Shown: piece after piece, positions 1-64,000 of the stretch
Position numbering within the stretch: position 1 is the first letter of the stretch
Layout of the letters: each line of letters opens with the position of its first letter
Assembly: GCF_000422945.1 (NCBI RefSeq)
Contig: NZ_AUHA01000002.1
Coordinates: 1,302,001 to 1,366,000 of the forward strand
From: Daejeonella oryzae DSM 19973
Lineage (GTDB): Bacteria; Bacteroidota; Bacteroidia; Sphingobacteriales; Sphingobacteriaceae
Direction of reading: 5' to 3'
Length of the DNA stretch: 64,000 nucleotides
Program-made: the position numbers and the translations under genes
The notes under the pieces: model-generated
Told to the model about the DNA's origin: nothing
What the model saw: only the letters and a program-made list of their open reading frames with translations
The model's database searches: none

Positions 1-1
1 T

Positions 2-76
2 TTATTCAATGCTTCTGAATTTACGATTGATGCATATTTCTCAACCACTCAGGACTTTGTAGAAGTATATGTTTGA
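2..76 (+). CDS. possible 3' end of an upstream gene (partial)
   Basis: From base 2 one frame is open for 24 codons and stops with TGA at 74-76. The end reads ...DAYFSTTQDFVEVYV, which has the alternating hydrophobic pattern of a closing beta-strand, but 24 codons are too few to name a family. Another forward frame stops within the first 20 bases. The following 200 bases up to the next gene are AT-rich and hold no gene; I see no clear terminator there. It could be chance. Confidence 0.35.
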   Translation, partial: LFNASEFTIDAYFSTTQDFVEVYV

Positions 77-285
77 CAGATTACAAATTAAGATGGATGA
101 GTTGGTAAAATTTACATCTTAAAATTACTCCTGAAAAAATCTATACTTTAAATATGAATTTGTTTCATTCATTCTGTATGTTTAAATTTTATATTTTGCT
201 CAATAAAGTTATAAGTGAAAGAACAAAACTTTAAAGTGATTGTCATTAAAGCCTAATACATAACTCAATAAATTCTATCAAAAAA

Positions 286-966
286 ATGAATAAGATTTTT
301 CAGATTAACCGTGTATGCTATTTGCTTATATTTCTGTTATTTGCTGCAAATGCGAGTGCCCAAATTAATAAACCAGGATTTTCAGCTTCTGTAAACCTGG
401 GTGGTAACCAGGCCTTTACCGATGTGGATGGTTCAGATTTAAATATAACTTTTGGGGCCGGTCTTAACTATTATGTTACCCCATTTTTAGGAATAAAAAC
501 AGAGGTTAGTCATGGTAATTTATCACGTAAATTATTGGACAGAAACTACAAGAATTTTAATAACACGTATAATTACCTTAATTCAACTGTGAACGTAGCA
601 TTAGGACAGTTTTTAAAACCTTCTGAAAAGGTAGCGCATTACATGCTGTATAATTTATATATGGGAACAGGCTTAGGATTGATTTCCAGTAATATTAAAG
701 AGCCAAATAATGTGACGCCTGATAATCAGGGTGGAGTTACCTACAAAGGAACAGACATTACAGTTCCTGTAAATATTGGTGTAGACTTTAAATTCTTAGG
801 ATTTTATTATACAAAAAGTCCCCTGAGCTTTAATCTGAATTATCAGCATAGCTTTGCTTTCACCGAAATGCTGGATGGATATGATCCGCCAACAGGCAAC
901 AACTCTAAAGATTCCTTTGGGAATTTTACGGCAGGAGTTAAATATCAGTTTTCTGCCAAAAAATAA
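286..966 (+). CDS. outer-membrane beta-barrel protein
   Basis: The 226-residue product starts with a signal peptide (MNKIFQINRVCYLLIFLLFAA, cleavage probably after NASA, before QINK). The rest alternates polar and hydrophobic residues with many Gly and aromatic residues, and ends in FTAGVKYQFSAKK, typical of the small 8-strand outer-membrane barrels of Bacteroidota (OMP_b-brl families). The ATG follows an A-rich leader, and no Shine-Dalgarno sequence is seen, as is usual in this phylum. It faces dxs convergently across a strong hairpin. The substrate or function cannot be told from the sequence. No Pfam-level assignment beyond a barrel is possible by eye. Confidence 0.75.
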   Translation: MNKIFQINRVCYLLIFLLFAANASAQINKPGFSASVNLGGNQAFTDVDGSDLNITFGAGLNYYVTPFLGIKTEVSHGNLSRKLLDRNYKNFNNTYNYLNSTVNVALGQFLKPSEKVAHYMLYNLYMGTGLGLISSNIKEPNNVTPDNQGGVTYKGTDITVPVNIGVDFKFLGFYYTKSPLSFNLNYQHSFAFTEMLDGYDPPTGNNSKDSFGNFTAGVKYQFSAKK

Positions 967-980
967 ACGCATTCAGCGGG

Positions 981-1040
981 GATCTTTCAGGAAATTTATT
1001 GACAGCCGAAAGGCTATTAAAAATCCTGAAAGATTTAATT
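981..1040. terminator. hairpin between convergent genes (OMP gene and dxs)
   Basis: An 11-base inverted repeat, ATCTTTCAGGA (982-992) with TCCTGAAAGAT (1024-1034), encloses a second stem AGCC/GGCT (1004-1007, 1012-1015) capped by a GAAA tetraloop. It lies between the stops of two convergent genes, so a bidirectional terminator is the simplest reading. The T-run on either strand is short, so termination efficiency is uncertain. Confidence 0.6.
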
Positions 1041-1084
1041 TTTGAAAATTATTTTGAAAGAGCGGTTGATTTAAATCCAATTAT

Positions 1085-3013
1085 TTAAGATGCCATAACT
1101 TTTGTAGTTCTGCCAACAGCAATTTTGCGTACTGTTTCAATAATAGCATTAGCATCAAACCCGCATTCCGACCAAAGTTCAGGCTGTTCGCCATGTTCAA
1201 TGATTTTATCCGGAATTCCTAATCTTACTATTTTGGAGGTATAGTTATGGTCGGCCATGAATTCGATGACTGCACTTCCAAATCCGCCCTGCAAACAACC
1301 GTCTTCTACGGTCACTACATTTTTAAATTTGCTGAAAACGGTATGAAGCATTTCTTCATCCAAAGGTTTTACAAAACGCATATCGTAATGTGCCGGATGA
1401 ATTCCTTCAGAGTTTAATTCTAAACAGGCTTTTAATGCTTCATTGCCAATATGCCCCAAGGTTAAAATCGCCACGTCTTCACCATCACAAATTTTGCGAC
1501 CCTTGCCAATAGGAATGGCTTTCATAGGGCGCCTCCAATCCGGCATAACACCGTTTCCGCGGGGATAACGAATGCTGAAAGGTCCCATATTTTCCTGCTG
1601 TGCAGTGAACATCAGGTTGCGAAGCTCTTCTTCATTCATTGGTGCAGAAACGATCATGTTAGGAATGCATCGCATATAAGCAAGATCGTACGCACCGTGA
1701 TGCGTTGGTCCGTCGGCACCAGCAAAACCGGCCCTGTCCAGACAAAAAACGACATTCAATTTCTGTATGGCTACATCATGGATTACCTGGTCAAACGCTC
1801 TCTGCATAAAGCTGGAATAGATATTACAGAAAGGAACCATTCCCTGTGTGGCCAGACCGGCCGAAAAGGTAACGGCATGCTGTTCAGCGATACCTACATC
1901 AAAAGCACGCTCGGGCATCGCTTTCATCATGATGTTTAAAGAGCATCCGGAAGGCATAGCAGGGGTGATACCCATAATTTTCGGATTACTTTCTGCTAAT
2001 TCAACAATTGTATGCCCAAATACATCCTGATATTTTGGGGCCTGCGGCTTTTCTGAAACGGTTTTCTGAATCTCTCCGGTAATTTTGTCAAATAATCCGG
2101 GAGAATGCCATTTAGTTTGATCTTTTTCGGCAATAGCATAACCTTTCCCTTTAACAGTTACGCAGTGAAGCAATTTTGGACCGGGGATATCACGCAGATC
2201 TGCGAGAACTTTTGCCAAGTGCTTTACATCATGTCCGTCGATAGGACCGAAATAACGGAAGTTTAAAGCTTCGAAAAAATTGCTCTTTTTCAGCAAGCTT
2301 CCTTTGATACTTTTTTCTATTTTTTTTGCGATTTCTAAAGCATTAGGTCCTAATTCTGATATTTTGCCTAATACATGAGCGATATCATCGCGAAAGCGAT
2401 TGTAAGATTTAGATGTGGTTATGTCGGTTAAATATTCTTTAAGGGCGCCTACGTTGGGGTCAATAGACATACAATTATCATTGAGGATAACCAGCAGGTT
2501 TGAGTTTTCGATCCCTGCATGATTTAAACCTTCAAAAGCAAGACCGGCAGTCATCGCTCCATCGCCAATAACAGCAACGTGTTGTTTATCTTTCTCTCCT
2601 TTAAAGCGGGAAGCTACGGCCATGCCTAAAGCTGCAGAAATAGATGTGGATGAATGACCGACTCCAAACGTATCGTACTCACTTTCACTGCGCTTTGGAA
2701 AGCCGCTGATCCCCTTATATAATCGGTTTGTATGAAAATCGAGTCTTCGTCCGGTCAGAATTTTATGCCCGTAAGCCTGATGGCCCACATCCCAAACCAA
2801 CTGGTCATATGGAGTATTTAATACGTAATGAAGGGCAACCGTCAGTTCTACCACCCCAAGGCTAGAGCCGAAATGACCGCCGTTAACTGATACAGTATCA
2901 ATAATATACTGTCTTAATTCTGTGCATATCTGAACCAGATCCTCTTCCTTAAATTTCTTTAAATCTGAAGGATAGTTTATCTGATCCAGTAATTCGCCCG
3001 CCTTAACTTCCAT
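1085..3013 (-). CDS. dxs: 1-deoxy-D-xylulose-5-phosphate synthase
   Basis: Thiamine-diphosphate enzyme that condenses pyruvate and glyceraldehyde 3-phosphate, the first step of the MEP isoprenoid pathway; cytoplasmic. The product is 642 residues, normal for DXS. Visible features are the N-terminal HFGSSLGVVELTVALHY block, the ThDP/Mg motif GDGAMTAGLAFEGLNHAG followed by NDN, the transketolase pyrimidine-binding domain (FDVGIAEQHAVTFSAGLA), and the C-terminal transketolase domain. I take the ATG at 3013 (MEVKAGELL) rather than the in-frame start nine codons upstream, because that extension has no family counterpart and a TAATTTTG promoter element (3038-3045) overlaps it. It is divergent from scpA. 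Confidence 0.97.
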   Translation of the reverse strand: MEVKAGELLDQINYPSDLKKFKEEDLVQICTELRQYIIDTVSVNGGHFGSSLGVVELTVALHYVLNTPYDQLVWDVGHQAYGHKILTGRRLDFHTNRLYKGISGFPKRSESEYDTFGVGHSSTSISAALGMAVASRFKGEKDKQHVAVIGDGAMTAGLAFEGLNHAGIENSNLLVILNDNCMSIDPNVGALKEYLTDITTSKSYNRFRDDIAHVLGKISELGPNALEIAKKIEKSIKGSLLKKSNFFEALNFRYFGPIDGHDVKHLAKVLADLRDIPGPKLLHCVTVKGKGYAIAEKDQTKWHSPGLFDKITGEIQKTVSEKPQAPKYQDVFGHTIVELAESNPKIMGITPAMPSGCSLNIMMKAMPERAFDVGIAEQHAVTFSAGLATQGMVPFCNIYSSFMQRAFDQVIHDVAIQKLNVVFCLDRAGFAGADGPTHHGAYDLAYMRCIPNMIVSAPMNEEELRNLMFTAQQENMGPFSIRYPRGNGVMPDWRRPMKAIPIGKGRKICDGEDVAILTLGHIGNEALKACLELNSEGIHPAHYDMRFVKPLDEEMLHTVFSKFKNVVTVEDGCLQGGFGSAVIEFMADHNYTSKIVRLGIPDKIIEHGEQPELWSECGFDANAIIETVRKIAVGRTTKVMAS

Positions 3014-3037
3014 GGAGATGTGTAAAAAATGAAGATA

Positions 3038-3045
3038 CAAAATTA
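3038..3045 (-). promoter_or_regulatory. putative -7 element upstream of dxs
   Basis: Read on the minus strand this is TAATTTTG, a full match to the Bacteroidota -7 consensus TAnnTTTG. It ends 25 bases before the dxs ATG at 3013, giving a leader of about 20 bases. No TTG element is visible at the expected 17-23 base spacing, so this is a half-site prediction. Confidence 0.45.
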
Positions 3046-3125
3046 ACTTATTTGCCTAAATATTTATCGCCTTTTTAAACGATGATATACTCTTGACTCT
3101 AAATGATGTATTTTTACAAATACGT

Positions 3126-3884
3126 ATGGCAACCGGAGAAAGTTTTGCAATAAAATTACCCCAGTTTGAAGGCCCTTTTGACCTGCTTCTTTTTTTTATC
3201 GAAAGAGATGAACTCGATATTCATGACGTACCTATTTCCCGCATAACTGATGAGTTTCTGGATTACATTCATCATTTAAATGCCCTGAATGTGGAGCTTG
3301 CCAGCGAATTTATTTTTGTTGCTGCCACGCTCATGCGTATAAAAGCGAAGACGCTTTTACCCAGGCCGATGCAGGATGAAGAAGGAAATGAAATTGACCT
3401 GAAAGAAGAGCTGGTTCAGAAACTCATTGAATATAAAAAGTTTAAGCTGATTTCTGAAAAATTGCGTGTACTGGAAGAAGAAAGGTTTAAGCAGGAAAAA
3501 AGAGGAAATATTGAAGCCGACATGGAACAGGTAATTGCCGGGGCTGATAATGCCGATGAGCTGATCTCTTTAAATTTCTATAAGCTGATGCAGGTTTATG
3601 ACCGAATTTGTAAGCGGTATCAGGAATTGGATAAGCCTTTAGTTCATACCATGATTCAATATCCGTATACGATTGAAAATCAGAAAAAAGTGATTGCAGA
3701 TCTGATCGGGATTAATGAAAAGCTGGACTTCAAAAAATTGCTGAGTCATTCAGAAAACAAAGTTCATTTTGTATACAATTTTCTGGCTTTGCTGGAAATG
3801 CTGCAACAGCAGCTTGTAATTATCCAAACCGGAACAGGTTTTAATAATTTTTCAGTTGAATCTAAACTAGTTTCAAATGGCTGA
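3126..3884 (+). CDS. scpA: segregation and condensation protein A
   Basis: Kleisin subunit of the Smc-ScpAB condensin that organises and segregates the chromosome. The 252-residue product has the ScpA N-terminal signature (KLPQFEGPFDLLLFFIERDELDIHD) near residue 10, the helical EFIFVAATLMRIKAKTLLP segment near residue 65 that contacts Smc, and a C-terminal winged-helix region. ATG 3126 (MATGESF) is preferred over a TTG eleven codons upstream because the family signature begins close to it. No scpB is adjacent. It is divergent from dxs and followed by glyA after 78 bases. Confidence 0.93.
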   Translation: MATGESFAIKLPQFEGPFDLLLFFIERDELDIHDVPISRITDEFLDYIHHLNALNVELASEFIFVAATLMRIKAKTLLPRPMQDEEGNEIDLKEELVQKLIEYKKFKLISEKLRVLEEERFKQEKRGNIEADMEQVIAGADNADELISLNFYKLMQVYDRICKRYQELDKPLVHTMIQYPYTIENQKKVIADLIGINEKLDFKKLLSHSENKVHFVYNFLALLEMLQQQLVIIQTGTGFNNFSVESKLVSNG

Positions 3885-3962
3885 TATTATGTATGTTTAC
3901 GACCAATAGTATGAAGGATATAATCCCTTTAACATCCTGATTTTAAGATAAAATAATTGACA

Positions 3963-5234
3963 ATGAAAAGAGATAAACTTGTATTCAACCTGATTGAAGA
4001 AGAATTAGAACGCCAGGAAACAGGTATTGAGTTAATAGCCTCAGAAAATTTTGTAAGCCGGCAGGTTATGGAAGCTGCCGGCTCTGTACTTACTAATAAA
4101 TATGCAGAAGGCTTACCGGGAAAACGTTATTATGGTGGCTGTGAAGTTGTAGATGAAATAGAAACCATTGCTATTGAGCGGGCAAAACAATTGTTTAATG
4201 CTTCATGGGCCAATGTTCAGCCACATTCAGGTGCTCAGGCTAATGCCGCTGTATTTTTAGCCATTCTTAAACCCGGCGATAAAATTCTGGGATTTGACCT
4301 GTCTCATGGCGGGCATTTAACGCATGGTTCTCCGGTTAACTTTTCAGGAAAATTATACGATCCTTATTTTTATGGTGTAGATCGCGAAAGCGGATTAATT
4401 GATTATAAAAAATTAGAAGAAGTTGCCCTCCTGGAGAAACCAAAAGTGATCATTTGCGGCGCTTCTGCATACTCCCGCGATTGGGATTATAAATTTATCC
4501 GCGATGTTGCTGACCGCGTTGGGGCATTGGTTGTTGCGGATATTTCACATCCGGCAGGTTTAATTGCCCGCGGTTTATTGAGTGATCCGTTGCCGCATTG
4601 CCATGTGGTTACTACTACTACTCATAAAACTCTCCGCGGTCCGCGTGGAGGAATGATTATGATGGGACAGGATTTTGAGAATCCGTTCGGGTTAAAAACA
4701 CCAAAAGGAGAACTGCGAATGATGTCGGCCTTGCTGGACAGCGGCGTATTTCCCGGTACCCAGGGTGGCCCATTGGAGCATATTATTGCTGCTAAAGCTG
4801 TTGCCTTTGGCGAAGCTTTAAGCGAAGATTTTATGAAATATATTATCCAGGTGAAAAAAAATGCGGAGGCCATGGCTGCAGCATTTGTAGATCGCGGATA
4901 TCAGATTATTTCCGGAGGTACAGATAACCACCTCATGCTGATTGATTTGCGTAACAAGAATATTACCGGAAAGCTTGCAGAAAATGTACTTGAAGAAGCC
5001 GGCATTACGGTTAATAAAAATATGGTTCCTTTCGATGATAAATCTCCGTTTGTAACCTCAGGCATCAGGGTGGGAACTGCGGCAATAAGCAGCCGCGGTT
5101 TAAAAGAGAAACATATGGATAAAATTGTCGACCTGATTGATGAAGTAATTTCTAAGCCGGCAGACGAACAAAATCTTAGAAAAGTACGTAAGAGCGTGGA
5201 GGATATGATGGGTAAACACCCTTTGTATAAATAA
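3963..5234 (+). CDS. glyA: serine hydroxymethyltransferase
   Basis: PLP enzyme that interconverts serine and glycine with tetrahydrofolate, the main source of one-carbon units. The product is 423 residues, a normal length. Diagnostic segments are [11 protein letters not shown] near residue 20, [25 protein letters not shown], and the PLP-lysine motif [14 protein letters not shown], with Lys at about residue 222. The ATG at 3963 is used; a TTG two codons earlier is also in frame. Only about 40 bases separate the stop from the next gene, so the hybrid kinase may be read from the same transcript. Confidence 0.97.
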
Positions 5235-5277
5235 AATATATCGTTTTACCGGAGTATAGAACATTGCCGAAGCAGAA

Positions 5278-8200
5278 TTGGATAAAATAGAAAAAAAACG
5301 TCTTAAGGAACTTGCCACTTACCAGATTCTAGACACCGTTTCAGAGAAGGAATACGATGCAATAACACGTTTGGCTACTTATTTATGCCAGGTTCCTGTT
5401 GCATTTATCTCCTTTATAGATGAAAACCGGGTTTGGTTTAAATCAAAAATTGGGCTGGATATTGACGAGGCTCCACGCAAGAACTCTTTTTGTCAGCATG
5501 TTTTTTTTAATGAAGGAGTTCTGGAAATTTATGATTCTTTAAAAGATGATCGCCTGATCACTTCCCGTGAGGTACATAAGGCTTTTAATTATCGATTTTT
5601 TGCCGGTGTGCCGATTATAAATGCAAAGGGTTACAAGCTCGGCACCCTTTGCATTATTGATTATAAACCCAGAAAGCTAAATAAAGAGCAGCAGGATGGA
5701 TTAAAAATTCTGGCCGATGAGATTCTTACTCATCTGGAAATGCGCCGTAAAAATATTGAAGTTCAGGAAACTCTTTTAAAATATCAGGAGGTATCAAATA
5801 TGTTTGATACTTCTGCCGAATTGCATTGTGTAATGGACCGGGAATCCAATCTCACAATGATCAACCGCTCTGCCGAAAAGCTTCTAGGATATTCTGCTGA
5901 AGAGTCTATCGGGCATCCCATCTGGAAATTTCTACTCGAGGAGGATATGTATACAATTCTTCCGGCTTTAGAGGAAGGATTACGCAGTAAGCAAAAATAC
6001 TTTGAACTTGAAACCCGGGTTAAAAGTAAATCGGGTGAAATTAAATGGGTAGGTTGGTCTATAGCAGTAAACGAGGGAAAATGGTATGCCAATGGCCGGG
6101 ATATTACGTTCCATAAAAAAGTAGGTGAGGAACTGGAGCAGCTTTCTCTGGTTGCCAGTAAAGTTAATAATGGCGTTATCATCAGCACAGCCGGAAATAA
6201 TATTACCTGGGTAAATGATGCTTTTGAAAAAATCACCGGTTACAATATCAATGATTTACAGGGGTATAAACTGGGTGATATTTTAAAAGGGGAAAAAACT
6301 GATATTAATGTAATTGATAAGGCCCGCGAACAAACCCGTAATAAAAAATCTTTTTCAATTGATTTTCTTGCTTACCGAAAGGATGGCCAGCCTATCTGGC
6401 TTTCCGTAAACAATTCGGTTATCTTAAATTCTCAGGGTGAAATTGAAAAGGAAATTGAAGTTATTATTGACATAACTGACCGTAAAAACGCGGAACAGGA
6501 ATTACAAACATTATCACTTGTAGCAAGTAAATCATCCACAGGAGTGGTTATCCGAGATTCAAAGGGAAAAGTTACCTGGGTGAATCAAGCTTTAGAAAAA
6601 ATTATTGGATACAAACTTGATGACCTGTTTGGCAAACGTTTGGGGGAAGTAATTACGGGCGAGGCAACTGATAAAGAAGTTCTTAAAAGTACATACGACA
6701 ATATCAGTAAAAAGCAACCTTACAGTGTTGAGTTACAAGTTTATAAAAAAGACAAGTCCCCGATCTGGATTTTTGCTTCTACCACACCTATACTTAATGA
6801 AAAGGGTGATATAGAACGCCAGGTGGAAATGGTGGTAGATATTACCGAGCGAAAAAATGCGGAGGAACAACTAACCTTATTGTCATTAGTGGCAAGCAGG
6901 ACAGTCAACGGGGTTATTATCTGTGATAGCGAAGGAAGAACGAATTGGTTAAATGATGCCTTTGAGAAGATAACCGGATATTCATTTAAAGAGCTCAAAG
7001 GAAAACGGCCGGGAGATGTTTTATGCGGTAAGGATTCTGATATGGATTTGCTTAAGGCAGCCAGACAAAGAGTTTTAAATCTTAAATCTTCAGAAATTGA
7101 ACTGTTGTGTTACAAAAAAGATGGCAGTCCTATCTGGCTATCTATTTCAAATACCCCAATTTTTAACAAATCGGGTGCAATTGACAGGCAGGTAGAAATT
7201 ATTAATGATATATCTGAACGTAAGCAAGCCGAACGCGAATTAATTAAAACCCGGGAAGATGCTTTGCAATTAAGTAAGGCCAAAGAAACTTTCCTTTCGG
7301 TGATGAGTCATGAGATCCGAACGCCTTTAAATGCGATTATTGGAATGTCTCATATTTTAATGGACGATAATCCGACGGAATCGCAGATAGAAAATTTAAA
7401 AATTCTGGGTTTCTCAGCACAAAACCTGCTTTCTCTGATTAATGATATTTTGGATTTCACCAAAATCGAAACCGGTAACATGCAGCTTGAAAAAGCAAAT
7501 GTTAACCTGAAGGAACTGGTTTCTCAAACGTTAAATACACTCCAGTTTAAAACTGTTGAAAAAGGTGTGATTCTCAAATCTGAAATAGATCACCGGATTG
7601 CCGCCTTCGTTAAAGGCGACAAAACCCGCCTGTACCAGATATTGATCAACTTATTAGGGAATGCAGTTAAATTTACCGAAGAAGGAGAAATTAAATTAAA
7701 GCTTGATCTGGTTAAAGAAAATGCAGATTCTTTAATAGTTCGCTTCGAAATATCTGATACCGGAATTGGGATTGAAAGCAGTAAAATAGAATACATATTT
7801 GATAGCTATACCCAGGCAAGCGAAGATACTACCCGCAAATACGGCGGTACCGGTTTAGGTCTTGCTATCACCAAGCGGCTTGTAGAATTACATAATTCTT
7901 CCATTTTTGTGTCGAGTGAAGTTGGGGTGGGAACCACCTTTAGCTTTAGTATTGAGTTTGAACGCTCAGAACAAATTCAGCCAAGTAAATCCGCAGCTTT
8001 TGCGGGTGCTAATTTAAATTCATCCATTTTGGTTGTGGATGATAATGAAATCAACAGGTTACTTGCGGGTAAAGTGCTTAGTAAGTGGGGCGTAAAAGTC
8101 GATTTTGCTGAGAATGGACAAGTTGCTCTGAACAAAGTTCAGCAATTGCCTTATGATCTTGTATTAATGGATTTATATATGCCGGTTATGGGCGGCCTGG

Positions 8201-8397
8201 ATGCAACCAGAGCCATTAGAAAATTGAGCGGTGATTATTTTCGCTCCCTTCCCATCATTGCGCTGACAGCTTCCATTTTAAACAATGAGCTGGATAAAGT
8301 TTATGAAGCAGGAATGAATGATTATATTATGAAACCTTTTGTTCCGGCTGAACTATTCAATAAAATTCAGTCCTTCCTCAAAAAGTCATTCGTCTAA
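5278..8397 (+). CDS. GAF/multi-PAS hybrid sensor histidine kinase-response regulator
   Basis: A soluble 1,039-residue hybrid kinase with no signal peptide or membrane segments. Order: N-terminal GAF domain (about 10-165; sFCQHVFF and GTLCIIDY blocks), a PAS domain (about 175-285), three mutually similar PAS/PAC units (about 287-655, period 123-124 residues, each ending in DIT/SERK-A-E), HisKA with phospho-acceptor His at about 678 (SVMSHEIRTPLN), HATPase (NLLGNAVKF, DTGIGI, GGTGLGL), and a receiver with DD, phospho-acceptor Asp at about 965 (LVLMDLYMP) and the Lys of MKPF. The TTG start at 5278 is the latest possible one. An ATT at 5263 lies 8 bases after GGAG and would add five residues; no ATG is available. 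The ligand is unknown. Confidence 0.9.
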   Translation: MDKIEKKRLKELATYQILDTVSEKEYDAITRLATYLCQVPVAFISFIDENRVWFKSKIGLDIDEAPRKNSFCQHVFFNEGVLEIYDSLKDDRLITSREVHKAFNYRFFAGVPIINAKGYKLGTLCIIDYKPRKLNKEQQDGLKILADEILTHLEMRRKNIEVQETLLKYQEVSNMFDTSAELHCVMDRESNLTMINRSAEKLLGYSAEESIGHPIWKFLLEEDMYTILPALEEGLRSKQKYFELETRVKSKSGEIKWVGWSIAVNEGKWYANGRDITFHKKVGEELEQLSLVASKVNNGVIISTAGNNITWVNDAFEKITGYNINDLQGYKLGDILKGEKTDINVIDKAREQTRNKKSFSIDFLAYRKDGQPIWLSVNNSVILNSQGEIEKEIEVIIDITDRKNAEQELQTLSLVASKSSTGVVIRDSKGKVTWVNQALEKIIGYKLDDLFGKRLGEVITGEATDKEVLKSTYDNISKKQPYSVELQVYKKDKSPIWIFASTTPILNEKGDIERQVEMVVDITERKNAEEQLTLLSLVASRTVNGVIICDSEGRTNWLNDAFEKITGYSFKELKGKRPGDVLCGKDSDMDLLKAARQRVLNLKSSEIELLCYKKDGSPIWLSISNTPIFNKSGAIDRQVEIINDISERKQAERELIKTREDALQLSKAKETFLSVMSHEIRTPLNAIIGMSHILMDDNPTESQIENLKILGFSAQNLLSLINDILDFTKIETGNMQLEKANVNLKELVSQTLNTLQFKTVEKGVILKSEIDHRIAAFVKGDKTRLYQILINLLGNAVKFTEEGEIKLKLDLVKENADSLIVRFEISDTGIGIESSKIEYIFDSYTQASEDTTRKYGGTGLGLAITKRLVELHNSSIFVSSEVGVGTTFSFSIEFERSEQIQPSKSAAFAGANLNSSILVVDDNEINRLLAGKVLSKWGVKVDFAENGQVALNKVQQLPYDLVLMDLYMPVMGGLDATRAIRKLSGDYFRSLPIIALTASILNNELDKVYEAGMNDYIMKPFVPAELFNKIQSFLKKSFV

Positions 8398-8461
8398 AAA
8401 GCTTTCAATGCTTTAAATTCATAGAATTGCCAATTCGGGTCTTAAAAACCTCTAAAATCAG

Positions 8462-8494
8462 AAAAAGCTGGAGCCTAATGGCTGCCAGCTCTTT
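8462..8494. terminator. hairpin between hybrid kinase gene and convergent lipoprotein gene
   Basis: AGCTGG (8466-8471) pairs with CCAGCT (8485-8490), and AGCC (8472-8475) pairs with GGCT (8480-8483) around a TAAT loop, with one bulged G. On the minus strand the stem is followed by TTTTT, so it best serves the minus-strand lipoprotein gene. On the plus strand the following CTTTC is weaker. Confidence 0.6.
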
Positions 8495-8566
8495 CATCTA
8501 AATTAACGCTCTCGAGATATTATACCACAGCAAAGCCTAAATAGTTTCAATTTTTTTAAAACTCTT

Positions 8567-9952
8567 TCACTTTATCTCGTAACATCCTTGCTCTGAAGGG
8601 AATGTTCTTGATATTGCTGATAAATCTTGAAACAGGTAGGAGTGGAAATAAGGATCTCCAGTTAAACTGATTCCTTTATTTATTGCCGGACTTAAAACTT
8701 TAAGATGATAGTTTTCCTTTCGCGGATCTTCAAATTGAGGATCTGTATTTAACAGATTTCCATTTTCTGTGAAAGAAGCGTTATTTGATTTAATCAGGTT
8801 GTTTTGTAACCGGATGTTTAAAGGCAATGTGTTTTTCTTATCAATTTGAAGTTCATTATCTAAACTTCCCCAAACGATATTGTTTACCAGTTCTATTTTC
8901 AACTCAGCAGACTGAGATGAACTTTCAGTTTGATAATTGTCTGAAAAATAAACCGCCGGGCTTTGTCGCGGAAAATTAAAGTTTAATCCCGCAAGGGTAT
9001 TTTGTTTAAAATCATAATTGCCTCCCAAAACAGCGTAAATTAAATATTGACCGCAATTGTAAATCAGATTGTTAAATGCTTTTATATCGGCATTGTAAAG
9101 CATTAATCCGCTTACTTCCATGTTTTTTAATATGCTGTTTGCCAGAATCAGTTTCGGCTCATTGTTTTCTGACAGTGAATCAACCCGTATGCCGGTAAGA
9201 GCATTTTTGATGCTTGTAAATTCGATGGAGTTACTTTTACTGCTTTTAAGGAAATGCAAACCTCCCCATTGTCCGGGTTCATCTCTGTAAATTTGTTCTG
9301 TGCGGTCAGAAGAAAATGTAACGCTGTCACCCACACTGCCTTTTACCTTTAAAGTACCCGCAATAAATAATTTAGAATCCTTATGAAAATAAATCCTTGC
9401 TCCCTTGGTAATATTTAATGTAATGTCCTTTTCAACCAATGCTGAATTATAAATTACATATGGTAGACTATCATCCCAGGTGCTATTTTGTGAAATGGTT
9501 TGAGCATCCAGAAAATTTGCATTTTGCCCGTAGGCAGCTAACTGAACTACCTGATGATTGCCATTTGTTGAAAATAAGAGTGAATCGCTAACGATAAAAG
9601 GGAGCATTGCAGAGCCGGGATTAATAGAAACTTTAATGAAAATATTTATAGAGTCTTTGCCCGAAATTTCAAGGTCATTTAGCTGGTTTGTTGCCTGTCC
9701 GTTAATATTGATTTGGTAAGGTGATGATGCTCCGCCCGAAAGCTTTATGCTGCTGATTCGTATCGCATTTTTATTGGGATTGTATACTTTCAAGCGACGT
9801 GTTGTAGATCCAATACTTGTAAATACGGTATCAAAGAGTATTGTATCAGACGAGAAGCTGAGTTTTGCAGAAGAATTTCTGGTAATTATTTCCTCCTTAC
9901 GGCAGGCCGAAATTATTAAAACCATCAGAAATATTGCAAGAGGTAGGCGCAT
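8567..9952 (-). CDS. lipoprotein with beta-helix-like region
   Basis: The 461-residue product begins MRLPLAIFLMVLIISACRKEE, a clear lipobox with the lipidated Cys at 17. Residues about 30-150 look like Ig-like or beta-sandwich sheet (DTILFDTVFTSIGSTTRRLKV). Residues about 170-450 contain stacked short beta motifs with Asn/Leu/Ile ladders (ANSILKNMEVSGLMLYNADI, AFNNLIYNCGQYL), which suggests a right-handed parallel beta-helix as in pectate-lyase-like or choice-of-anchor proteins. No catalytic residues can be assigned. It sits just downstream of the ComF-like gene on the same strand (23-base gap). The substrate is unknown. Confidence 0.72.
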   Translation of the reverse strand: MRLPLAIFLMVLIISACRKEEIITRNSSAKLSFSSDTILFDTVFTSIGSTTRRLKVYNPNKNAIRISSIKLSGGASSPYQININGQATNQLNDLEISGKDSINIFIKVSINPGSAMLPFIVSDSLLFSTNGNHQVVQLAAYGQNANFLDAQTISQNSTWDDSLPYVIYNSALVEKDITLNITKGARIYFHKDSKLFIAGTLKVKGSVGDSVTFSSDRTEQIYRDEPGQWGGLHFLKSSKSNSIEFTSIKNALTGIRVDSLSENNEPKLILANSILKNMEVSGLMLYNADIKAFNNLIYNCGQYLIYAVLGGNYDFKQNTLAGLNFNFPRQSPAVYFSDNYQTESSSQSAELKIELVNNIVWGSLDNELQIDKKNTLPLNIRLQNNLIKSNNASFTENGNLLNTDPQFEDPRKENYHLKVLSPAINKGISLTGDPYFHSYLFQDLSAISRTFPSEQGCYEIK

Positions 9953-9975
9953 CTATACAAAGATGTTCAAAATAA

Positions 9976-10674
9976 TCATTCTGCAAAAGCGATGGTTGCA
10001 ATGCTGATCCGGATCTTTTGCAGTTTTAATAATACCAGGCTGCATGCTTCAAGGGTGGCGCCTGTAGTGATCACATCATCAACAAGCAAAATGTGTTTAT
10101 CAATCAGCAGTTCCGGATGAGATATTGAAAAGGCTTCCTGCATGTTTTCAAATCTCGAAAAACGTGATTTTTTTGTTTGAGTTGCAGTATCAGATGCTCT
10201 TATTAAAGTATTTGCAGAAACAGGAACTTCTAAAACAGAAGATAGTCCATTTGCGATGAATTCACTTTGATTATATCCTCTCTTTATTTTCTTTTTAGGA
10301 TGCAGTGGAACTGGAATAATTAAATCAGGTATTTGCCACTGGTCCGTTCTTTTCAAATCATGAGCATATAGCTCTCCTAACCTGAATCCGGTTTCGGGGC
10401 GTTTATTGTATTTTAGCTGATGCATCATGTTTTGTACTTTATTTCCTTTTTGAAAATAAACAAAAGCCGAAGCCTGTACAAAGGAGAAACGACCCCATAA
10501 TTGCTTAGCAACCCGGTTTTCGGAATCCTGATGAAAATTTGTATAAGGCAAATGATAAATGCAGTCGGTACAAATTACCCTTTCGTGTTTAAAAAGATTT
10601 TTTCCGCAGGCTGTACACAAGTCAGGGAAAAATAAAGCAGTAAAATCCTGAAGATACTCCCTCACTAATTGCAT
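9976..10674 (-). CDS. ComF family phosphoribosyltransferase-like protein
   Basis: The 232-residue product has the ComF layout. An N-terminal zinc-ribbon-like segment, LFFPDLCTACGKNL...CTDCIYHLP, has four Cys in two CxxC pairs near residues 18-42. A type I phosphoribosyltransferase domain follows, with the PRPP-loop motif ILLVDDVITTGATL near residue 195. The family is named for ComFC of DNA uptake, but many members outside competent species have no proven role, so the function here is open. No comEC or comFA is adjacent. Gene order on the minus strand is rlmN, this gene, then the lipoprotein. Confidence 0.88.
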   Translation of the reverse strand: MQLVREYLQDFTALFFPDLCTACGKNLFKHERVICTDCIYHLPYTNFHQDSENRVAKQLWGRFSFVQASAFVYFQKGNKVQNMMHQLKYNKRPETGFRLGELYAHDLKRTDQWQIPDLIIPVPLHPKKKIKRGYNQSEFIANGLSSVLEVPVSANTLIRASDTATQTKKSRFSRFENMQEAFSISHPELLIDKHILLVDDVITTGATLEACSLVLLKLQKIRISIATIAFAE

Positions 10675-10814
10675 TATTTAAGATAAGCTTTTGTTTTCGC
10701 TTTTCTATAATACGAATAGTCGTGAAAGAAATTTTTTTGGAGAATCAGTTTATGAGATTCTGCAAAATCATAAATCCACTTCACCAAAAATCTTAAAAGA
10801 TGAGGATGTCAAAT

Positions 10815-11864
10815 TCAGGCTTTCTCTTTAACAGCAAGCTGTCCGCAGGCAGCGTCGATATCTTTACCTCTGCTTCTTCTGATGTTTGTATTGATTCCCT
10901 GTTTGCGTAGATAATCGGCAAAAGCATCAATTTTATCAACTGCAGCATTCTGGTAATCGGCAAGCGAAATTGGATTGTATTCAATGATATTTACTTTGCA
11001 GGGTAAATGCCGGCAAAATCTGGCAAGTTCCATAGCATCTTCAATTTCATCATTAAAATTATCAAATACTATGTATTCATAAGTAACCGGATTTTTGGTT
11101 TTTGCATAGTAATATTTTAAAGCCTCGGCCAGCGCTTCGAGAGAATTTTGCTCGTTTATGGGCATAATTTCATTTCTCTTAATATCATTGGCCGCATGCA
11201 GGGATAAAGCCAGATTAAACCGAACCTGGTCATCGCCCAGCTTCTTTATCATCTTTGCAATGCCGGCGGTAGAAACAGTAATTCTTTTTGCAGCCATGTT
11301 TAGTCCGTCTTCGGAAGTAATCCGTTCGATGGATTTCATCACATTAGCGTAGTTAAGCAGGGGCTCACCCATGCCCATATAAACAATATTGCTAAGCGGA
11401 ATCTGATAGTTTTCTTTTGATTGTTTATCGATGAGTACTACCTGATCATAAATTTCGTCTGGATTTAGATTTCGTTTACGATCCATATAGCCCGTGGCAC
11501 AAAATTTACAGCTTAAACTGCATCCTACCTGCGAACTTACACAAGCTGTCATTCTTTCTGTAGCAGGAATTAATACTCCCTCAATAATATTTCCATCGTA
11601 TAAACGGAACGTATTTTTAATAGTTCTGTCAGAGCTGAGCTGAGTTTGATCAACCACAATGTGATTAATTAAATAACCTTCTTTCAGCTTTTCACGTAAT
11701 GATTTCGGAAGATTGCTCATTTCATCAAAACTGATGCATGATTTTGACCATAACCAGTCGTAAACTTGCTTTGCTCTGAAAACCGGTTCGCCAAGATTTG
11801 TAAAATGTTGTTTTAGCGTATCGATTGATAAACTGCGAATGTCAGTTTTCTTTAAAATGTTCAT
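10815..11864 (-). CDS. rlmN: 23S rRNA (adenine-2503)/tRNA (adenine-37) C2 methyltransferase
   Basis: Radical SAM enzyme that methylates A2503 of 23S rRNA and A37 of some tRNAs. The 349-residue product has the CX3CX2C cluster motif at Cys115/119/122 (GCSLSCKFCATGYM), the MGMGEPL motif, and the C-terminal Cys at about 340 (DAACGQLA) that forms the protein-RNA adduct. All catalytic residues are present. The A2503 site overlaps the Cfr antibiotic-resistance target. A TAnnTTTG element ends 6 bases upstream of the ATG, so the mRNA may be nearly leaderless. Confidence 0.97.
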   Translation of the reverse strand: MNILKKTDIRSLSIDTLKQHFTNLGEPVFRAKQVYDWLWSKSCISFDEMSNLPKSLREKLKEGYLINHIVVDQTQLSSDRTIKNTFRLYDGNIIEGVLIPATERMTACVSSQVGCSLSCKFCATGYMDRKRNLNPDEIYDQVVLIDKQSKENYQIPLSNIVYMGMGEPLLNYANVMKSIERITSEDGLNMAAKRITVSTAGIAKMIKKLGDDQVRFNLALSLHAANDIKRNEIMPINEQNSLEALAEALKYYYAKTKNPVTYEYIVFDNFNDEIEDAMELARFCRHLPCKVNIIEYNPISLADYQNAAVDKIDAFADYLRKQGINTNIRRSRGKDIDAACGQLAVKEKA

Positions 11865-11869
11865 CGCGA

Positions 11870-11877
11870 CAAAGTTA
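11870..11877 (-). promoter_or_regulatory. putative -7 element abutting the rlmN start
   Basis: On the minus strand this reads TAACTTTG, a full TAnnTTTG match. Its last base is 6 nt upstream of the ATG at 11864, so transcription would begin at or within a few bases of the start codon. No TTG element is seen at the expected spacing. Confidence 0.45.
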
Positions 11878-11974
11878 CCTATTCTTGTTAGTTGTTAGGA
11901 TAATAAATCAACTAATTAAATGTTAAAAATGCTTAAATGATATTGGGAACATATTATTTACCTTTTATTTATTC

Positions 11975-11982
11975 TAACTTTG
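11975..11982 (+). promoter_or_regulatory. putative -7 element upstream of the amidohydrolase gene
   Basis: TAACTTTG matches TAnnTTTG. It would give a leader of about 55 bases before the ATG at 12044. It lies in the divergent rlmN/amidohydrolase intergenic region, which carries one such element on each strand. No TTG element is seen at 17-23 bases upstream. Confidence 0.4.
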
Positions 11983-12043
11983 CAGCTTGGTGAGTAAATT
12001 GATAGTAATAGTCTTTTCATAAGTTGATAATTTACTTTAAAAG

Positions 12044-13219
12044 ATGATAAGAAATTTTTCTGCAGATTATATAATAACAGTTGCCGGAGAGCCATTGAAA
12101 AATGGTGTTGTATCGGTTAACGACGAGGGGGAGATCGTAAATATTTATAATGCCGATGATTTCGACACTAATTCTGGTGAGGTTGAAAAACATTCCGGAG
12201 TAATTGTGCCGGGTTTTGTAAATTCTCACTGCCATCTTGAACTTTCGCATTTAGAAGGAGTAATTCCTAAGGGTTTAAAACTGATTGCGTTTATCCGCGA
12301 AGTTTTAAAAAACCGGAAGGCGGATGAAAGCAGGATTATAGAATGCATGGAAAAAGCTGACAAGTTGATGTACCAGAATGGTATTGTGGCTGTTGGTGAT
12401 ATTTCGAGTACAAACCTCTCAAAAAATATTAAAGAAAAGAGCAGCATATATTACCACACCTATGTAGAAGTTTTGGGGTTTGATCCCGAAAAGGCAGAAG
12501 ATGTGTTTAACAAAGGTTTAGAATTAAAAAATGAATTCTATCCGCTGAGCACTTCATTAACCATGCACGCTCCTTATTCAGTTTCCAAAGAACTTTTTAA
12601 GCTCTTTAAAAATTACTATGCCGATCAGACAAATCTGCTAAGTTTACATAATCAGGAAAGTGAAGAGGAAAATAAGCTTTATCGTTATAAAACAGGCGAA
12701 TTCATCGATTTTTATGAATCTATGGATATTTCTATTGATTACTTTAAACCTCAGGCACGTAATTCTTTGCAGTCAGTAATTCCTTTACTGGCAAAAGATC
12801 AAAAAATTCTGATGGTTCACAATACGTTTACCAGTCTTAAAGATTTGTATTTTGTCGGCCGTTTCGGACGGGATGTTTCCTGGTGCTTTTGCCCCAATGC
12901 AAACCTTCATATTGAAGGTAGATTGCCGAAAATTCCAATGTTCATGTCGCATGATTTCAATATTACCTTAGGAACAGACAGCTTCGCATCCAACGATCAG
13001 CTGGATATACTGGCCGAGATGAAGGCTGTTGCAACTGGTTTTCCTACAATTCCTTTAGAAACGCTAATTCAATGGTCTACCTTAAACGGAGCCAAGTTTC
13101 TGGGCATTGATCAGGATTTTGGTTCTATAGAAAAAGGGAAAAAGCCGGGACTGAATCTGATCAGCAATGTAAAGGCAATGAAGTTGTCACCTCAATCAGG
13201 GGTTCAAAAACTTATTTAG
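12044..13219 (+). CDS. amidohydrolase-superfamily deaminase
   Basis: A 391-residue metal-dependent hydrolase of the chlorohydrolase/deaminase subgroup. Motifs: metal-binding HxH (NSHCHLELSHLEG, His62/His64), SLHNQES near residue 200, VHNTFTS near residue 255, and the metal Asp in LGTDSFASND near residue 310. No signal peptide, so cytoplasmic. The substrate is probably a nucleobase or nucleoside such as a purine or aminodeoxyfutalosine; the latter would place it in futalosine-route menaquinone synthesis, but no mqn gene is visible here, so this is only a possibility. A 27-base gap precedes the next gene, which suggests co-transcription. Confidence 0.82.
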   Translation: MIRNFSADYIITVAGEPLKNGVVSVNDEGEIVNIYNADDFDTNSGEVEKHSGVIVPGFVNSHCHLELSHLEGVIPKGLKLIAFIREVLKNRKADESRIIECMEKADKLMYQNGIVAVGDISSTNLSKNIKEKSSIYYHTYVEVLGFDPEKAEDVFNKGLELKNEFYPLSTSLTMHAPYSVSKELFKLFKNYYADQTNLLSLHNQESEEENKLYRYKTGEFIDFYESMDISIDYFKPQARNSLQSVIPLLAKDQKILMVHNTFTSLKDLYFVGRFGRDVSWCFCPNANLHIEGRLPKIPMFMSHDFNITLGTDSFASNDQLDILAEMKAVATGFPTIPLETLIQWSTLNGAKFLGIDQDFGSIEKGKKPGLNLISNVKAMKLSPQSGVQKLI

Positions 13220-13246
13220 TATCTGTAAAAATCCTATTTTGCAGCA

Positions 13247-14191
13247 ATGAATCCTATTCTAAATTTATTTGGGATTAAATACCCGATTATTCAGGCAGGC
13301 ATGATTTGGTGCAGTGGCTGGAAACTGGCCTCTGCGGTATCTAATGCCGGCGGATTAGGTTTGCTTGGTGCAGGCTCTATGTATCCGGATGTTTTACGGG
13401 ATCATATCCGCAAATGTAAAGCAGCAACTACCAACCCTTTTGGTGTAAACGTTCCTTTACTTTATCCTGATATTTACCTGATAATGCAAATTATTGTGGA
13501 GGAAGGCGTTGAAATTGTGTTTACATCTGCCGGCAATCCTGCAAACTGGACTGGTTTCTTAAAAGAGAAAGGAATTCGGGTTGTACATGTTGTATCTAAC
13601 ATAAAATTTGCCAGAAAAGCAGAAGAATGTGGTGTTGATGCAATTGTAGCCGAAGGGTTTGAGGCTGGTGGTCATAATGGGCGTGAAGAAACCACTACAC
13701 TGTGTTTAATTCCTATGATTCGCGAAAGCGTAAAAATACCATTGATTGCCGCAGGTGGAATTGGTGGAGGTAAATCTATGCTTGCTGCGATAGCTCTTGG
13801 AGCCGATGCCGTTCAGATAGGTTCGTTATTTGCTGCTTCGGAAGAATCGTCGGCTCATCCTGATTTTAAAAATGTTATTATCAACGCTGCAGAAGGAGAT
13901 ACAAAGCTGAGCATGAAATCTGTAATTCCTGTTAGACTGGTTAAAAATGATTTTTTTGAACAGGTTGAAAATGCAGAAGCAAGAGGCGCAACTAAGGAGG
14001 AACTTGTTAGCTTACTGGGGCGTGGCCGTGCCAAGCGGGGAATGTTTGAAGGAGACCTGGTAGAAGGCGAGCTGGAAATAGGTCAGGTTTCGGCATTAAT
14101 TCATCATATAAAACCTGCTGCTCAAATATTAAATGAAACCTGGACTGAATTTATTAACCGCAGGGAGCAAATCTGCAAATTGAATTTTTAA
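13247..14191 (+). CDS. nitronate monooxygenase / FabK-like FMN oxidoreductase
   Basis: The 314-residue TIM-barrel flavoprotein has the 2-nitropropane dioxygenase-like signatures: KYPIIQAGMIWCSGWKLA at the N-terminus, FGVNVPLL near residue 65, the conserved EGFEAGGHNGR segment near residue 140 holding the catalytic-region His, and the FMN-phosphate loop IAAGGIGGGKSM...GADAVQIGSLF. The family includes nitronate monooxygenases and the enoyl-ACP reductase FabK, which cannot be separated by eye; with no fab neighbours a nitronate monooxygenase-like role is favoured. It lies 27 bases downstream of the amidohydrolase. Confidence 0.85.
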   Translation: MNPILNLFGIKYPIIQAGMIWCSGWKLASAVSNAGGLGLLGAGSMYPDVLRDHIRKCKAATTNPFGVNVPLLYPDIYLIMQIIVEEGVEIVFTSAGNPANWTGFLKEKGIRVVHVVSNIKFARKAEECGVDAIVAEGFEAGGHNGREETTTLCLIPMIRESVKIPLIAAGGIGGGKSMLAAIALGADAVQIGSLFAASEESSAHPDFKNVIINAAEGDTKLSMKSVIPVRLVKNDFFEQVENAEARGATKEELVSLLGRGRAKRGMFEGDLVEGELEIGQVSALIHHIKPAAQILNETWTEFINRREQICKLNF

Positions 14192-14276
14192 GCCCGAAAT
14201 TTCCTGAGTATATGAAAATCAGAATGGAATCGCTTAATAACTTTTATTTTACGTCATACTGCATATATCTATTTTA

Positions 14277-14558
14277 ATGAAGCATTTAAATATTCGAATT
14301 TTTGGCAAAGTGCAAGGTGTTTTTTATCGTGCTACTTCCAAAATTGTTGCAGATCAGCTGGGTGTAAAAGGTTTTGTTAAAAATGAACCCGACGGATCGG
14401 TTTATATGGAAGCAGAAGCTGATGATTTTGAAATGGAACTTTTTCTTGAATTTTGTAATAAAGGTTCTGATAAGGCAATAGTTGATAAAATAGAAACCAG
14501 CGAAGCTCCTGTAAAAAACTATCGTAATTTTGAAGTGGTCAAAAAAAATCTTTCTTAA
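14277..14558 (+). CDS. acylphosphatase
   Basis: A 93-residue small cytoplasmic enzyme that hydrolyses acyl-phosphates such as carbamoyl phosphate. The family signature is intact: GKVQGVFYRATS with the phosphate-binding Arg in FYR, and GFVKNEPDGSVYMEAE with the catalytic Asn in VKNEPDGSV. Length is normal. It precedes the flippase gene by 36 bases, so it may share its transcript, but no functional link is evident. Confidence 0.93.
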   Translation: MKHLNIRIFGKVQGVFYRATSKIVADQLGVKGFVKNEPDGSVYMEAEADDFEMELFLEFCNKGSDKAIVDKIETSEAPVKNYRNFEVVKKNLS

Positions 14559-14594
14559 TAAGATTTATGATCTTATCTAAAATCCCTTGATAAT

Positions 14595-16094
14595 TTGTCG
14601 ACATTAAGAAAATTTGCAGGTCAGACCATCATTTATGGTGCAAGTACCATTATAGCCAGGCTGCTGAATTTTATCCTGACTCCCATTTTTACCCGAATTT
14701 ACCCCGCTAAAGTGTACGGGATCTTTACGTACATGTACAGCTGGGCATCTATGCTAAATGCAGTTTTGGCCTTTGGTATGGAAACTACTTTTTTCCGGTA
14801 TCTTAATAAACATGAGGATGAGAAAGACAAAGTTTACAACAATACCTTTCTGACCATTGTAATTACCTCATTCTTATTTCTTCTGTTTACATTTCTTTTT
14901 GTAGATGATATTGCAGCATGGATGCAGCGGGGTAAAGAGGTAAATAAAGATTATGCACTTTATGTAAAATATTTTGTTTACATCCTGCTGGCAGATGCTT
15001 TGGCAGTAATTCCATTTGCTAAAATACGGGCCGATGGACGGCCTTTAAGATATGGCCTTATCAAACTCGTTAATATTTTAACATTTATAGGATTCAATTT
15101 CCTCTTCATATTTATTATTCCCTACATAATTAAAACGCAGGGCTTCGGTGCAGATTTTTTAGCTGTATGGTTCAAACCTCAGTGGGTTGGCTATGTTTTT
15201 TTATCCAATTTAATTGCCAGTATTGTTACTTTGATCTTGTTGCTGCCTGAGCTGTTACAACTTCGGTTAAAATTTGAGCCGCGTATTGTAAAAGAAATGC
15301 TCATTTACAGTTTTCCGGTACTTGTAGCCAACATCTCTTTTATAATTAATGAGAATGTTGATAAAATATTTTTAGGCATGCTGTTGCCGGCTGAAATAAG
15401 CGAAACAGAAGTTGGAATTTATGGAGCCTGTGCTAAACTGGCTATTTTTCTGAGTATTTTTGTGCAGGCATTCCGTCTTGGTGCCGAGCCTTTTTTCTTC
15501 GGTCATGCCAAAGAGAAAAATTCGGGAGAGACTTATGCACGTATCATGACCTGGTTTGTTATAGCAGTTTCTTTAATATTTGTAGCACTATCGGCGAACA
15601 TAGAGATATTGAAATATTTTATAGGAGGAGGAGATGAACAACAGCAGTCATTGTACTGGTCGGGTTTAAAAATTGTACCGGTTCTGCTATTTGGTTATGC
15701 CAGTTTGGGGATATATATGAACTTATCTATCTGGTACAAATTATCTGATCAAACACGATTTGGATTATACATTTCTTTAATCGCAGCCGTTTTAACTATT
15801 GTATTAAACCTGATATTTATTCCAAAATACAGCTATGTGGCGTCGGCCTGGATATCTTTGACCGCTTATGCAAGTATGATGATTATGTCTTATTATTTGG
15901 GACAAAAAAATTATCCAATACCATATAATGTTAAAAAGAATATATCCTACCTGCTCGTTTCTGCAGTTCTGGTGTATATATCTTTCAGTATTTTTAATCG
16001 CGATCTGATCATTGGAAACAGTATATTTCTGTTGTTTGCAGTCGCCACATTTTATTTAGAACGCAAAGAAGTCAAACTATTATTACGCTCATAA
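14595..16094 (+). CDS. polysaccharide flippase (MATE/MVF-type, Wzx-like)
   Basis: A 499-residue inner-membrane protein with about 14 hydrophobic segments and the family N-terminus ([39 protein letters not shown]). This is the oligosaccharide flippase group that moves lipid-linked glycans across the inner membrane. The start is TTG at 14595; no ATG occurs before the first conserved segment. Its stop overlaps the dut start by one base (TAATG), so the two genes are translationally coupled. The glycan cannot be predicted because no glycosyltransferases lie nearby. Confidence 0.87.
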
Positions 16095-16525
16095 TGAATA
16101 TCAGAATCATCAATAAATCTTCAAATAGGCTTCCTGCATACGAAACAGAATCATCGGCCGGTATGGATCTTCGCTCAGAGCTTGCAGAGCAAGTTATACT
16201 AAAACCGATGCAACGATTATTAATTCCTACAGGTTTGTTTATCGAATTGCCTAAAGGATACGAAGCACAGATTCGTCCCAGAAGCGGACTGGCTCTAAAA
16301 CACGGAATTACAATATTAAATTCACCCGGAACAATTGATGCGGATTACCGGGGCGAAATAAAAGTTTTATTAATAAATCTGTCTGATACAGATTTCGAAG
16401 TTAATCACGGCGATCGCATTGCACAGATGATCATTGCCAGTCACGAGCAAGTAAACTGGAATGAGGTCGAACTTCTTTCAGAAACTGTAAGAGGTGCTGG
16501 CGGGTATGGTCATACAGGATTATAA
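16094..16525 (+). CDS. dut: dUTP diphosphatase
   Basis: Homotrimeric dUTPase that hydrolyses dUTP to dUMP, keeping uracil out of DNA and feeding dTMP synthesis. The 143-residue product has all five motifs: [44 protein letters not shown] and the C-terminal [11 protein letters not shown] (usual form RGxGGFGSTG). The ATG overlaps the flippase stop by one base, and the TPR gene starts 2 bases after its stop. Confidence 0.97.
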
Positions 16526-16527
16526 AA

Positions 16528-18264
16528 ATGATTAAAGGATTTATTCTAATATTTTTATTAGGCGCTTCAGCAACTTACTGTATTGCACAGCATAATAAGG
16601 CAAAGTCGGCAGCTATTATTGTGACAGGAAAAGTTCTAAGTCAGGCAGACAGCAATTTGGTTAAAGAGCTATTTTTTGACGGATTGCATGAAAAAATTGT
16701 GAACAATTTTCAGAGAGCAAGCACTAATTTCAATAAGGTTTTAGAAATTGATCCCGCCAACGATGCAGCAATGTATGAACTGGCAAATATTTATCACACC
16801 CAAAATCAGGAGGCGGATGCCGAGCGCCTCATTCGTATGGCCGTAACCGTTCAGCCCGAAAACAACTGGTACTGGCTTTTGCTTGCCGATATTTATAAGC
16901 AAACCCAAAACATGGCTCAGCTGGTTCCCGTGTTTGATGAGCTGATCCGACTTTCTCCGGCCAACGAAGACAATTATTTTGATAAGGCGAATGCTTTGTT
17001 GATGCAAAACAAAGTGAATGAAGCCACAGCGGTTTACAATAGCATCGAAAAGTTGTATGGTTCGTCAGAAGATCTTTCGAATGCTCGCCAGAGAATTCTT
17101 ATACAGCAGGGGAAACCCGGTAAAGCAGCTGCTGAACTGGAAAAATTAGTGATTTCTAATCCCAGCGATTTGGGTAATTATCTGAGCCTTTCAGAAATTT
17201 ATGCAAAGTCAGGAAAACGTGATCAGGCAATTGCCGTTTTACAAAAGGCCGCTCTTGCAGATCCGGCTAATGCATTAGTAAGGCTTAGCCTGGCAGATCA
17301 TTACCGTGCTTTGAATAAGCCGGACGATGCTTTTATAGAATTAAAAGTGGCATTTGCAGATCCCAACCTAAATATTGATGATAAAGTACGGATAATTTTA
17401 TCCTTCTTTCCGCAATTTGCAGACTATAAAGCACGGGCTTATGCCGATGAATTAGCATCGATAACGGCAAAAACTCATCCGGATGATCCGAAAGCATTTT
17501 CGGTTTACGGTGATGTACTTTATCAGGAGCAAAAATATTCTGAAGCGAAAGAAGAATATAAAAAAGCACTGGTTTTAAACGATCAGGTTTATCAAATCTG
17601 GGAACAGGTACTTCGTATAGATATTACAGAAAGTAAATTTAAAGACGCAATTACTGATGGAGAAGCGGCTCTGGCTATTTTTCCTAATCAGGCTCCTTTG
17701 TATTTATTCAGCAGCATTGCTTATGCGCAATCAGGAAATCATGAAAAGGCAATTGCATATCTTAAAAATGCTGCTGACTTAGAAACTGAAAATAAAGACG
17801 TTATTTCCCAAATATTTTCGGGAATGGGCGATTCATATAATGCCTTAAAGCGTTACAGCGAATCGGATCAGGCCTATGAAAAAGCACTTGCAGCAGATCC
17901 TGATAATAGTTACACCCTCAACAATTATGCATATTATTTATCGTTAAGGGGAGAAAATCTTGAGAAAGCAGCTAAAATGTCTAAAAGATCAATAGAGCTT
18001 GATCCGGGCAATTCATCTTCTGAAGATACCTATGCCTGGATATTATTCAGACTTAAAAAATATGCGGATGCATTGATTTGGATAGAGAAAGCTATGATTA
18101 GTGGGAAAGTTGTTAATGCTGTTCAATTGGAACATTATGGAGATATTTTGTTCTTTCTGGGAAATAAGGAACAGGCTTTGCTGCAATGGACTAAAGCCAG
18201 ACAAGCTGGCTCCGCATCGGAGAAGTTAAATCAGAAAATTAATGAAAAGAAATATATCGAATAG
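16528..18264 (+). CDS. periplasmic/secreted tetratricopeptide-repeat protein
   Basis: The 578-residue product has a signal peptide (MIKGFILIFLLGASATYCIAQ) and about ten TPR-like helix pairs spread over residues 45-565 (for example FNKVLEIDPANDAAMYELANIY, YEKALAADPDNSYTLNNYAYYL). It is likely a protein-interaction scaffold in the periplasm. If Cys18 (TYC) were a lipobox the protein would be a lipoprotein, but TYCIAQ fits signal peptidase I better. Its 3' end overlaps the DUF4292 gene by 23 bases, so the two are coupled. Confidence 0.85.
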   Translation: MIKGFILIFLLGASATYCIAQHNKAKSAAIIVTGKVLSQADSNLVKELFFDGLHEKIVNNFQRASTNFNKVLEIDPANDAAMYELANIYHTQNQEADAERLIRMAVTVQPENNWYWLLLADIYKQTQNMAQLVPVFDELIRLSPANEDNYFDKANALLMQNKVNEATAVYNSIEKLYGSSEDLSNARQRILIQQGKPGKAAAELEKLVISNPSDLGNYLSLSEIYAKSGKRDQAIAVLQKAALADPANALVRLSLADHYRALNKPDDAFIELKVAFADPNLNIDDKVRIILSFFPQFADYKARAYADELASITAKTHPDDPKAFSVYGDVLYQEQKYSEAKEEYKKALVLNDQVYQIWEQVLRIDITESKFKDAITDGEAALAIFPNQAPLYLFSSIAYAQSGNHEKAIAYLKNAADLETENKDVISQIFSGMGDSYNALKRYSESDQAYEKALAADPDNSYTLNNYAYYLSLRGENLEKAAKMSKRSIELDPGNSSSEDTYAWILFRLKKYADALIWIEKAMISGKVVNAVQLEHYGDILFFLGNKEQALLQWTKARQAGSASEKLNQKINEKKYIE

Positions 18265-19030
18265 TTTATTGTTTATCCTCACTCTTTCGGTGATGCTGAG
18301 CTGTAAATCTAAAAAGGAAATAGTTAAGGCTGTAGATAAGCCTGTACCCGCAGCCGAGAATTCTTCTAAAAGAGATAAACTGGCGGCTATTAATAACAGT
18401 CAGACAGATTTTAATTCAATTTCCATACGCTCTAAAGCTAATTTAAGTATTAACAACAACAGCAATGATGTAAGTATGAATATCCGCATCCGCAAAGATC
18501 AGGCGATATGGGTTTCTGTTACGGCGCTGGCCGGCCTTGAAGTGGCTAGAGCCTTAATTACACCAGACAGTATTAAAATTATAAATCGTTGGGAAAGTAC
18601 ATACATTCAAAAGCCTTTCAGCTATATGTATGAGTTTACCAATGAGCAGCTCAATTTTGGAACCTTGCAATCCATCCTGGTAGGAAATACGATTAAAGAA
18701 TTTGTAACAGATAGTTCCAGAATCGATTTAAATGGCGGACAAACAAAGTTAAGCGGCATTATCAGATCTCTGGCTTACAGCATGCTGATTAATGAAAATA
18801 ATAAAATTTTTCAAACCTCATTGCAGGATGATCAGGCAGGGCAATCTCTACAGATCGGCTATGCTGATTTTGCAATTGTTTCGGGTCAGCAGATGCCTCA
18901 GTCTGTAAATATCAACTCTAAAGCAGACCGTAAAAATATACAGCTGGAGATGAAATACAGCAAAGTAGAAATTGATCAGAACTTTGAAATTCCCTTTACT
19001 GTGCCGAAAAGATTTTCTGTGAAAGATTAA
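18242..19030 (+). CDS. DUF4292 lipoprotein
   Basis: The 262-residue product begins MKRNISNSLLFILTLSVMLSCKSKKE, with a lipobox (MLSC) and Cys at about 21. The mature part matches the DUF4292 pattern: an F/I-S-I-R-S-K-A-N-L strand, then RIRKDQAIWVSVTALAGLEVARALITPDSIKII and a C-terminal run of beta strands ending FEIPFTVPKRF. The half-barrel strand pattern recalls LolA/LolB-type lipid carriers, which is my inference. It starts inside the TPR gene and is followed after 19 bases by the EnvC-like gene, as in other Bacteroidota. Confidence 0.85.
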   Translation: MKRNISNSLLFILTLSVMLSCKSKKEIVKAVDKPVPAAENSSKRDKLAAINNSQTDFNSISIRSKANLSINNNSNDVSMNIRIRKDQAIWVSVTALAGLEVARALITPDSIKIINRWESTYIQKPFSYMYEFTNEQLNFGTLQSILVGNTIKEFVTDSSRIDLNGGQTKLSGIIRSLAYSMLINENNKIFQTSLQDDQAGQSLQIGYADFAIVSGQQMPQSVNINSKADRKNIQLEMKYSKVEIDQNFEIPFTVPKRFSVKD

Positions 19031-19036
19031 ATTAGA

Positions 19037-19044
19037 TACATTTG
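19037..19044 (+). promoter_or_regulatory. possible internal -7 element before the EnvC-like gene
   Basis: TACATTTG matches TAnnTTTG and ends 5 bases before the ATG at 19050, so it would produce an almost leaderless transcript from inside the operon. No TTG element is present upstream at a suitable distance. It could be chance. Confidence 0.25.
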
Positions 19045-19049
19045 CTTCA

Positions 19050-20315
19050 ATGAGGTTGCTTAAATTTATTATATTTCTTGTCATTTTAGGGTTTTCGGGC
19101 CAGGTTTTCGGTCAAAGCAGTTCAGAGCTTAAAAGGCGAAAAGAGGCGTTGTCACGCGAAATTGAAACGCTTAACCGCAGCTTACGTAAAACATCCAGCA
19201 ATAAAAGTTTATCCTTAAAACAGATTAAAACATTAACGGCGCAAATAAGATTGCGGGAGGAAAAAATCAATACCATTAACTCCGAAGTTAGGCTGCTTGA
19301 TAATCAGATATCTGATAACACCAGTACTGTTCGCTCACTTCAGTCGCAGTTAAATCAGCTAAAGAAGGAATATGCAGCCATGGTTTTATTTGCATTCAGA
19401 AACCAGAGTTCATACAGCAAGCTGATGTTTATCTTTGCTTCCGCGGATTTTAATCAGGCGTACAAGCGGATGAAATATCTGCAGCAATTCAGTACATACC
19501 GTAAAAAGCAGGCTCAATATATCGAGGGAACTAAAAAAGATCTCAACTCAAAAATTGTTGAGCTAGATCACAACAAGCGTGAGAAATTTAGTCTTCTAAA
19601 TGATCAGGAAAAAGAGAAAGAAACGCTGGGTAGCGAGAAAAACAAAAAATCTAAGGTTTTAAGCGGGCTTAGCAAGCAGGAGAAAAAATTAAAGCAGGAG
19701 CTTACTCAGAAACAGAGAGAATCTGCCAGATTGAATCGTGCTATTCAGAATGCGATCAACAAGGAAATTGAAGATGCCCGCCGTCGTGCAGAAGCCGCAG
19801 CCCGTGCCGCAGCAGCAAAAGCAAAAGAAGAAAATAAGGATGCACCTACAGCAAAACCTATTGCCAAAGGATCAAGTGTATTGGCGTCAACTCCTGAGGC
19901 CGCAAAATTGTCTTCAGACTTTTTAGGGAACAGAGGAAGATTGCCATGGCCGGTTGCAAGCGGAATTATTACAGAAGGTTTTGGTATTCATAAATACGGA
20001 GCTAACGTAACCACAGAAAATAACGGAGTAGATATAAAAACCGCTGAAGGTGCCAGTGTTCGGGCGGTGTTTTCCGGAGAAATTGCAGCCGTACAAAACT
20101 TTGCAGGCTCATATGCCGTATTGATAAGACACGGGGAATATTTTACGGTTTATTCTAATTTAAAATCAGTAAGTGTATCCCGGGGACAAAAAGTTTCAAT
20201 TAAGCAGGCTATAGGTACAGTTATAACAGATCCGAATGATGGAACAACGGAAGTGCATTTTGAAATTAGAAAAGGCGCTAATCCAATGAATCCGTCAAGC
20301 TGGCTTGCTAACTAA
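19050..20315 (+). CDS. EnvC-like murein hydrolase activator (coiled coil plus degenerate LytM domain)
   Basis: The 421-residue product has a signal peptide (MRLLKFIIFLVILGFSGQVFG), a long coiled coil from about residue 24 to 250 (Lys/Glu/Gln/Leu heptads, Ala-rich end), and a C-terminal M23/LytM fold from about 296 (RLPWPVASGIITEGFGIH). Active-site positions are altered: the metal-ligand motif HxGxD is NNGVD (about 323-327), YxHL is YSNL (about 368) and HLHFE is EVHFE (about 401). E. coli EnvC has the same architecture, is catalytically dead and activates amidases at the septum. I infer an activator role here rather than hydrolysis. It is the last gene of the operon starting at 14595. Confidence 0.87.
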   Translation: MRLLKFIIFLVILGFSGQVFGQSSSELKRRKEALSREIETLNRSLRKTSSNKSLSLKQIKTLTAQIRLREEKINTINSEVRLLDNQISDNTSTVRSLQSQLNQLKKEYAAMVLFAFRNQSSYSKLMFIFASADFNQAYKRMKYLQQFSTYRKKQAQYIEGTKKDLNSKIVELDHNKREKFSLLNDQEKEKETLGSEKNKKSKVLSGLSKQEKKLKQELTQKQRESARLNRAIQNAINKEIEDARRRAEAAARAAAAKAKEENKDAPTAKPIAKGSSVLASTPEAAKLSSDFLGNRGRLPWPVASGIITEGFGIHKYGANVTTENNGVDIKTAEGASVRAVFSGEIAAVQNFAGSYAVLIRHGEYFTVYSNLKSVSVSRGQKVSIKQAIGTVITDPNDGTTEVHFEIRKGANPMNPSSWLAN

Positions 20316-20349
20316 TTGAAAATATGAATTTAGAAAATGTCTATATTTG
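20316..20349 (+). promoter_or_regulatory. Bacteroidota-type promoter for the tatA pair
   Basis: TTG (20316-20318), 23 bases, then TATATTTG (20342-20349): both elements match the -33/-7 consensus at allowed spacing. The predicted leader before the ATG at 20373 is about 18 bases. It places the two tat genes in their own transcript, separate from the upstream envelope operon. Confidence 0.6.
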
Positions 20350-20372
20350 TAAACTGATTTAAATTTAATAAT

Positions 20373-20666
20373 ATGTATAGTTCAACATTATTATTTATGA
20401 ACATGGGTACACCGGAAATTCTGGTAATCATGTTTGTGGTGTTACTTTTATTCGGAGGTAAAAAGCTGCCTGAATTAGCCAGAGGCTTGGGTAAAGGTAT
20501 TCGTGAATTTAAAGATGCCTCTGATGGTGTTAAAAGAGAAATCCATAATAATATAAATAGCGTAAATAGCGGTATTGATTTGAATGGTCCGGCTAAGAAA
20601 GATGACACTATTTTTCCTGAAGACGATCAATCAACTACAGAAACCCTAAAACCGCAAATTAAATAA
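20373..20666 (+). CDS. tatA: twin-arginine translocase subunit, TatA/TatE type
   Basis: The 97-residue product has one N-terminal membrane helix ([19 protein letters not shown]), the FGG-KKLPEL hinge and an amphipathic helix ([14 protein letters not shown]), then a polar tail of about 45 residues. This is the pore-forming Tat component that moves folded proteins across the inner membrane. The ATG at 20373 adds ten residues before the conserved start; a later ATG (MNMGT or MGTPE) is also possible. It is followed after 6 bases by a second TatA-like gene. tatC is not in the window. Confidence 0.92.
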
Positions 20667-20672
20667 AATATC

Positions 20673-20867
20673 ATGTTCAATTCAATCTTGTTAATCGGTT
20701 TCGGCGCTACAGAGATCATCCTGATTATAGTAGTTGTTTTACTATTATTCGGAGGTAAAAAAATTCCTGAATTAATGCGTGGAATGGGAAAAGGCATTAA
20801 AGAATTTAAAAGTGCTCAGAGCGGAGATGAAAATACTCCTGCTGATGAGGATCGGAAAGCTCATTAA
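20673..20867 (+). CDS. tatA: second TatA/TatE-type translocase subunit
   Basis: A 64-residue protein with one membrane helix ([18 protein letters not shown]), the same [20 protein letters not shown] hinge and amphipathic helix as its neighbour, and a short acidic tail. The two are clear tandem paralogues with different tails. A strong terminator follows, so they form a two-gene unit. Confidence 0.92.
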
Positions 20868-20890
20868 GCTTATTGTTAACTAATTATAAC

Positions 20891-20937
20891 GCCTTCTGGA
20901 AACTTGCTAATAGTAATTTTTCAGAAGGCTTTTTTAT
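20891..20937 (+). terminator. rho-independent terminator after the tatA pair
   Basis: GCCTTCTG (20891-20898) pairs with CAGAAGGC (20922-20929), a perfect 8-base GC-rich stem, directly followed by a run of six or more T. The loop is 23 bases. It lies 24 bases after the second tatA stop. Confidence 0.85.
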
Positions 20938-21158
20938 GCAGAATAATTATCAATTTGAGATTGTAATAAAATCAAGTTTGTATATTCTATGTAATATTTC
21001 TGTTAATAATCCGTTACGTTTAGAGTTTCATTTTTTACGCAAAGGCATTTCCTTTTAGATAAGAAACTTTCAAAAGTTATAAATACTTAGTAGCTTAGGT
21101 TTTGTAATCTTAAAAATTTAGTGAAGGGGGAACCCAAATGGGTTAAAAATTAAATATT

Positions 21159-22550
21159 ATGATGAAAAAAACAATGGCTTTTGCCTTGTTTATATTCTCT
21201 GCTGCCAGTGTTTTTGCAGCTCCGGAATTCAACAACGTGCAAGACTCTATTCACCGGTCAGAAGAAAGATCTCCCGGGCAAAAAGATACCTTATTTGTAT
21301 CTGCCCTTCCTCAAAATCCTCTTTTATCCTATCAAAGTTTAATTTATAAAAAGCGTCTTGATTCATTGAAAATGTCTGTGCCAATGGACTATAATGAGCA
21401 TGTTCAGAATTACATTGATTTATATGTATTCAACCGTAAGGATCAGATTGCTAAAATGCTTGGTTTGTCTAAATATTATTTCCCGATTTTTGAAAAATCG
21501 CTTATGGAAATTGGAGTGCCCGATGAAATAAAGTTTATTTCGGTTATAGAATCAGCATTAAATCCCAATGCAGTCTCCAGATCAGGAGCGGTAGGTCCCT
21601 GGCAATTTATGTATACTACAGCTAAAGGTTATGGATTAGTAATGGATAGTTATGTAGATGAGCGCAAAGATCCTGTGCAGGCAAGTTATGCTGCTGCACG
21701 CTATCTTAAAGATTCATATAATCGTTTTGGAGATTGGCTGCTGGCAATAGCTGCTTATAATTGCGGCTCCGGAGCTGTAGGCCGTGCTATTACAAAAGCA
21801 GGAGGAAAGGCAGACTTTTGGGCTATTCGTCCATATTTGCCTCGTGAAACGCAAAACTATGTTCCGGCATTTATCGCTACCGCATATGCCATGAACTATT
21901 ATGCAAAGCATGATATTAATCCGGCTATGGCATCTTTTAATATTTTTACAGATGCAGTTGATGTAACAAAATTTATTTCCCTCTCCAACATAGCTCGTGC
22001 GGTTGAAGTGGATATTAAAGAGCTACGTCTTCTCAATCCTTCATATAAAAAAGATATTGTAAACGGATCTGTAAAATCACCCAAAACATTGATAATACCT
22101 TCTATAGATAAACAGCTTTATTCTTCACTCTATAATTTGCTTAATCCGGAAACGGACAACGAACCGGCAATTATCGCCGCAAGCTTAAATTCGCCATCAG
22201 GTTCCCCTGCTTCCGTAAATACTTTCCATCGCGTTACAGAAGGTCAAACTTTGGCTATGGTGGCTAATCAGTATGGTGTCGAAGTTCAGGATTTGAAAGT
22301 TTGGAATAATTTAAAAATAATGCAGATTGTTCCCGGTCAGCAAATTCGGGTCAAGGCTTTTAAATCAACTGTTACAGCTCAAAAGTCAGATCCTCTTTAC
22401 AAAATTTACATTGTTAAAGCGGGAGATACCTTGGCAGAAATTGCCAACCGCTTTAATGGAACCAGTGTTTCCAAGTTAAAAGCTCTAAACGGATTAAAAT
22501 CTTCTGCGCTTCAGCCGGGCATGCGCTTAAAGGTTAATCAAAGTTTGTAA
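21159..22550 (+). CDS. membrane-bound-type lytic transglycosylase with two LysM domains (MltD-like)
   Basis: The 463-residue product has a signal peptide (MMKKTMAFALFIFSAASVFA), a family-1 lytic transglycosylase (SLT) domain from about residue 95 to 260 with catalytic Glu131 (SVIESALNP), the SGAVGPWQFM and AAYNCGSGAVGRAI motifs, and two C-terminal LysM peptidoglycan-binding domains (about 350-400 and 412-460; VTEGQTLAMVANQYGV and VKAGDTLAEIANRF). It cleaves the MurNAc-GlcNAc bond with 1,6-anhydro product formation. No lipobox is seen, unlike E. coli MltD. A small hairpin, AACCC/GGGTT, lies just upstream at 21131-21144. Confidence 0.92.
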   Translation: MMKKTMAFALFIFSAASVFAAPEFNNVQDSIHRSEERSPGQKDTLFVSALPQNPLLSYQSLIYKKRLDSLKMSVPMDYNEHVQNYIDLYVFNRKDQIAKMLGLSKYYFPIFEKSLMEIGVPDEIKFISVIESALNPNAVSRSGAVGPWQFMYTTAKGYGLVMDSYVDERKDPVQASYAAARYLKDSYNRFGDWLLAIAAYNCGSGAVGRAITKAGGKADFWAIRPYLPRETQNYVPAFIATAYAMNYYAKHDINPAMASFNIFTDAVDVTKFISLSNIARAVEVDIKELRLLNPSYKKDIVNGSVKSPKTLIIPSIDKQLYSSLYNLLNPETDNEPAIIAASLNSPSGSPASVNTFHRVTEGQTLAMVANQYGVEVQDLKVWNNLKIMQIVPGQQIRVKAFKSTVTAQKSDPLYKIYIVKAGDTLAEIANRFNGTSVSKLKALNGLKSSALQPGMRLKVNQSL

Positions 22551-22670
22551 TTCTGTAAAAATGCAGTTTTGCCAGACCTGATTTTTTTTTAATTAGGGCA
22601 ATTGGCCTGCGGTATTTTTATTGCGGAAGCTGCAGCTGCTTTTTTCATAACCCAATCCCGAAAAGAATTG

Positions 22671-22678
22671 TAATTTTG
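22671..22678 (+). promoter_or_regulatory. putative -7 element upstream of maeB
   Basis: TAATTTTG matches TAnnTTTG and ends 25 bases before the ATG at 22703. It overlaps the TTG that could otherwise be read as an upstream start at 22676, which favours the ATG. No TTG -33 element is visible at the expected spacing. Confidence 0.45.
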
Positions 22679-22702
22679 CGCCTCTCACCAATTTCTCAAT
22701 TA

Positions 22703-25030
22703 ATGAGTAAGACTAATCGAAAACAAGACGCACTGGACTATCACTCACAAGGACGTCCCGGAAAAATTCAAGTTGTATCTACAAAACCTACTAATTCTCA
22801 GCGTGACCTGGCCCTGGCTTATTCGCCCGGTGTTGCAGAGCCCTGCTTAAGAATTGCCGAAAATAAAGAGGATGTTTATAAATATACTGCCAAAGGAAAC
22901 CTTGTTGCAGTAATCAGTAATGGTACTGCTGTTTTAGGCTTAGGGGATATTGGTCCGGAAGCAGGCAAGCCGGTAATGGAAGGAAAAGGGATCCTGTTTA
23001 AAATATTTGCCGATATAGACGTTTTTGACCTTGAATTGGATGTTAAAAATATTGATGAATTTGTCAAAATTGTAAAGGCCTTGGAGCCCACTTTTGGCGG
23101 AATTAATCTGGAAGACATAAAAGCACCGGAATGTTTTGAAATTGAGCGGCGTTTAAAAGAGGAAATGAGTATTCCGGTAATGCATGATGATCAGCACGGC
23201 ACGGCAATTATTTCTTCAGCAGCCTTGATTAATGCCTGCGAAATTCAAAAGAAAAAGCTCGACAAAGTTAAAATCGTAATTAATGGTGCAGGCGCTGCAG
23301 CCATTTCTTGTACCCGCCTCTATGTAAGTTTGGGTGCAAGGTTAGAAAATATTGTTATGCTAGATCGTAGCGGTGTTATCCGTTCGGATCGGGCAAATCT
23401 GGAAGGTACCAAAAAAGAGTTTGCTACCCTTCGCAAAATAAATACGCTTGAAGAAGCTGTAAAAGATGCAGATGTATTTATTGGTCTGTCATCACCGGAT
23501 GTTTTAACTGCTAACATGTTAAAGACAATGGCTAAAAACCCGATTGTATTTGCTATGGCAAATCCGGATCCGGAGATTAGTTACGAACTGGCAGTGAAAA
23601 CCCGTAAGGATATTATTATGGCCACAGGCCGTTCTGACTATCCAAACCAGGTGAATAATGTGTTGGGCTTCCCGTACATTTTCAGAGGGGCTTTGGATGT
23701 AAGAGCTACCGCGATAAATGAAGAAATGAAAATTGCCGCGGTTAAGGCAATTGCCGAACTGGCTAAAAAGCCCGTTCCTGAAGCAGTAAACCTGGCATAT
23801 AATACCAAAAACCTGAAGTTTGGAAAAGATTATATTATTCCTAAGCCGATCGATTTCCGGTTAATTACCACAGTTTCTCCGGCTGTTGCAAAAGCCGCGA
23901 TAGATTCGGGCGTTTCCCGCAAAATCATTACCAATTGGGATGCTTACAGAGATGAATTAAAAACACGTCTCGGTGTTGATGATGCACTATTACGGGCAGT
24001 TACCAATAAAGCCAAGTCGGCTCCTAAACGCATCGTCTTTGCTGAAGCAGATAACTATAAAATTTTAAAAGCTGCGCAGATTGTAAGAGAAGAAGGAATT
24101 GCTGTTCCGATTTTATTGGGAGATAAGGAGAAGATTAAACAGATCATTCGCGAAAACGAATTAGAACTCGAAGGAGTGGAGATAATAAATCCCCATGAGG
24201 AAATTGAAAAAACAGCAAAGTATGCTGAGTATCTTTTTCTTAAGCGCCAGCGCCGCGGATTAACGCTTTTTGAAGCTAAAAAATTAATGCGTGACCGTAA
24301 TTATTACGGATCTTCCATGGTTCAGTTTGGCGAAGCCGATGCTTTAATTTCGGGTCTGACCAAAAATTACGCAACCACCATTAAGCCTGCCCTGCAAATT
24401 ATTGGTACAGAAGAAGGAGTTAAACGGGTTGCCGGTATGTATATGATGCTTACCAAAAAAGGACCTGTATTCTTTGGCGATACTACAGTAACGGTTGATC
24501 CAACGGTAGAAGAACTGGTAGATATTACGGTATTGCTTGATCACTCTGTTAAGAAATTTAATATCGCTCCCCGCATTGCCATGTTATCTTATTCTAATTT
24601 CGGATCTAACATGGGCATCATACCTGAAAAAACCCGTCGTGCAGTAAAAGTACTTCACGATAAGTATCCTGAAATAATTGTTGACGGAGAAATGCAGGCT
24701 AATTTTGCGATGAATACTGAATTGTTGCATGATAATTTTCCGTTCAGTACTTTAAACGGTGCTCCGGCAAATGTGCTGGTTTTTCCAAATCTGGAATCCG
24801 GAAACATTGCCTACAAATTATTGCAGGAACTGGGTGGGGCCGAAGCGGTTGGCCCAATTCTGCTGGGTTTGAATAAACCGGTGCATGTTTTACAACTCGG
24901 AAGTTCAGTTCGCGAAATTGTAAATATGGTGACTATTGCCGTGGTAGATGTTCAGGCTAAAGAAGCTGAAGATGAAACCGTACGTAAAAAAGGATTATTT
25001 AATCGCATACGCAAACCTGTTAAAGCATAA
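22703..25030 (+). CDS. maeB: NADP-dependent malic enzyme, phosphotransacetylase fusion type
   Basis: Oxidative decarboxylation of malate to pyruvate, giving NADPH. The 775-residue product is the long MaeB type. The malic enzyme part spans about 1-420 ([51 protein letters not shown](P)-binding [11 protein letters not shown]). A phosphotransacetylase-like domain follows from about 430 to the end ([31 protein letters not shown]) and is regulatory, not catalytic, in studied enzymes. The ATG at 22703 is chosen over a TTG nine codons upstream. The ruvA start is 2 bases after the stop, so they are coupled. Confidence 0.96.
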
Positions 25031-25032
25031 AA

Positions 25033-25617
25033 ATGTACGCCTATATTGATGGTAGACTGGTTTTTAAATGTCCTGCTTACGTGGTTATTGAAACCGGCGG
25101 AGTAGGTTATCATATAAATATATCTTTAAATACCTATTCTGCTTTGCAGGATAAGGAACGCTGCAAATTGTTTACATGGTTACATGTTAAAGAAGATGCG
25201 CATACTTTATACGGTTTTTTTGATGAAGGTGAGCGCAGGCTTTACCTTCATCTTATTTCCGTTTCGGGAATCGGCCCAAATACCGGGAGAATGATCCTTT
25301 CATCCATAACACCTGCCGAAATTCAAACGGCAATTGTAAAAGGAGATGTGCCTTTAATACAGAGAATTAAAGGAATTGGTCCAAAATCAGCTCAGCGTAT
25401 TATTCTGGAGCTTCAGGATAAATTAAAGAAAGAGGGTCCTGATTCTTTAATTAGCATGCCCCAGCATACTTCGGCCAAAGATGAAGCACTTTCTGCACTC
25501 ATTATGCTTGGCTTTAATAAGGCTGTTGCCGAGAAAAATTTAGACCAAACTATCCGAAACAATACAGAAAATTTATCAGTAGAACAGTTGATAAAAATTG
25601 CCCTGAAAAGCTTATAA
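25033..25617 (+). CDS. ruvA: Holliday junction branch migration protein RuvA
   Basis: The 194-residue product is the tetrameric junction-binding subunit that partners RuvB in branch migration. Visible are the N-terminal OB fold (MYAYIDGRLVFKCPAYVVIETGGVGYHI), the two helix-hairpin-helix motifs (LISVSGIGPNTGRMIL and RIKGIGPKSAQRIILEL, residues about 75-130), and the C-terminal UBA-like domain III (DEALSALIMLGFNKAVAEKNL). It sits between maeB and sprA, and ruvB and ruvC are not in the window. Confidence 0.97.
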   Translation: MYAYIDGRLVFKCPAYVVIETGGVGYHINISLNTYSALQDKERCKLFTWLHVKEDAHTLYGFFDEGERRLYLHLISVSGIGPNTGRMILSSITPAEIQTAIVKGDVPLIQRIKGIGPKSAQRIILELQDKLKKEGPDSLISMPQHTSAKDEALSALIMLGFNKAVAEKNLDQTIRNNTENLSVEQLIKIALKSL

Positions 25618-25642
25618 TTACTTTCATTAAAGGATTGGGAGT

Positions 25643-28600
25643 TTGAAAAACGTTTTTACTTTTTTATTGCTGAAAGTATGCTTTTTCATTGTGCTTTTTG
25701 GCGGAATTGCATCTGCGCAAAATGCTCCTTCTAAGATTGATTCTACTAAACTCATTTATCCTTTCAGGGATGCCAAAACCATTCAATTACGTCCGCCAAG
25801 CGGAATTTTTCTTCCCAATCCGTCCAATATACAGCGAAGCGTAGAGTTTGATCCGGTAACAAAGCAGTATATCATTCGCGAGAAAATCGGTGACCGGTTT
25901 TACCGTGCTCCCCAATATTTAAGCATTGAAGAATATCAGCGTTTTGAAAATCAGCTCATAAAAAAAAATTACTGGCGTGAACTTGCTGATCTTCCTTTAA
26001 GTGAAGCACGGGCTCCTGGCTTTATACCCTCAGTTAAAGTCAACAGCCGCTCATTCGAAAAACTTTTTGGTGGTTCAACAATAGACATTCGTCCGCAGGG
26101 ATCTGCAGAATTAACTTTTTCCGGTCGATTAAACCGGAATGAAAACCCGCTGTTTAACGAGCGGCAGCGAAGTCAGGGAAATTTCGATTTTGATCAGCGG
26201 ATTCAGATGAATGTGGTTGGGCAAATTGGGGAGAAACTCAGAATAACCACCAATTACAATACCGAAGCTCAGTTTGATTTTGAAAATCAGGTAAAACTGG
26301 ATTATACCGGGAAAGATGATGAAATCGTAAAAAAAATAGAAGCCGGAAATGTAAGTCTTCCTTTAAGCTCAACACTTATTACGGGCAGCCAGGCTTTATT
26401 CGGTTTAAAAACACAATTGCAGTTCGGGCGCCTAAATGTAACCAGTGTTTTCTCGCAGCAAAAATCTCAACAGCGTGAAATAACTATTACCAATGGTTCA
26501 CAGCAAAATGATTTCCGCATTTCTGCGGATAATTATGAGGCCAATAAGCATTACTTCCTGGCTCAGTATTTTAGAAATAATTACAATCGTGCGTTAGCTA
26601 ACATCCCAATAATCACTTCCAATATCAATATCACCAAAATTGAAGTATGGATTACAAACCGAACCAACAGCACAGTAGATTCAAGGGATGTTTTAGGATT
26701 AATTGATCTGGGGGAAAACCTTCCTTATAATACAGCACAAATTCAGGGCGGTGCGGCATTTTCTGCTTTGCCTGCCGGCTTTAGCGGCCCGGGATTTCCG
26801 CAGCAATCTAATAACCTTCTTCAAAATCTTCCACCCGGTGCCCGATTAACTAATACGAATGATGCGAATGCGTATTTTCAGGCAAATGGCGGAACTGATA
26901 ATTTTGCTAAACTAACCTATGCCCGTAAACTTACAGATCGTGAATTTACTGTAAACCGGCAGCTGGGTTATATATCATTAAATACTTCGCTAAATGCGGA
27001 TGAGGTTTTGGCGGTGGCATACCGATATACCAATAATGGGGTTGAATATCAGGTAGGCGAATTATCTACAGATATTGCAGTAAACAATGCAACACCTCAG
27101 GTTCTTTTTGTAAAATTATTAAAGAATGAAACGCTCAAAACCAATCTCCCAACCTGGGATTTGATGATGAAGAATATTTATTCTTTAAATGCGTACCAGG
27201 TTAGCCGCACAGATTTCAGGATGAATATTTTTCGGCTCGATGAAAATTCAGGAATAGAAAAACCACAGATTACAGAAGGGGCCAATACCAGCGGACAATT
27301 GTGGCTGCAACTTACCAATCTGGATAATTTAAATCAGCAGAATGACCGTAAACCCGATGGGTATTTCGACTTTATTGAAGGAATTACCATTGATGCACTT
27401 AACGGACGGATTACTTTTCCCATTATAGAACCCTTTGGATCGGATCTAGCCGCCAAATTTAATCCGGTTACCGAACAGAACCTGATTCAGAAGTATGTTT
27501 TTCAGCCGCTGTATGATTCAACTAAAGTTGATGCGCAACAGCTGTTTCAAAAGCTTAACCGATATATAATTCGCGGAACTTATCAATCTCAGGCCGGATC
27601 AGAGTTTCAGCTCAATGCCATCAATATCCCGCAAGGTTCGGTACAGGTTATTTCCGGAACTTTGCCTTTGCAGGAGGGAGCAGATTTTACAGTAGATTAC
27701 AACATAGGCAGGGTGCGGATTTTAAACCAGGCCCTGTTAAATTCAGGTCAGCCTATTCGAATAAAACTTGAAAACAATGAACTTTTTGGTTTGCAGCAGC
27801 GCTCTTTGATAGGATCAAGATTTGATTATCGCTTGAGCGATAAATTGAATCTGGGAGCAACCATAATGAATCTGACTGAAACGCCCCTGACTCAAAAGGT
27901 TAATATCGGTGAAGAGTCAATTTCTAATTCTATATGGGGAATGGATCTTAATTACAGCAGCAATTCGCGTTGGCTGACCCGTATGGTTGATAAAATACCG
28001 TTCATTAATACCCGTGAAATTTCGTCCATTACATTCAGCAGTGAATATGCTAATTTCATTCCCGGTCATCCTTCAGCCCTTAACTTTGCCGGCAGTCGGA
28101 ATGGCGCCAGTTACCTGGATGATTTTGAATCAAGCCGTTCTTTAATTGATATCAAAAGTTCATCTCCATGGCAAATATCCGGCACACCGCAATTATTTCC
28201 TGAGGCGCAGCTGATTAACGATCTGTCATATGGATATAACCGTGCCCGTTTAGCCTACTACAATATTGATCCGATATTTTTTACTTCGGCAAATTCGGCA
28301 ACTCCAGATAATATAAAAGGGAATAAGAACGAATTGTCTAACCATTACGTAAGGGAGATTTTTGAAAGGGAAGTTTTTCCATTTAAGCAATCGGTAACGG
28401 GGCAGCCTTTAATTCTGCCAACCTTTGACCTTGCTTATTATCCTTCCATTCGCGGTCCTTATAATTTTACTACCACAGGATTAAATCCTAACGGAACGTT
28501 AAGCAACCCAAGAAACCGCTGGGGCGGTATTTTCAGGAAACTGGAAACCAATGATTTTGAAGCCCTCAATATTGAGTTTATAGAGATGTGGGTTTTAGAT

Positions 28601-31600
28601 CCATTTATTTACAATCCCAATCGCCAGGGTGGCGACTTGTATTTTAACCTGGGTAATATTTCTGAAGATATTTTAAAAGATGGACGTAAAAGTTTAGAAA
28701 ACGGTTTGCCCGTTGATGGAGATGTTGCCAAAACCGATCAGACAAGCTGGGGCCGTGTGCCAAGACTGCAGCCGGTAATCCAGGCATTTGATAATAATGC
28801 AGGTGCCCGCCAGTTTCAGGATGTTGGAATTGATGGATTAAGCAATAATGATGAGCGCCAACAATTGAATACATTTTTAACGCAGGCTAAAGCACAGTTA
28901 AATGCACAGGCTTCTGCGGCATTAGATGCCGATCCTTCTTCTGATGATTATCAGTATTACCGTGGAAATTTTTATGATCAGCTAAATGCAGGCATTTTAA
29001 AAAGATATGAATTATACAACGGTACAGAAGGAAACTCAAAAACTACCGAGCAATCATTAGAGCAAACAGGAATTGAGAATTCGGCCGCAACACCTTTGCC
29101 TGACGGCGAAGATATTAACCGTGATAATAACTCAACACAGGCAGATGAATATTACCAGTACCGGGTTTCTATACGTCCGCAGGATTTGCAGACTGTGGGA
29201 AGTAATTATATAGCTGATATTGTACCTACCACTGTAAAACTGGCCAACGGTAAGCAGGAAACTGTTCGCTGGATTCAGTTTAAAATTCCACTGGCAGAAT
29301 TTCAACAGAAGGTTGGCAATATTCAGGACTTTAAATCCATCCGTTTTGTGCGCATGTTTATGACTGATTTTGCAGATACAACCGTAATGCGGTTTGCAAA
29401 ACTTCAATTGGTTAGAGGAGAATGGCGCAGATATAATTCTGAGAATAATCCCGGCAAAGTGATTACCGATCCATCATTAATTAATCCGGGTTTGGATAAT
29501 TCGACACTGGAAGTAGGTGCTGTAAACATTGAGGAAAACGGAAAACGTACGCCAATTCCGTATGTAGTTCCTCCGGGAATTGAACGCGAACGTGATATCA
29601 GTAATTTCAGAGGAGATACCCGGCAGAATGAGCAGTCATTGGCTGTAACCGTTAAAAATGTCCGGGATGGGTATGGGAGAGCGGCTTTCAGAACCACTAT
29701 TAATGATTTCAGATCTTACCGAAGAATGGAAATGTTTATCCATGCCGAGGGAGATCAGCTACGGGACAACGATGTAAATGCGTTTATCCGTGTTGGAACA
29801 GATAATCAGGATAATTATTACGAATATGAGCTCCCGTTAAAGGTAACTAATCCGGGTTCTCGTGACCCGTTTGCAATCTGGCCGGATCAAAATAAAATTG
29901 ATCTGGAGATTCGCCTTTTTCAGGAAGCAAAAATTGCCCGTAATAAGGCAACGCTTAATGGTCAGCCTTATCCCATTAATGTTCCATTTGTTTATACAGT
30001 TGGCAGCACTAAAATTACAGTGTTGGGCCAGCCTGATCTGAGTAAAGTTCGGGTCTACATGCTCGGTATTAAAAACCCTTTGCGAACTGCCGCAAATCCC
30101 GGGCTGGATGATGGCTTAGATAAAACCGCACAAATCTGGTTTAATGAACTCCGTTTAACGGATTTTGATGAGCGGGGAGGCTGGGCTGCCACCGCCAGGA
30201 TGAATGCACGCTTAGCTGATTTTGCCGATATTACTGTTTCTGGAAGTAAAAGTACCATCGGGTTTGGCTCTATCGATAGAAGAGTTAGTGAACGAAACCG
30301 TGCGGATGATGTATTGTTTGATGTTTCAACAAGCATGGAGCTGGGTAAATTTTTCCCGGAACGTACGGGATTAAAAGTGCCGATGTTTGTTAATTTCTCT
30401 TCCCAGATTGGAACACCTCAGTATGATCCGCGTACACCCGATCTGGAATTGAAAGCTGCTTTAAAAAGTGCGACAAAACCTGTTCGTGATTCCATTCGTT
30501 TCAATACCGAAGATTATACATCCCGTAAGAGTCTCAATTTTACCAATGTGCGTAAAATCCGAACCAATCCGCAGAGCAGAATTCATTTATGGGATATAGA
30601 AAACTGGAGCGCTACATATGCTTTTAATGAATACAATCACCGCGATTTTATTAATGAAAAGGCTTTGCAAAAAACCTACCGGGCGGGCTTAGCTTATAAT
30701 TACTCTAACCAGCCTAAAGTAATAACTCCATTTGAAAAGCTTATTAAGTCTAAAAATCTGGGATTAATTAAGGATTTTAATTTTAGCCTCCTGCCCTCAG
30801 TTTTAAATTTTCGTATTGATGTAGATCGTTTATATTCTGAAAATACGCTGCGTAATAATGATCCGAACAACTTTCTGCCTATTAATACCAATTTTAATAA
30901 AAATTTCCAGATGTCGCGGTTGTACGGTATCAGCTGGAATTTAACACGATCTATGCAGATAGATCTGAATGCCACCAATTATTCTGTTATTGATGAACCT
31001 GCCGGAAGAATTAACGGAATGGTTCGGGATACTATATGGGAGAACCTAAAAAGATTGGGCCGGACTACCGATTACGGTCATACTTTAAATATTACCTATA
31101 ATGTGCCTATCAATAAAATTCCTGGTTTAGACTGGGTAACTCTTGCTGCCCGTTACGGATCTGATTTTAACTGGAGGGGAGAGCCATTGCTAACATTAAA
31201 TGACCCGAATATTGATTTTGGCAATACCATTCGTAATTCGCGGATACTGCAGCTGAATCCAGCTTTAAGTTTTACTGCACTTTATAATAAAATTGGATTT
31301 ATACGTACTGCGAATGCCCCGGATAATAAAGGGTTTGGAAAATTTTTAGTAAATGCTTTAACCAGTATAAAAACAATTAACGGAGCCTATACCAAAACTG
31401 AAGGAATTTTCCTTCCGGGATATTTGCCGCAAACAGATTTTCTGGGGCAGGATGTGGATGCCAATGCACCGGGCTATGATTTTGTATTCGGCAGTCAGCG
31501 TGATATTCGCGGCCGGGCATTAAATAATGGATGGATTACCCGCGATTCTTTGCAAAACCAGCTCTATATAACCAATTATAAGGAAGATCTGAACTTGAGA

Positions 31601-32692
31601 AGTATTGTTGAGCCATTCCGTGATTTCCGGATTGAACTGACTGCAGTTCGAAGCCGCAATTTTAATTATTCAACTAATTTTAAGTTTTTACCATCATCCA
31701 ATAGTTTCGAAAACTTGAGTCCGGTAACAACCGGAGATTACAGTGTGTCTTACTTTTCATTAAGAACAGCCTTCAGTGAGGAAAATAAAAGCAATAATTC
31801 CTCAAATCTTTTCAGGCAATTTGAAAATAACAGAAATATTATTTCACAGCGATTGGGAGCTCAAAATCCAAATTCTTCCGGCTCGGCGGCCGGATTTGCT
31901 GATGGATACGGCAAAAATTCGCAGGATGTATTAATTGCAGCTTTCTTAGCTGCTTATACCGGCAAAGATGCAAACTCGGTAAGTCTTAGCCGTTTTCCTC
32001 AGGTTCCAATTCCAAACTGGAGAATTACCTATAATGGTTTAACCAAATACGATTTTTTCAGTAACCTGTTTGCTTCCTTTGATTTGAATCATGCATACAG
32101 ATCGACTTATAATGTAAATGGATTTAATTCACTGGTACGATACCAGGAGTCAAACGGATTTGTAAATGTGAGAGATGCAAACGGAGATTTTCTGCCTTTT
32201 TACCAGTTTTCACAGATCACACTTCTTGAGCAGTTTGTTCCGTTGCTGGGTATTGATATGCGGTTGAAAAATAATATAACCACTAATTTTGAATACAGAA
32301 AATCACGGATATTGAGTTTTAGTTTGGCGAATAACCAGCTGGCGCAACAAAAGGAAGATGCAGTTGTGTTCGGTTTTGGATACCGCACCGCGAATTTCCG
32401 TTTTCCTTTTGGATTGTTCCGGGGACTTAAGCTGAATAATGATATGAACTTCAAACTGGATTTTGCATTGGGAGACCGGAAAACGATTATTTACCGTGCC
32501 GATGTAGAAGACGCAGAAGTTTCATCAGGAGCTCAGAATATTACAATAAGACCATCTCTGGATTACGTATTAAATCAGCGCTTTAATATCAGGTTGTTTT
32601 ACGACGGGAATATGACCCGTCCGTATACTTCTCAAACTTTTAATACATCATTCAGTAATTTTGGGGTGAGTTTGAGGTTTACATTGCAGTAG
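25643..32692 (+). CDS. sprA: type 9 secretion outer-membrane translocon protein SprA (Sov)
   Basis: The 2,349-residue protein has a signal peptide (MKNVFTFLLLKVCFFIVLFGGIASAQ), an N-terminal SprA block (GGSTIDIRPQGSAELTF, RMNEN-like RLNRNENPLF, RITTNYNTEAQFDFENQVKL), and continues with beta-rich sequence to a C-terminal barrel strand (FNTSFSNFGVSLRFTLQ). SprA forms the very large single-chain barrel through which T9SS clients cross the outer membrane, and it is needed for gliding in gliding species. Length fits the family. The start is TTG at 25643, as no ATG precedes the signal peptide. The 25-base gap after ruvA suggests one maeB-ruvA-sprA operon. Confidence 0.96.
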   Translation: MKNVFTFLLLKVCFFIVLFGGIASAQNAPSKIDSTKLIYPFRDAKTIQLRPPSGIFLPNPSNIQRSVEFDPVTKQYIIREKIGDRFYRAPQYLSIEEYQRFENQLIKKNYWRELADLPLSEARAPGFIPSVKVNSRSFEKLFGGSTIDIRPQGSAELTFSGRLNRNENPLFNERQRSQGNFDFDQRIQMNVVGQIGEKLRITTNYNTEAQFDFENQVKLDYTGKDDEIVKKIEAGNVSLPLSSTLITGSQALFGLKTQLQFGRLNVTSVFSQQKSQQREITITNGSQQNDFRISADNYEANKHYFLAQYFRNNYNRALANIPIITSNINITKIEVWITNRTNSTVDSRDVLGLIDLGENLPYNTAQIQGGAAFSALPAGFSGPGFPQQSNNLLQNLPPGARLTNTNDANAYFQANGGTDNFAKLTYARKLTDREFTVNRQLGYISLNTSLNADEVLAVAYRYTNNGVEYQVGELSTDIAVNNATPQVLFVKLLKNETLKTNLPTWDLMMKNIYSLNAYQVSRTDFRMNIFRLDENSGIEKPQITEGANTSGQLWLQLTNLDNLNQQNDRKPDGYFDFIEGITIDALNGRITFPIIEPFGSDLAAKFNPVTEQNLIQKYVFQPLYDSTKVDAQQLFQKLNRYIIRGTYQSQAGSEFQLNAINIPQGSVQVISGTLPLQEGADFTVDYNIGRVRILNQALLNSGQPIRIKLENNELFGLQQRSLIGSRFDYRLSDKLNLGATIMNLTETPLTQKVNIGEESISNSIWGMDLNYSSNSRWLTRMVDKIPFINTREISSITFSSEYANFIPGHPSALNFAGSRNGASYLDDFESSRSLIDIKSSSPWQISGTPQLFPEAQLINDLSYGYNRARLAYYNIDPIFFTSANSATPDNIKGNKNELSNHYVREIFEREVFPFKQSVTGQPLILPTFDLAYYPSIRGPYNFTTTGLNPNGTLSNPRNRWGGIFRKLETNDFEALNIEFIEMWVLDPFIYNPNRQGGDLYFNLGNISEDILKDGRKSLENGLPVDGDVAKTDQTSWGRVPRLQPVIQAFDNNAGARQFQDVGIDGLSNNDERQQLNTFLTQAKAQLNAQASAALDADPSSDDYQYYRGNFYDQLNAGILKRYELYNGTEGNSKTTEQSLEQTGIENSAATPLPDGEDINRDNNSTQADEYYQYRVSIRPQDLQTVGSNYIADIVPTTVKLANGKQETVRWIQFKIPLAEFQQKVGNIQDFKSIRFVRMFMTDFADTTVMRFAKLQLVRGEWRRYNSENNPGKVITDPSLINPGLDNSTLEVGAVNIEENGKRTPIPYVVPPGIERERDISNFRGDTRQNEQSLAVTVKNVRDGYGRAAFRTTINDFRSYRRMEMFIHAEGDQLRDNDVNAFIRVGTDNQDNYYEYELPLKVTNPGSRDPFAIWPDQNKIDLEIRLFQEAKIARNKATLNGQPYPINVPFVYTVGSTKITVLGQPDLSKVRVYMLGIKNPLRTAANPGLDDGLDKTAQIWFNELRLTDFDERGGWAATARMNARLADFADITVSGSKSTIGFGSIDRRVSERNRADDVLFDVSTSMELGKFFPERTGLKVPMFVNFSSQIGTPQYDPRTPDLELKAALKSATKPVRDSIRFNTEDYTSRKSLNFTNVRKIRTNPQSRIHLWDIENWSATYAFNEYNHRDFINEKALQKTYRAGLAYNYSNQPKVITPFEKLIKSKNLGLIKDFNFSLLPSVLNFRIDVDRLYSENTLRNNDPNNFLPINTNFNKNFQMSRLYGISWNLTRSMQIDLNATNYSVIDEPAGRINGMVRDTIWENLKRLGRTTDYGHTLNITYNVPINKIPGLDWVTLAARYGSDFNWRGEPLLTLNDPNIDFGNTIRNSRILQLNPALSFTALYNKIGFIRTANAPDNKGFGKFLVNALTSIKTINGAYTKTEGIFLPGYLPQTDFLGQDVDANAPGYDFVFGSQRDIRGRALNNGWITRDSLQNQLYITNYKEDLNLRSIVEPFRDFRIELTAVRSRNFNYSTNFKFLPSSNSFENLSPVTTGDYSVSYFSLRTAFSEENKSNNSSNLFRQFENNRNIISQRLGAQNPNSSGSAAGFADGYGKNSQDVLIAAFLAAYTGKDANSVSLSRFPQVPIPNWRITYNGLTKYDFFSNLFASFDLNHAYRSTYNVNGFNSLVRYQESNGFVNVRDANGDFLPFYQFSQITLLEQFVPLLGIDMRLKNNITTNFEYRKSRILSFSLANNQLAQQKEDAVVFGFGYRTANFRFPFGLFRGLKLNNDMNFKLDFALGDRKTIIYRADVEDAEVSSGAQNITIRPSLDYVLNQRFNIRLFYDGNMTRPYTSQTFNTSFSNFGVSLRFTLQ

Positions 32693-32759
32693 TGCAATCA
32701 GATGCGGATTGTTCTTTGTTTTTTAGGATATTCGGAACGAATTTTAATTTCATTAATTA

Positions 32760-32791
32760 TTGTCTTATTATATTCAGTATTTGTAATTTAG
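32760..32791 (+). promoter_or_regulatory. near-consensus promoter for the small membrane protein gene
   Basis: TTG (32760-32762), 21 bases, then TAATTTAG (32784-32791), one mismatch from TAnnTTTG. The predicted leader before the ATG at 32810 is about 15 bases. Confidence 0.4.
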
Positions 32792-32809
32792 CGGCATCAA
32801 AAAAATAAC

Positions 32810-33028
32810 ATGGAAAACATAAAGGAAACCTATAATAGAAGTGAAAGTGTAGTACAATCCAACTCTCCAAGCCATTATAAATTAATTGCTATCGGAATTG
32901 TAGTTGGTTTGATTGGAATAATGCTTCGTTTTGTTACTGATTGGGTATTTATTGATATCGTTTCGAACATCATATTTGTTATAGGTATTTTTCTTTGTAT
33001 CAAAGCAGTTTTGAATATTCTTAAATAG
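32810..33028 (+). CDS. small two-helix membrane protein
   Basis: A 72-residue protein with a polar N-terminus (MENIKETYNRSESVVQSNSPSH in outline) and two hydrophobic helices at about 24-45 and 49-70. It has no recognisable domain. It has its own near-consensus promoter and a strong terminator right behind it, which supports a real monocistronic gene. The function is unknown. Confidence 0.65.
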   Translation: MENIKETYNRSESVVQSNSPSHYKLIAIGIVVGLIGIMLRFVTDWVFIDIVSNIIFVIGIFLCIKAVLNILK

Positions 33029-33045
33029 TTCCAATACTATAAAAA

Positions 33046-33080
33046 AAAGAGGTTGCTCCGGTAAGGTGCAACCTCTTTCT
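33046..33080. terminator. bidirectional terminator between small membrane protein and patatin genes
   Basis: AAAGAGGTTGC (33046-33056) pairs perfectly with GCAACCTCTTT (33068-33078) around an 11-base loop. An A-run precedes the stem and T-rich sequence follows it, so it can work on both strands for the convergent genes. Confidence 0.85.
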
Positions 33081-33099
33081 GTTTTAAGAAATTTAATCC

Positions 33100-33903
33100 T
33101 TAGGCTTTGTCGTTAATAATGTTTTTCATTTTAAAATTCGCGATAAGCGTATTTAATTTTTCATTGGTTTGTATTGCCTTTAGGGTTGCTTCGTAAGCCC
33201 TCCAGTAAATTTCTTCTGCCCGGCTTATCTCGAAAATAGTAATTTCACCTAATCCTTCGGGTTCGATCATTACGTCACATAATTTGCTTTTCTCTTCAAT
33301 ATCTGCATTAATGGATATAGTTGCAGCTCTGGATAAATACTTTTTCAAACCTCCCACCTGATTAATGTCCCTTAATTTATTACATGACGAACCAATAATA
33401 AAATTGCAGTCATTCAGCAATGGTTCTACCGGAAAATTATTCATTACACCACCGTCAACATATAAATGAGAATCAATGTGGATAGGTTTAAAAATACCGG
33501 GAATGGTGCTTGAGGCCAGTATTGCCGGAATGAGCTCACCCTGTGAAAAGTAAGTCAGCTTACTTACACTGAAATTTGTTGCGGTAATTACCAATGGGAT
33601 ATTTAATTTCTCAAACGAGTTATGAGGAAGGTATTCAAGGAATAACTTCCTGGTATTTTCTAAAGTGAGCAAGCCCGAAGTTCCGAGCGCCGGTCTTAAA
33701 TATTTTACCAAACGGATTTTTAGAAATACTTCCAGAATTTCATATGGATCATGCCCCTGTGCAAATAATGCACCCACAATTGAACCAGCACTTGTTCCAG
33801 AAATTTTTTCAAAACGCAGGCCCGCTTCTGTCAAAACTTTTAAAACGCCCAGATGTGCAATTCCACGTATTCCACCACCTGATAATACAATTCCAATCTT
33901 CAT
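33100..33903 (-). CDS. patatin-like phospholipase
   Basis: The 267-residue product has the full patatin catalytic set: oxyanion-hole GGGIRG (9-14), nucleophile GTSAG with Ser38, and catalytic Asp150 in DGG. It is predicted to be an acyl hydrolase acting on phospholipids. There is no signal peptide and no POTRA or barrel domain, so it is the short cytoplasmic type (RssA-like) rather than an autotransported PlpD type. It is convergent with the small membrane gene and upstream of no obvious partner; the GldB-like gene precedes it on the same strand, 57 bases away. Confidence 0.92.
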   Translation of the reverse strand: MKIGIVLSGGGIRGIAHLGVLKVLTEAGLRFEKISGTSAGSIVGALFAQGHDPYEILEVFLKIRLVKYLRPALGTSGLLTLENTRKLFLEYLPHNSFEKLNIPLVITATNFSVSKLTYFSQGELIPAILASSTIPGIFKPIHIDSHLYVDGGVMNNFPVEPLLNDCNFIIGSSCNKLRDINQVGGLKKYLSRAATISINADIEEKSKLCDVMIEPEGLGEITIFEISRAEEIYWRAYEATLKAIQTNEKLNTLIANFKMKNIINDKA

Positions 33904-33960
33904 ACGCTAAACTTATTGACCTTTCAGCAAATTAAATTTTAAATGCCAAAGGATGAATTC

Positions 33961-34995
33961 TTATTTAGGTTTATATTTTGATCTGGTTAATATTTTTTGA
34001 AAATCGGAATCCGTCATTAATTGCTGTAACGTAATTTCGGGATTTTTATTCATATACATTTTAACAATTTGCCAGCCTATAAATACTGCCAGTTTTGGTG
34101 CCGATTCAGAATTCTCTCCAATACCAGGCGTAAAAGGTGCGTCCGCAAGGTATTTTTGAATCTTCATATAATCAGACTCATAAAGCAGATCATTCTGCAA
34201 GAAATAGGCCCAAATTTGCGGTTCAAATTTTTTACTCCACTCCATTTGCCGGGATGAATAGCCAATTTTCAAACTATCTGCCAAATCAGGCATTGTTGCA
34301 TCTAAAAAGTAGAGGATTTTTCCATTGTAGATCATTTTAGAGAGCAGTGATCGGTCTCCATCTTTTGCAGGAAACAAGTCTTCCCGTGCAAATCCTTCAA
34401 TTACTCTCGGAGTTATATTTTCCGGTGTAAATCTCCGGGAAATATATTCAGGAATACTTTGCCGCAAAGCGGGATAAAATTTAGAATCAGCGCCTAAAAA
34501 CATATCGAGGCCGATTCCGATATAATCATTACCTACGGGTGTCTGGACAGAAAATCCTGAAAAAAATGAAATCAGGCGTGGTAGCTTTTGTTTGGGATAA
34601 TAATAGCGAACATGTTTAAATGCCTCCGTTAAGTCTTGCTGTACTTTTTCCATACCGGGGTATTTTTGATTTACTTCTGCAGAAAGCTCACGGTAGTCTT
34701 TATTTGCCAGAACAATCCTTAATTGCTGGTAATAACTGGTATCAGAAACATCTCCCACTCCCAGTATTTTATCCATAAAATCAGCATAAAAATGGCCATA
34801 TTTTTGCTTTAGTTGCGGTGCCTTAACAGAAACCTGATCTGCTGTTAAAGCAGATAGTTCTTTATCAAACCTTTCAATACTGGTACTCACCTTAATATTG
34901 CTAACGTCAGGAGTTGTTTTACTTTGACAGGCAATCATTAAAATACTTGTTAAAAAAATCAGGTAGATTTGCGGGCATCTTTGAAGATTCATCAT
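33961..34995 (-). CDS. gldB: GldB-like gliding motility lipoprotein
   Basis: The 344-residue product starts with a lipoprotein signal (MNLQRCPQIYLIFLTSILMIACQSK), lipobox IAC with Cys at about 23. The mature part matches the GldB family pattern: VSTSIERFDKEL near the start, YGHFYADFMDKILGVGD, LISFFSGFSVQTPVGNDYIGIGLDMFLGADSKFYP in the middle, then a C-terminal GWQIVKMYMNKNPEITLQQLM block. In Flavobacterium johnsoniae GldB is required for gliding, and its gene is close to nadE; here nadE is also close, though in divergent orientation. No gldC is seen. GldB homologues also occur in non-gliding Bacteroidota, so motility should not be assumed. Confidence 0.85.
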   Translation of the reverse strand: MMNLQRCPQIYLIFLTSILMIACQSKTTPDVSNIKVSTSIERFDKELSALTADQVSVKAPQLKQKYGHFYADFMDKILGVGDVSDTSYYQQLRIVLANKDYRELSAEVNQKYPGMEKVQQDLTEAFKHVRYYYPKQKLPRLISFFSGFSVQTPVGNDYIGIGLDMFLGADSKFYPALRQSIPEYISRRFTPENITPRVIEGFAREDLFPAKDGDRSLLSKMIYNGKILYFLDATMPDLADSLKIGYSSRQMEWSKKFEPQIWAYFLQNDLLYESDYMKIQKYLADAPFTPGIGENSESAPKLAVFIGWQIVKMYMNKNPEITLQQLMTDSDFQKILTRSKYKPK

Positions 34996-35088
34996 TTCAG
35001 TTTAAATAGCGAAAATATGAAACGATGTTAAAGGTTTTTGCATTAGTAAAAATTATTTGAAGCTGTTTATTTTAATTAATCACATTAT

Positions 35089-35733
35089 ATGAAAATCAAA
35101 ATTTTATTACTTGCCGTTTTTTTGGCACCCCTATTTGCCAATGCTCAATACTCTGAAAAAAATAAGGTGCAGCTCGGCTTTACAACTTCTCCAACTTTCG
35201 GATGGTTAACTTTTCCTAGCGGGCAAACACCGCCTATTGAACCTGATGGAATGCGTACCGGATTTTCTTATGGTGTTTTGGCAGATATTCCTTTTTCTGA
35301 TAATTATTATTTCTCAACGGCATTAACTGTAAGTACGCTTAATGCAAAGGCAACGGAGCCCGGAATTAATACCTCGGTTTACAAGCTTCAGTATCTCGAA
35401 GTGCCTTTAACGTTAAAGCTGAAAAGTAATGAAATGGATAACAGGAGATTTTACGGTCAGTTCGGCTTAAATACAGGAATTAATATTGGAAGTAAACAAG
35501 ATATAGTTTACACAGCCCCTGCAACTCCTGATGAAAAAAATAAAGATATCGGAAATCAGATAAATACTTTTAGAGCCGGACTTATTATTGGAGGAGGAGC
35601 TGAATGGAAAGTGGGTGATAATATGAATGTTCTTACAGGCCTTTCATTCAGCAACGGTTTTACCGATGTTCTGGATGGCAATGCAAAGGCAAAAAACTCA
35701 TATATCGCTTTAAATTTGGGTATCTTTTTTTAG
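35089..35733 (+). CDS. PorT-like outer-membrane beta-barrel protein
   Basis: The 214-residue product has a signal peptide (MKIKILLLAVFLAPLFANAQ) and a barrel domain with the PorT/OMP_b-brl_2 pattern: KLQYLEVPLTLKLK near residue 105, YGQFGLNTGINIGS, RAGLIIGGGAEWKVGD, and a final aromatic strand ending in FF. Some members of this family assist the type 9 system, but most have no assigned role. It is divergent from gldB and precedes nadE by 131 bases that contain a folded element. Confidence 0.75.
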   Translation: MKIKILLLAVFLAPLFANAQYSEKNKVQLGFTTSPTFGWLTFPSGQTPPIEPDGMRTGFSYGVLADIPFSDNYYFSTALTVSTLNAKATEPGINTSVYKLQYLEVPLTLKLKSNEMDNRRFYGQFGLNTGINIGSKQDIVYTAPATPDEKNKDIGNQINTFRAGLIIGGGAEWKVGDNMNVLTGLSFSNGFTDVLDGNAKAKNSYIALNLGIFF

Positions 35734-35784
35734 AATGTTTTTCAGCCATTATTAAATTTGGCAGGAAAATATAGCTTATAAATG

Positions 35785-35839
35785 AAGCTTCCATTTGCCA
35801 CAAAATATCCAAAAGGATTAGTTGGGCTTTTGGAAGCTT
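35785..35839 (+). other. nested stem-loop in the leader of nadE
   Basis: AAGCTTCCA (35785-35793) pairs with TGGAAGCTT (35831-35839), nine perfect bases. Inside, ATCC/GGAT closes an AAAA loop (35807-35818). It lies 52 bases after the barrel gene and 26 bases before the nadE ATG. It may be a terminator of the barrel gene with a poor T-tail or a leader element of nadE. I cannot match it to a known riboswitch. Confidence 0.45.
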
Positions 35840-35864
35840 TATTCACTTTAAAAATAAAATAACT

Positions 35865-37505
35865 ATGAAAATTGCGCTTGCTCAGCTTAATTACCACATC
35901 GGTAATTTCGAATCAAATACACGGAAAATAATTAATTCCATTGAGGATGCAAAAGGAAAAGGTGCAGATTTAATTGTTTTTGCTGAGTTAGCCGTTTGCG
36001 GATATCCTGCGCAGGATTTTCTTGAGTTTAGCGAATTTATTGAGCTTTGCGAAAAATCAGTTAAGGAGATTGCTAACTCCTGTAAAGGCATTGCCTGTAT
36101 TGTGGGTTTGCCTGTTAAAAATCCTCAGGTACAAGGTAAGGATCTTTATAATTCGGCATATTTTATTGAGAACGGACAGATTAAGCAGATAGTTAATAAA
36201 GCTCTGTTGCCTAATTACGATGTTTTTGATGAATACCGATATTTCGAACCTGCTCAAAAATTCAAATGTATTGATTTTATGGGCCATAAAATAGCACTGA
36301 CCATTTGCGAAGATCTTTGGAATATCAATGATAATCCCATGTACCTCGAATGTCCTATGGACGTACTTATTCTGGAGAAGCCCGATTTGATGATTAATAT
36401 TGCCGCATCTCCCTTCTCATATAACCATGATGAAGAACGTGTATTGATTTTAGGGGATAACTGCCGCAAATATAATTTGCCATTATTTTATGTAAATCAG
36501 GTTGGAGCTCAAACTGAAATTATCTTTGACGGAGGTTCGCTGGTTTTTGATCAGGAAGGGCTATTGCTGGATGAAATGGAATACTTCCGTGAGGAGACTA
36601 AAATTTATGAATTTAAAGAGGGGCAGGTACAAGGTTTTTCTCCTATTGTTCATAACGCTCAGAATGATATCGCCCAAATTCATGAAGCTCTGATTTTGGG
36701 AATCAAAGATTATTTTTCCAAATCCGGATTCAGTAAAGCTGTTTTGGGCTTGTCGGGCGGAATTGACTCGGCCCTGGTTTGTGCACTGGCATCAGAGGCT
36801 TTGGGTCCGGAAAATGTAATGGCCGTTTTAATGCCTTCTGAATTTTCTTCAGATCATTCTGTTAATGATGCTCTTGAACTGGTTAAGAATTTGGGTTGTA
36901 AGCATGAAATAATTTCTATTAAAGAAGCAGCTTCTGCATTTGAGAACATAATGAAACCGGTTTTTAAGGATTTACCATTTAATATTGCAGAGGAAAATAT
37001 TCAGGCCAGAAGCCGGGCAATTATTTTAATGGCGATGTCCAATAAATTCGGTTTAATTTTATTGAACACCTCTAATAAAAGTGAGGCTGCAGTAGGTTAC
37101 GGAACCCTTTACGGGGATATGGCAGGAGCAATTGCCGTACTGGGCGATGTTTACAAAACGCAGGTTTACCAGCTTTCCGAATATATTAACCGTCATGCTG
37201 AAATTATACCTGTCAACAGCATTACAAAGCCGCCTTCTGCAGAGCTGCGCCCCGGACAAAAAGATTCTGACTCCCTTCCCGAATATGACATTCTCGACAA
37301 AATTCTTTTTCAGTATATCGAGCTTAAAAAGAGTTTAGAATTTATTATCTCACAGGGATATGATGAGGCTTTGGTTCGCCGCATTTTAAAAATGGTAAAT
37401 GTTGCAGAATTTAAAAGAAAACAAGCTCCGCCAATTTTAAGGGTTTCTCCAAAAGCATTTGGAACAGGCAGGAGAATCCCGATAGTAGGAAAATATTTAA
37501 GCTAA
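35865..37505 (+). CDS. nadE: glutamine-hydrolysing NAD+ synthase
   Basis: Last step of NAD synthesis: amidation of deaminated NAD using glutamine and ATP. The 546-residue product has an N-terminal nitrilase-type glutaminase (about 1-250; Glu in FAELAVCGYPAQDF, Lys in NKALLPNYDVFDE, catalytic Cys in LTICEDLWN) and a C-terminal synthetase with the ATP-pyrophosphatase loop GLSGGIDSAL near 295 and NTSNKSEAAVGYGTLYGD near 400. Length is normal for the fused form. It faces lnt convergently. Confidence 0.97.
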   Translation: MKIALAQLNYHIGNFESNTRKIINSIEDAKGKGADLIVFAELAVCGYPAQDFLEFSEFIELCEKSVKEIANSCKGIACIVGLPVKNPQVQGKDLYNSAYFIENGQIKQIVNKALLPNYDVFDEYRYFEPAQKFKCIDFMGHKIALTICEDLWNINDNPMYLECPMDVLILEKPDLMINIAASPFSYNHDEERVLILGDNCRKYNLPLFYVNQVGAQTEIIFDGGSLVFDQEGLLLDEMEYFREETKIYEFKEGQVQGFSPIVHNAQNDIAQIHEALILGIKDYFSKSGFSKAVLGLSGGIDSALVCALASEALGPENVMAVLMPSEFSSDHSVNDALELVKNLGCKHEIISIKEAASAFENIMKPVFKDLPFNIAEENIQARSRAIILMAMSNKFGLILLNTSNKSEAAVGYGTLYGDMAGAIAVLGDVYKTQVYQLSEYINRHAEIIPVNSITKPPSAELRPGQKDSDSLPEYDILDKILFQYIELKKSLEFIISQGYDEALVRRILKMVNVAEFKRKQAPPILRVSPKAFGTGRRIPIVGKYLS

Positions 37506-37557
37506 TCTGCTGCAGGTGAATTAAGCCGAGTTAGTAATGGCAATTAACTGAAGGCCT

Positions 37558-39198
37558 TTATTGCGGCATCAGTTTTTTGTCAGATTTCTTAAATACCGAG
37601 TAAGGTAATAAAAGCAAAAGGCCAAAAATTCCGCTTCCAAAACATCCGGCATAAGCAATATAATCGCCATGCTTCACATAAAAGGTGAGCTGGTCATTCA
37701 GGTTTATATCTGCTTTTAAGGCTGTGGCTGTCCACCATGAAGATTGTTTTATAATATCTCCCCTCTGGTTTATAAATGCAGAAATACCTGTATTAGCAGA
37801 TCTGGCAACCCAGCGACGGGTTTCAATGGCTCTCAGTTTTGCATATTGTAAATGCTGATCTTTGCCGGAGGTATTTCCCCACCAGGCATCATTTGTTATA
37901 ATCGCAATAAATAATGCTCCTTTTTCTACATATTCGGCAACATATGCTCCCCATATAGATTCATAGCAGATCACGGGTGCAGCCCCAATTCCGCTTTGAG
38001 AATAAAAAACTGAGGGCGCATCCTGTTTGCCATATCCGCCTGTGGAACCTCCAAAATTGGCAAATACAGGTTTCATAAATGCCAGTGCTTCAGAAAAGGG
38101 AACCTGTTCAACACCGGGAACCAGCTTCGATTTATGATAGAACTGAACTTTCCCGCTATTTTCAAACTGTATTGCTGTGTTGAAGTAATCGGAATATTTA
38201 TTAATCTCTTTCTCAAATCGTGACGTTGGGGTTTTAGCAATATTATATAGAGCGTAACTTTCTATGCCGGATATCAAGTTGCCATTTTTATACTTAGCCA
38301 AAAACGGACTTATTTTTTTGAAATGAATACTTGAAAGTATATTTTTCTCATCTGTATAATCAGTAATCGCTGTTTCAGGCCAGATAAAATATTCGGTATT
38401 GGGCTGTGCTACAGAATCAGATAATCGAATCAGCTGATCTATCTGGGAACCCGAATTCATTGATCCATATTTTGCGTAGGGATCTATATTGGGTTGAACA
38501 ACCACAATATTAGCCGGATTTTCTTTTTCCTGATATCTGAAGTAAATAATAAGGGAACCTAATACAGGAATAAGGATATATGCAAGAGTTCCGAATAACA
38601 AGACCCCTTGTTGCTTTATTTTCATGGAATTTTTAAATCCAAGGTAAATTTCAAACAGGAGAATGTTGGAGACGAGAACCCAGAGAGTACCACCATAGGT
38701 GCCGGTGTATTCATACCACTGCACCAGATAATGACTTTTTGCGAAACCGTTTCCGAGATTCATCCAGGGAAACGCCAGATCCCAGCTTTGGTGTAAATAT
38801 TCATACCCGATCCAGAAACACACCAAGCCTGCAAAACTCCATGTCCGGCTAATTATGGTTCGCAAACGATAATATAACCAAAAAGCTAAAGTCATCAATA
38901 TGGCTGCAAGTCCAAAAGGAATAAGCGAAATTAAAATAGCTGTTGCGGTTGGCATAACCGCATTTAAAGAATTAAATACCCAATAAATGCTGGCCGTATT
39001 CCAGGTTAGGAATGTGATAAAACAAATTCTGAAAATGTATTTACTTTTCTTTTTAGTATCGGAATTGATAATACTTTCTATGGCTATTAATAATGGAATT
39101 AAAGCAATCAGTAATAAAATAGAAGTATATGGTATTGGCGGCCATGCGAGCCATAATAAGGCTGCACTTGTTAAAGCAAGAAAATAATTATTTTTCAT
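37558..39198 (-). CDS. lnt: apolipoprotein N-acyltransferase
   Basis: Adds the third acyl chain to the N-terminal Cys of lipoproteins in the inner membrane. The 546-residue product has several N-terminal membrane helices (about 1-215) and a periplasmic nitrilase-like domain from about 220 to 500 with the catalytic triad: Glu in YFIWPETAI, Lys in FYHKSKLVPGVEQVPF, and Cys in APVICYESIWG. A last helix follows near the C-terminus. It is the third of three minus-strand genes after rsmI and the PH-like/SHOCT gene. Confidence 0.95.
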   Translation of the reverse strand: MKNNYFLALTSAALLWLAWPPIPYTSILLLIALIPLLIAIESIINSDTKKKSKYIFRICFITFLTWNTASIYWVFNSLNAVMPTATAILISLIPFGLAAILMTLAFWLYYRLRTIISRTWSFAGLVCFWIGYEYLHQSWDLAFPWMNLGNGFAKSHYLVQWYEYTGTYGGTLWVLVSNILLFEIYLGFKNSMKIKQQGVLLFGTLAYILIPVLGSLIIYFRYQEKENPANIVVVQPNIDPYAKYGSMNSGSQIDQLIRLSDSVAQPNTEYFIWPETAITDYTDEKNILSSIHFKKISPFLAKYKNGNLISGIESYALYNIAKTPTSRFEKEINKYSDYFNTAIQFENSGKVQFYHKSKLVPGVEQVPFSEALAFMKPVFANFGGSTGGYGKQDAPSVFYSQSGIGAAPVICYESIWGAYVAEYVEKGALFIAIITNDAWWGNTSGKDQHLQYAKLRAIETRRWVARSANTGISAFINQRGDIIKQSSWWTATALKADINLNDQLTFYVKHGDYIAYAGCFGSGIFGLLLLLPYSVFKKSDKKLMPQ

Positions 39199-39231
39199 CC
39201 AAAAGGAATTGTTTTTATTGATGATAGAAAC

Positions 39232-39256
39232 CTTATCCCGGATTTAATGGGATAAG
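39232..39256 (-). other. intergenic hairpin between PH-like/SHOCT gene and lnt
   Basis: CTTATCCC (39232-39239) pairs perfectly with GGGATAAG (39249-39256) across a 9-base loop. It sits 10 bases downstream of the PH-like gene stop on the minus strand and 33 bases before lnt. The trailing T-run is weak, so partial termination or transcript processing is possible. Confidence 0.45.
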
Positions 39257-39266
39257 ATTTGAATAT

Positions 39267-39911
39267 CTAAAATTGGGACAGGATATCGGCTTTTTTACTT
39301 TCGTATTCCTCCTGGGTTATGAGTTGTTTTTCAAAAAGCGATTTAAGCTTTTTAAGCTTCAAGGTAACTTCATCCTCGGGTTCCGGAACAATTTCTGTGA
39401 TTTCCGGTTTGGCAATAAAAGGAATATGTTCTTCTTCAATTTCGGTATAGGAATCGTTTTCACCTAGATTATCCAGAGATAAATGAACTCTTCTGTCATC
39501 AATATCCTGATTGCGTTCCAGTTCTTTAATTTTTTCAAGCTGTTCATTACAAAACTGATATAGCTTGCGTGCCTGTACTTTTGGGATATAGTCTATAGCC
39601 AGGTTTTCTCCTTTTTGAGGAACGGTAATAAATTTTGATCCGAAAAATTCTTCTTTAAATGATACTTCTTTAATATCATTCCAGGTAAAAGTGACAAAGT
39701 TTGTGGTTAAACCCAGATTGCCCGGTAAACAAAAAACAATACGTTTATTAGTGACTGCTATGCAATCAGGAATTAACGTTACCGCAGGTTTTTTTTGAAT
39801 GGCCAGATAAATTATAGCTTCTCCCGAAGTGAGCATATCGCGTAATTTTATAAGTACTTTTTCCGCGGTTTTAGGGTCTTGCTCGTCTGTTAAATATTGT
39901 TCAATCCACAT
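39267..39911 (-). CDS. PH-like domain protein with C-terminal SHOCT motif
   Basis: A 214-residue soluble protein with no signal peptide. Residues about 30-125 look like a bacterial PH domain (bPH type): AIYLAIQKKPAVTLIPDCIAVTNKRIVF, LTTNFVTFTWNDIKEVSF, then a strand-helix end. The C-terminus (LKKLKSLFEKQLITQEEYESKKADIL) is a classical SHOCT oligomerisation motif. These proteins bind membranes or partners but have no known reaction. It lies between rsmI and lnt on the same strand. Confidence 0.78.
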   Translation of the reverse strand: MWIEQYLTDEQDPKTAEKVLIKLRDMLTSGEAIIYLAIQKKPAVTLIPDCIAVTNKRIVFCLPGNLGLTTNFVTFTWNDIKEVSFKEEFFGSKFITVPQKGENLAIDYIPKVQARKLYQFCNEQLEKIKELERNQDIDDRRVHLSLDNLGENDSYTEIEEEHIPFIAKPEITEIVPEPEDEVTLKLKKLKSLFEKQLITQEEYESKKADILSQF

Positions 39912-39985
39912 TTGTGTATTCTGTTTATAGTTTATTTAGAGAATTAATTTATCCTGATGCTTTTCAATATCGGTGTACCTTAACT

Positions 39986-40678
39986 TCATTCTTTACTTTT
40001 TTTAAGCGTTTTGCCTGCCACACAAATTACAAATTCTCCTTTTAAGGTGTGCGTTTCAAAATGTAATTTAATTTCTTCCAATGTTCCACGCACAGTTTCT
40101 TCAAATAATTTTGTGAGCTCACGCGATACCGATGCCTGCCTGTCGGGACCTAAATAAACAGCTAGTTCTTCCAAAGTTTTAAGAATACGATGTGGGGATT
40201 CATAAAATATCATCGTTCGCTCTTCATCCAGTAATTCTTTAAAACGGGTTTGACGCCCTTTTTTTACCGGCAAAAACCCTTCAAAAGTAAAGCGGTCCGC
40301 CGAAAGGCCAGAGTTGACCAAAGCAGGTACAAATGCGGTTGCACCGGGTAAACACTCTATATCAAGCTCATTTTTCAATGCTTCGCGAACTAGTAAAAAA
40401 CCCGGGTCAGAAATCGCCGGTGTGCCGGCATCTGAAATAAGCGCTACATTTTTACCTTCTTTTAAAAACCGGATAACTTCTGTAACGGATTTATGCTCAT
40501 TGTGCTGATGGTGAGAATACATTTTTTTATCGATTCCAAAATGCTTCAGCAAGGGGGCACTGGTACGGGTATCTTCAGCTAAAATAAAATCAACCTCTTT
40601 CAGAATCCGGATTGCTCTAAAAGTGATGTCTTCCAGATTACCAATGGGTGTAGGCACGAGATATAGTTTTCCGTTCAT
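39986..40678 (-). CDS. rsmI: 16S rRNA (cytidine-1402-2'-O)-methyltransferase
   Basis: SAM-dependent tetrapyrrole-methylase-fold enzyme that methylates the ribose of C1402 in the decoding centre. The 230-residue product has the RsmI signature LYLVPTPIGNLEDITFRAI at the N-terminus, AEDTRTSAPLLKHF, ALISDAGTPAISDPGF, the CLPGATAFVPALVNSGL loop and FYESPHRILKTLEEL. It is the shorter form lacking the C-terminal domain of E. coli RsmI. It is divergent from serS. Confidence 0.96.
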   Translation of the reverse strand: MNGKLYLVPTPIGNLEDITFRAIRILKEVDFILAEDTRTSAPLLKHFGIDKKMYSHHQHNEHKSVTEVIRFLKEGKNVALISDAGTPAISDPGFLLVREALKNELDIECLPGATAFVPALVNSGLSADRFTFEGFLPVKKGRQTRFKELLDEERTMIFYESPHRILKTLEELAVYLGPDRQASVSRELTKLFEETVRGTLEEIKLHFETHTLKGEFVICVAGKTLKKSKE

Positions 40679-40754
40679 TATTGTTTATCTGTAATTAAAT
40701 GGATGCAGTAAGGAAAAAAGTCCAGTCAGCAAACAGCAAACTCCAAACTGTTTA

Positions 40755-40762
40755 TATCTTTG
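40755..40762 (+). promoter_or_regulatory. putative -7 element upstream of serS
   Basis: TATCTTTG matches TAnnTTTG and ends 17 bases before the ATG at 40780. The element lies inside the 27-codon upstream extension of the reading frame, which helps to exclude the earlier ATG at 40699. Confidence 0.45.
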
Positions 40763-40779
40763 TGACAAAATTATTAGAG

Positions 40780-42051
40780 ATGCTGCAAGTTAGTTATATC
40801 CGCGAAAATAGGGAAGAAGTTTTAAATCGTCTGGCGGTTAAGAATTTTATTAGGCCAGAACTGATCGATCAGATTATAACTTTGGATGAAGAACGCAGGT
40901 TTGTGCAAAACCAAATGGATACTACGGCAGCAGAATCTAATGCTCTGGCAAAGCAAATTGGCGATTTAATGCGCCAGGGTAAAAAGGCTGAAGCAGAATC
41001 TGTAAAAGCTAATACAGCAGGATTAAAAGACCAGATCAGAGATCTAGGCAGCAAACTAACTGAACTTGAGGAGAAGCTTCAAAGTCAACTGATAATTCTT
41101 CCAAATTTGCCTCATCAATCTGTTCCTAAAGGTTTCGGTCCAGAAGAAAACGAAGTTGTTTTAGAATATGGCCAAATTCCGCAACTGCCTGATAATGCCT
41201 TACCGCATTGGGATTTGGCAGCAAAATATGATATTATAGATTTTGAGTTGGGTAATAAAATTGCAGGTGCAGGTTTTCCGGTTTATAAAGGGAAAGGTGC
41301 AAAACTTCAACGTGCCCTTATCAATTATTTTTTAGATAAAGCTGGTGAAGAGGCCTACCGCGAAATTCAGCCTCCAATAGTGGTTAATGAAGCTTCCGGA
41401 TTTGGTACCGGACAACTTCCCGATAAAGAAGGGCAGATGTATCATATCGGTATTGATAATTTATATCTGATCCCTACGGCTGAAGTTCCGGTTACAAATT
41501 TATACCGCGATGTAATTGTTAAGGAGGAAGAGCTGCCTATTCGGAATTGTGCCTACACTCCCTGTTTTCGTCGCGAAGCGGGATCTTACGGAGCTCATGT
41601 AAGGGGCTTAAATAGATTGCATCAGTTTGATAAGGTTGAACTCGTTCAAATTGCTCACCCTGATGAGAGTTATAAAATATTAGAAGAGATGAGCACATAC
41701 GTTCAGGGTTTATTAAAAGAACTTGGATTGCCGTACCGTGTTTTAAGTTTATGTGGCGGAGATATGAGTTTTACTTCATCAAAAACCTACGACATGGAAG
41801 TTTGGTGTGCTGCCCAGGCCCGCTGGCTGGAAGTGTCATCAGTCTCAAATTTTGAAAATTACCAGGCTAACCGTTTGAAGTTAAGATTTAAAGGTGCTGA
41901 AGGCAAGCCCCAGTTAGCGCATACGTTAAACGGAAGTGCCCTTGCTCTGCCCAGAATACTGGCTTCATTGCTGGAGAATAACCAAACTGAAAAGGGCATC
42001 AGTATCCCTGAAGTTTTAATTCCCTATACAGGCTTTAATCTCATCGATTAA
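40780..42051 (+). CDS. serS: seryl-tRNA synthetase
   Basis: Class II synthetase. From ATG 40780 (MLQVSYIRENREEVLNRL) the product is 423 residues, the usual length. It has the N-terminal tRNA-binding antiparallel coiled coil (about 25-105), the catalytic core with motif 2 (CAYTPCFRREAGSYG) and motif 3 (NGSALALPRILASLLENNQ). An earlier in-frame ATG at 40699 would add 27 residues with no counterpart in the family and would place a promoter element inside the coding region, so I reject it. Convergent genes do not follow; a 335-base gap comes next. Confidence 0.97.
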   Translation: MLQVSYIRENREEVLNRLAVKNFIRPELIDQIITLDEERRFVQNQMDTTAAESNALAKQIGDLMRQGKKAEAESVKANTAGLKDQIRDLGSKLTELEEKLQSQLIILPNLPHQSVPKGFGPEENEVVLEYGQIPQLPDNALPHWDLAAKYDIIDFELGNKIAGAGFPVYKGKGAKLQRALINYFLDKAGEEAYREIQPPIVVNEASGFGTGQLPDKEGQMYHIGIDNLYLIPTAEVPVTNLYRDVIVKEEELPIRNCAYTPCFRREAGSYGAHVRGLNRLHQFDKVELVQIAHPDESYKILEEMSTYVQGLLKELGLPYRVLSLCGGDMSFTSSKTYDMEVWCAAQARWLEVSSVSNFENYQANRLKLRFKGAEGKPQLAHTLNGSALALPRILASLLENNQTEKGISIPEVLIPYTGFNLID

Positions 42052-42386
42052 CCGTAACTTACAGAACTATTACACGGTTTAAAAACTTAATCAATCGTCT
42101 TCAGTTTGCAATAAGCTAAATTGAAGCGTTGTTATCTCTTTCTCTCTCTCCCTATTTCCCGGCAGCCTTATTCTTTGGCTGAGCAGGTTTTATGAAGACT
42201 TTTATTGCAAAATCGATTGGATTTAAAGTATTAATAACTGTTAAACAGGTATAAATACTCGATGCAATCTGTTAAACATAACTGATATTTGCTAGAGTTA
42301 ATTATTTGATTTTTTAACCGATGGTATAGTATATCAACTTTGGTTATTTATAAAGCCTAGTTAAATTGTAAATAATATTACCTGTT
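42052..42386. other. 335-base intergenic region, no gene seen
   Basis: AT-rich spacer between serS and the LuxR-type regulator, with a pyrimidine tract near 42140-42163 and a weak AACCGT/ACGGTT inverted repeat straddling the serS stop (42050-42079). It presumably carries the regulator promoter, but I find no full TTG/TAnnTTTG pair; TTTG at 42305 and CAACTTTG at 42335 are near misses with spacing slightly too long. Confidence 0.5.
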
Positions 42387-43037
42387 GTGATAAAAGTTTT
42401 ATTAGCGGAAGACCATAATATCGTACGCCACGGTATCAAATCTTTATTAGATAATGAATCTGATATGGAGGTGATAGCTGATGTGCGTAACGGGAAAGAA
42501 GCAATGCATGCTTTAGGCAATGGCGTACTTCCTAATATTATACTGGTAGATTTAAATATGCCGGAAATGGGGGGTATGGAATTAGTCAAAGAAGTGTCGC
42601 GGCAGTATTCAGAGGTCTTTAGTGTTGTTCTATCGATGACTGATCATGATCACTATGTTAATGAGGCTCTTATAGCGGGTGCAAAGGGTTATTTATTAAA
42701 AAATGTACAACAGGAAGAATTGATTTTTGCCATCAGGCATATTGCCGATGGTGGAAAGTATGTATGCAGTGAATTAGCTATGCGGATTATTTCCAGAGCA
42801 TCGCACTCATCTGATCAACATAATGGTGAGGGTACCGGAAATTTCGTTTTTACAAAAAGAGAGATGGAGGTGTTAAAATTAATTTCTGAGGGTTTCACCA
42901 ATAATGAAATTGCTGATAAATTATTTACCAGCCGGCGAACTGTTGAAGGGCATCGGCAAAGTTTAATTGAGAAAACAGGAGTTCCCAACTCTGCTGCACT
43001 TATTATGCATGCTTTTAGAGGAGGAATTCTAAAATAA
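42387..43037 (+). CDS. NarL/LuxR-family response regulator
   Basis: The 216-residue product has a receiver domain (acidic pair EDH at 8-10, phospho-acceptor Asp55 in LVDLNMPEMGG, Lys in GYLLKNV) and a C-terminal LuxR-type helix-turn-helix (FTKREMEVLKLISEGFTNNEIADKLFTSRRTVEGHRQ, residues about 150-187). It is a DNA-binding transcription factor. The start is GTG at 42387; no ATG is available upstream. No kinase gene is adjacent. The TPR histidine kinase at 44688 is the nearest, though its HisKA type would not normally pair with a NarL regulator. Confidence 0.93.
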   Translation: MIKVLLAEDHNIVRHGIKSLLDNESDMEVIADVRNGKEAMHALGNGVLPNIILVDLNMPEMGGMELVKEVSRQYSEVFSVVLSMTDHDHYVNEALIAGAKGYLLKNVQQEELIFAIRHIADGGKYVCSELAMRIISRASHSSDQHNGEGTGNFVFTKREMEVLKLISEGFTNNEIADKLFTSRRTVEGHRQSLIEKTGVPNSAALIMHAFRGGILK

Positions 43038-43519
43038 AAATTTGAAATCTTAAGGATCTCAAATATTGAGGTAAGTATTTTTCAATACATCTACTTATGA
43101 TCAACATCACCATAATACACTTAAACTCTTACTATCTCTGAATCCGAACCGATCTGGTTTTTGATCTACCACTACTATATTTTAAACTCTAAATAAATGC
43201 TGGGGTGTAACTTTCACACCCTGAATTTCAGATAATTAGACGAAAGAATATTTTGTTTGTATTTATTTTTTTCTATTTTTATACCCTGTTCACAGCTAAT
43301 TTTGGAGTGTAAACAGGGGCCTTATTTGGGATTTAAGGTCTTGGTAGTTTATAGAAATACGGAATGCAGGGGAGCATTCTTTTAATTAATAAAACTTTAA
43401 ATCTAAACCTCATAAAAATTAAACCGTAATTACCGTAATTAATATAGGTATTTGCACTATTTTATAACTTAATATTTTAATATAAATTTAATCAACCTAT
43501 AAACCTAATACCTATCACC
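43038..43519. other. 482-base intergenic region with several hairpins, no gene seen
   Basis: No open frame of note. I see CTCAA/TTGAG near 43058-43070 (possible weak terminator of the regulator gene); GGGTGT/ACACCC at 43203-43221; CCCTGTT-CACA pairing with GTGT-A-AACAGGG at 43284-43318; and CCTTA/TAAGG at 43320-43338. Such a cluster may be an RNA leader or small RNA upstream of the 107-residue gene. The region is otherwise AT-rich. Confidence 0.45.
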
Positions 43520-43843
43520 ATGAAAACAATTTTAACGCCTCACCTCCTCGGATTTCTTATTGAACGCGGTTACACGCACTGCCTGGCAAAAACTCAAAGT
43601 ATTTCTAAATCGAATGCTTCGGTTATGATCACTTTAACCCCAGTTAAAGTTAAACCGGTTTTGCATAATTTGCCTTTGGGCTACGATACCTATTACAAAA
43701 TAACCAGAGAGCCGATGCAAATGGCTGTTGGCATTGATGATACCGAAGTATACATTAGTTTAGAATTAAAGCAAAACAGATTTGTAGATACTTCTTCTGA
43801 TTCTAAAAAAGAAGTTGAAACTAATTCTTACGCTTTTGAATAG
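43520..43843 (+). CDS. uncharacterised 107-residue protein
   Basis: A soluble protein with no signal peptide, membrane segment or recognised domain. It starts MKTILTPHLLGFLIERGYTHC and continues with alternating beta-type segments (SVMITLTPVKVKP, DTYYKITREPMQMAVGI, TEVYISLELK) and a charged, Ser-rich tail. It sits alone, with a long structured upstream region and a perfect terminator close behind, so it is probably a real monocistronic gene. The function is unknown; no DNA-binding or enzymatic motif is visible. Confidence 0.6.
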   Translation: MKTILTPHLLGFLIERGYTHCLAKTQSISKSNASVMITLTPVKVKPVLHNLPLGYDTYYKITREPMQMAVGIDDTEVYISLELKQNRFVDTSSDSKKEVETNSYAFE

Positions 43844-43870
43844 AAACCTACATTAACATCTGCCTATAAA

Positions 43871-43906
43871 ACAAAATGCCGCTGATAACAGCGGCATTTT
43901 GTTTTA
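43871..43906. terminator. bidirectional terminator after the 107-residue gene
   Basis: ACAAAATGCCGCT (43871-43883) pairs perfectly with AGCGGCATTTTGT (43890-43902), a 13-base stem with a 6-base loop, followed by a T-rich tail. On the minus strand the A-rich left arm gives an equivalent tail for the convergent DUF4112 gene. Confidence 0.88.
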
Positions 43907-43913
43907 TAACAAT

Positions 43914-44375
43914 TTAGAACTGGGCCAGCATCCAGCTGGTCAATTGCCACATAATATATACGATTGAAATAATAAAAATTGAAAATATAATTATCAGTAT
44001 TGTTATAATTCCTCGTCCGCTTCCTGTGTGTTTTCCTTCCTGATAATGTTCTTTTAATAATCTTAAATTTTTGGTATTGGATTTATACGCAAAATCAAAG
44101 ATGTTACCAATTAATGGAATGGCACCTATAGTTGTATCAACGAGTACGTTTAAAGACATCATAATCAATAACTTTCTGCTTGCCCCGTATTTAGCCATCG
44201 TTGCGATTAAAACAATAGAAACTGCAAAAGTTGAGAGGTTGCCTGCAAATGGAATTAAATTTAAGATTGGATCTAAACCGAATCTAAAGTTTGTACCCGG
44301 GAGGCGAAACTTATCATCCATTAGTTTTGAAACATATTCAATCCATTTAATATTGGAATTATTTACAGTTTGCAT
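43914..44375 (-). CDS. DUF4112 membrane protein
   Basis: From ATG 44375 (MQTVNNSN) the product is 153 residues; a TTG two codons earlier is also in frame. It matches the DUF4112 pattern: LMDDKFRLPGTNFRFGLDPILNLIPFAG, then a membrane helix, NVLVDTTIGAIPLIGNIFDFAYKSNTKNLRLL, and a C-terminal membrane helix. About three hydrophobic segments indicate an inner-membrane protein. The function of the family is unknown. It is convergent with the 107-residue gene. Confidence 0.85.
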   Translation of the reverse strand: MQTVNNSNIKWIEYVSKLMDDKFRLPGTNFRFGLDPILNLIPFAGNLSTFAVSIVLIATMAKYGASRKLLIMMSLNVLVDTTIGAIPLIGNIFDFAYKSNTKNLRLLKEHYQEGKHTGSGRGIITILIIIFSIFIISIVYIMWQLTSWMLAQF

Positions 44376-44381
44376 ATTCAA

Positions 44382-44687
44382 ATCGAGTTTACAGGTTACT
44401 GTATTAATTACTGTGCCATAATTAAAAATAATGTTAGACTTAATACCCGAATAAATTGAAAATTAAATATGTATTAGAAATAATATCAACTAAGTGTAAA
44501 ATACAACATTAAATTACTCTGAATGGGCAAGTATTTATTCATTCTTAAACTCTAAAGATATTTAAATTGATTTATAAAAAAATTATATAACTCTATATTA
44601 ACAATAGTTGTAAAGTAGAATTTATTTCCAGATATTCGGAAACTATAATCTTGTGAAAGCGTATATAGCCCATATTAACCAACTACA
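44382..44687. other. 306-base divergent intergenic region, no gene seen
   Basis: Very AT-rich spacer between the minus-strand DUF4112 gene and the plus-strand TPR kinase. It should hold both promoters. TAATCTTG at about 44646-44653 is one mismatch from the -7 consensus for the kinase, but no TTG element is at the right distance. Nothing else stands out. Confidence 0.45.
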
Positions 44688-46652
44688 TTGAATATTACTA
44701 CCGTTAGCTCCCTGCTTTCTACAATTAACAATTATCAAAAGTCAATTTTTGTATTTGCAGGCCTGCTAATTCTTTCTTGCCAAACCCTACAAGCTCAAAA
44801 TAAAGTTTTGGATAGCTTAAGAATTAAAGCAGAGTTGAAAACAACTCTTAATGATTCAAATAAGGTTATTCTGTTAAATGATATTGCCTATAAATTTTGT
44901 TTTATCAATTTAAATCAGCTTCATAATTATTCGAAAAAAGCTCTTGAATTATCAAAAAGACTTAATTATATAAATGGAATTGCAGGTTCCTACAAAAATA
45001 TAGGGTTGTATTATATGCTCAAGGATGCAAATCCGCTGGCGCTGGATTATTTCGATAAATCATATAAACTTTACAAGAGTGTTAATAACCGGGCAGGTGC
45101 AGTTCGGGCGCTGAATAACAGTGGCTACTATTACTCTGTGATAAAAGACTATGAGGAGGGGATCAGATATTACAGGCTGGCAGAAAGACAGGCCAAAGGT
45201 ATTAAAGAACCCAATTTAAAAGCAATTTGGGTGGGTAATATTGGAAATAATTATGAAGCTCTTGGTCAGCTTGATTCTGCTTATGTTTATTATCAGAGGA
45301 TGATTTCTTTGGCATCTACGAAAGATACAGATTATCTTCTTGGAAGTGCTTATGCGAATTTAGCCTCATATCAATTAAAAAAGGGAAAATATAATCAGGC
45401 GATCCAAATTGCCGAGAAGGTATTTGCATTAAATCAATTAGATGATAATCATCCAAATCAGGAATTATCGGATATTAATATGATTTTGGGTAAAGCTCAT
45501 TTTAAATTGGGCAATTACGAAAAGTCCCGCAAGTTTTTTGAGAAGAGTAATGAAATCGCAAAAAACGTAGAGTATTCTGAAATCATCATCGAAAACTATT
45601 ATAATTTCTACCGTTTGGATTCTTTGGAGGGCGATAGTAAGGCGGCGCTCAAAAACTTCCTGGTTTATTCGCAACTCCGCGATAGTTTAACAAATGCCAA
45701 TAAAAACCGCCGAATTGCTTACTATCAGATAAAATTCCAATCAGAAAAAAGCGAGGCAGAAAATCAGAGATTACGAAAAGAAGAAGAGAAAAATAAAGCC
45801 TACATAAGCAGTCAGCAAACCCGGGTAATAACTTTGGGAGTAGCGGTATTCTTTGTATTAATTGCAGTTTTTATATTAAGCCGTGTTAATCATCGCATGG
45901 AGAGTAAAAATAAGATTATTAAGCAGCAGAATAAAAAGCTTGAAGAGGCCAACCTGGTAAAAAACACCTTGTTTTCTGTTATTGCACATGATCTCAGGAC
46001 GCCATTCTCTCATATTATTCCTCTTCTGGAGATGATAGAAAAAGATCAGATGGATCAGTCGGATTTTAAAGAGCTTGCTCCGCTGATAAAAGTTAATTTT
46101 TTAGATAACTTATTGTTGGTAGATAACCTTCTGTTATGGGCCAAAAGCCAGCTTGAAGGATTTAAGGTTAATCTTCAGCCCTTTAACACCTTTAAACTGG
46201 GAGAGGAGCTGAAGCAGTTTTTTAAGGAGTCTTCATCTCAGAAAAACATTACTATTGAGAATTATATAGATGAAAACACCGGGATTCTTGCAGATAGAGA
46301 AACTATAAAAATCGTATTGAGAAACCTTCTGTCTAATGCTATAAAGTTTACATCAGAAGGTGGTAAGATAAAAATGGAAAGCCGGATTTCTGATGATACT
46401 GCTACAATATCTGTTACAGATACCGGAGTAGGAATAAATCAGAAAGATGTAGAAAACCTTTTTACGCTGATTAATTATACAACTTTGGGTACTTCAAATG
46501 AAAAAGGTACGGGCATGGGACTAAAAATCTGTAAAGATTTTATAGAACTTAACAACGGAACTATACAGGTAGAAAGTGTCAAGGATGTTGGAACCACTTT
46601 TTCGTTTACACTGCCATTTATAAAAGAGGCAGAAAACGCTGCGCTGGTTTAA
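44688..46652 (+). CDS. TPR-domain sensor histidine kinase
   Basis: The 654-residue product has a signal-like N-terminus (IFVFAGLLILSCQTLQAQ), a periplasmic block of TPR helices (about 60-330), a coiled region, one membrane helix (VITLGVAVFFVLIAVFILSRV, about 380-400), then a cytoplasmic HisKA with His434 (SVIAHDLRTPFSHI) and HATPase (NLLSNAIKFTSEGG, DTGVGI, GTGMGLKIC). This layout is common in Bacteroidota. The start is TTG at 44688; no ATG precedes the signal segment. No response regulator is adjacent. The stimulus is unknown. It faces the kinase-like orphan gene convergently, with 20 bases between stops. Confidence 0.92.
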   Translation: MNITTVSSLLSTINNYQKSIFVFAGLLILSCQTLQAQNKVLDSLRIKAELKTTLNDSNKVILLNDIAYKFCFINLNQLHNYSKKALELSKRLNYINGIAGSYKNIGLYYMLKDANPLALDYFDKSYKLYKSVNNRAGAVRALNNSGYYYSVIKDYEEGIRYYRLAERQAKGIKEPNLKAIWVGNIGNNYEALGQLDSAYVYYQRMISLASTKDTDYLLGSAYANLASYQLKKGKYNQAIQIAEKVFALNQLDDNHPNQELSDINMILGKAHFKLGNYEKSRKFFEKSNEIAKNVEYSEIIIENYYNFYRLDSLEGDSKAALKNFLVYSQLRDSLTNANKNRRIAYYQIKFQSEKSEAENQRLRKEEEKNKAYISSQQTRVITLGVAVFFVLIAVFILSRVNHRMESKNKIIKQQNKKLEEANLVKNTLFSVIAHDLRTPFSHIIPLLEMIEKDQMDQSDFKELAPLIKVNFLDNLLLVDNLLLWAKSQLEGFKVNLQPFNTFKLGEELKQFFKESSSQKNITIENYIDENTGILADRETIKIVLRNLLSNAIKFTSEGGKIKMESRISDDTATISVTDTGVGINQKDVENLFTLINYTTLGTSNEKGTGMGLKICKDFIELNNGTIQVESVKDVGTTFSFTLPFIKEAENAALV

Positions 46653-46672
46653 ATTTATTCTCAAAACTTAGT

Positions 46673-47728
46673 TTACAAGTTCATTCTTTTTCCTACTACC
46701 AGGTTTAAAAATTCATATACAATTTGACCCATCGTCTGGCAATTTTTAAAAATCGGAATGTTAAAATGTAAAGACAACTCTAATCCCAGCTGCTCAACTT
46801 TATCTTTAGGAGAAATTTCGTCCTTACACATAACATTAAAAAGGTCGTTCAGTCTGTAATGGGCAGATCGTACCCGGTTAGAAATTAAAGTCCGTTCTTC
46901 CTCCTGATATTGGCGCATAGTAGTTTTGTCCATGTGCTGCATTCCCAGATTCACCAGCTTAATATTCTCTTTAAAGAAATGAGGGAGATAAAGCTTTAAT
47001 TTCCCTTCGTAAGATTGCTGATCAAAATCAATGGCCCTGATTCTGTATTGATTTCCTTCAATGTCTGGGGTTATATCAACCACAAAATTATACGATCGCA
47101 TATCTCCCAATAACCTGACAAAACACCGTTCGTTGAATTTTACGAATTCTTTACTGATTCTGATTTGGTTGAATTTGATATCCTCAAGGTAATGATCAAT
47201 AAAAACATCACCGGGCAAACCCGGTATATGTTCTTCTATTAAGGTATTATCATCTGTTAAATAGGTGATCCGGTTCGGAGACAAAATGTGCTCAAGCTCC
47301 AGGCCGTAAACTCTTGATGCGTCAGCCACTTTTACATAAAAATGGTCGTAGTTATCATTCAGCCTATTAATAATCCGAATGCGAAAGGGTTTTGAGTTTC
47401 CAAAAGTGCAGTAATCTATCCTGGCAACAGATAAGTGCTCCATAACCTCGGTATCGCCATCAGTATTCAGAAGTGCATAAATTTGAGTCAGGCTGGGAAA
47501 TAATTCACGCATTTCTGCTTCATCATAGTATACCGTTAACCACAAAGTATTATTGCCGTCTTTATCCAGTAATGGAGTTTTTAAGTTGAATCTAAGCAGA
47601 TCAGAATACTGAACCGGTAGTTTTGTTTCCCGATCATATTTCAATAAGTATTCCCTCAGATCCGGACAGATGTCATAAAAAATTTTTTTCTTCGATGGAA
47701 CATCAGTTCTTGTGTTTAAATCTTCCAT
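46673..47728 (-). CDS. uncharacterised protein with kinase-like motif series
   Basis: A 351-residue soluble protein that I cannot assign to a named family. The sequence carries, in the right order, the elements of a protein-kinase/APH-like fold: a beta3-type Lys (HFYVKVADA, Lys133), a helix-C-like Glu region (YGLELEHIL, 142-149), a hinge-like segment (LIEEHIPGLPGD, 163-174), a catalytic-loop-like LGDMRSYNFVV with Asp209 and Asn214, and an IDFD motif (Asp234, Asp236) standing for DFG. A helical C-terminus follows. I infer a phosphotransferase of unknown substrate. The ATG is 1 base after the stop of the S9 peptidase gene, so the two are probably translated together. Confidence 0.7.
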   Translation of the reverse strand: MEDLNTRTDVPSKKKIFYDICPDLREYLLKYDRETKLPVQYSDLLRFNLKTPLLDKDGNNTLWLTVYYDEAEMRELFPSLTQIYALLNTDGDTEVMEHLSVARIDYCTFGNSKPFRIRIINRLNDNYDHFYVKVADASRVYGLELEHILSPNRITYLTDDNTLIEEHIPGLPGDVFIDHYLEDIKFNQIRISKEFVKFNERCFVRLLGDMRSYNFVVDITPDIEGNQYRIRAIDFDQQSYEGKLKLYLPHFFKENIKLVNLGMQHMDKTTMRQYQEEERTLISNRVRSAHYRLNDLFNVMCKDEISPKDKVEQLGLELSLHFNIPIFKNCQTMGQIVYEFLNLVVGKRMNL

Positions 47729-47729
47729 G

Positions 47730-49883
47730 CTAATTTATGTATCGTTCAAAAAATTCGAAAATGCGAAGCATTTGATCTATTCGCTGGCGAACATTTCCGG
47801 ACCGAACCAGTTCATGCGTGCCTCCCGGATGCCGGACATATTCAACTGTTTTGCCCTGCACTTTCAGGGATTTATAAAGCATTTCACTTTGAATTACCCC
47901 GGTTCGCAAATCATTTTCTCCATGAAAAATTAGAAACGGAGTATTAATCTGATTCACGTAAGTTAACGGCGACTCACGTTTTAAAATCACATCTATATCA
48001 TCCTGCCAGGGAAATCCTCCGAAATAATTGGGCACAAGCTGCCAGGCATTTCCTTCACCAAAAAATGTTTTCAGATCATACACTCCACGCTGAGCAGATG
48101 CTGCTGCAAAACGTTTGTCATGAGCAATAATCCATGCGGTTAAATATCCGGCATAAGAACCTCCTGTAATGGTGAGTTTGTTTTGATCGGCCCAGCCTTC
48201 GGCAACCGCACCGTCCAGTGCACCCAATACATCTTCTGTTGGTCCCTGGCCCCAGTTGCGGTAATTGCCCCTTAGAAATTCCTCTCCGTAACCTCCGGAT
48301 CCACGTGGATTGGCATAAATTACCCCATATCCCTGGCTGCAAAAATATTGAAACTCGTGCCACATACTTGATTCTCCCGGTCCCCACATGGCAGATGGCC
48401 CACCGTGCATCTGTAAAACCACCGGGTACCTATTATCAGGATTAAATCCTGCAGGTTTCATAATCCAATATTCAACTGTCATTCCTTTGCTGTTGATGTA
48501 CGATTTTTTTTCAGGGAATGAAAGTCTTTTATTTTTAATCCATTCTGAATTAAAAGATGTCAGCTCTTGCGGAGATTTATTGGATAGATCGGCACTGTAG
48601 ATTTCATACGGATTTTGCACCTCCGTTTTTACATATACCAATTTGTTTTTAGAAATATCGTAGCTGCCTGTTCCACTTTCATAATTACTTAATTGCTCCA
48701 CTTTCATGGTCTTCATATTTAAACGATACAACGGAGCCCCGCCATTTGACTGTGCGGTAAAATAAAGAAAGCGTTCATCTGCCGACCATTTAAAACTTCC
48801 TGCACTCCGGTCAAATGGAATTGAAATTGACTTAGCACCTTTTTCTGTGATTTTTAACAGGGCTAATTTTGGGACATTAATGCCCGTAGTTGGACTAAAT
48901 ACATAGCTTAACCAATTTCCTGAGGGTGATAAAACAGGATTGCTGTAGCGGATTTTTTTTTGTGATAAGATTTTTTTTAAGTTGCCGGATTTAACGTTCA
49001 GTGAATATATTTCGCTCTCTTCGCTTCTGTCGGGGTGCAGAAGACTGTCTATGTTTGAAACCAGAATCAGATTATTGCCATCGGCCGAAAATTCTGCACT
49101 TCCGTAGGAATAAAATCCCGAAGTTAATGCACGTGGCTTTGATCCCGGTGTAGCATCTACAACGTAATAATGATTGAATTTTAATTCCGGATCTGTGGCA
49201 GATTCTCCCTGGAAATTTAAATTGGTAAATACTTTTGCTTTTTTGTCTGATTCATTTTTATCCAAATAAGATCTTATTTGCTCTATACTACCATTGGGGT
49301 TTGGTTTTGCCGTATTTCTTAAGTTTTCATTTTGTGAAAATCCGGGTTTCTCCAAAGGCCATATGACATCAGTTTTTCTGCTGAAAGCAGCTGTGTCTTT
49401 AAGCATCTCATTTAAAGAAAGTGTTGTAGAAAAAAGCAATTTTTTTCCATCCGGAGACCATTTCGGAGCGTTTGCGCCATACTTATAATCGGTAATTTGT
49501 ATCGGCTCGCCTCCGGCCATATCCATTACAAATATTTGCGACTTGTTTTTTACTGATCTTACAAATGCAATTCGCTGATCATCCGGAGACCAGGCCGGTT
49601 GGCTGGCACCGGAAATTCCGGAAGTTAATGCCCTGGTATTTTTCCCTTTGTCAAGTAATGACATGTAAATCTGACTGCGGTAAGTATATTCTCCCTCAAT
49701 TTCTTCATTGTCAAGAATAGCGTTAATGGTATAAATAACTCTGGTTCCATCGTGTGAAATAGAAACTGAACCCAGTTGTTTTATAAGTGTTAGGTCAGTT
49801 ACCTGAACCGGCTGGGAGCCTGTTTGTGCAATAGAAGTTATGGAAATAATCAGTAAAAGGGCAGTAGTTAAAATAGATTTCAT
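47730..49883 (-). CDS. S9-family prolyl oligopeptidase-like peptidase
   Basis: The 717-residue product begins MKSILTTALLLIISITSIAQ, a signal peptide, so it is periplasmic or outer-membrane-associated. Residues about 30-430 form a beta-propeller of WD40-like PD40 repeats (SRDGTRVIYT-like, PAWSPDDQRIAFV, PKWSPDGKKLLF). The C-terminal alpha/beta hydrolase has Ser in GGSYAGYLT, Asp in HGENDLRTGV and His in HPGGTHELVR. The ATG at 49883 is used because the 36-residue upstream extension would bury the signal peptide. It is followed after 1 base by the kinase-like gene. Confidence 0.93.
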   Translation of the reverse strand: MKSILTTALLLIISITSIAQTGSQPVQVTDLTLIKQLGSVSISHDGTRVIYTINAILDNEEIEGEYTYRSQIYMSLLDKGKNTRALTSGISGASQPAWSPDDQRIAFVRSVKNKSQIFVMDMAGGEPIQITDYKYGANAPKWSPDGKKLLFSTTLSLNEMLKDTAAFSRKTDVIWPLEKPGFSQNENLRNTAKPNPNGSIEQIRSYLDKNESDKKAKVFTNLNFQGESATDPELKFNHYYVVDATPGSKPRALTSGFYSYGSAEFSADGNNLILVSNIDSLLHPDRSEESEIYSLNVKSGNLKKILSQKKIRYSNPVLSPSGNWLSYVFSPTTGINVPKLALLKITEKGAKSISIPFDRSAGSFKWSADERFLYFTAQSNGGAPLYRLNMKTMKVEQLSNYESGTGSYDISKNKLVYVKTEVQNPYEIYSADLSNKSPQELTSFNSEWIKNKRLSFPEKKSYINSKGMTVEYWIMKPAGFNPDNRYPVVLQMHGGPSAMWGPGESSMWHEFQYFCSQGYGVIYANPRGSGGYGEEFLRGNYRNWGQGPTEDVLGALDGAVAEGWADQNKLTITGGSYAGYLTAWIIAHDKRFAAASAQRGVYDLKTFFGEGNAWQLVPNYFGGFPWQDDIDVILKRESPLTYVNQINTPFLIFHGENDLRTGVIQSEMLYKSLKVQGKTVEYVRHPGGTHELVRSGNVRQRIDQMLRIFEFFERYIN

Positions 49884-50019
49884 GTTATCGAATTGCTTTT
49901 TGCAGGTAATATATCTTAGTTTTTTAACTGTTTTTAGCCCAGTCGGTTCATTTAAACGCTGGTGATTCAGTTTAAAAATTGCAGATTCCAAGATACAGAT
50001 TTACGTGAAATCGGAGCAT

Positions 50020-50051
50020 AAAAAAAGTCCCCTGGTTATCAGGAGACTTTT
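50020..50051 (-). terminator. terminator of the SIMPL gene (minus strand)
   Basis: The arms AAAAGTCCCCTG (50023-50034) and CAGGAGACTTTT (50040-50051) fold on the minus-strand RNA into a 12-pair stem with one U-G pair and a 5-base loop, followed by a run of U. The same site has a C-A mismatch on the plus strand, so it is directional. It lies just downstream of the stop at 50069. Confidence 0.75.
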
Positions 50052-50068
50052 AAATTCGGTTTAATGAA

Positions 50069-50770
50069 TTATTTTAATTCAAATACCGTACGCATCTGGT
50101 AATTTAATTTGATTTTTTTAAAGTCTATTTCCGGCATTGAACTTACTTCACTAAGTGCATCAGATTTCATCATTACATTTGATCGATACATAGGTTGAGG
50201 GTAATATTCATTATTTATTTCCTGAATATCTATTGCTCCCCCAATTTTTTCTCCAATAGATTCTGCAAGCAGTGAAGCTTTGGCTTTAGCCGCTTGTAAA
50301 GCTTTAATTTTTAATTCTGATTTTAAGGATTCGATTTTAGAATAATCATAGCTTTCAATATTGCTGTACTCAATTCCTTTTGGATCAACTGCACTCATAA
50401 TCTGATTGAACTTTGTAAGATCAGTTACTTTAATCCGGTATTGTTTTTTCGCCAGGAAATCAGGATTTTTCTTTTTATCCCAATAATAATTAAAACTCGA
50501 AATATTGTTAATCATGAAGTTTTCTTTCGGAATACCTGCATTTAGAACTGCAGTCTGGAGTTGTCTTTCCAGGTCTTCTATCTCTATTTTTTTCTTACTG
50601 TTATTATCTTTAAAATATTCTTTCAAAGATATTCCTATATAAATAATATCCGGTGTTACTTCGGCTTCTGAAGAGCCGGTTACTTCAATTTTTCTGCGGT
50701 TATCTATATTTTGGGAAAATGCCGTAAGTGCAAATACACTAAGGAAAGCTGTAATTAGTAAACTTTTCAT
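50069..50770 (-). CDS. SIMPL domain (DUF541) protein
   Basis: The 233-residue product has a signal peptide (MKSLLITAFLSVFALTAFS) and the SIMPL pattern: RRKIEVTGSSEAEVTPDIIYIGI, a central QLQTAVLNAGIPKENF helix, and ALQAAKAKASLLAESIGEKIGGAIDI near residue 160. SIMPL proteins of Gram-negative bacteria are periplasmic, with oligomeric or stress-related roles that are poorly defined. It is monocistronic, with its own terminator, and is divergent from the ethylene-receptor-like kinase gene. Confidence 0.88.
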   Translation of the reverse strand: MKSLLITAFLSVFALTAFSQNIDNRRKIEVTGSSEAEVTPDIIYIGISLKEYFKDNNSKKKIEIEDLERQLQTAVLNAGIPKENFMINNISSFNYYWDKKKNPDFLAKKQYRIKVTDLTKFNQIMSAVDPKGIEYSNIESYDYSKIESLKSELKIKALQAAKAKASLLAESIGEKIGGAIDIQEINNEYYPQPMYRSNVMMKSDALSEVSSMPEIDFKKIKLNYQMRTVFELK

Positions 50771-50862
50771 ATTCTTTAATTTTTGTAATTGGTTTTTAAA
50801 AGAGATGTAATTTTCATGCCAATTCCATAAATATGTTTCTTCATTATGATTTTAATTTTGTA

Positions 50863-50870
50863 AAGGCAAT
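50863..50870 (+). promoter_or_regulatory. putative -7 element upstream of the ethylene-receptor-like kinase gene
   Basis: TAATTTTG matches TAnnTTTG and lies about 36 bases before the TTG start at 50906. The upstream element is at best TTTC at 50836-50839, 23 bases away, so only the -7 half is convincing. Confidence 0.4.
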
Positions 50871-50905
50871 GTTTGCTGTTTATCGAAAATTGAATCATTG
50901 TAAAA

Positions 50906-52069
50906 TTGAATTATTTGGAACAGATAGAAGAATTTTTTCGCTTACTTTTAAATACAAAAGATTTTCCGGCCCGCTGGCACTGCGGGCGCTGGACCGATTT
51001 TCATGGTTGGGTTTATGTAATTTCAGACTTATTTATATGGGGCGCCTATTTTGCCATACCTATACTTTTACTTCGTTTAATCACAAAACGGACAGATATT
51101 CCGTTTCCTAAAGTTTTCCGGCTCTTTATTGCATTTATAATGCTATGCGGGTTATCACATCTAATTGACGCTGTAATATTCTGGTGGCCGGCATACAGAT
51201 TAAGTGCATTGATCAGGCTTCTCACTGCTATTGTTTCTGTATTTACCATATATGCATTGTATAAAATTCTTCCAATGGCTTATACATTAAGAACGGCCAA
51301 ACAATTGGAATATGAAATTAATGAGCGTAAAAAAGCGGAAAGGGAAGCTCAGGAACAACAAATTGCGCAACTGGCTACAGCAGATCTGATGCGGAAAAAG
51401 GATGAGTTTATGAGTATTGCAAGTCATGAGCTTAAAACGCCAATTACCAGCGTGAAAGGAGCCCTGCAAATAATTGAAAGGTATTTTGATGAGCAGGAGC
51501 AGGACTATCCTGTAAGTGTTTTTGTGAAAAAGGCCAGTCGTCAGGTTAATAAACTAACCAGCCTGGTTGAAGATCTGCTGGATGTTACAAAAATTCAGTC
51601 AGGTAAACTAGAGATCAATAAACAAGAATTTGCTATTAATGAGCTTTTAAATGAATGCACAAGTATGGTTGAGCATGATTTGAAAAATCATAAAATAACC
51701 ATCAATGGAAATGTAAACCTGCTTATTAAAGCCGACAAAAATCGTTTGGAGCAGGTTGTAAGTAATCTCATTACGAATGCTATAAAGTATTCTCCAAACG
51801 GAGGAATTATTGAGATTTCAGTTAGTGAAATTAAGGGATATACCAAGATTGAAATCAGGGATAATGGAATTGGCATTGAAGCAGATAAAATTCCGTACAT
51901 ATTCGACAGGTTTTTCCGGGTTGAAAACTCATCTCAGAATTATTCAGGTCTGGGACTTGGTCTGTTTATATCATCCCAAATAATAGAAAGGCATGACGGG
52001 GAAATGGGTGTAGAAAGCCAGCTCAATCAGGGTTCAGTATTTTGGTTTACTTTGCCAAAAAATGGATAA
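50906..52069 (+). CDS. sensor histidine kinase with ethylene-receptor-like membrane domain
   Basis: The 387-residue product starts at TTG 50906; no ATG is available. Residues about 33-125 contain three membrane helices that align with the N-terminal domain of plant ETR1: ISDLFIWGAYFAIP (38-52) for ISDFFIAIAYFSIP, and IMLCGLSHLID (78-88) for IVLCGATHLIN. The Asp, Tyr, Pro, Cys81 and His85 positions are all kept; in ETR1 the Cys and His hold the copper that binds ethylene. A coiled linker, HisKA with His174 (SIASHELKTP) and HATPase (NLITNAIKYSPNGG, DNGIGI, GLGLGLFIS) follow. This domain is also known from cyanobacterial kinases. Ethylene or metal binding here is inferred. Confidence 0.88.
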   Translation: MNYLEQIEEFFRLLLNTKDFPARWHCGRWTDFHGWVYVISDLFIWGAYFAIPILLLRLITKRTDIPFPKVFRLFIAFIMLCGLSHLIDAVIFWWPAYRLSALIRLLTAIVSVFTIYALYKILPMAYTLRTAKQLEYEINERKKAEREAQEQQIAQLATADLMRKKDEFMSIASHELKTPITSVKGALQIIERYFDEQEQDYPVSVFVKKASRQVNKLTSLVEDLLDVTKIQSGKLEINKQEFAINELLNECTSMVEHDLKNHKITINGNVNLLIKADKNRLEQVVSNLITNAIKYSPNGGIIEISVSEIKGYTKIEIRDNGIGIEADKIPYIFDRFFRVENSSQNYSGLGLGLFISSQIIERHDGEMGVESQLNQGSVFWFTLPKNG

Positions 52070-52080
52070 ATTTTTCTCAT

Positions 52081-52112
52081 AAAAAAAAGCCTCAACTGAG
52101 GCTTTTTTTTAT
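52081..52112. terminator. bidirectional terminator between kinase and lspA genes
   Basis: AAAAAAAAGCCTC and GAGGCTTTTTTTT (52081-52110) form a 13-base stem around AACT, with A and T tracts on both sides. It separates convergent genes and can act on both strands. Confidence 0.88.
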
Positions 52113-52759
52113 TCTTCAACAATTTCACTGTGGGGATGAAATTCTTCTTTCACCTCTTCTTTAAAATATCTTTTCTGATAAATTAATATCAGGATAACTC
52201 CAATTGAAATGGCTGCATCTGCAATATTAAAAACGGGTCTGAAAAATATAAAATCCTGACCGCCCCAAAACGGGAACCATTGAGGATAAATTCCCTGAAT
52301 CAAAGGGAAATAAAACATGTCTACTACCTTGCCATGAAAAATACCGGAATAACCGCCTTCCTGCGGGAAAAGAACAGCCGGCTCATAATAAGTGCTTTCG
52401 CTGAAAATTAAACCATAGAATGTAGAATCAATGATGTTTCCTAAGGCTCCTGCAAATATTAATGCAACATTGATAATCAAACCACGGTGGTATTTCTTTT
52501 TGATCAGATAAACCAGACCGTAACCAATTCCTGCAACAGCCACAATACGGAATAATGTTAAGGCAAGTTTGCCGGCTTCGCCGCCAAATTCCATTCCGAA
52601 AGCCATGCCATTATTTTCTGTAAAATGAATCAAAGCACGGTCGCCCAGGATTTTGAATTCCTGCCCCAAAGCCATGTTCATCTTTATCCAGAATTTTAAT
52701 AACTGGTCGGCAATTAATATAAATAAGACCGCTAAAAACGGTTTAGTATAACCTTTCAT
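52109..52759 (-). CDS. lspA: lipoprotein signal peptidase (signal peptidase II)
   Basis: Cleaves the signal peptide of lipoproteins after lipidation of the Cys. The 216-residue product has four membrane segments, the ENNGMAFGM box near residue 48, and two catalytic Asp motifs, GNIIDSTFYG (near 110) and FNIADAAISIG (near 177). It is longer than the approximately 165-residue E. coli enzyme, owing to an insert between the catalytic motifs, common in Bacteroidota. The usual Arg after the first catalytic Asp is Ser. Its ATG directly abuts the stop of the DksA-like gene. Confidence 0.94.
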   Translation of the reverse strand: MKGYTKPFLAVLFILIADQLLKFWIKMNMALGQEFKILGDRALIHFTENNGMAFGMEFGGEAGKLALTLFRIVAVAGIGYGLVYLIKKKYHRGLIINVALIFAGALGNIIDSTFYGLIFSESTYYEPAVLFPQEGGYSGIFHGKVVDMFYFPLIQGIYPQWFPFWGGQDFIFFRPVFNIADAAISIGVILILIYQKRYFKEEVKEEFHPHSEIVEE

Positions 52760-53155
52760 TTATGACTGTTTCAGTTTTGCTTCCATACTTAAAGTAGCAT
52801 GCGGAACAGCACGTAAACGTTCTTTTGGAATCAACTTACCTGTTTCACGGCAAATGCCATACGTTTTGTTTTCAATACGCACTAAAGCACCTTCCAAATT
52901 TTCAATAAATTTTTTCTGTCTGGCTGCCAACTGATTGATTGACTCTTTTTCTAGTGTAGCAGATCCATCTTCCAAAGTTTTATAGGTTCCGGCAGTATCA
53001 TCAGTTCCGTTTAAATTGGGGTTACTTAAAGATTGAGTTAACATACCCAATTCTTCTTTCGCAATGCGTAATTTCTCTAAAATGAGGTCTTTAAATTCCT
53101 GTAGTTCTGAGTCGGAATATCGGGTTTTTTCCCAATTGCTCTGTTTATTCTCCAT
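52760..53155 (-). CDS. DksA/TraR-family protein
   Basis: The 131-residue product has an N-terminal helical coiled coil (SELQEFKDLILEKLRIAKEEL) and the C-terminal DksA/TraR zinc-finger region (YGICRETGKLIPKERLRAVPHA). Only one of the four Cys expected at the zinc site remains; the others are replaced by Thr, Leu and Ser or similar. The coiled-coil tip that reaches into RNA polymerase in DksA is not obviously conserved. It is immediately downstream of ileS and upstream of lspA, with 1 and 0 base gaps, so the three form an operon. Confidence 0.87.
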   Translation of the reverse strand: MENKQSNWEKTRYSDSELQEFKDLILEKLRIAKEELGMLTQSLSNPNLNGTDDTAGTYKTLEDGSATLEKESINQLAARQKKFIENLEGALVRIENKTYGICRETGKLIPKERLRAVPHATLSMEAKLKQS

Positions 53156-53156
53156 G

Positions 53157-56100
53157 TTAAGCTTTTGTAATTAATATGGTAAATTCGTTATTTTCTATAA
53201 TAATCTTTTCTCCTTTAGCTGTTTCGTTATCCAATACAAAAGATTCTGCAAGAGTTTCGGCGCAAATATATAATAAATTATTTTTCACAGCTTGCGTAAT
53301 ATACGGGTGGTTTTCTACTCGTACATTAATCTTATCTGTTACTTCAAAATTTAACTCCTTACGCAAATTCTGGATTCTGTTAACAAGCTCTCTTGAAATT
53401 CCCTCCTGCAATAATTCATCAGTTAAAGTAATGTCAAGTGCAACGGTTAGGCGGCCTAAGCTGGTAACCTGCCAGCCCGGTACATCTTCAGCCAGAATTT
53501 CAACATCCTGCAATTCTATTGTATAATCCGATCCTTCTATCTTAAATTTCTCTTCTCTTTCGAACAAGGCAATTTCCTGCTGTTGAAGATTAGTTAATTT
53601 TTCTGCAACCAGCTTCATATCCTTACCAACTTTGGGGCCAAGAGCTTTAAAATTTGGTCTTACTTTTTTGCTGATAATTCCTGAAGTGTCCAATATATAC
53701 TCAATTTCTTTAATATTAGTTTCAGAGAGGATCAGGTCTTTAACTTTGTCGACTTTATCTTTGAATGTACTATCCAATACCGGTATTAACGCTTTGCCAA
53801 GTGGCTGCCGAACGTTGATTCCAACTTTTTTACGTAAGGATAAAATCATGGAAGATATATCCTGAGCCAAGGCCATTCTTTCTTCAAGAGCTTTATCAAC
53901 CAGGCTTTCATTGCATACAGGGAAATCGGCCAGATGTACTGATTCTACCAATTCTTTACCAGTGACAGCATTAAGATCTAAAAATAACCTATCACTAAAG
54001 AACGGAGCAATAGGCGACATTAGTTTGGTTACTGTATTTAAACAAGTATACAAAGTTTGATATGCGGAGATTTTGTCGGAAGAATAATCGCCTTTCCAGA
54101 AACGCCTGCGGCATAAGCGAACATACCAGTTGCTTAAATTCTCATCAACGAAATTCTGAATTGCTCGGGCAGCCTTAGTTGGTTCAAAATCTGCATAATA
54201 AGAATCGACTTCCTGAGATAAAGAATTAAGTAACGATAATATCCACCGGTCGATCTCAGGTCTTTCGGAGTTTTCAATTTCCTCCTCCTGATATTTAAAA
54301 CCGTCGATATTGGCATATAATGAGAAGAAAGAATAAGTGTTATGCAAGGTGCCGAAAAATTTTCTCCGCACTTCATCTATTCCTTCAATATTAAACTTAA
54401 GATTATCCCAGGGTGCAGCATTGCTGATCATATACCACCTGGAAGCATCTGCACTATACTTTTCAATTGTATCGAAAGGATCGATGCCGTTGCCCAAACG
54501 CTTGGACATTTTATTTCCGTTTTTATCCAGCACCAATCCGTTGGAGACAACATTTTTAAATGCCACGCCCTTGTTTCCAATTTCCGTATTGATTTCTTTG
54601 ATTACATCGCTTGTTTCATTCAGCATCACCGCAATGGCGTGAAGCGTAAAAAACCAACCCCGGGTTTGATCTACACCTTCGGCAATAAAATCTGCCGGAT
54701 AGGCATTTTTAAATTCTTCTTTATTTTCAAAAGGGAAATGCCACTGAGCATACGGCATAGCGCCAGAATCAAACCAAACATCGATCAGATCCGCTTCGCG
54801 GAACATTTTTTTACCTGTTGGAGAAACCAATATTACATCATCCACATAAGGCCGATGCATATCGTTAATTTCAAATGCTGCATCCATAAATCCGGCTTCA
54901 ACGGATTTTTTAATGCCATTATTAAGTTCTTCAATTGAGCCAATGCAGCATTCTTCTGAACCATCCTGAGATCTCCAGATTGGCAATGGAGTTCCCCAGT
55001 AACGTGAACGCGAAAGATTCCAGTCGACAAGGTTTTCAAGCCAGTTGCCAAAACGCCCTGTTCCGGTCGATTCGGGTTTCCAGTTAATCCCTTTGTTTAA
55101 TTCGACCATACGATCTTTTACTGCAGTGGTTTTTATGAACCAGCTGTCTAAAGGATAATATAAAATAGGTTTATCTGTACGCCAGCAATGCGGGTAACTG
55201 TGTTCGTATTTTTTAACGTCAAATGCTTTATTGTCTTCTTTCAGCTTAATGGCAATAAGAACATCTGTTGGCCTGAAATCAGGATCTTTTCGTTCTTCAT
55301 CGCTGTAGTATTCTTCTTTTACAAACCGTCCTGCAAAGTCAGTTATTTCGTCAACAAATTTTCCCTGTTTGTTTACAAGGGGGAATTCATTTCCTTTTTC
55401 ATCTGTTACCATAACCGATGGAACGTTGTTCTCGCGGCAGGCACGAAAGTCATCTGCTCCAAACACTGATGCTGTATGAACAATGCCTGTACCGTCTTCG
55501 GTAGTTACAAAATCAGCCGATATTACTCTGAATGCATTTTTTTCCAGATTCTCATCATCAACATATGGCATTAGCTGATGATATCTGAGATTTAATAAAT
55601 CCGAACCTTTAAATTCGCCGGTGATATTCCAAGGTATAATTTTATCACCTTCTTTATAATCCTGAAAAGAGGCGTTTTCTCCTTCTTTTTTAAAGTATTT
55701 TCCGATCAGATCTTTAGCAAGAATGACGCTTACAGGTTGATAGGTATATTGGTTAAAGGTTTTTACCTTGACATACGTAATCTGATTTCCCACAGCCAGA
55801 GCACAGTTAGCAGGCAAGGTCCATGGAGTAGTTGTCCAGGCCAGGATTACGGTATCTTCAGCTTCATCATCAAAAAGAGCAGGAATCAAAGGATGGACCT
55901 GATTGTTTTTTAACCTGAACTGAGCTACAATTGAGGTATCCTTCAGCATTTTGTAAGTTCCCGGCTGATTTAGCTCATGGGAACTTAAACCGGTTCCGGC
56001 AGCCGGAGAATAAGGCTGAACCGTATACCCTTTATATAAAAGATCTTTGTTGTAAAACTCTTTCAAGATCCACCAAAGAGTTTCTATGTATTCATTCTGG

Positions 56101-56549
56101 TAAGTAACATACGGGTTGTTTAAATCTACCCAATAACCCATTTTTTCGGTCAGGTCGTTCCAAACATCCGTGTATTTCATAACCTCGGTACGGCAGGCAG
56201 CATTATAATCTTCAACAGAGATTTTTTTACCTATATCGTCCTTGGTTATTCCTAATTTTTTTTCAACAGCAAGTTCTATTGGCAAACCGTGAGTATCCCA
56301 ACCTCCTTTACGCTTAACCTGAAATCCTTTAAGAGTTTTATACCGGCAAAATATATCTTTAATAGAACGCGACATGACATGATGTATGCCGGGCATTCCG
56401 TTGGCAGAAGGCGGACCTTCATAAAATGTATATGGTTTTGATGCAGACCGGTTACTTATACTTTTCTCAAAAATCTTGTTCTCTTTCCAGTATTCAAGTA
56501 TTTCTTTGCCTGTTTGCGATAAATTAAGTTGTTTATATTCTTTGTACAT
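53157..56549 (-). CDS. ileS: isoleucyl-tRNA synthetase, type 2 with swapped HIGH motif
   Basis: Class I synthetase charging tRNA-Ile. The 1,130-residue product is longer than the bacterial type 1 enzyme. Landmarks: [23 protein letters not shown] with GIHH at 54-57 in place of HxGH, [20 protein letters not shown], an editing (CP1) domain with [13 protein letters not shown], the [20 protein letters not shown] core block, KMSKR near residue 680, and an anticodon-binding C-terminal part. No C-terminal zinc-finger Cys cluster is seen. Together these traits indicate IleRS type 2. Published work on that type reports that swapping HxGH to GxHH gives mupirocin hyper-resistance. A promoter element lies upstream, and two genes follow in the operon. 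Confidence 0.97.
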   Translation of the reverse strand: [1130 protein letters not shown]

Positions 56550-56579
56550 CAGCGATTTATCCTCGATAATTTAAGGCTG

Positions 56580-56587
56580 CAAAGTTA
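56580..56587 (-). promoter_or_regulatory. putative -7 element upstream of ileS
   Basis: On the minus strand TAACTTTG matches TAnnTTTG and ends 31 bases before the ATG at 56549. It would drive ileS, the DksA-like gene and lspA. No TTG element is seen at the expected spacing. Confidence 0.45.
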
Positions 56588-56663
56588 TAAAATTTAATGC
56601 CTAAAGTTGAGGAATTCATATTATTGATGCATAATTTCGATTATATTTAATGGATATTTTAAG

Positions 56664-56733
56664 ATTGGTTATCTCTTCAATGTAGATGCACTTAGTTAAT
56701 GGCATGCAATTGGTTATCTTAAAGTATGCCATT
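56664..56733. repeat. direct and inverted repeats in the ileS/small membrane gene divergent region
   Basis: ATTGGTTATCT occurs twice (56664-56674 and 56709-56719), start to start 45 bases apart. The second copy lies inside the loop of an inverted repeat, AATGGCAT (56699-56706) with ATGCCATT (56726-56733). The region separates divergent genes, so a regulator-binding site is possible. Confidence 0.45.
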
Positions 56734-56816
56734 GAAAATTGGATGAAAATTTAAATCCATTTATTTTAATCTGGCGGATAATCTAAAATAGACACTAAAG
56801 AGTAAAGAGAATCATT

Positions 56817-57077
56817 ATGACAAACAAATACATGAAACGGGGAATATGGTTTTTTTTAGCCGGTATAGGTCTGATCATATTTGGATATTACCTTAAGGGA
56901 ACCGAACTGATGAAATATGGCTGGGCCATGATTATTGGTTATCTGGCCTTTGGAGCAGGTTTTTTGTATATATTGTATAGCCTTATCCGCAAAATTGAGC
57001 GGCGTTCATTACTGGAGGAAAGAGCTGAAGAAGCAGAAAAGTTAGAGAACGAAGATCCGGCAAGTAAAACTGAGTAA
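56817..57077 (+). CDS. small membrane protein, two helices with charged tail
   Basis: An 86-residue protein with two hydrophobic helices (about 9-26 and 34-55) and a tail rich in Glu, Lys and Arg (RRSLLEERAEEAEKLENED). No known domain. It lies 56 bases before dgkA on the same strand, so it may be co-transcribed with it and recO. The function is unknown. Confidence 0.68.
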   Translation: MTNKYMKRGIWFFLAGIGLIIFGYYLKGTELMKYGWAMIIGYLAFGAGFLYILYSLIRKIERRSLLEERAEEAEKLENEDPASKTE

Positions 57078-57133
57078 ATTAAATTCATTGGATTTCATTT
57101 TTCTCTTCAAAGAGATATTATTAGCATCACGAC

Positions 57134-57481
57134 GTGAAAAAACTCCTCAGAAGTTTTGCTTTCGCATTTAAAGGCTTGATTTACGCTTTCACGACTCAAC
57201 TGAATTTTAAAATCCATATATCATTAATGGTTTTTGTCATCATTATGGGATGGTATTATCAATTATCTTCTCAGGAATGGTTGTGGCTCATAACTGTAAT
57301 ATCAGTGGTGTTAATTGCAGAATTAATAAATACCTCTATTGAAGTATTAACAGACCTTGTTTCACCAGGCTATCATGTTAAAGCCGGAATTGTTAAAGAT
57401 TTATCCGCCGCTTCAGTTTTATTAGCGTCTTTATTAGCGATTATTACCGGCTTAATAATTTTCATACCTAAGATTTTATAA
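57134..57481 (+). CDS. dgkA: diacylglycerol/undecaprenol kinase
   Basis: A 115-residue integral membrane kinase of the DgkA family. Hydrophobic segments span about 38-55, 56-78 and 92-113, with the active-site block IAELINTSIEVLTDLVSP and the KDLSAASVLLA helix carrying the conserved Asp. In Gram-positive relatives this family phosphorylates undecaprenol, in E. coli diacylglycerol; the substrate here is uncertain. The start is GTG at 57134. The next gene, recO, starts one base after its stop, so the two are coupled. Confidence 0.93.
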   Translation: MKKLLRSFAFAFKGLIYAFTTQLNFKIHISLMVFVIIMGWYYQLSSQEWLWLITVISVVLIAELINTSIEVLTDLVSPGYHVKAGIVKDLSAASVLLASLLAIITGLIIFIPKIL

Positions 57482-57482
57482 A

Positions 57483-58208
57483 ATGCTTTATAAAACCCGT
57501 GGGATTGTATTTAAGACGACAGACTATTCTGAAACCAGCGTAGTTGCTCAGATTTTTACAGAGAAATTCGGACTTCAGTCTTACCTGATAAACGGAGTTA
57601 AAAAACCCCGGGCTAAAATAAATCAAAATATTCTTCAGCCGCTTTTTTTGTTAGATATGGTGGTTTATCATAAACCTTCGGGCGGTATTCAGCGAATTGC
57701 AGAGGTACGGCATCAGCCGGCTTTTTTAAGTATTCCGTATGATATAGTTAAAAGTTCTCTTGTTATGTTTTTAAATGAAGTTCTATATAAATCCATCAGG
57801 CAGCAAACTGCAGATGATGTGTTATTTGAATTTCTGTTTCATGCAATAGAAATACTGGATCGTACTGAGCAGGGAATATCTAACTTTCATTTATATTTTT
57901 TATTAAGATTAACCCGTTTCCTGGGATTCTATCCGGATAATACCCTGGCTAAACATTCAAATTATTTTGATCTTCAAAACGGAGATTTTTCAATTATACA
58001 ACCTCCGCATAAAAATATTATTGAGCCAGAACAAATTGGCAAATGGAAAGAACTGATCAATAGTAATTTCGATAATTTGCATTTATTGTCTGTTTCATCT
58101 ATTGATCGCAGGATAATTTTGGCCAAAATTCTTGATTATTATCAATTACACATCGAAGGATTTGGTTTAATCAAATCGCATCATGTTCTGGAAGAAGTAC
58201 TTAGCTAA
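57483..58208 (+). CDS. recO: DNA repair protein RecO
   Basis: The 241-residue product has the RecO OB-fold N-terminus (MLYKTRGIVFKTTDYSETSVVAQIFTEKFGLQSYLINGVKKPRAK in pattern) and the helical C-terminal domain. The zinc-binding Cys set found in many RecO proteins is absent, as in other Bacteroidota. RecO anneals single strands and loads RecA together with RecR. It is followed by tRNA-Val after about 60 bases, with an independent tRNA promoter between them. Confidence 0.93.
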   Translation: MLYKTRGIVFKTTDYSETSVVAQIFTEKFGLQSYLINGVKKPRAKINQNILQPLFLLDMVVYHKPSGGIQRIAEVRHQPAFLSIPYDIVKSSLVMFLNEVLYKSIRQQTADDVLFEFLFHAIEILDRTEQGISNFHLYFLLRLTRFLGFYPDNTLAKHSNYFDLQNGDFSIIQPPHKNIIEPEQIGKWKELINSNFDNLHLLSVSSIDRRIILAKILDYYQLHIEGFGLIKSHHVLEEVLS

Positions 58209-58223
58209 AAAATCAAAAATAAT

Positions 58224-58254
58224 TTTGCAAAATAGATTTAGAGGTATATATTTG
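58224..58254 (+). promoter_or_regulatory. consensus Bacteroidota promoter of tRNA-Val
   Basis: TTTG (58224-58227), 19 bases, then TATATTTG (58247-58254): both elements fit the -33/-7 consensus with ideal spacing. Transcription would start just before the tRNA 5' end at 58269. This is the best promoter match in the window. Confidence 0.7.
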
Positions 58255-58268
58255 CATTCCCAAAACAA

Positions 58269-58346
58269 GGGAGATTAGCTCAGCTGGTTCAGAGCACCTG
58301 CCTTACAAGCAGGGGGTCACTGGTTCGAACCCAGTATCTCCCACCA
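58269..58346 (+). tRNA. tRNA-Val (anticodon TAC), CCA encoded
   Basis: A complete cloverleaf: acceptor GGGAGAT/ATCTCCC, D arm GCTC-AGCTGGTTCAGA-GC, anticodon stem CCTGC/GCAGG with loop CTTACAA and anticodon TAC (reads GUA and related Val codons), variable loop GGGTC, T arm with TTCGAAC, then A73 and a genomic CCA. Length is 78 including CCA. It has its own promoter at 58224-58254 and a terminator behind it. No att-like duplication of the 3' end was found. Confidence 0.97.
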
Positions 58347-58354
58347 TGGAAATC

Positions 58355-58387
58355 AAGCACTTGCATTCATTTGTAAGTGCTTTTTTT
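58355..58387 (+). terminator. terminator after tRNA-Val
   Basis: AAGCACTT (58355-58362) pairs with AAGTGCTT (58375-58382), and the stem is followed by a run of seven T. The loop is 12 bases. Confidence 0.8.
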
Positions 58388-58786
58388 ATGTTTCATACAT
58401 CCGTATTTGAGTATAAATTAATTCAATCTTATTATTTGAAATAAAATAGCTCAGCTATAAGAGATAATTATTCAATAAGGTCAATCCCCTCGCAGTCTAA
58501 TTTTTGGCCTTTACAAGCATCATATACCCCAACTTCATTCCGTAATTCAAATTTTATAAACAGATCTGTTTATTCATAAAAAGAATATTTATAATTTTCG
58601 AGAGTTATTATAATACTTTTAAAATTTGTAATTAAAACTTTCAAAATTAAGCTTTAACAAAAGTTCGAAATATTGCCTGGAGAGTATTTTCCACATAGCA
58701 AATAAACATTTGTTGAGATTGATGATTAATTTATATCAGAAATAAAAAACAGAGTTGTATGTTAGGAGTTGTATAATTAACTGAAA
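58388..58786. other. 399-base AT-rich intergenic region, no gene seen
   Basis: No reading frame of note. The one striking feature is a perfect 18-base palindrome, listed separately. No tRNA remnant, IS end or attachment-site duplication is seen. The promoter of the downstream 100-residue gene should lie near its 3' end, but no consensus match is visible. Confidence 0.5.
58556..58573. repeat. perfect 18-base palindrome
   Basis: ATAAACAGATCTGTTTAT is identical on both strands with no central spacer. It lies about 210 bases beyond the tRNA-Val gene and 214 bases before the next gene. It could be a dimeric regulator operator, but no regulator gene is adjacent. Confidence 0.5.
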
Positions 58787-59089
58787 ATGAGGGGAGTCAT
58801 GCCGGTAAAAAAAAGAACTGCTATTAAGGAATGGATTAAATCCATGGGCTTTAAATTGGTTAAATCGCATTTAGTTAACCGTAGAAATACCCGGATTAAC
58901 TATTACAATCTGGGAAATTTTGGAATCTATGAAGAGATTTCAAGACCTGAAGAAAATAATGCAGAAAAAAAGCTGAAATTCATTTCCTGGAGTCCTTGGG
59001 GAGAACATTTTGTAGTGAATTCTGTGCAAGAGCTCAGCGAGGCATATGAAGATAATTTAGCTCTTAATCCTGAATTATCCCTTTTATAA
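58787..59089 (+). CDS. uncharacterised 100-residue protein
   Basis: A soluble, basic-then-acidic small protein (MRGVMPVKKRTAIKEWIKSMG at the start; WSPWGEHFVVNSVQELSEAYED near the end) with no signal peptide or known domain. An alternative ATG at 58799 would drop four residues and leave GGGGAG just 2 bases before it, which is too close for a normal ribosome site. It stands alone between two long AT-rich gaps. I do not recognise it and infer no function. Confidence 0.5.
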   Translation: MRGVMPVKKRTAIKEWIKSMGFKLVKSHLVNRRNTRINYYNLGNFGIYEEISRPEENNAEKKLKFISWSPWGEHFVVNSVQELSEAYEDNLALNPELSLL

Positions 59090-59613
59090 ATCATTGCTTT
59101 AAATTCTATTGAACAAAGAATTTTGCTTCTGATTATATTTTAATTATTTGCTGTTGATTATTGATATTTCAACGGTCAATAAAGTCTATTGAGTTAATTT
59201 TAAACAATAATTTTATTATACCCTGATATGTGTTTATTCAAGAAATGAGCATTGATGCTTTTTCATTTTTTATTTTTTCTTTCCTCAGTTTATATGTGCT
59301 AACCAAGTTTTCATGACTAATTTTTTCCGATAAAAGATTAGCAGAGAATTCTTAAGGTATTCTTCCCTAGAGAAACTATCATCTTGTGTATAAAATTCAC
59401 ATAATCTGTGGTTAATATGCTTTATGCTTAATTAAATTGTATTGTGTTTTTTGTCATTTCTATGGTAAATTTATTAGGACCGATAAGAGCTTAGTGATAT
59501 AAATTCTAATAGTAAAATTTCTTATCTCTTAATTTTTCTTTTCTGATTTATGCTGATATACAAATGTTTAATCCGGGGCGATATTAATTTTTATTCAGCT
59601 TAAACCTACAGGG
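59090..59613. other. 524-base AT-rich region upstream of the giant surface protein gene, no gene seen
   Basis: Very AT-rich sequence without an open frame, tRNA or clear hairpin. It probably holds the promoter of the surface protein gene, but no full TTG/TAnnTTTG pair was found. Confidence 0.5.
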
Positions 59614-62600
59614 ATGGGAATAAATTTACATTTTTTTAGATCACAGCATTGCCAACCTATTTTTGCTTCGAATAGATCAGTATTATATCATAAAGTAAAA
59701 GTTGGTAAAATTTTTATTTGGGGAAATTTTTTCTCCTTAAAGGGGCTAATGCCCATTTTTTTATTAATTATTTTTTTGCTTTGCGCATTTAATGCAAAAT
59801 CTCAGACCAATACCATGACTGCTGGTATTGACTGGAATTCAGGAACCTGGAGCTTAGGTCATATACCTTTATCTTCAGAAAATGCCGTTATTAACGCCGG
59901 ACTCTCCGTTCAGATTACTACCCCAGCAGTTTGCGCTACACTTCAAATAAATAACTCAACAAATAATACTTCAACAAGTGTAACAATAAACGCAGGTCAA
60001 ACACTTACAGTAGGTGCAGGAACTGGTGCAATAACAATAGGCAGTGCTTCAGCAATGGGCAATGGAAACATTAATAGTACCTCATTGATTGTAAATGGTA
60101 CTTTATTAAGTGGAAATATAAATCAAACCCCGGGGAATCGATTAACCGGATCAGGGGGGAATGGAAGAACGAATTTAACCGTAAATGCTTCAGGGATAGT
60201 CACAGTTTTAGGTAATGTGACAGGAACTTCTTTAAATGGTACGGGTACAAATACTGCTTCAGCTTCTGTAATTTTTACTGGAACCGGCACATTAAATGTA
60301 ACTGGAACATTTACAACTTCAGTTTTTACTCCTTCAACGGGTATAGTAAATTATAATGGTACTTCTTTACAAACTTTAAATGCAGCTTATACAACTTATG
60401 GGACTTTAAAAGTCAATAACTCAGTTGGAGTAAATTTGGGTGCTCCTGTTACATTAACGAATCTTACAATTGGTGATATAAAAGCAAATAGCATCCTAAA
60501 TGATAATGGAAATCAAATTACAAGTACCGGGACTTTAAATCTTAGCTCTGGAAATTTTAACATTGGGAGTGGCGCATCTAACACAATATACCCTGCTTTT
60601 GGTACAAATACTATTGCTGCAGGTACTACTGTAAACTACAATTCCACAGGGCCTCAAACTATCCGGGCAGTAAATTATGCAAATCTTACTAACTCCGGTA
60701 ATGGTACAAGAACGCTTGCTCCCGCAGGAACTATACGGGTTTCAGGATCTTTTACACCAGGGAATGGAGCCTATACCATCACAACCAGTACTGTAAACTT
60801 CAATGGTACTTTAGTGCAAACCATTCCAGCTTTTACCTTTAATAACCTTGTTATTGATAATAATGCAGGAATATCGTCGATAGGGGGTAATGTCACAATT
60901 AATAATTCCCTCGCTCTCACAAACGGTGTTATAACTACCGGAGCTAATAAAATAATAGTAACTAACGGTGGTTCAGTTTCTCGTACCAATGGATGGATAA
61001 ACGGAAATCTTCAGCAATATATTTCTAACACTGGTACATATAAAACCTATCCAATAGGAAATGCTACCGTATACAGACCTTTGAGAATCATCTATTTTAC
61101 TATATCAACCCCTGGAAACTTAACCGTGGCACAATTAACGGGTTTTCATCCTCAAATTGCTAGTTCAGGGCTTGATAATATTACTCCCAGATCAATTACC
61201 CCTTATTGGAATTTAACATCAGACGGTCTTGCCGGGGTGTATGATGCAATATTTGGATATATATCTTCCGATATTCCTGCTGGTGCGGTGTTTGGAAATT
61301 TTGTGGTTCGTAATTTTAACAGTTCTTGGACAGCCCCGACAACCGGTCTTCGTACCGCCATAAGTACAGAGGTTGAAGGACAATCTACATTTGGTGATTT
61401 TGCTATCGGCGAAAGACATCCGGTGCCAAGTGTTTTATTACAACCTGTTAATACTTCTGTATGCAATGGCAATACTGCCTTATTGACAAGTACATCATCT
61501 TCCATCCCAGCACCAACGGTTAAATGGCAACGTAGTACAGATGGCATCACATGGGTAGATATTCTCGCTTCCACTGATGGTGGTAGTGTATATACCAACT
61601 TTACTACTAATACGCTCACTATATCTGGGGCAGTTGCTAGCATAAACGGATATCGTTACCGCTCAGTTTATACTAATATTAACGGCACGGTGAATTCAAG
61701 CAGTGCTACACTCACAGTTACTCAACCTTCAACGATAACCTTACTTGAATATGCTACATCCCCATTCGCCAAGATTACAAGTTCGCCCCAGTCGGTTACG
61801 CTTACAGGTACCAATTCATACACCGGAGGTACATTTACTTCGGATGCGGGATTATCTATAAATTCTGTTACAGGAGATATAAGACCAGATTTAAGCACTA
61901 TAGGTAATCATACCATAACCTATACAACTGCAGCTGTCGGCGGATGCGGAGCTATAACTTCAACAACCATAATCAATATAACCACTGCGCCAACCGCAAT
62001 AATAAATTATATTCCAGCCTCTTTTTGCATTTTAGATAATACAGCGTATACTATTAATCTAAGCGGTACCGGAGCATATACAGGTGGTAATTATACAGCC
62101 ACATCCGGATTAGCCATTGACGCCTCGGGCACAATTACTCCAAATGCCAGCACAGCCGGCTTGCACACGGTAACGTATAATATTCCTGCATTCGGCCCTT
62201 ACCCAAAATCAACAGTAACAACTGATGTCATTATTACTCCGGTGCCTACTGCATTTATCAGTTATTCAGGAGGCCCATTTTGTACTTCTGATGAAACTGC
62301 ACAGACTGCTACTTTAACAGGGACCGGAGCTTTTTCCGGCGGAACATTTTCTTCAGATGCAGGTTTAGTTATTGACCCAATAACTGGGGCTTTCACTCCT
62401 AACGGCAGTACTGGCGGAACCCATATTATAACTTATACAATTCCGGCTTCCGGCGGTTGTGCTGCTGTTCCAGTTACAACATCAGTAACTATTGTTACCA
62501 GACCTGCTGCAACTCTCAGTTATTCCAGTTCATATTGTCTATCTATAACCTCAGCCCAATTTCCTGTTTTAACAGGAACTTCGGGAGGTACGTATAGTTC

Positions 62601-64000
62601 ACCGGACGGGTTAATAATAGATGCAAGTACAGGTGCTTTTACTCCGGGTAATAATGCGGCTGGTAATTATACTGTCCTATATTCTATTCCAGCTTCAGGT
62701 CCTTGTGGGATTGTTCAAATTACAGCAGATGTGTCCATCGTGGATTCTCCAACAGGAAGCATAAGCTATCCAGGTCAGCCATTTTGTACCGCAGATGTTC
62801 CAAGGCCGGTGACATTGGTCGGTACTGGAGTTTATTTAGGAGGAACCTATTCTTCAACTCTGGGATTGAATATTAACTCTTCAACCGGGATTATTACTCC
62901 TTCTACTAGCATTCCGGGAACTTACCTTGTAAAATATACCACTCTTAATTGTCCGGTAGAATTTACAACTTTCGTTGAAATAAACGGAGCGCCAAATCCT
63001 GTGATCACCTATTCGGGTACCCCTTTCTGCCAATCAGATGGATCTGCTAATCCAGCTATTTTAACAGGAGGTGATGTAAGTGGAATTTTTAGTGCACCCT
63101 TAGGTTTAAGCATAAACTCAGTAAATGGAGATATTACCCCAAGTACCAGCAATGCAGGGACATACACCGTGACTTATACTATTCCAGGATCAGGAACCTG
63201 TCCCGACATTGTTAAAACTACATTGGTAACTGTAACACCTGCTGTAGGAACACCAACAGCAATTACAATAGGAAATGGTTTAGAACCAACCTGTCAACTC
63301 GTAAATGGTACTACAACCACCACTTATGCAACATCAGTAACGAATAGCACCAGTTTAAATTGGTCATTAAGTAACTCTTCCGCAGGCGTAATATCTTCTA
63401 CAGGATTAATGACATGGGCAAATGGTTTTTCAGGTACAGTTAATATCCAAGTATCAGCAAATGGATGTAATGGTATATCATCTCCGGTGATCCGAACAGT
63501 TACTGTAACACCGACAGTAAGCACACCAACTGCAATAACAGTTGATGCAGGAATAGAACCTGCGTGTCAAATAGTATTACCTACAACAACAACCTATGGT
63601 TCAACTGCAAATAACAGCTTAAACTTGAATTGGTCAGTAAGCAATGCCGCAGCGGGTTCCATTAATTCATCCGGTATTATGACCTGGACAGCAGGCTTCT
63701 CTGGAACTGTGAATATTCAGGTTACGGCGAGTGGTTGTAACGGTCCATCAACACAAGTGATAAGAACAGTTAATATCACACCAACAGTAAGTACGCCCGC
63801 AGCAATTACAATTTCTGCAGGAACAGAACCTCCCTGTCAAATAACAGGATCCACTCCCACAACAACATACAGCACATCAGCAACTAATAATTCGGGCTTC
63901 AATTGGTCAATAAGCAATGCTGCAGCTGGTACTATTGATGCAATTTCAGGAGTAATGACATGGGCAACCGGATTCTCCGGCTCAGTAAATATTCAGGTAA
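59614..64000 (+). CDS. giant repeat-containing secreted/surface protein (3' truncated by window end)
   Basis: The frame is open for 1,462 codons and runs off the window. A signal-type hydrophobic segment (MPIFLLIIFLLCAFNAKS) spans about residues 46-63; a later ATG at 59749 would start exactly there, so the 45 extra residues are uncertain. From about 64 to 600 it is Asn/Thr/Gly-rich beta sequence with three copies of a VNYNGT...QTI/L.A motif (60346, 60631, 60793), like beta-helix adhesins. An Ig-like domain follows (61420-61730), then about six tandem repeats of 81-86 residues (61735-63237) and at least three of 90-91 residues (from 63238). A type 9 secretion tail would be expected beyond the window. 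Confidence 0.85.
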   Translation, partial: MGINLHFFRSQHCQPIFASNRSVLYHKVKVGKIFIWGNFFSLKGLMPIFLLIIFLLCAFNAKSQTNTMTAGIDWNSGTWSLGHIPLSSENAVINAGLSVQITTPAVCATLQINNSTNNTSTSVTINAGQTLTVGAGTGAITIGSASAMGNGNINSTSLIVNGTLLSGNINQTPGNRLTGSGGNGRTNLTVNASGIVTVLGNVTGTSLNGTGTNTASASVIFTGTGTLNVTGTFTTSVFTPSTGIVNYNGTSLQTLNAAYTTYGTLKVNNSVGVNLGAPVTLTNLTIGDIKANSILNDNGNQITSTGTLNLSSGNFNIGSGASNTIYPAFGTNTIAAGTTVNYNSTGPQTIRAVNYANLTNSGNGTRTLAPAGTIRVSGSFTPGNGAYTITTSTVNFNGTLVQTIPAFTFNNLVIDNNAGISSIGGNVTINNSLALTNGVITTGANKIIVTNGGSVSRTNGWINGNLQQYISNTGTYKTYPIGNATVYRPLRIIYFTISTPGNLTVAQLTGFHPQIASSGLDNITPRSITPYWNLTSDGLAGVYDAIFGYISSDIPAGAVFGNFVVRNFNSSWTAPTTGLRTAISTEVEGQSTFGDFAIGERHPVPSVLLQPVNTSVCNGNTALLTSTSSSIPAPTVKWQRSTDGITWVDILASTDGGSVYTNFTTNTLTISGAVASINGYRYRSVYTNINGTVNSSSATLTVTQPSTITLLEYATSPFAKITSSPQSVTLTGTNSYTGGTFTSDAGLSINSVTGDIRPDLSTIGNHTITYTTAAVGGCGAITSTTIINITTAPTAIINYIPASFCILDNTAYTINLSGTGAYTGGNYTATSGLAIDASGTITPNASTAGLHTVTYNIPAFGPYPKSTVTTDVIITPVPTAFISYSGGPFCTSDETAQTATLTGTGAFSGGTFSSDAGLVIDPITGAFTPNGSTGGTHIITYTIPASGGCAAVPVTTSVTIVTRPAATLSYSSSYCLSITSAQFPVLTGTSGGTYSSPDGLIIDASTGAFTPGNNAAGNYTVLYSIPASGPCGIVQITADVSIVDSPTGSISYPGQPFCTADVPRPVTLVGTGVYLGGTYSSTLGLNINSSTGIITPSTSIPGTYLVKYTTLNCPVEFTTFVEINGAPNPVITYSGTPFCQSDGSANPAILTGGDVSGIFSAPLGLSINSVNGDITPSTSNAGTYTVTYTIPGSGTCPDIVKTTLVTVTPAVGTPTAITIGNGLEPTCQLVNGTTTTTYATSVTNSTSLNWSLSNSSAGVISSTGLMTWANGFSGTVNIQVSANGCNGISSPVIRTVTVTPTVSTPTAITVDAGIEPACQIVLPTTTTYGSTANNSLNLNWSVSNAAAGSINSSGIMTWTAGFSGTVNIQVTASGCNGPSTQVIRTVNITPTVSTPAAITISAGTEPPCQITGSTPTTTYSTSATNNSGFNWSISNAAAGTIDAISGVMTWATGFSGSVNIQV
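61735..63237 (+). repeat. tandem Ig-like repeat family A in the giant surface protein
   Basis: About six units, with unit starts near 61735, 61990, 62245, 62503, 62749 and 62992, so periods of 243-258 bases. The shared pattern is PxAxIxYSGxPFC..., LTGTG-Y-GGTFSS-GL-I-..TG-ITP, then GTYTVTYTIPASGxC. Each unit keeps two Cys, one near the start and one near the end, which could form a disulfide. The first unit lacks the FC start. Confidence 0.8.
63238..64000 (+). repeat. tandem repeat family B in the giant surface protein
   Basis: Three units begin at 63238, 63511 and 63781 with periods of 273 and 270 bases (91 and 90 residues); the third is cut by the window end. The pattern is TPTAITI-AG-EP-CQI..TTTYxTSxxNS, then LNWSxSNAAAGxIxSxGxMTW, GFSGTVNIQVxAxGCNG and a final PVIRTVTVTPTVS. 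It differs clearly from family A and keeps Cys in EPxCQ and GCNG. Confidence 0.8.

What the first reader, a model, noticed from the sequence alone, without database searches (positions are those of the whole stretch)
46673..47728. Unannotated kinase-like protein coupled to a secreted S9 peptidase
The 351-residue protein has, in correct order and spacing, Lys133 (beta3-like), a Glu-rich helix, a hinge-like EEHIPG, LGDMRSYN (Asp209, Asn214) and IDFD (Asp234, Asp236). This matches the HGDLHxxN...IDFD series of APH/protein-kinase-like folds, but I know of no named family. Only 1 base separates its ATG from the upstream peptidase stop. A cytosolic phosphotransferase paired with an exported peptidase is unusual.
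Basis: inference. Interest (0 to 1): 0.68.

Follow-up and report, generated by a model that had tools for sequence, protein, structure and literature searches.

The report
Unnamed bacterial PI3-kinase-fold enzyme family
A gene with no family name appears to encode a kinase, conserved through much of a bacterial phylum, whose predicted shape is closest to the PI3/PI4 lipid-kinase fold best known from animals and yeast; the peptidase gene beside it is a coincidence of this one genome.

Summary
The ORF is real: minus strand 46673-47728, 351 aa, one base after the S9 peptidase stop. No Pfam or NCBIfam model matched the family. It occurs in 99 of 395 sampled genomes of the phylum (98 full-length, 1 in fragments), nearly always single copy; no plasmid, phage or viral contig matched. 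In 163 distinct aligned members (down to 41% identity) the kinase set K133, E146, E165/H167, D209, N214, D234, D236 is invariant. AlphaFold models of two members 41% identical (pLDDT 85.9, 91.8) each give PI3K/PI4K/PIKK enzymes in 50 of 50 refined structural matches shown (best Z 13.1, 13.7). K-x-x-D-x-x-R and D-M-[RH]-x-x-N resemble PI3/PI4-kinase motifs. So the kinase reading stands, with a PI3K-like rather than APH-like nearest fold; no sequence-profile test was significant. The peptidase coupling fails: seen only in the window among 139 neighbourhoods. Most likely an active cytosolic phosphotransferase, substrate unknown; inositol lipids are unlikely (inositol-phosphate synthase in 16 of 99 carriers, 46 of 296 others).

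The parts
46673..47728 (-). Gene for the 351-aa PI3K-fold kinase-like protein
   Evidence: ORF; 163 distinct homologues; AF2 pLDDT 85.9, pTM 0.85
47381..47410 (-). Residues 107-116 (CTFGNSKPFR), beta1-beta2 turn, proposed ATP loop; C107, N111, P114, R116 invariant, no glycine-rich pattern (G110 in 140 of 163, Ala in 23)
   Evidence: coordinates computed from the ORF
47312..47332 (-). Residues 133-139 (KVADASR): beta3 Lys133 followed by D136 and R139, cf. K-x-G-D-D-L-R of PI3K/PI4K
   Evidence: K133, D136, R139 invariant 163/163; PI3K/PI4K letters from PDB chains
47291..47293 (-). E146, proposed helix-C glutamate (E144, 162 of 163, is the alternative)
   Evidence: 163/163; helix 137-149
47219..47236 (-). 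Residues 165-170 (EEHIPG), hinge after beta5; E165, H167, G170 invariant
47087..47107 (-). Residues 208-214 (GDMRSYN), catalytic loop; D209 proposed catalytic Asp, N214 proposed Mg2+ ligand
   Evidence: G208, D209, M210, N214 invariant 163/163; position 211 is R (135) or H (28)
47018..47032 (-). Residues 233-237 (IDFDQ), DFG-equivalent; D234 proposed Mg2+ ligand
   Evidence: D234, F235, D236, Q237 invariant 163/163
47730..49991 (-). Upstream S9 (prolyl oligopeptidase) peptidase ORF; NOT a conserved partner
   Evidence: PF00326 E 1e-43; adjacent only in the window
50069..50770 (-). SIMPL/DUF541 gene; its homologues are direct upstream neighbours of the kinase gene in 7 of the 10 loci where the group occurs
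   Evidence: PF04402; neighbour tables
43914..44381 (-). DUF4112 gene; direct downstream neighbour of the kinase gene in L031, L032/L049 and L054
   Evidence: PF13430

Best explanation
The gene encodes a stand-alone, cytosolic, catalytically competent phosphotransferase with a PI3/PI4-kinase-like kinase domain, member of an undescribed family widespread in Bacteroidota. Proposed mechanism: ATP sits between the lobes under a glycine-poor ATP loop (residues 107-116) and against the hinge E165-H167; K133, held by E146, binds the phosphates; N214 and D234 hold Mg2+; D209 orients the acceptor hydroxyl; D136 and R139 play the part of the first Asp and the Arg of K-x-G-D-D-L-R in PI3K/PI4K. It is a chromosomal gene with no sign of mobility in the collections searched; vertical descent was not tested with a tree. 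I commit to a cellular protein (a PIKK- or HipA-like use of the fold) as the most likely substrate (about 0.4), a small metabolite second (about 0.3), an inositol lipid least (below 0.1). Shown: the gene, the family, the invariant residues, the predicted fold, no hydrophobic segment. Inferred: activity, location and residue roles. Unknown: substrate.
For: 33 positions invariant in 163 of 163 members, among them the complete catalytic set. Models of two members 41% identical: pLDDT 85.9 / 91.8, kinase order of elements. Foldseek PDB top hit Vps34 in both (E 5.1e-6, 3.7e-5). VIA-align: 50 of 50 rows shown are PI3K, PI4K or PIKK in each run, best 8q6g PI4KIIIbeta Z 13.1 (rmsd 3.9, 258 aligned) and 7rsj VPS34 Z 13.7 (rmsd 4.4, 281 aligned), rank-50 Z 11.5 and 11.2. 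K-x-x-D-x-x-R and D-M-[RH]-x-x-N / IDF agree with K-x-G-D-D-L-R and D-R-H-x-x-N / IDFG in PDB chains. The glycine-poor ATP loop fits the description of the PI3K superfamily in PMC7619004 (passage). One copy in nearly all carriers; no plasmid, phage or viral contig matched.
Against: No sequence-level link to PI3K: no PF00454 among the families shown for 95 members at E<=10; hhalign against three PI3K/PI4K pieces not significant (Prob 0.2%, E 0.29) and no better than APH (E 0.24) or HipA (E 0.22). Foldseek TM-scores of the Vps34 hits are low (0.38 and 0.34 of the query) and its lists are mostly ordinary protein kinases, with Bud32 reaching TM 0.44 of the target. The second Asp, the Gln and the last Asp/Glu of DDLRQD, the R of DRH and the G of DFG are not kept. 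VIA-align looks only at Foldseek's top 1000 chains, shows 50 entries, and its own note says mostly helical models can reach Z 13-14 by common arrangement (these models are mixed, with a helical C-lobe). No activity or substrate evidence.
Confidence: 0.68

Rival explanations
1. Small-molecule kinase: the fold phosphorylates a metabolite, perhaps one tied to low-molecular-weight thiol (bacillithiol) metabolism, because in another class of the phylum the gene sits directly downstream of bshA.
For: bshA-type gene at -1, same strand, in 11 of 139 neighbourhoods (7 genera by the labels); gaps 1-86 bp in 10 of them, the eleventh blurred by an overlong ORF call; TIGR03999 E 2e-173 and 1.5e-162 in the two tested. 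All 99 carriers have BshC.
Against: BshC is in 384 of 395 genomes, so the overlap says little (Fisher p 0.07); the bshA link was seen only outside the window's class.
Confidence: 0.25
2. Phosphoinositide lipid kinase, as the nearest structures (Vps34, PI4K) would suggest.
For: Best structural matches are lipid kinases.
Against: The window's genome has no inositol-1-phosphate synthase match, and the synthase is no commoner in carriers (16 of 99) than in others (46 of 296), Fisher p 0.87. PIKK protein kinases score within about 1-2 Z of the lipid kinases. Uptake of inositol was not tested.
Confidence: 0.06
3. APH-like small-molecule kinase, the fold the first reader named beside protein kinases.
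For: D-x(4)-N and IDFD fit APH motifs as recalled.
Against: APH is not among the Pfam families listed for 95 members at E<=10; PI3K-type chains fill the refined lists; hhalign with ten APH proteins not significant. Absence from a list is not exclusion.
Confidence: 0.08
4. A module of exported S9 peptidase and cytosolic kinase acting together.
For: One-base spacing in the window, so probably co-transcribed there.
Against: Unique to the window among 139 neighbourhoods; 1 of 20 genus genomes has this peptidase at E<=1e-100.
Confidence: 0.02
5. Pseudokinase or another transferase on the fold (AMPylation, glutamylation), not a kinase.
For: Protein-kinase-like folds with other activities are known (PMC10870513, start of abstract and passages); Asp-Gln follows DF where PI3K has Gly.
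Against: The catalytic residues of true kinases are invariant in 163 of 163.
Confidence: 0.12

Closest known systems
PI3/PI4 kinases and PIKKs (Pfam PF00454; Vps34, PI4KIIIbeta, mTOR, ATM/Tel1, SMG1)
   Same: Best structural matches over 245-294 residues in both models; K-x-x-D-x-x-R, D-x-[RH]-x-x-N and IDF motifs; ATP loop not glycine-rich
   Different: Bacterial and small (about 350 aa; C2, helical or FAT parts of the eukaryotic enzymes, as recalled, have no room); no significant sequence match; DDLRQD, DRH and DFG only partly kept; D209-D234 spacing 25, against 18 in VPS34 (counted from the letters)
HipA/HipT Ser/Thr kinases (PF07804)
   Same: Bacterial enzymes of the protein-kinase-like superfamily; matches in 13 of 26 related genomes
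   Different: No sequence match; the window's genome has no HipA_C match; no HipB-type antitoxin noticed among recurrent neighbours (neighbours were not all annotated)
APH / aminoglycoside phosphotransferase family (PF01636)
   Same: D-x(4)-N and IDFD motif spacing (recalled)
   Different: Not among families listed for 95 members, no hhalign signal, not among the 50 rows shown of refined matches
Lani_1194 / NoeA kinase-methyltransferases (Legionella pan-kinome paper PMC9758233; passages, sections 8 and 5 read)
   Same: Recently recognised bacterial kinase-fold family with homologues in Flavobacteriales
   Different: Lani_1194 has Arg for the catalytic Lys and 94% of homologues carry a methyltransferase domain; here Lys is invariant and no Pfam domain is found. 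The two sequences were not compared directly

Membership tests
Protein-kinase-like (PKL) fold superfamily | beta3 Lys, helix-C Glu, catalytic Asp, Asn five residues on, Mg-binding Asp, all in order | tested here: met
   K133, E146, D209, N214, D234 invariant in 163 of 163
Protein-kinase-like (PKL) fold superfamily | Two-lobed kinase fold | tested here: met
PI3/PI4 kinase family (PF00454) | Match to the family profile | tested here: not met
   Window genome 0 matches at E<=0.01; PF00454 not among the families listed for 95 members at E<=10
PI3/PI4 kinase family (PF00454) | PI3K-type kinase domain fold | tested here: met
   50 of 50 rows shown in each of two runs, Z 11.2-13.7; predicted structures only
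PI3/PI4 kinase family (PF00454) | K-x-G-D-D-L-R-Q-[DE], D-R-H-x-x-N and D-F-G motifs in full | tested here: not met
   Only K..D..R, D-x-[RH]-x-x-N and DF are kept (against PDB letters)
PI3/PI4 kinase family (PF00454) | Phosphoinositide or PIKK-type protein kinase activity | not testable with these tools
   Needs an assay
APH (PF01636) | Profile match | tested here: not met
   The one APH match in the window's genome lies elsewhere, at C1:1405908-1406003; hhalign E 0.24
APH (PF01636) | APH-type fold | tested here: inconclusive
   No APH chain among the 50 rows shown, which is not exclusion
HipA kinases (PF07804) | HipA_C profile match | tested here: not met
   0 matches in the window's genome
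HipA kinases (PF07804) | Adjacent putative antitoxin gene (a criterion used in PMC8262856, passage) | tested here: inconclusive
   No recurrent small partner gene noticed among the neighbour groups listed, but most neighbours were not annotated

The most novel reading that the evidence does not exclude
Bacteroidota carry an ancient, undescribed, single-domain branch of the PI3K superfamily: an active kinase that signals by phosphorylating a cellular protein (or an unknown metabolite) without inositol lipids, and so a minimal relative of Vps34, PI4K and mTOR.
Probability: 0.35. Interest if true: 0.82.

Novelty: new variant of a known kind. Interest (0 to 1): 0.56.

Why it matters
PI3K-type kinases are mostly studied as large, many-domain eukaryotic enzymes (recalled). 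One survey of microbial kinases counted PI3K among eukaryote-specific families and found no sequence similarity to other kinases outside key motifs (PMC1821047, passages), while a Legionella survey speaks of phosphatidylinositol-kinase-like proteins of bacterial origin (PMC9758233, passages).

Tried and rejected
Peptidase coupling: rejected as a conserved arrangement. Mobile or defence gene: PADLOC 0 of 3 members, PHROGs only chance-level matches, viral contigs 0 of 31 pattern hits confirmed, plasmids and phages no match to the window protein. Inositol lipid link: no association. Bacillithiol link: BshC nearly universal, so no power. Conserved operon partner: none phylum-wide; 65 of the 135 neighbourhoods with both neighbours have no same-strand neighbour within 60 bp; recurrent neighbours are lineage-specific (one member of each group was named by Pfam). 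Sequence route to PI3K: failed. Of the two weak PF00454 hits in relatives, L159 looks HipA-like to me by eye (recalled, not tested) and L160 showed no kinase-like ORF among those listed. Viral structure library: generic protein kinases on top, one viral PI3-kinase at rank 34. No HipA or APH chain is among the 50 rows shown, which excludes nothing. Literature: the titles and abstract starts listed (up to 15 per search, some of several hundred) showed no paper on this family; the library holds open-licence papers only. Genomes in the association tests are related, so the Fisher p-values are rough. 'Cytosolic' rests on the lack of a hydrophobic segment (highest 19-residue Kyte-Doolittle mean 0.63); no signal-peptide predictor was run.

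Full report
What is there. The gene is on the minus strand at 46673-47728: an ATG-started ORF of 351 codons whose start lies one base after the stop of a 753-codon S9 peptidase ORF. The window is C1:1302001-1366000 of a 3.45-Mb genome.

Unannotated: yes. The protein has no Pfam family at E<=1 and one meaningless NCBIfam match, and no PDB chain matches the sequence or the profile of 31 homologues at E<=10. Scans of 95 members at E<=10 listed no recurrent kinase family (25 of 47 Pfam and 25 of 29 NCBIfam families were displayed; one member had a stray FomB-kinase match at E 0.023).

A family, not an orphan. Of 60 related genomes, the window's own included, 31 have a match, one each. In an even sample of 395 genomes of the phylum 99 have a match, in 51 of 170 genera, in the window's class and outside it. 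Of the 99, one (G301) has only two fragments with stops and one (G145) has two copies; the other matches are full-length (a stop counted inside three of them is the normal terminal one). No viral contig, plasmid or phage record matched. The gene is chromosomal as far as seen, patchy between families and mostly single copy. Whether it occurs in other phyla is open.

Conservation. From 201 sequences (window plus 200 loci) 199 held a family hit; after removing identical copies and pieces under 250 aa, 163 remained, the most distant 41% identical to the window protein; no two are 99% identical or more. Thirty-three positions are invariant in 163 of 163. They include K133, D136, R139, E146, E165, H167, G208, D209, M210, N214, D234, F235, D236 and Q237. 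Position 211 is Arg in 135 and His in 28.

Fold. The window protein with a 31-row alignment gave pLDDT 85.9, pTM 0.85. A member from another class (L180, 41% identical) with a 95-row alignment gave pLDDT 91.8, pTM 0.89. Both have the kinase order: strands beta1-beta3 with K133 in beta3, helix C (137-149), beta4-beta5, hinge, helices D and E, catalytic loop, a two-stranded sheet, the D-F-x site, and then helices. Foldseek's best PDB hit is Drosophila Vps34 for both (E 5.1e-6 and 3.7e-5), followed mostly by ordinary protein kinases, all with low TM-scores. When Foldseek's top 1000 chains were realigned (974 and 975 of them), all 50 rows shown were PI3K, PI4K or PIKK in both runs: best Z 13.1 (PI4KIIIbeta, rmsd 3.9, 258 residues) and 13.7 (VPS34, rmsd 4.4, 281 residues), rank 50 at 11.5 and 11.2. 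The tool's own note puts the typical best Z of models without a clear match at 7-8, but at about 14 for mostly helical ones; these models are mixed, with a helical C-lobe. Only 50 entries are displayed and only Foldseek's candidates are tried, so other bacterial kinase folds are not excluded. The viral structure library returned generic protein kinases.

Motifs. PDB letters for VPS34, p110 gamma and PI4K beta read F-K-H-G-D-D-L-R-Q-D or V-K-C-G-D-D-L-R-Q-E after beta3, then D-R-H-x-x-N and I-D-F-G. The family reads K-x-x-D-x-x-R, then D-M-[RH]-x-x-N and I-D-F-D. The shared letters are suggestive, and the differences are real: the second Asp, the Gln and the last Asp/Glu of DDLRQD, the Arg of DRH and the Gly of DFG are not kept. 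A review of the PI3K superfamily states that its ATP loop mostly lacks glycines and that its activation loop is shorter and lacks the ePK helix F (PMC7619004, passage); the family's beta1-beta2 turn has no glycine-rich pattern. hhalign against three PI3K/PI4K pieces, ten APH and twelve HipA proteins was not significant for any (Prob 0.2-0.3%, E 0.29, 0.24, 0.22), though the PI3K alignment did lay DMRSYN on DRHLDN and IDFD on IDFG. So the family is probably folded like, and may work like, a PI3K-type kinase; by sequence it cannot be filed in PF00454.

Neighbourhood. I compared 139 neighbourhoods (135 with a gene on both sides; a few come from the same contig under two locus names). Only the window has an S9 gene next to the kinase. 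Distant S9-like ORFs (25-33% identity) occur in eight other loci, about 3.6-6.3 kb from the kinase gene by the coordinates and the match positions. The peptidase itself reaches E<=1e-100 in 1 of 20 genomes of the genus, its own. In L031, L032/L049 (D. lutea) and L054 (Pedobacter cryophilus) the order is SIMPL/DUF541, kinase, DUF4112; in the window the S9 gene and a TPR histidine kinase lie between these. The coupling is thus best read as a local accident. Elsewhere recurrent neighbours are lineage-specific: a Peripla_BP_2 protein at -1 (16 loci), a CBS-domain PALP enzyme and a class II aldolase in contigs titled mostly Chitinophagaceae or Bacteroidetes; a DUF2130 group at -1 in seven loci of Sediminibacterium and kin; and bshA immediately upstream in 11 loci of another class, with gaps of 1-86 bp in ten (TIGR03999 in both tested). 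In 65 of 135 neighbourhoods there is no same-strand neighbour within 60 bp.

Substrate. Inositol lipids are unlikely: the window's genome has no inositol-1-phosphate synthase match, and 16 of 99 carriers against 46 of 296 others have one. The bacillithiol marker BshC is in 384 of 395 genomes and in all 99 carriers, too common to test a link. I favour a protein substrate, then a metabolite; this is inference.

Verdict. The kinase reading is confirmed as far as computation goes and sharpened to a PI3K-like fold; the peptidase pairing is not supported. It is a new family within a known superfamily, with real interest because its active site is untouched in every member aligned, its range is wide and it has no name.

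Noticed in passing
window 44688-46652 (+): TPR histidine kinase (HATPase_c; HisKA just below cut-off) lies between the kinase gene and DUF4112 in the window; in L031, L049 and L054 those two are adjacent, so it looks like a lineage-specific insertion.
   Followed up: partly
window 25643-32692 (+): 2349-codon ORF matching SprA_N (PF14349, motility related/secretion protein).
   Followed up: no
L161, L162, L163, L167, L171-L174, L198-L200: bshA lies immediately upstream of the kinase gene, same strand, outside the window's class; in 8 of these 11 loci an MBL-fold gene (glyoxalase II-like, below cut-off in the one tested) follows on the opposite strand.
   Followed up: partly
G301:C1:3158145-3158407: Only two short fragments of the kinase gene, each with a stop: an apparent gene decay.
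   Followed up: no
L165 and L166 (genome G145): The only genome of the 395-genome sample with two full-length, divergent copies of the family (E 1.2e-148 and 9.2e-113).
   Followed up: no
L117 (521-aa frame), L175 (genome G283, 645-residue open frame): A few members sit in much longer open frames; these may be fusions or overlong start calls.
   Followed up: no
L159:1135-1929: 264-codon ORF with a weak PF00454 hit in a same-genus genome; looks HipA-like by eye, not this family.
   Followed up: no
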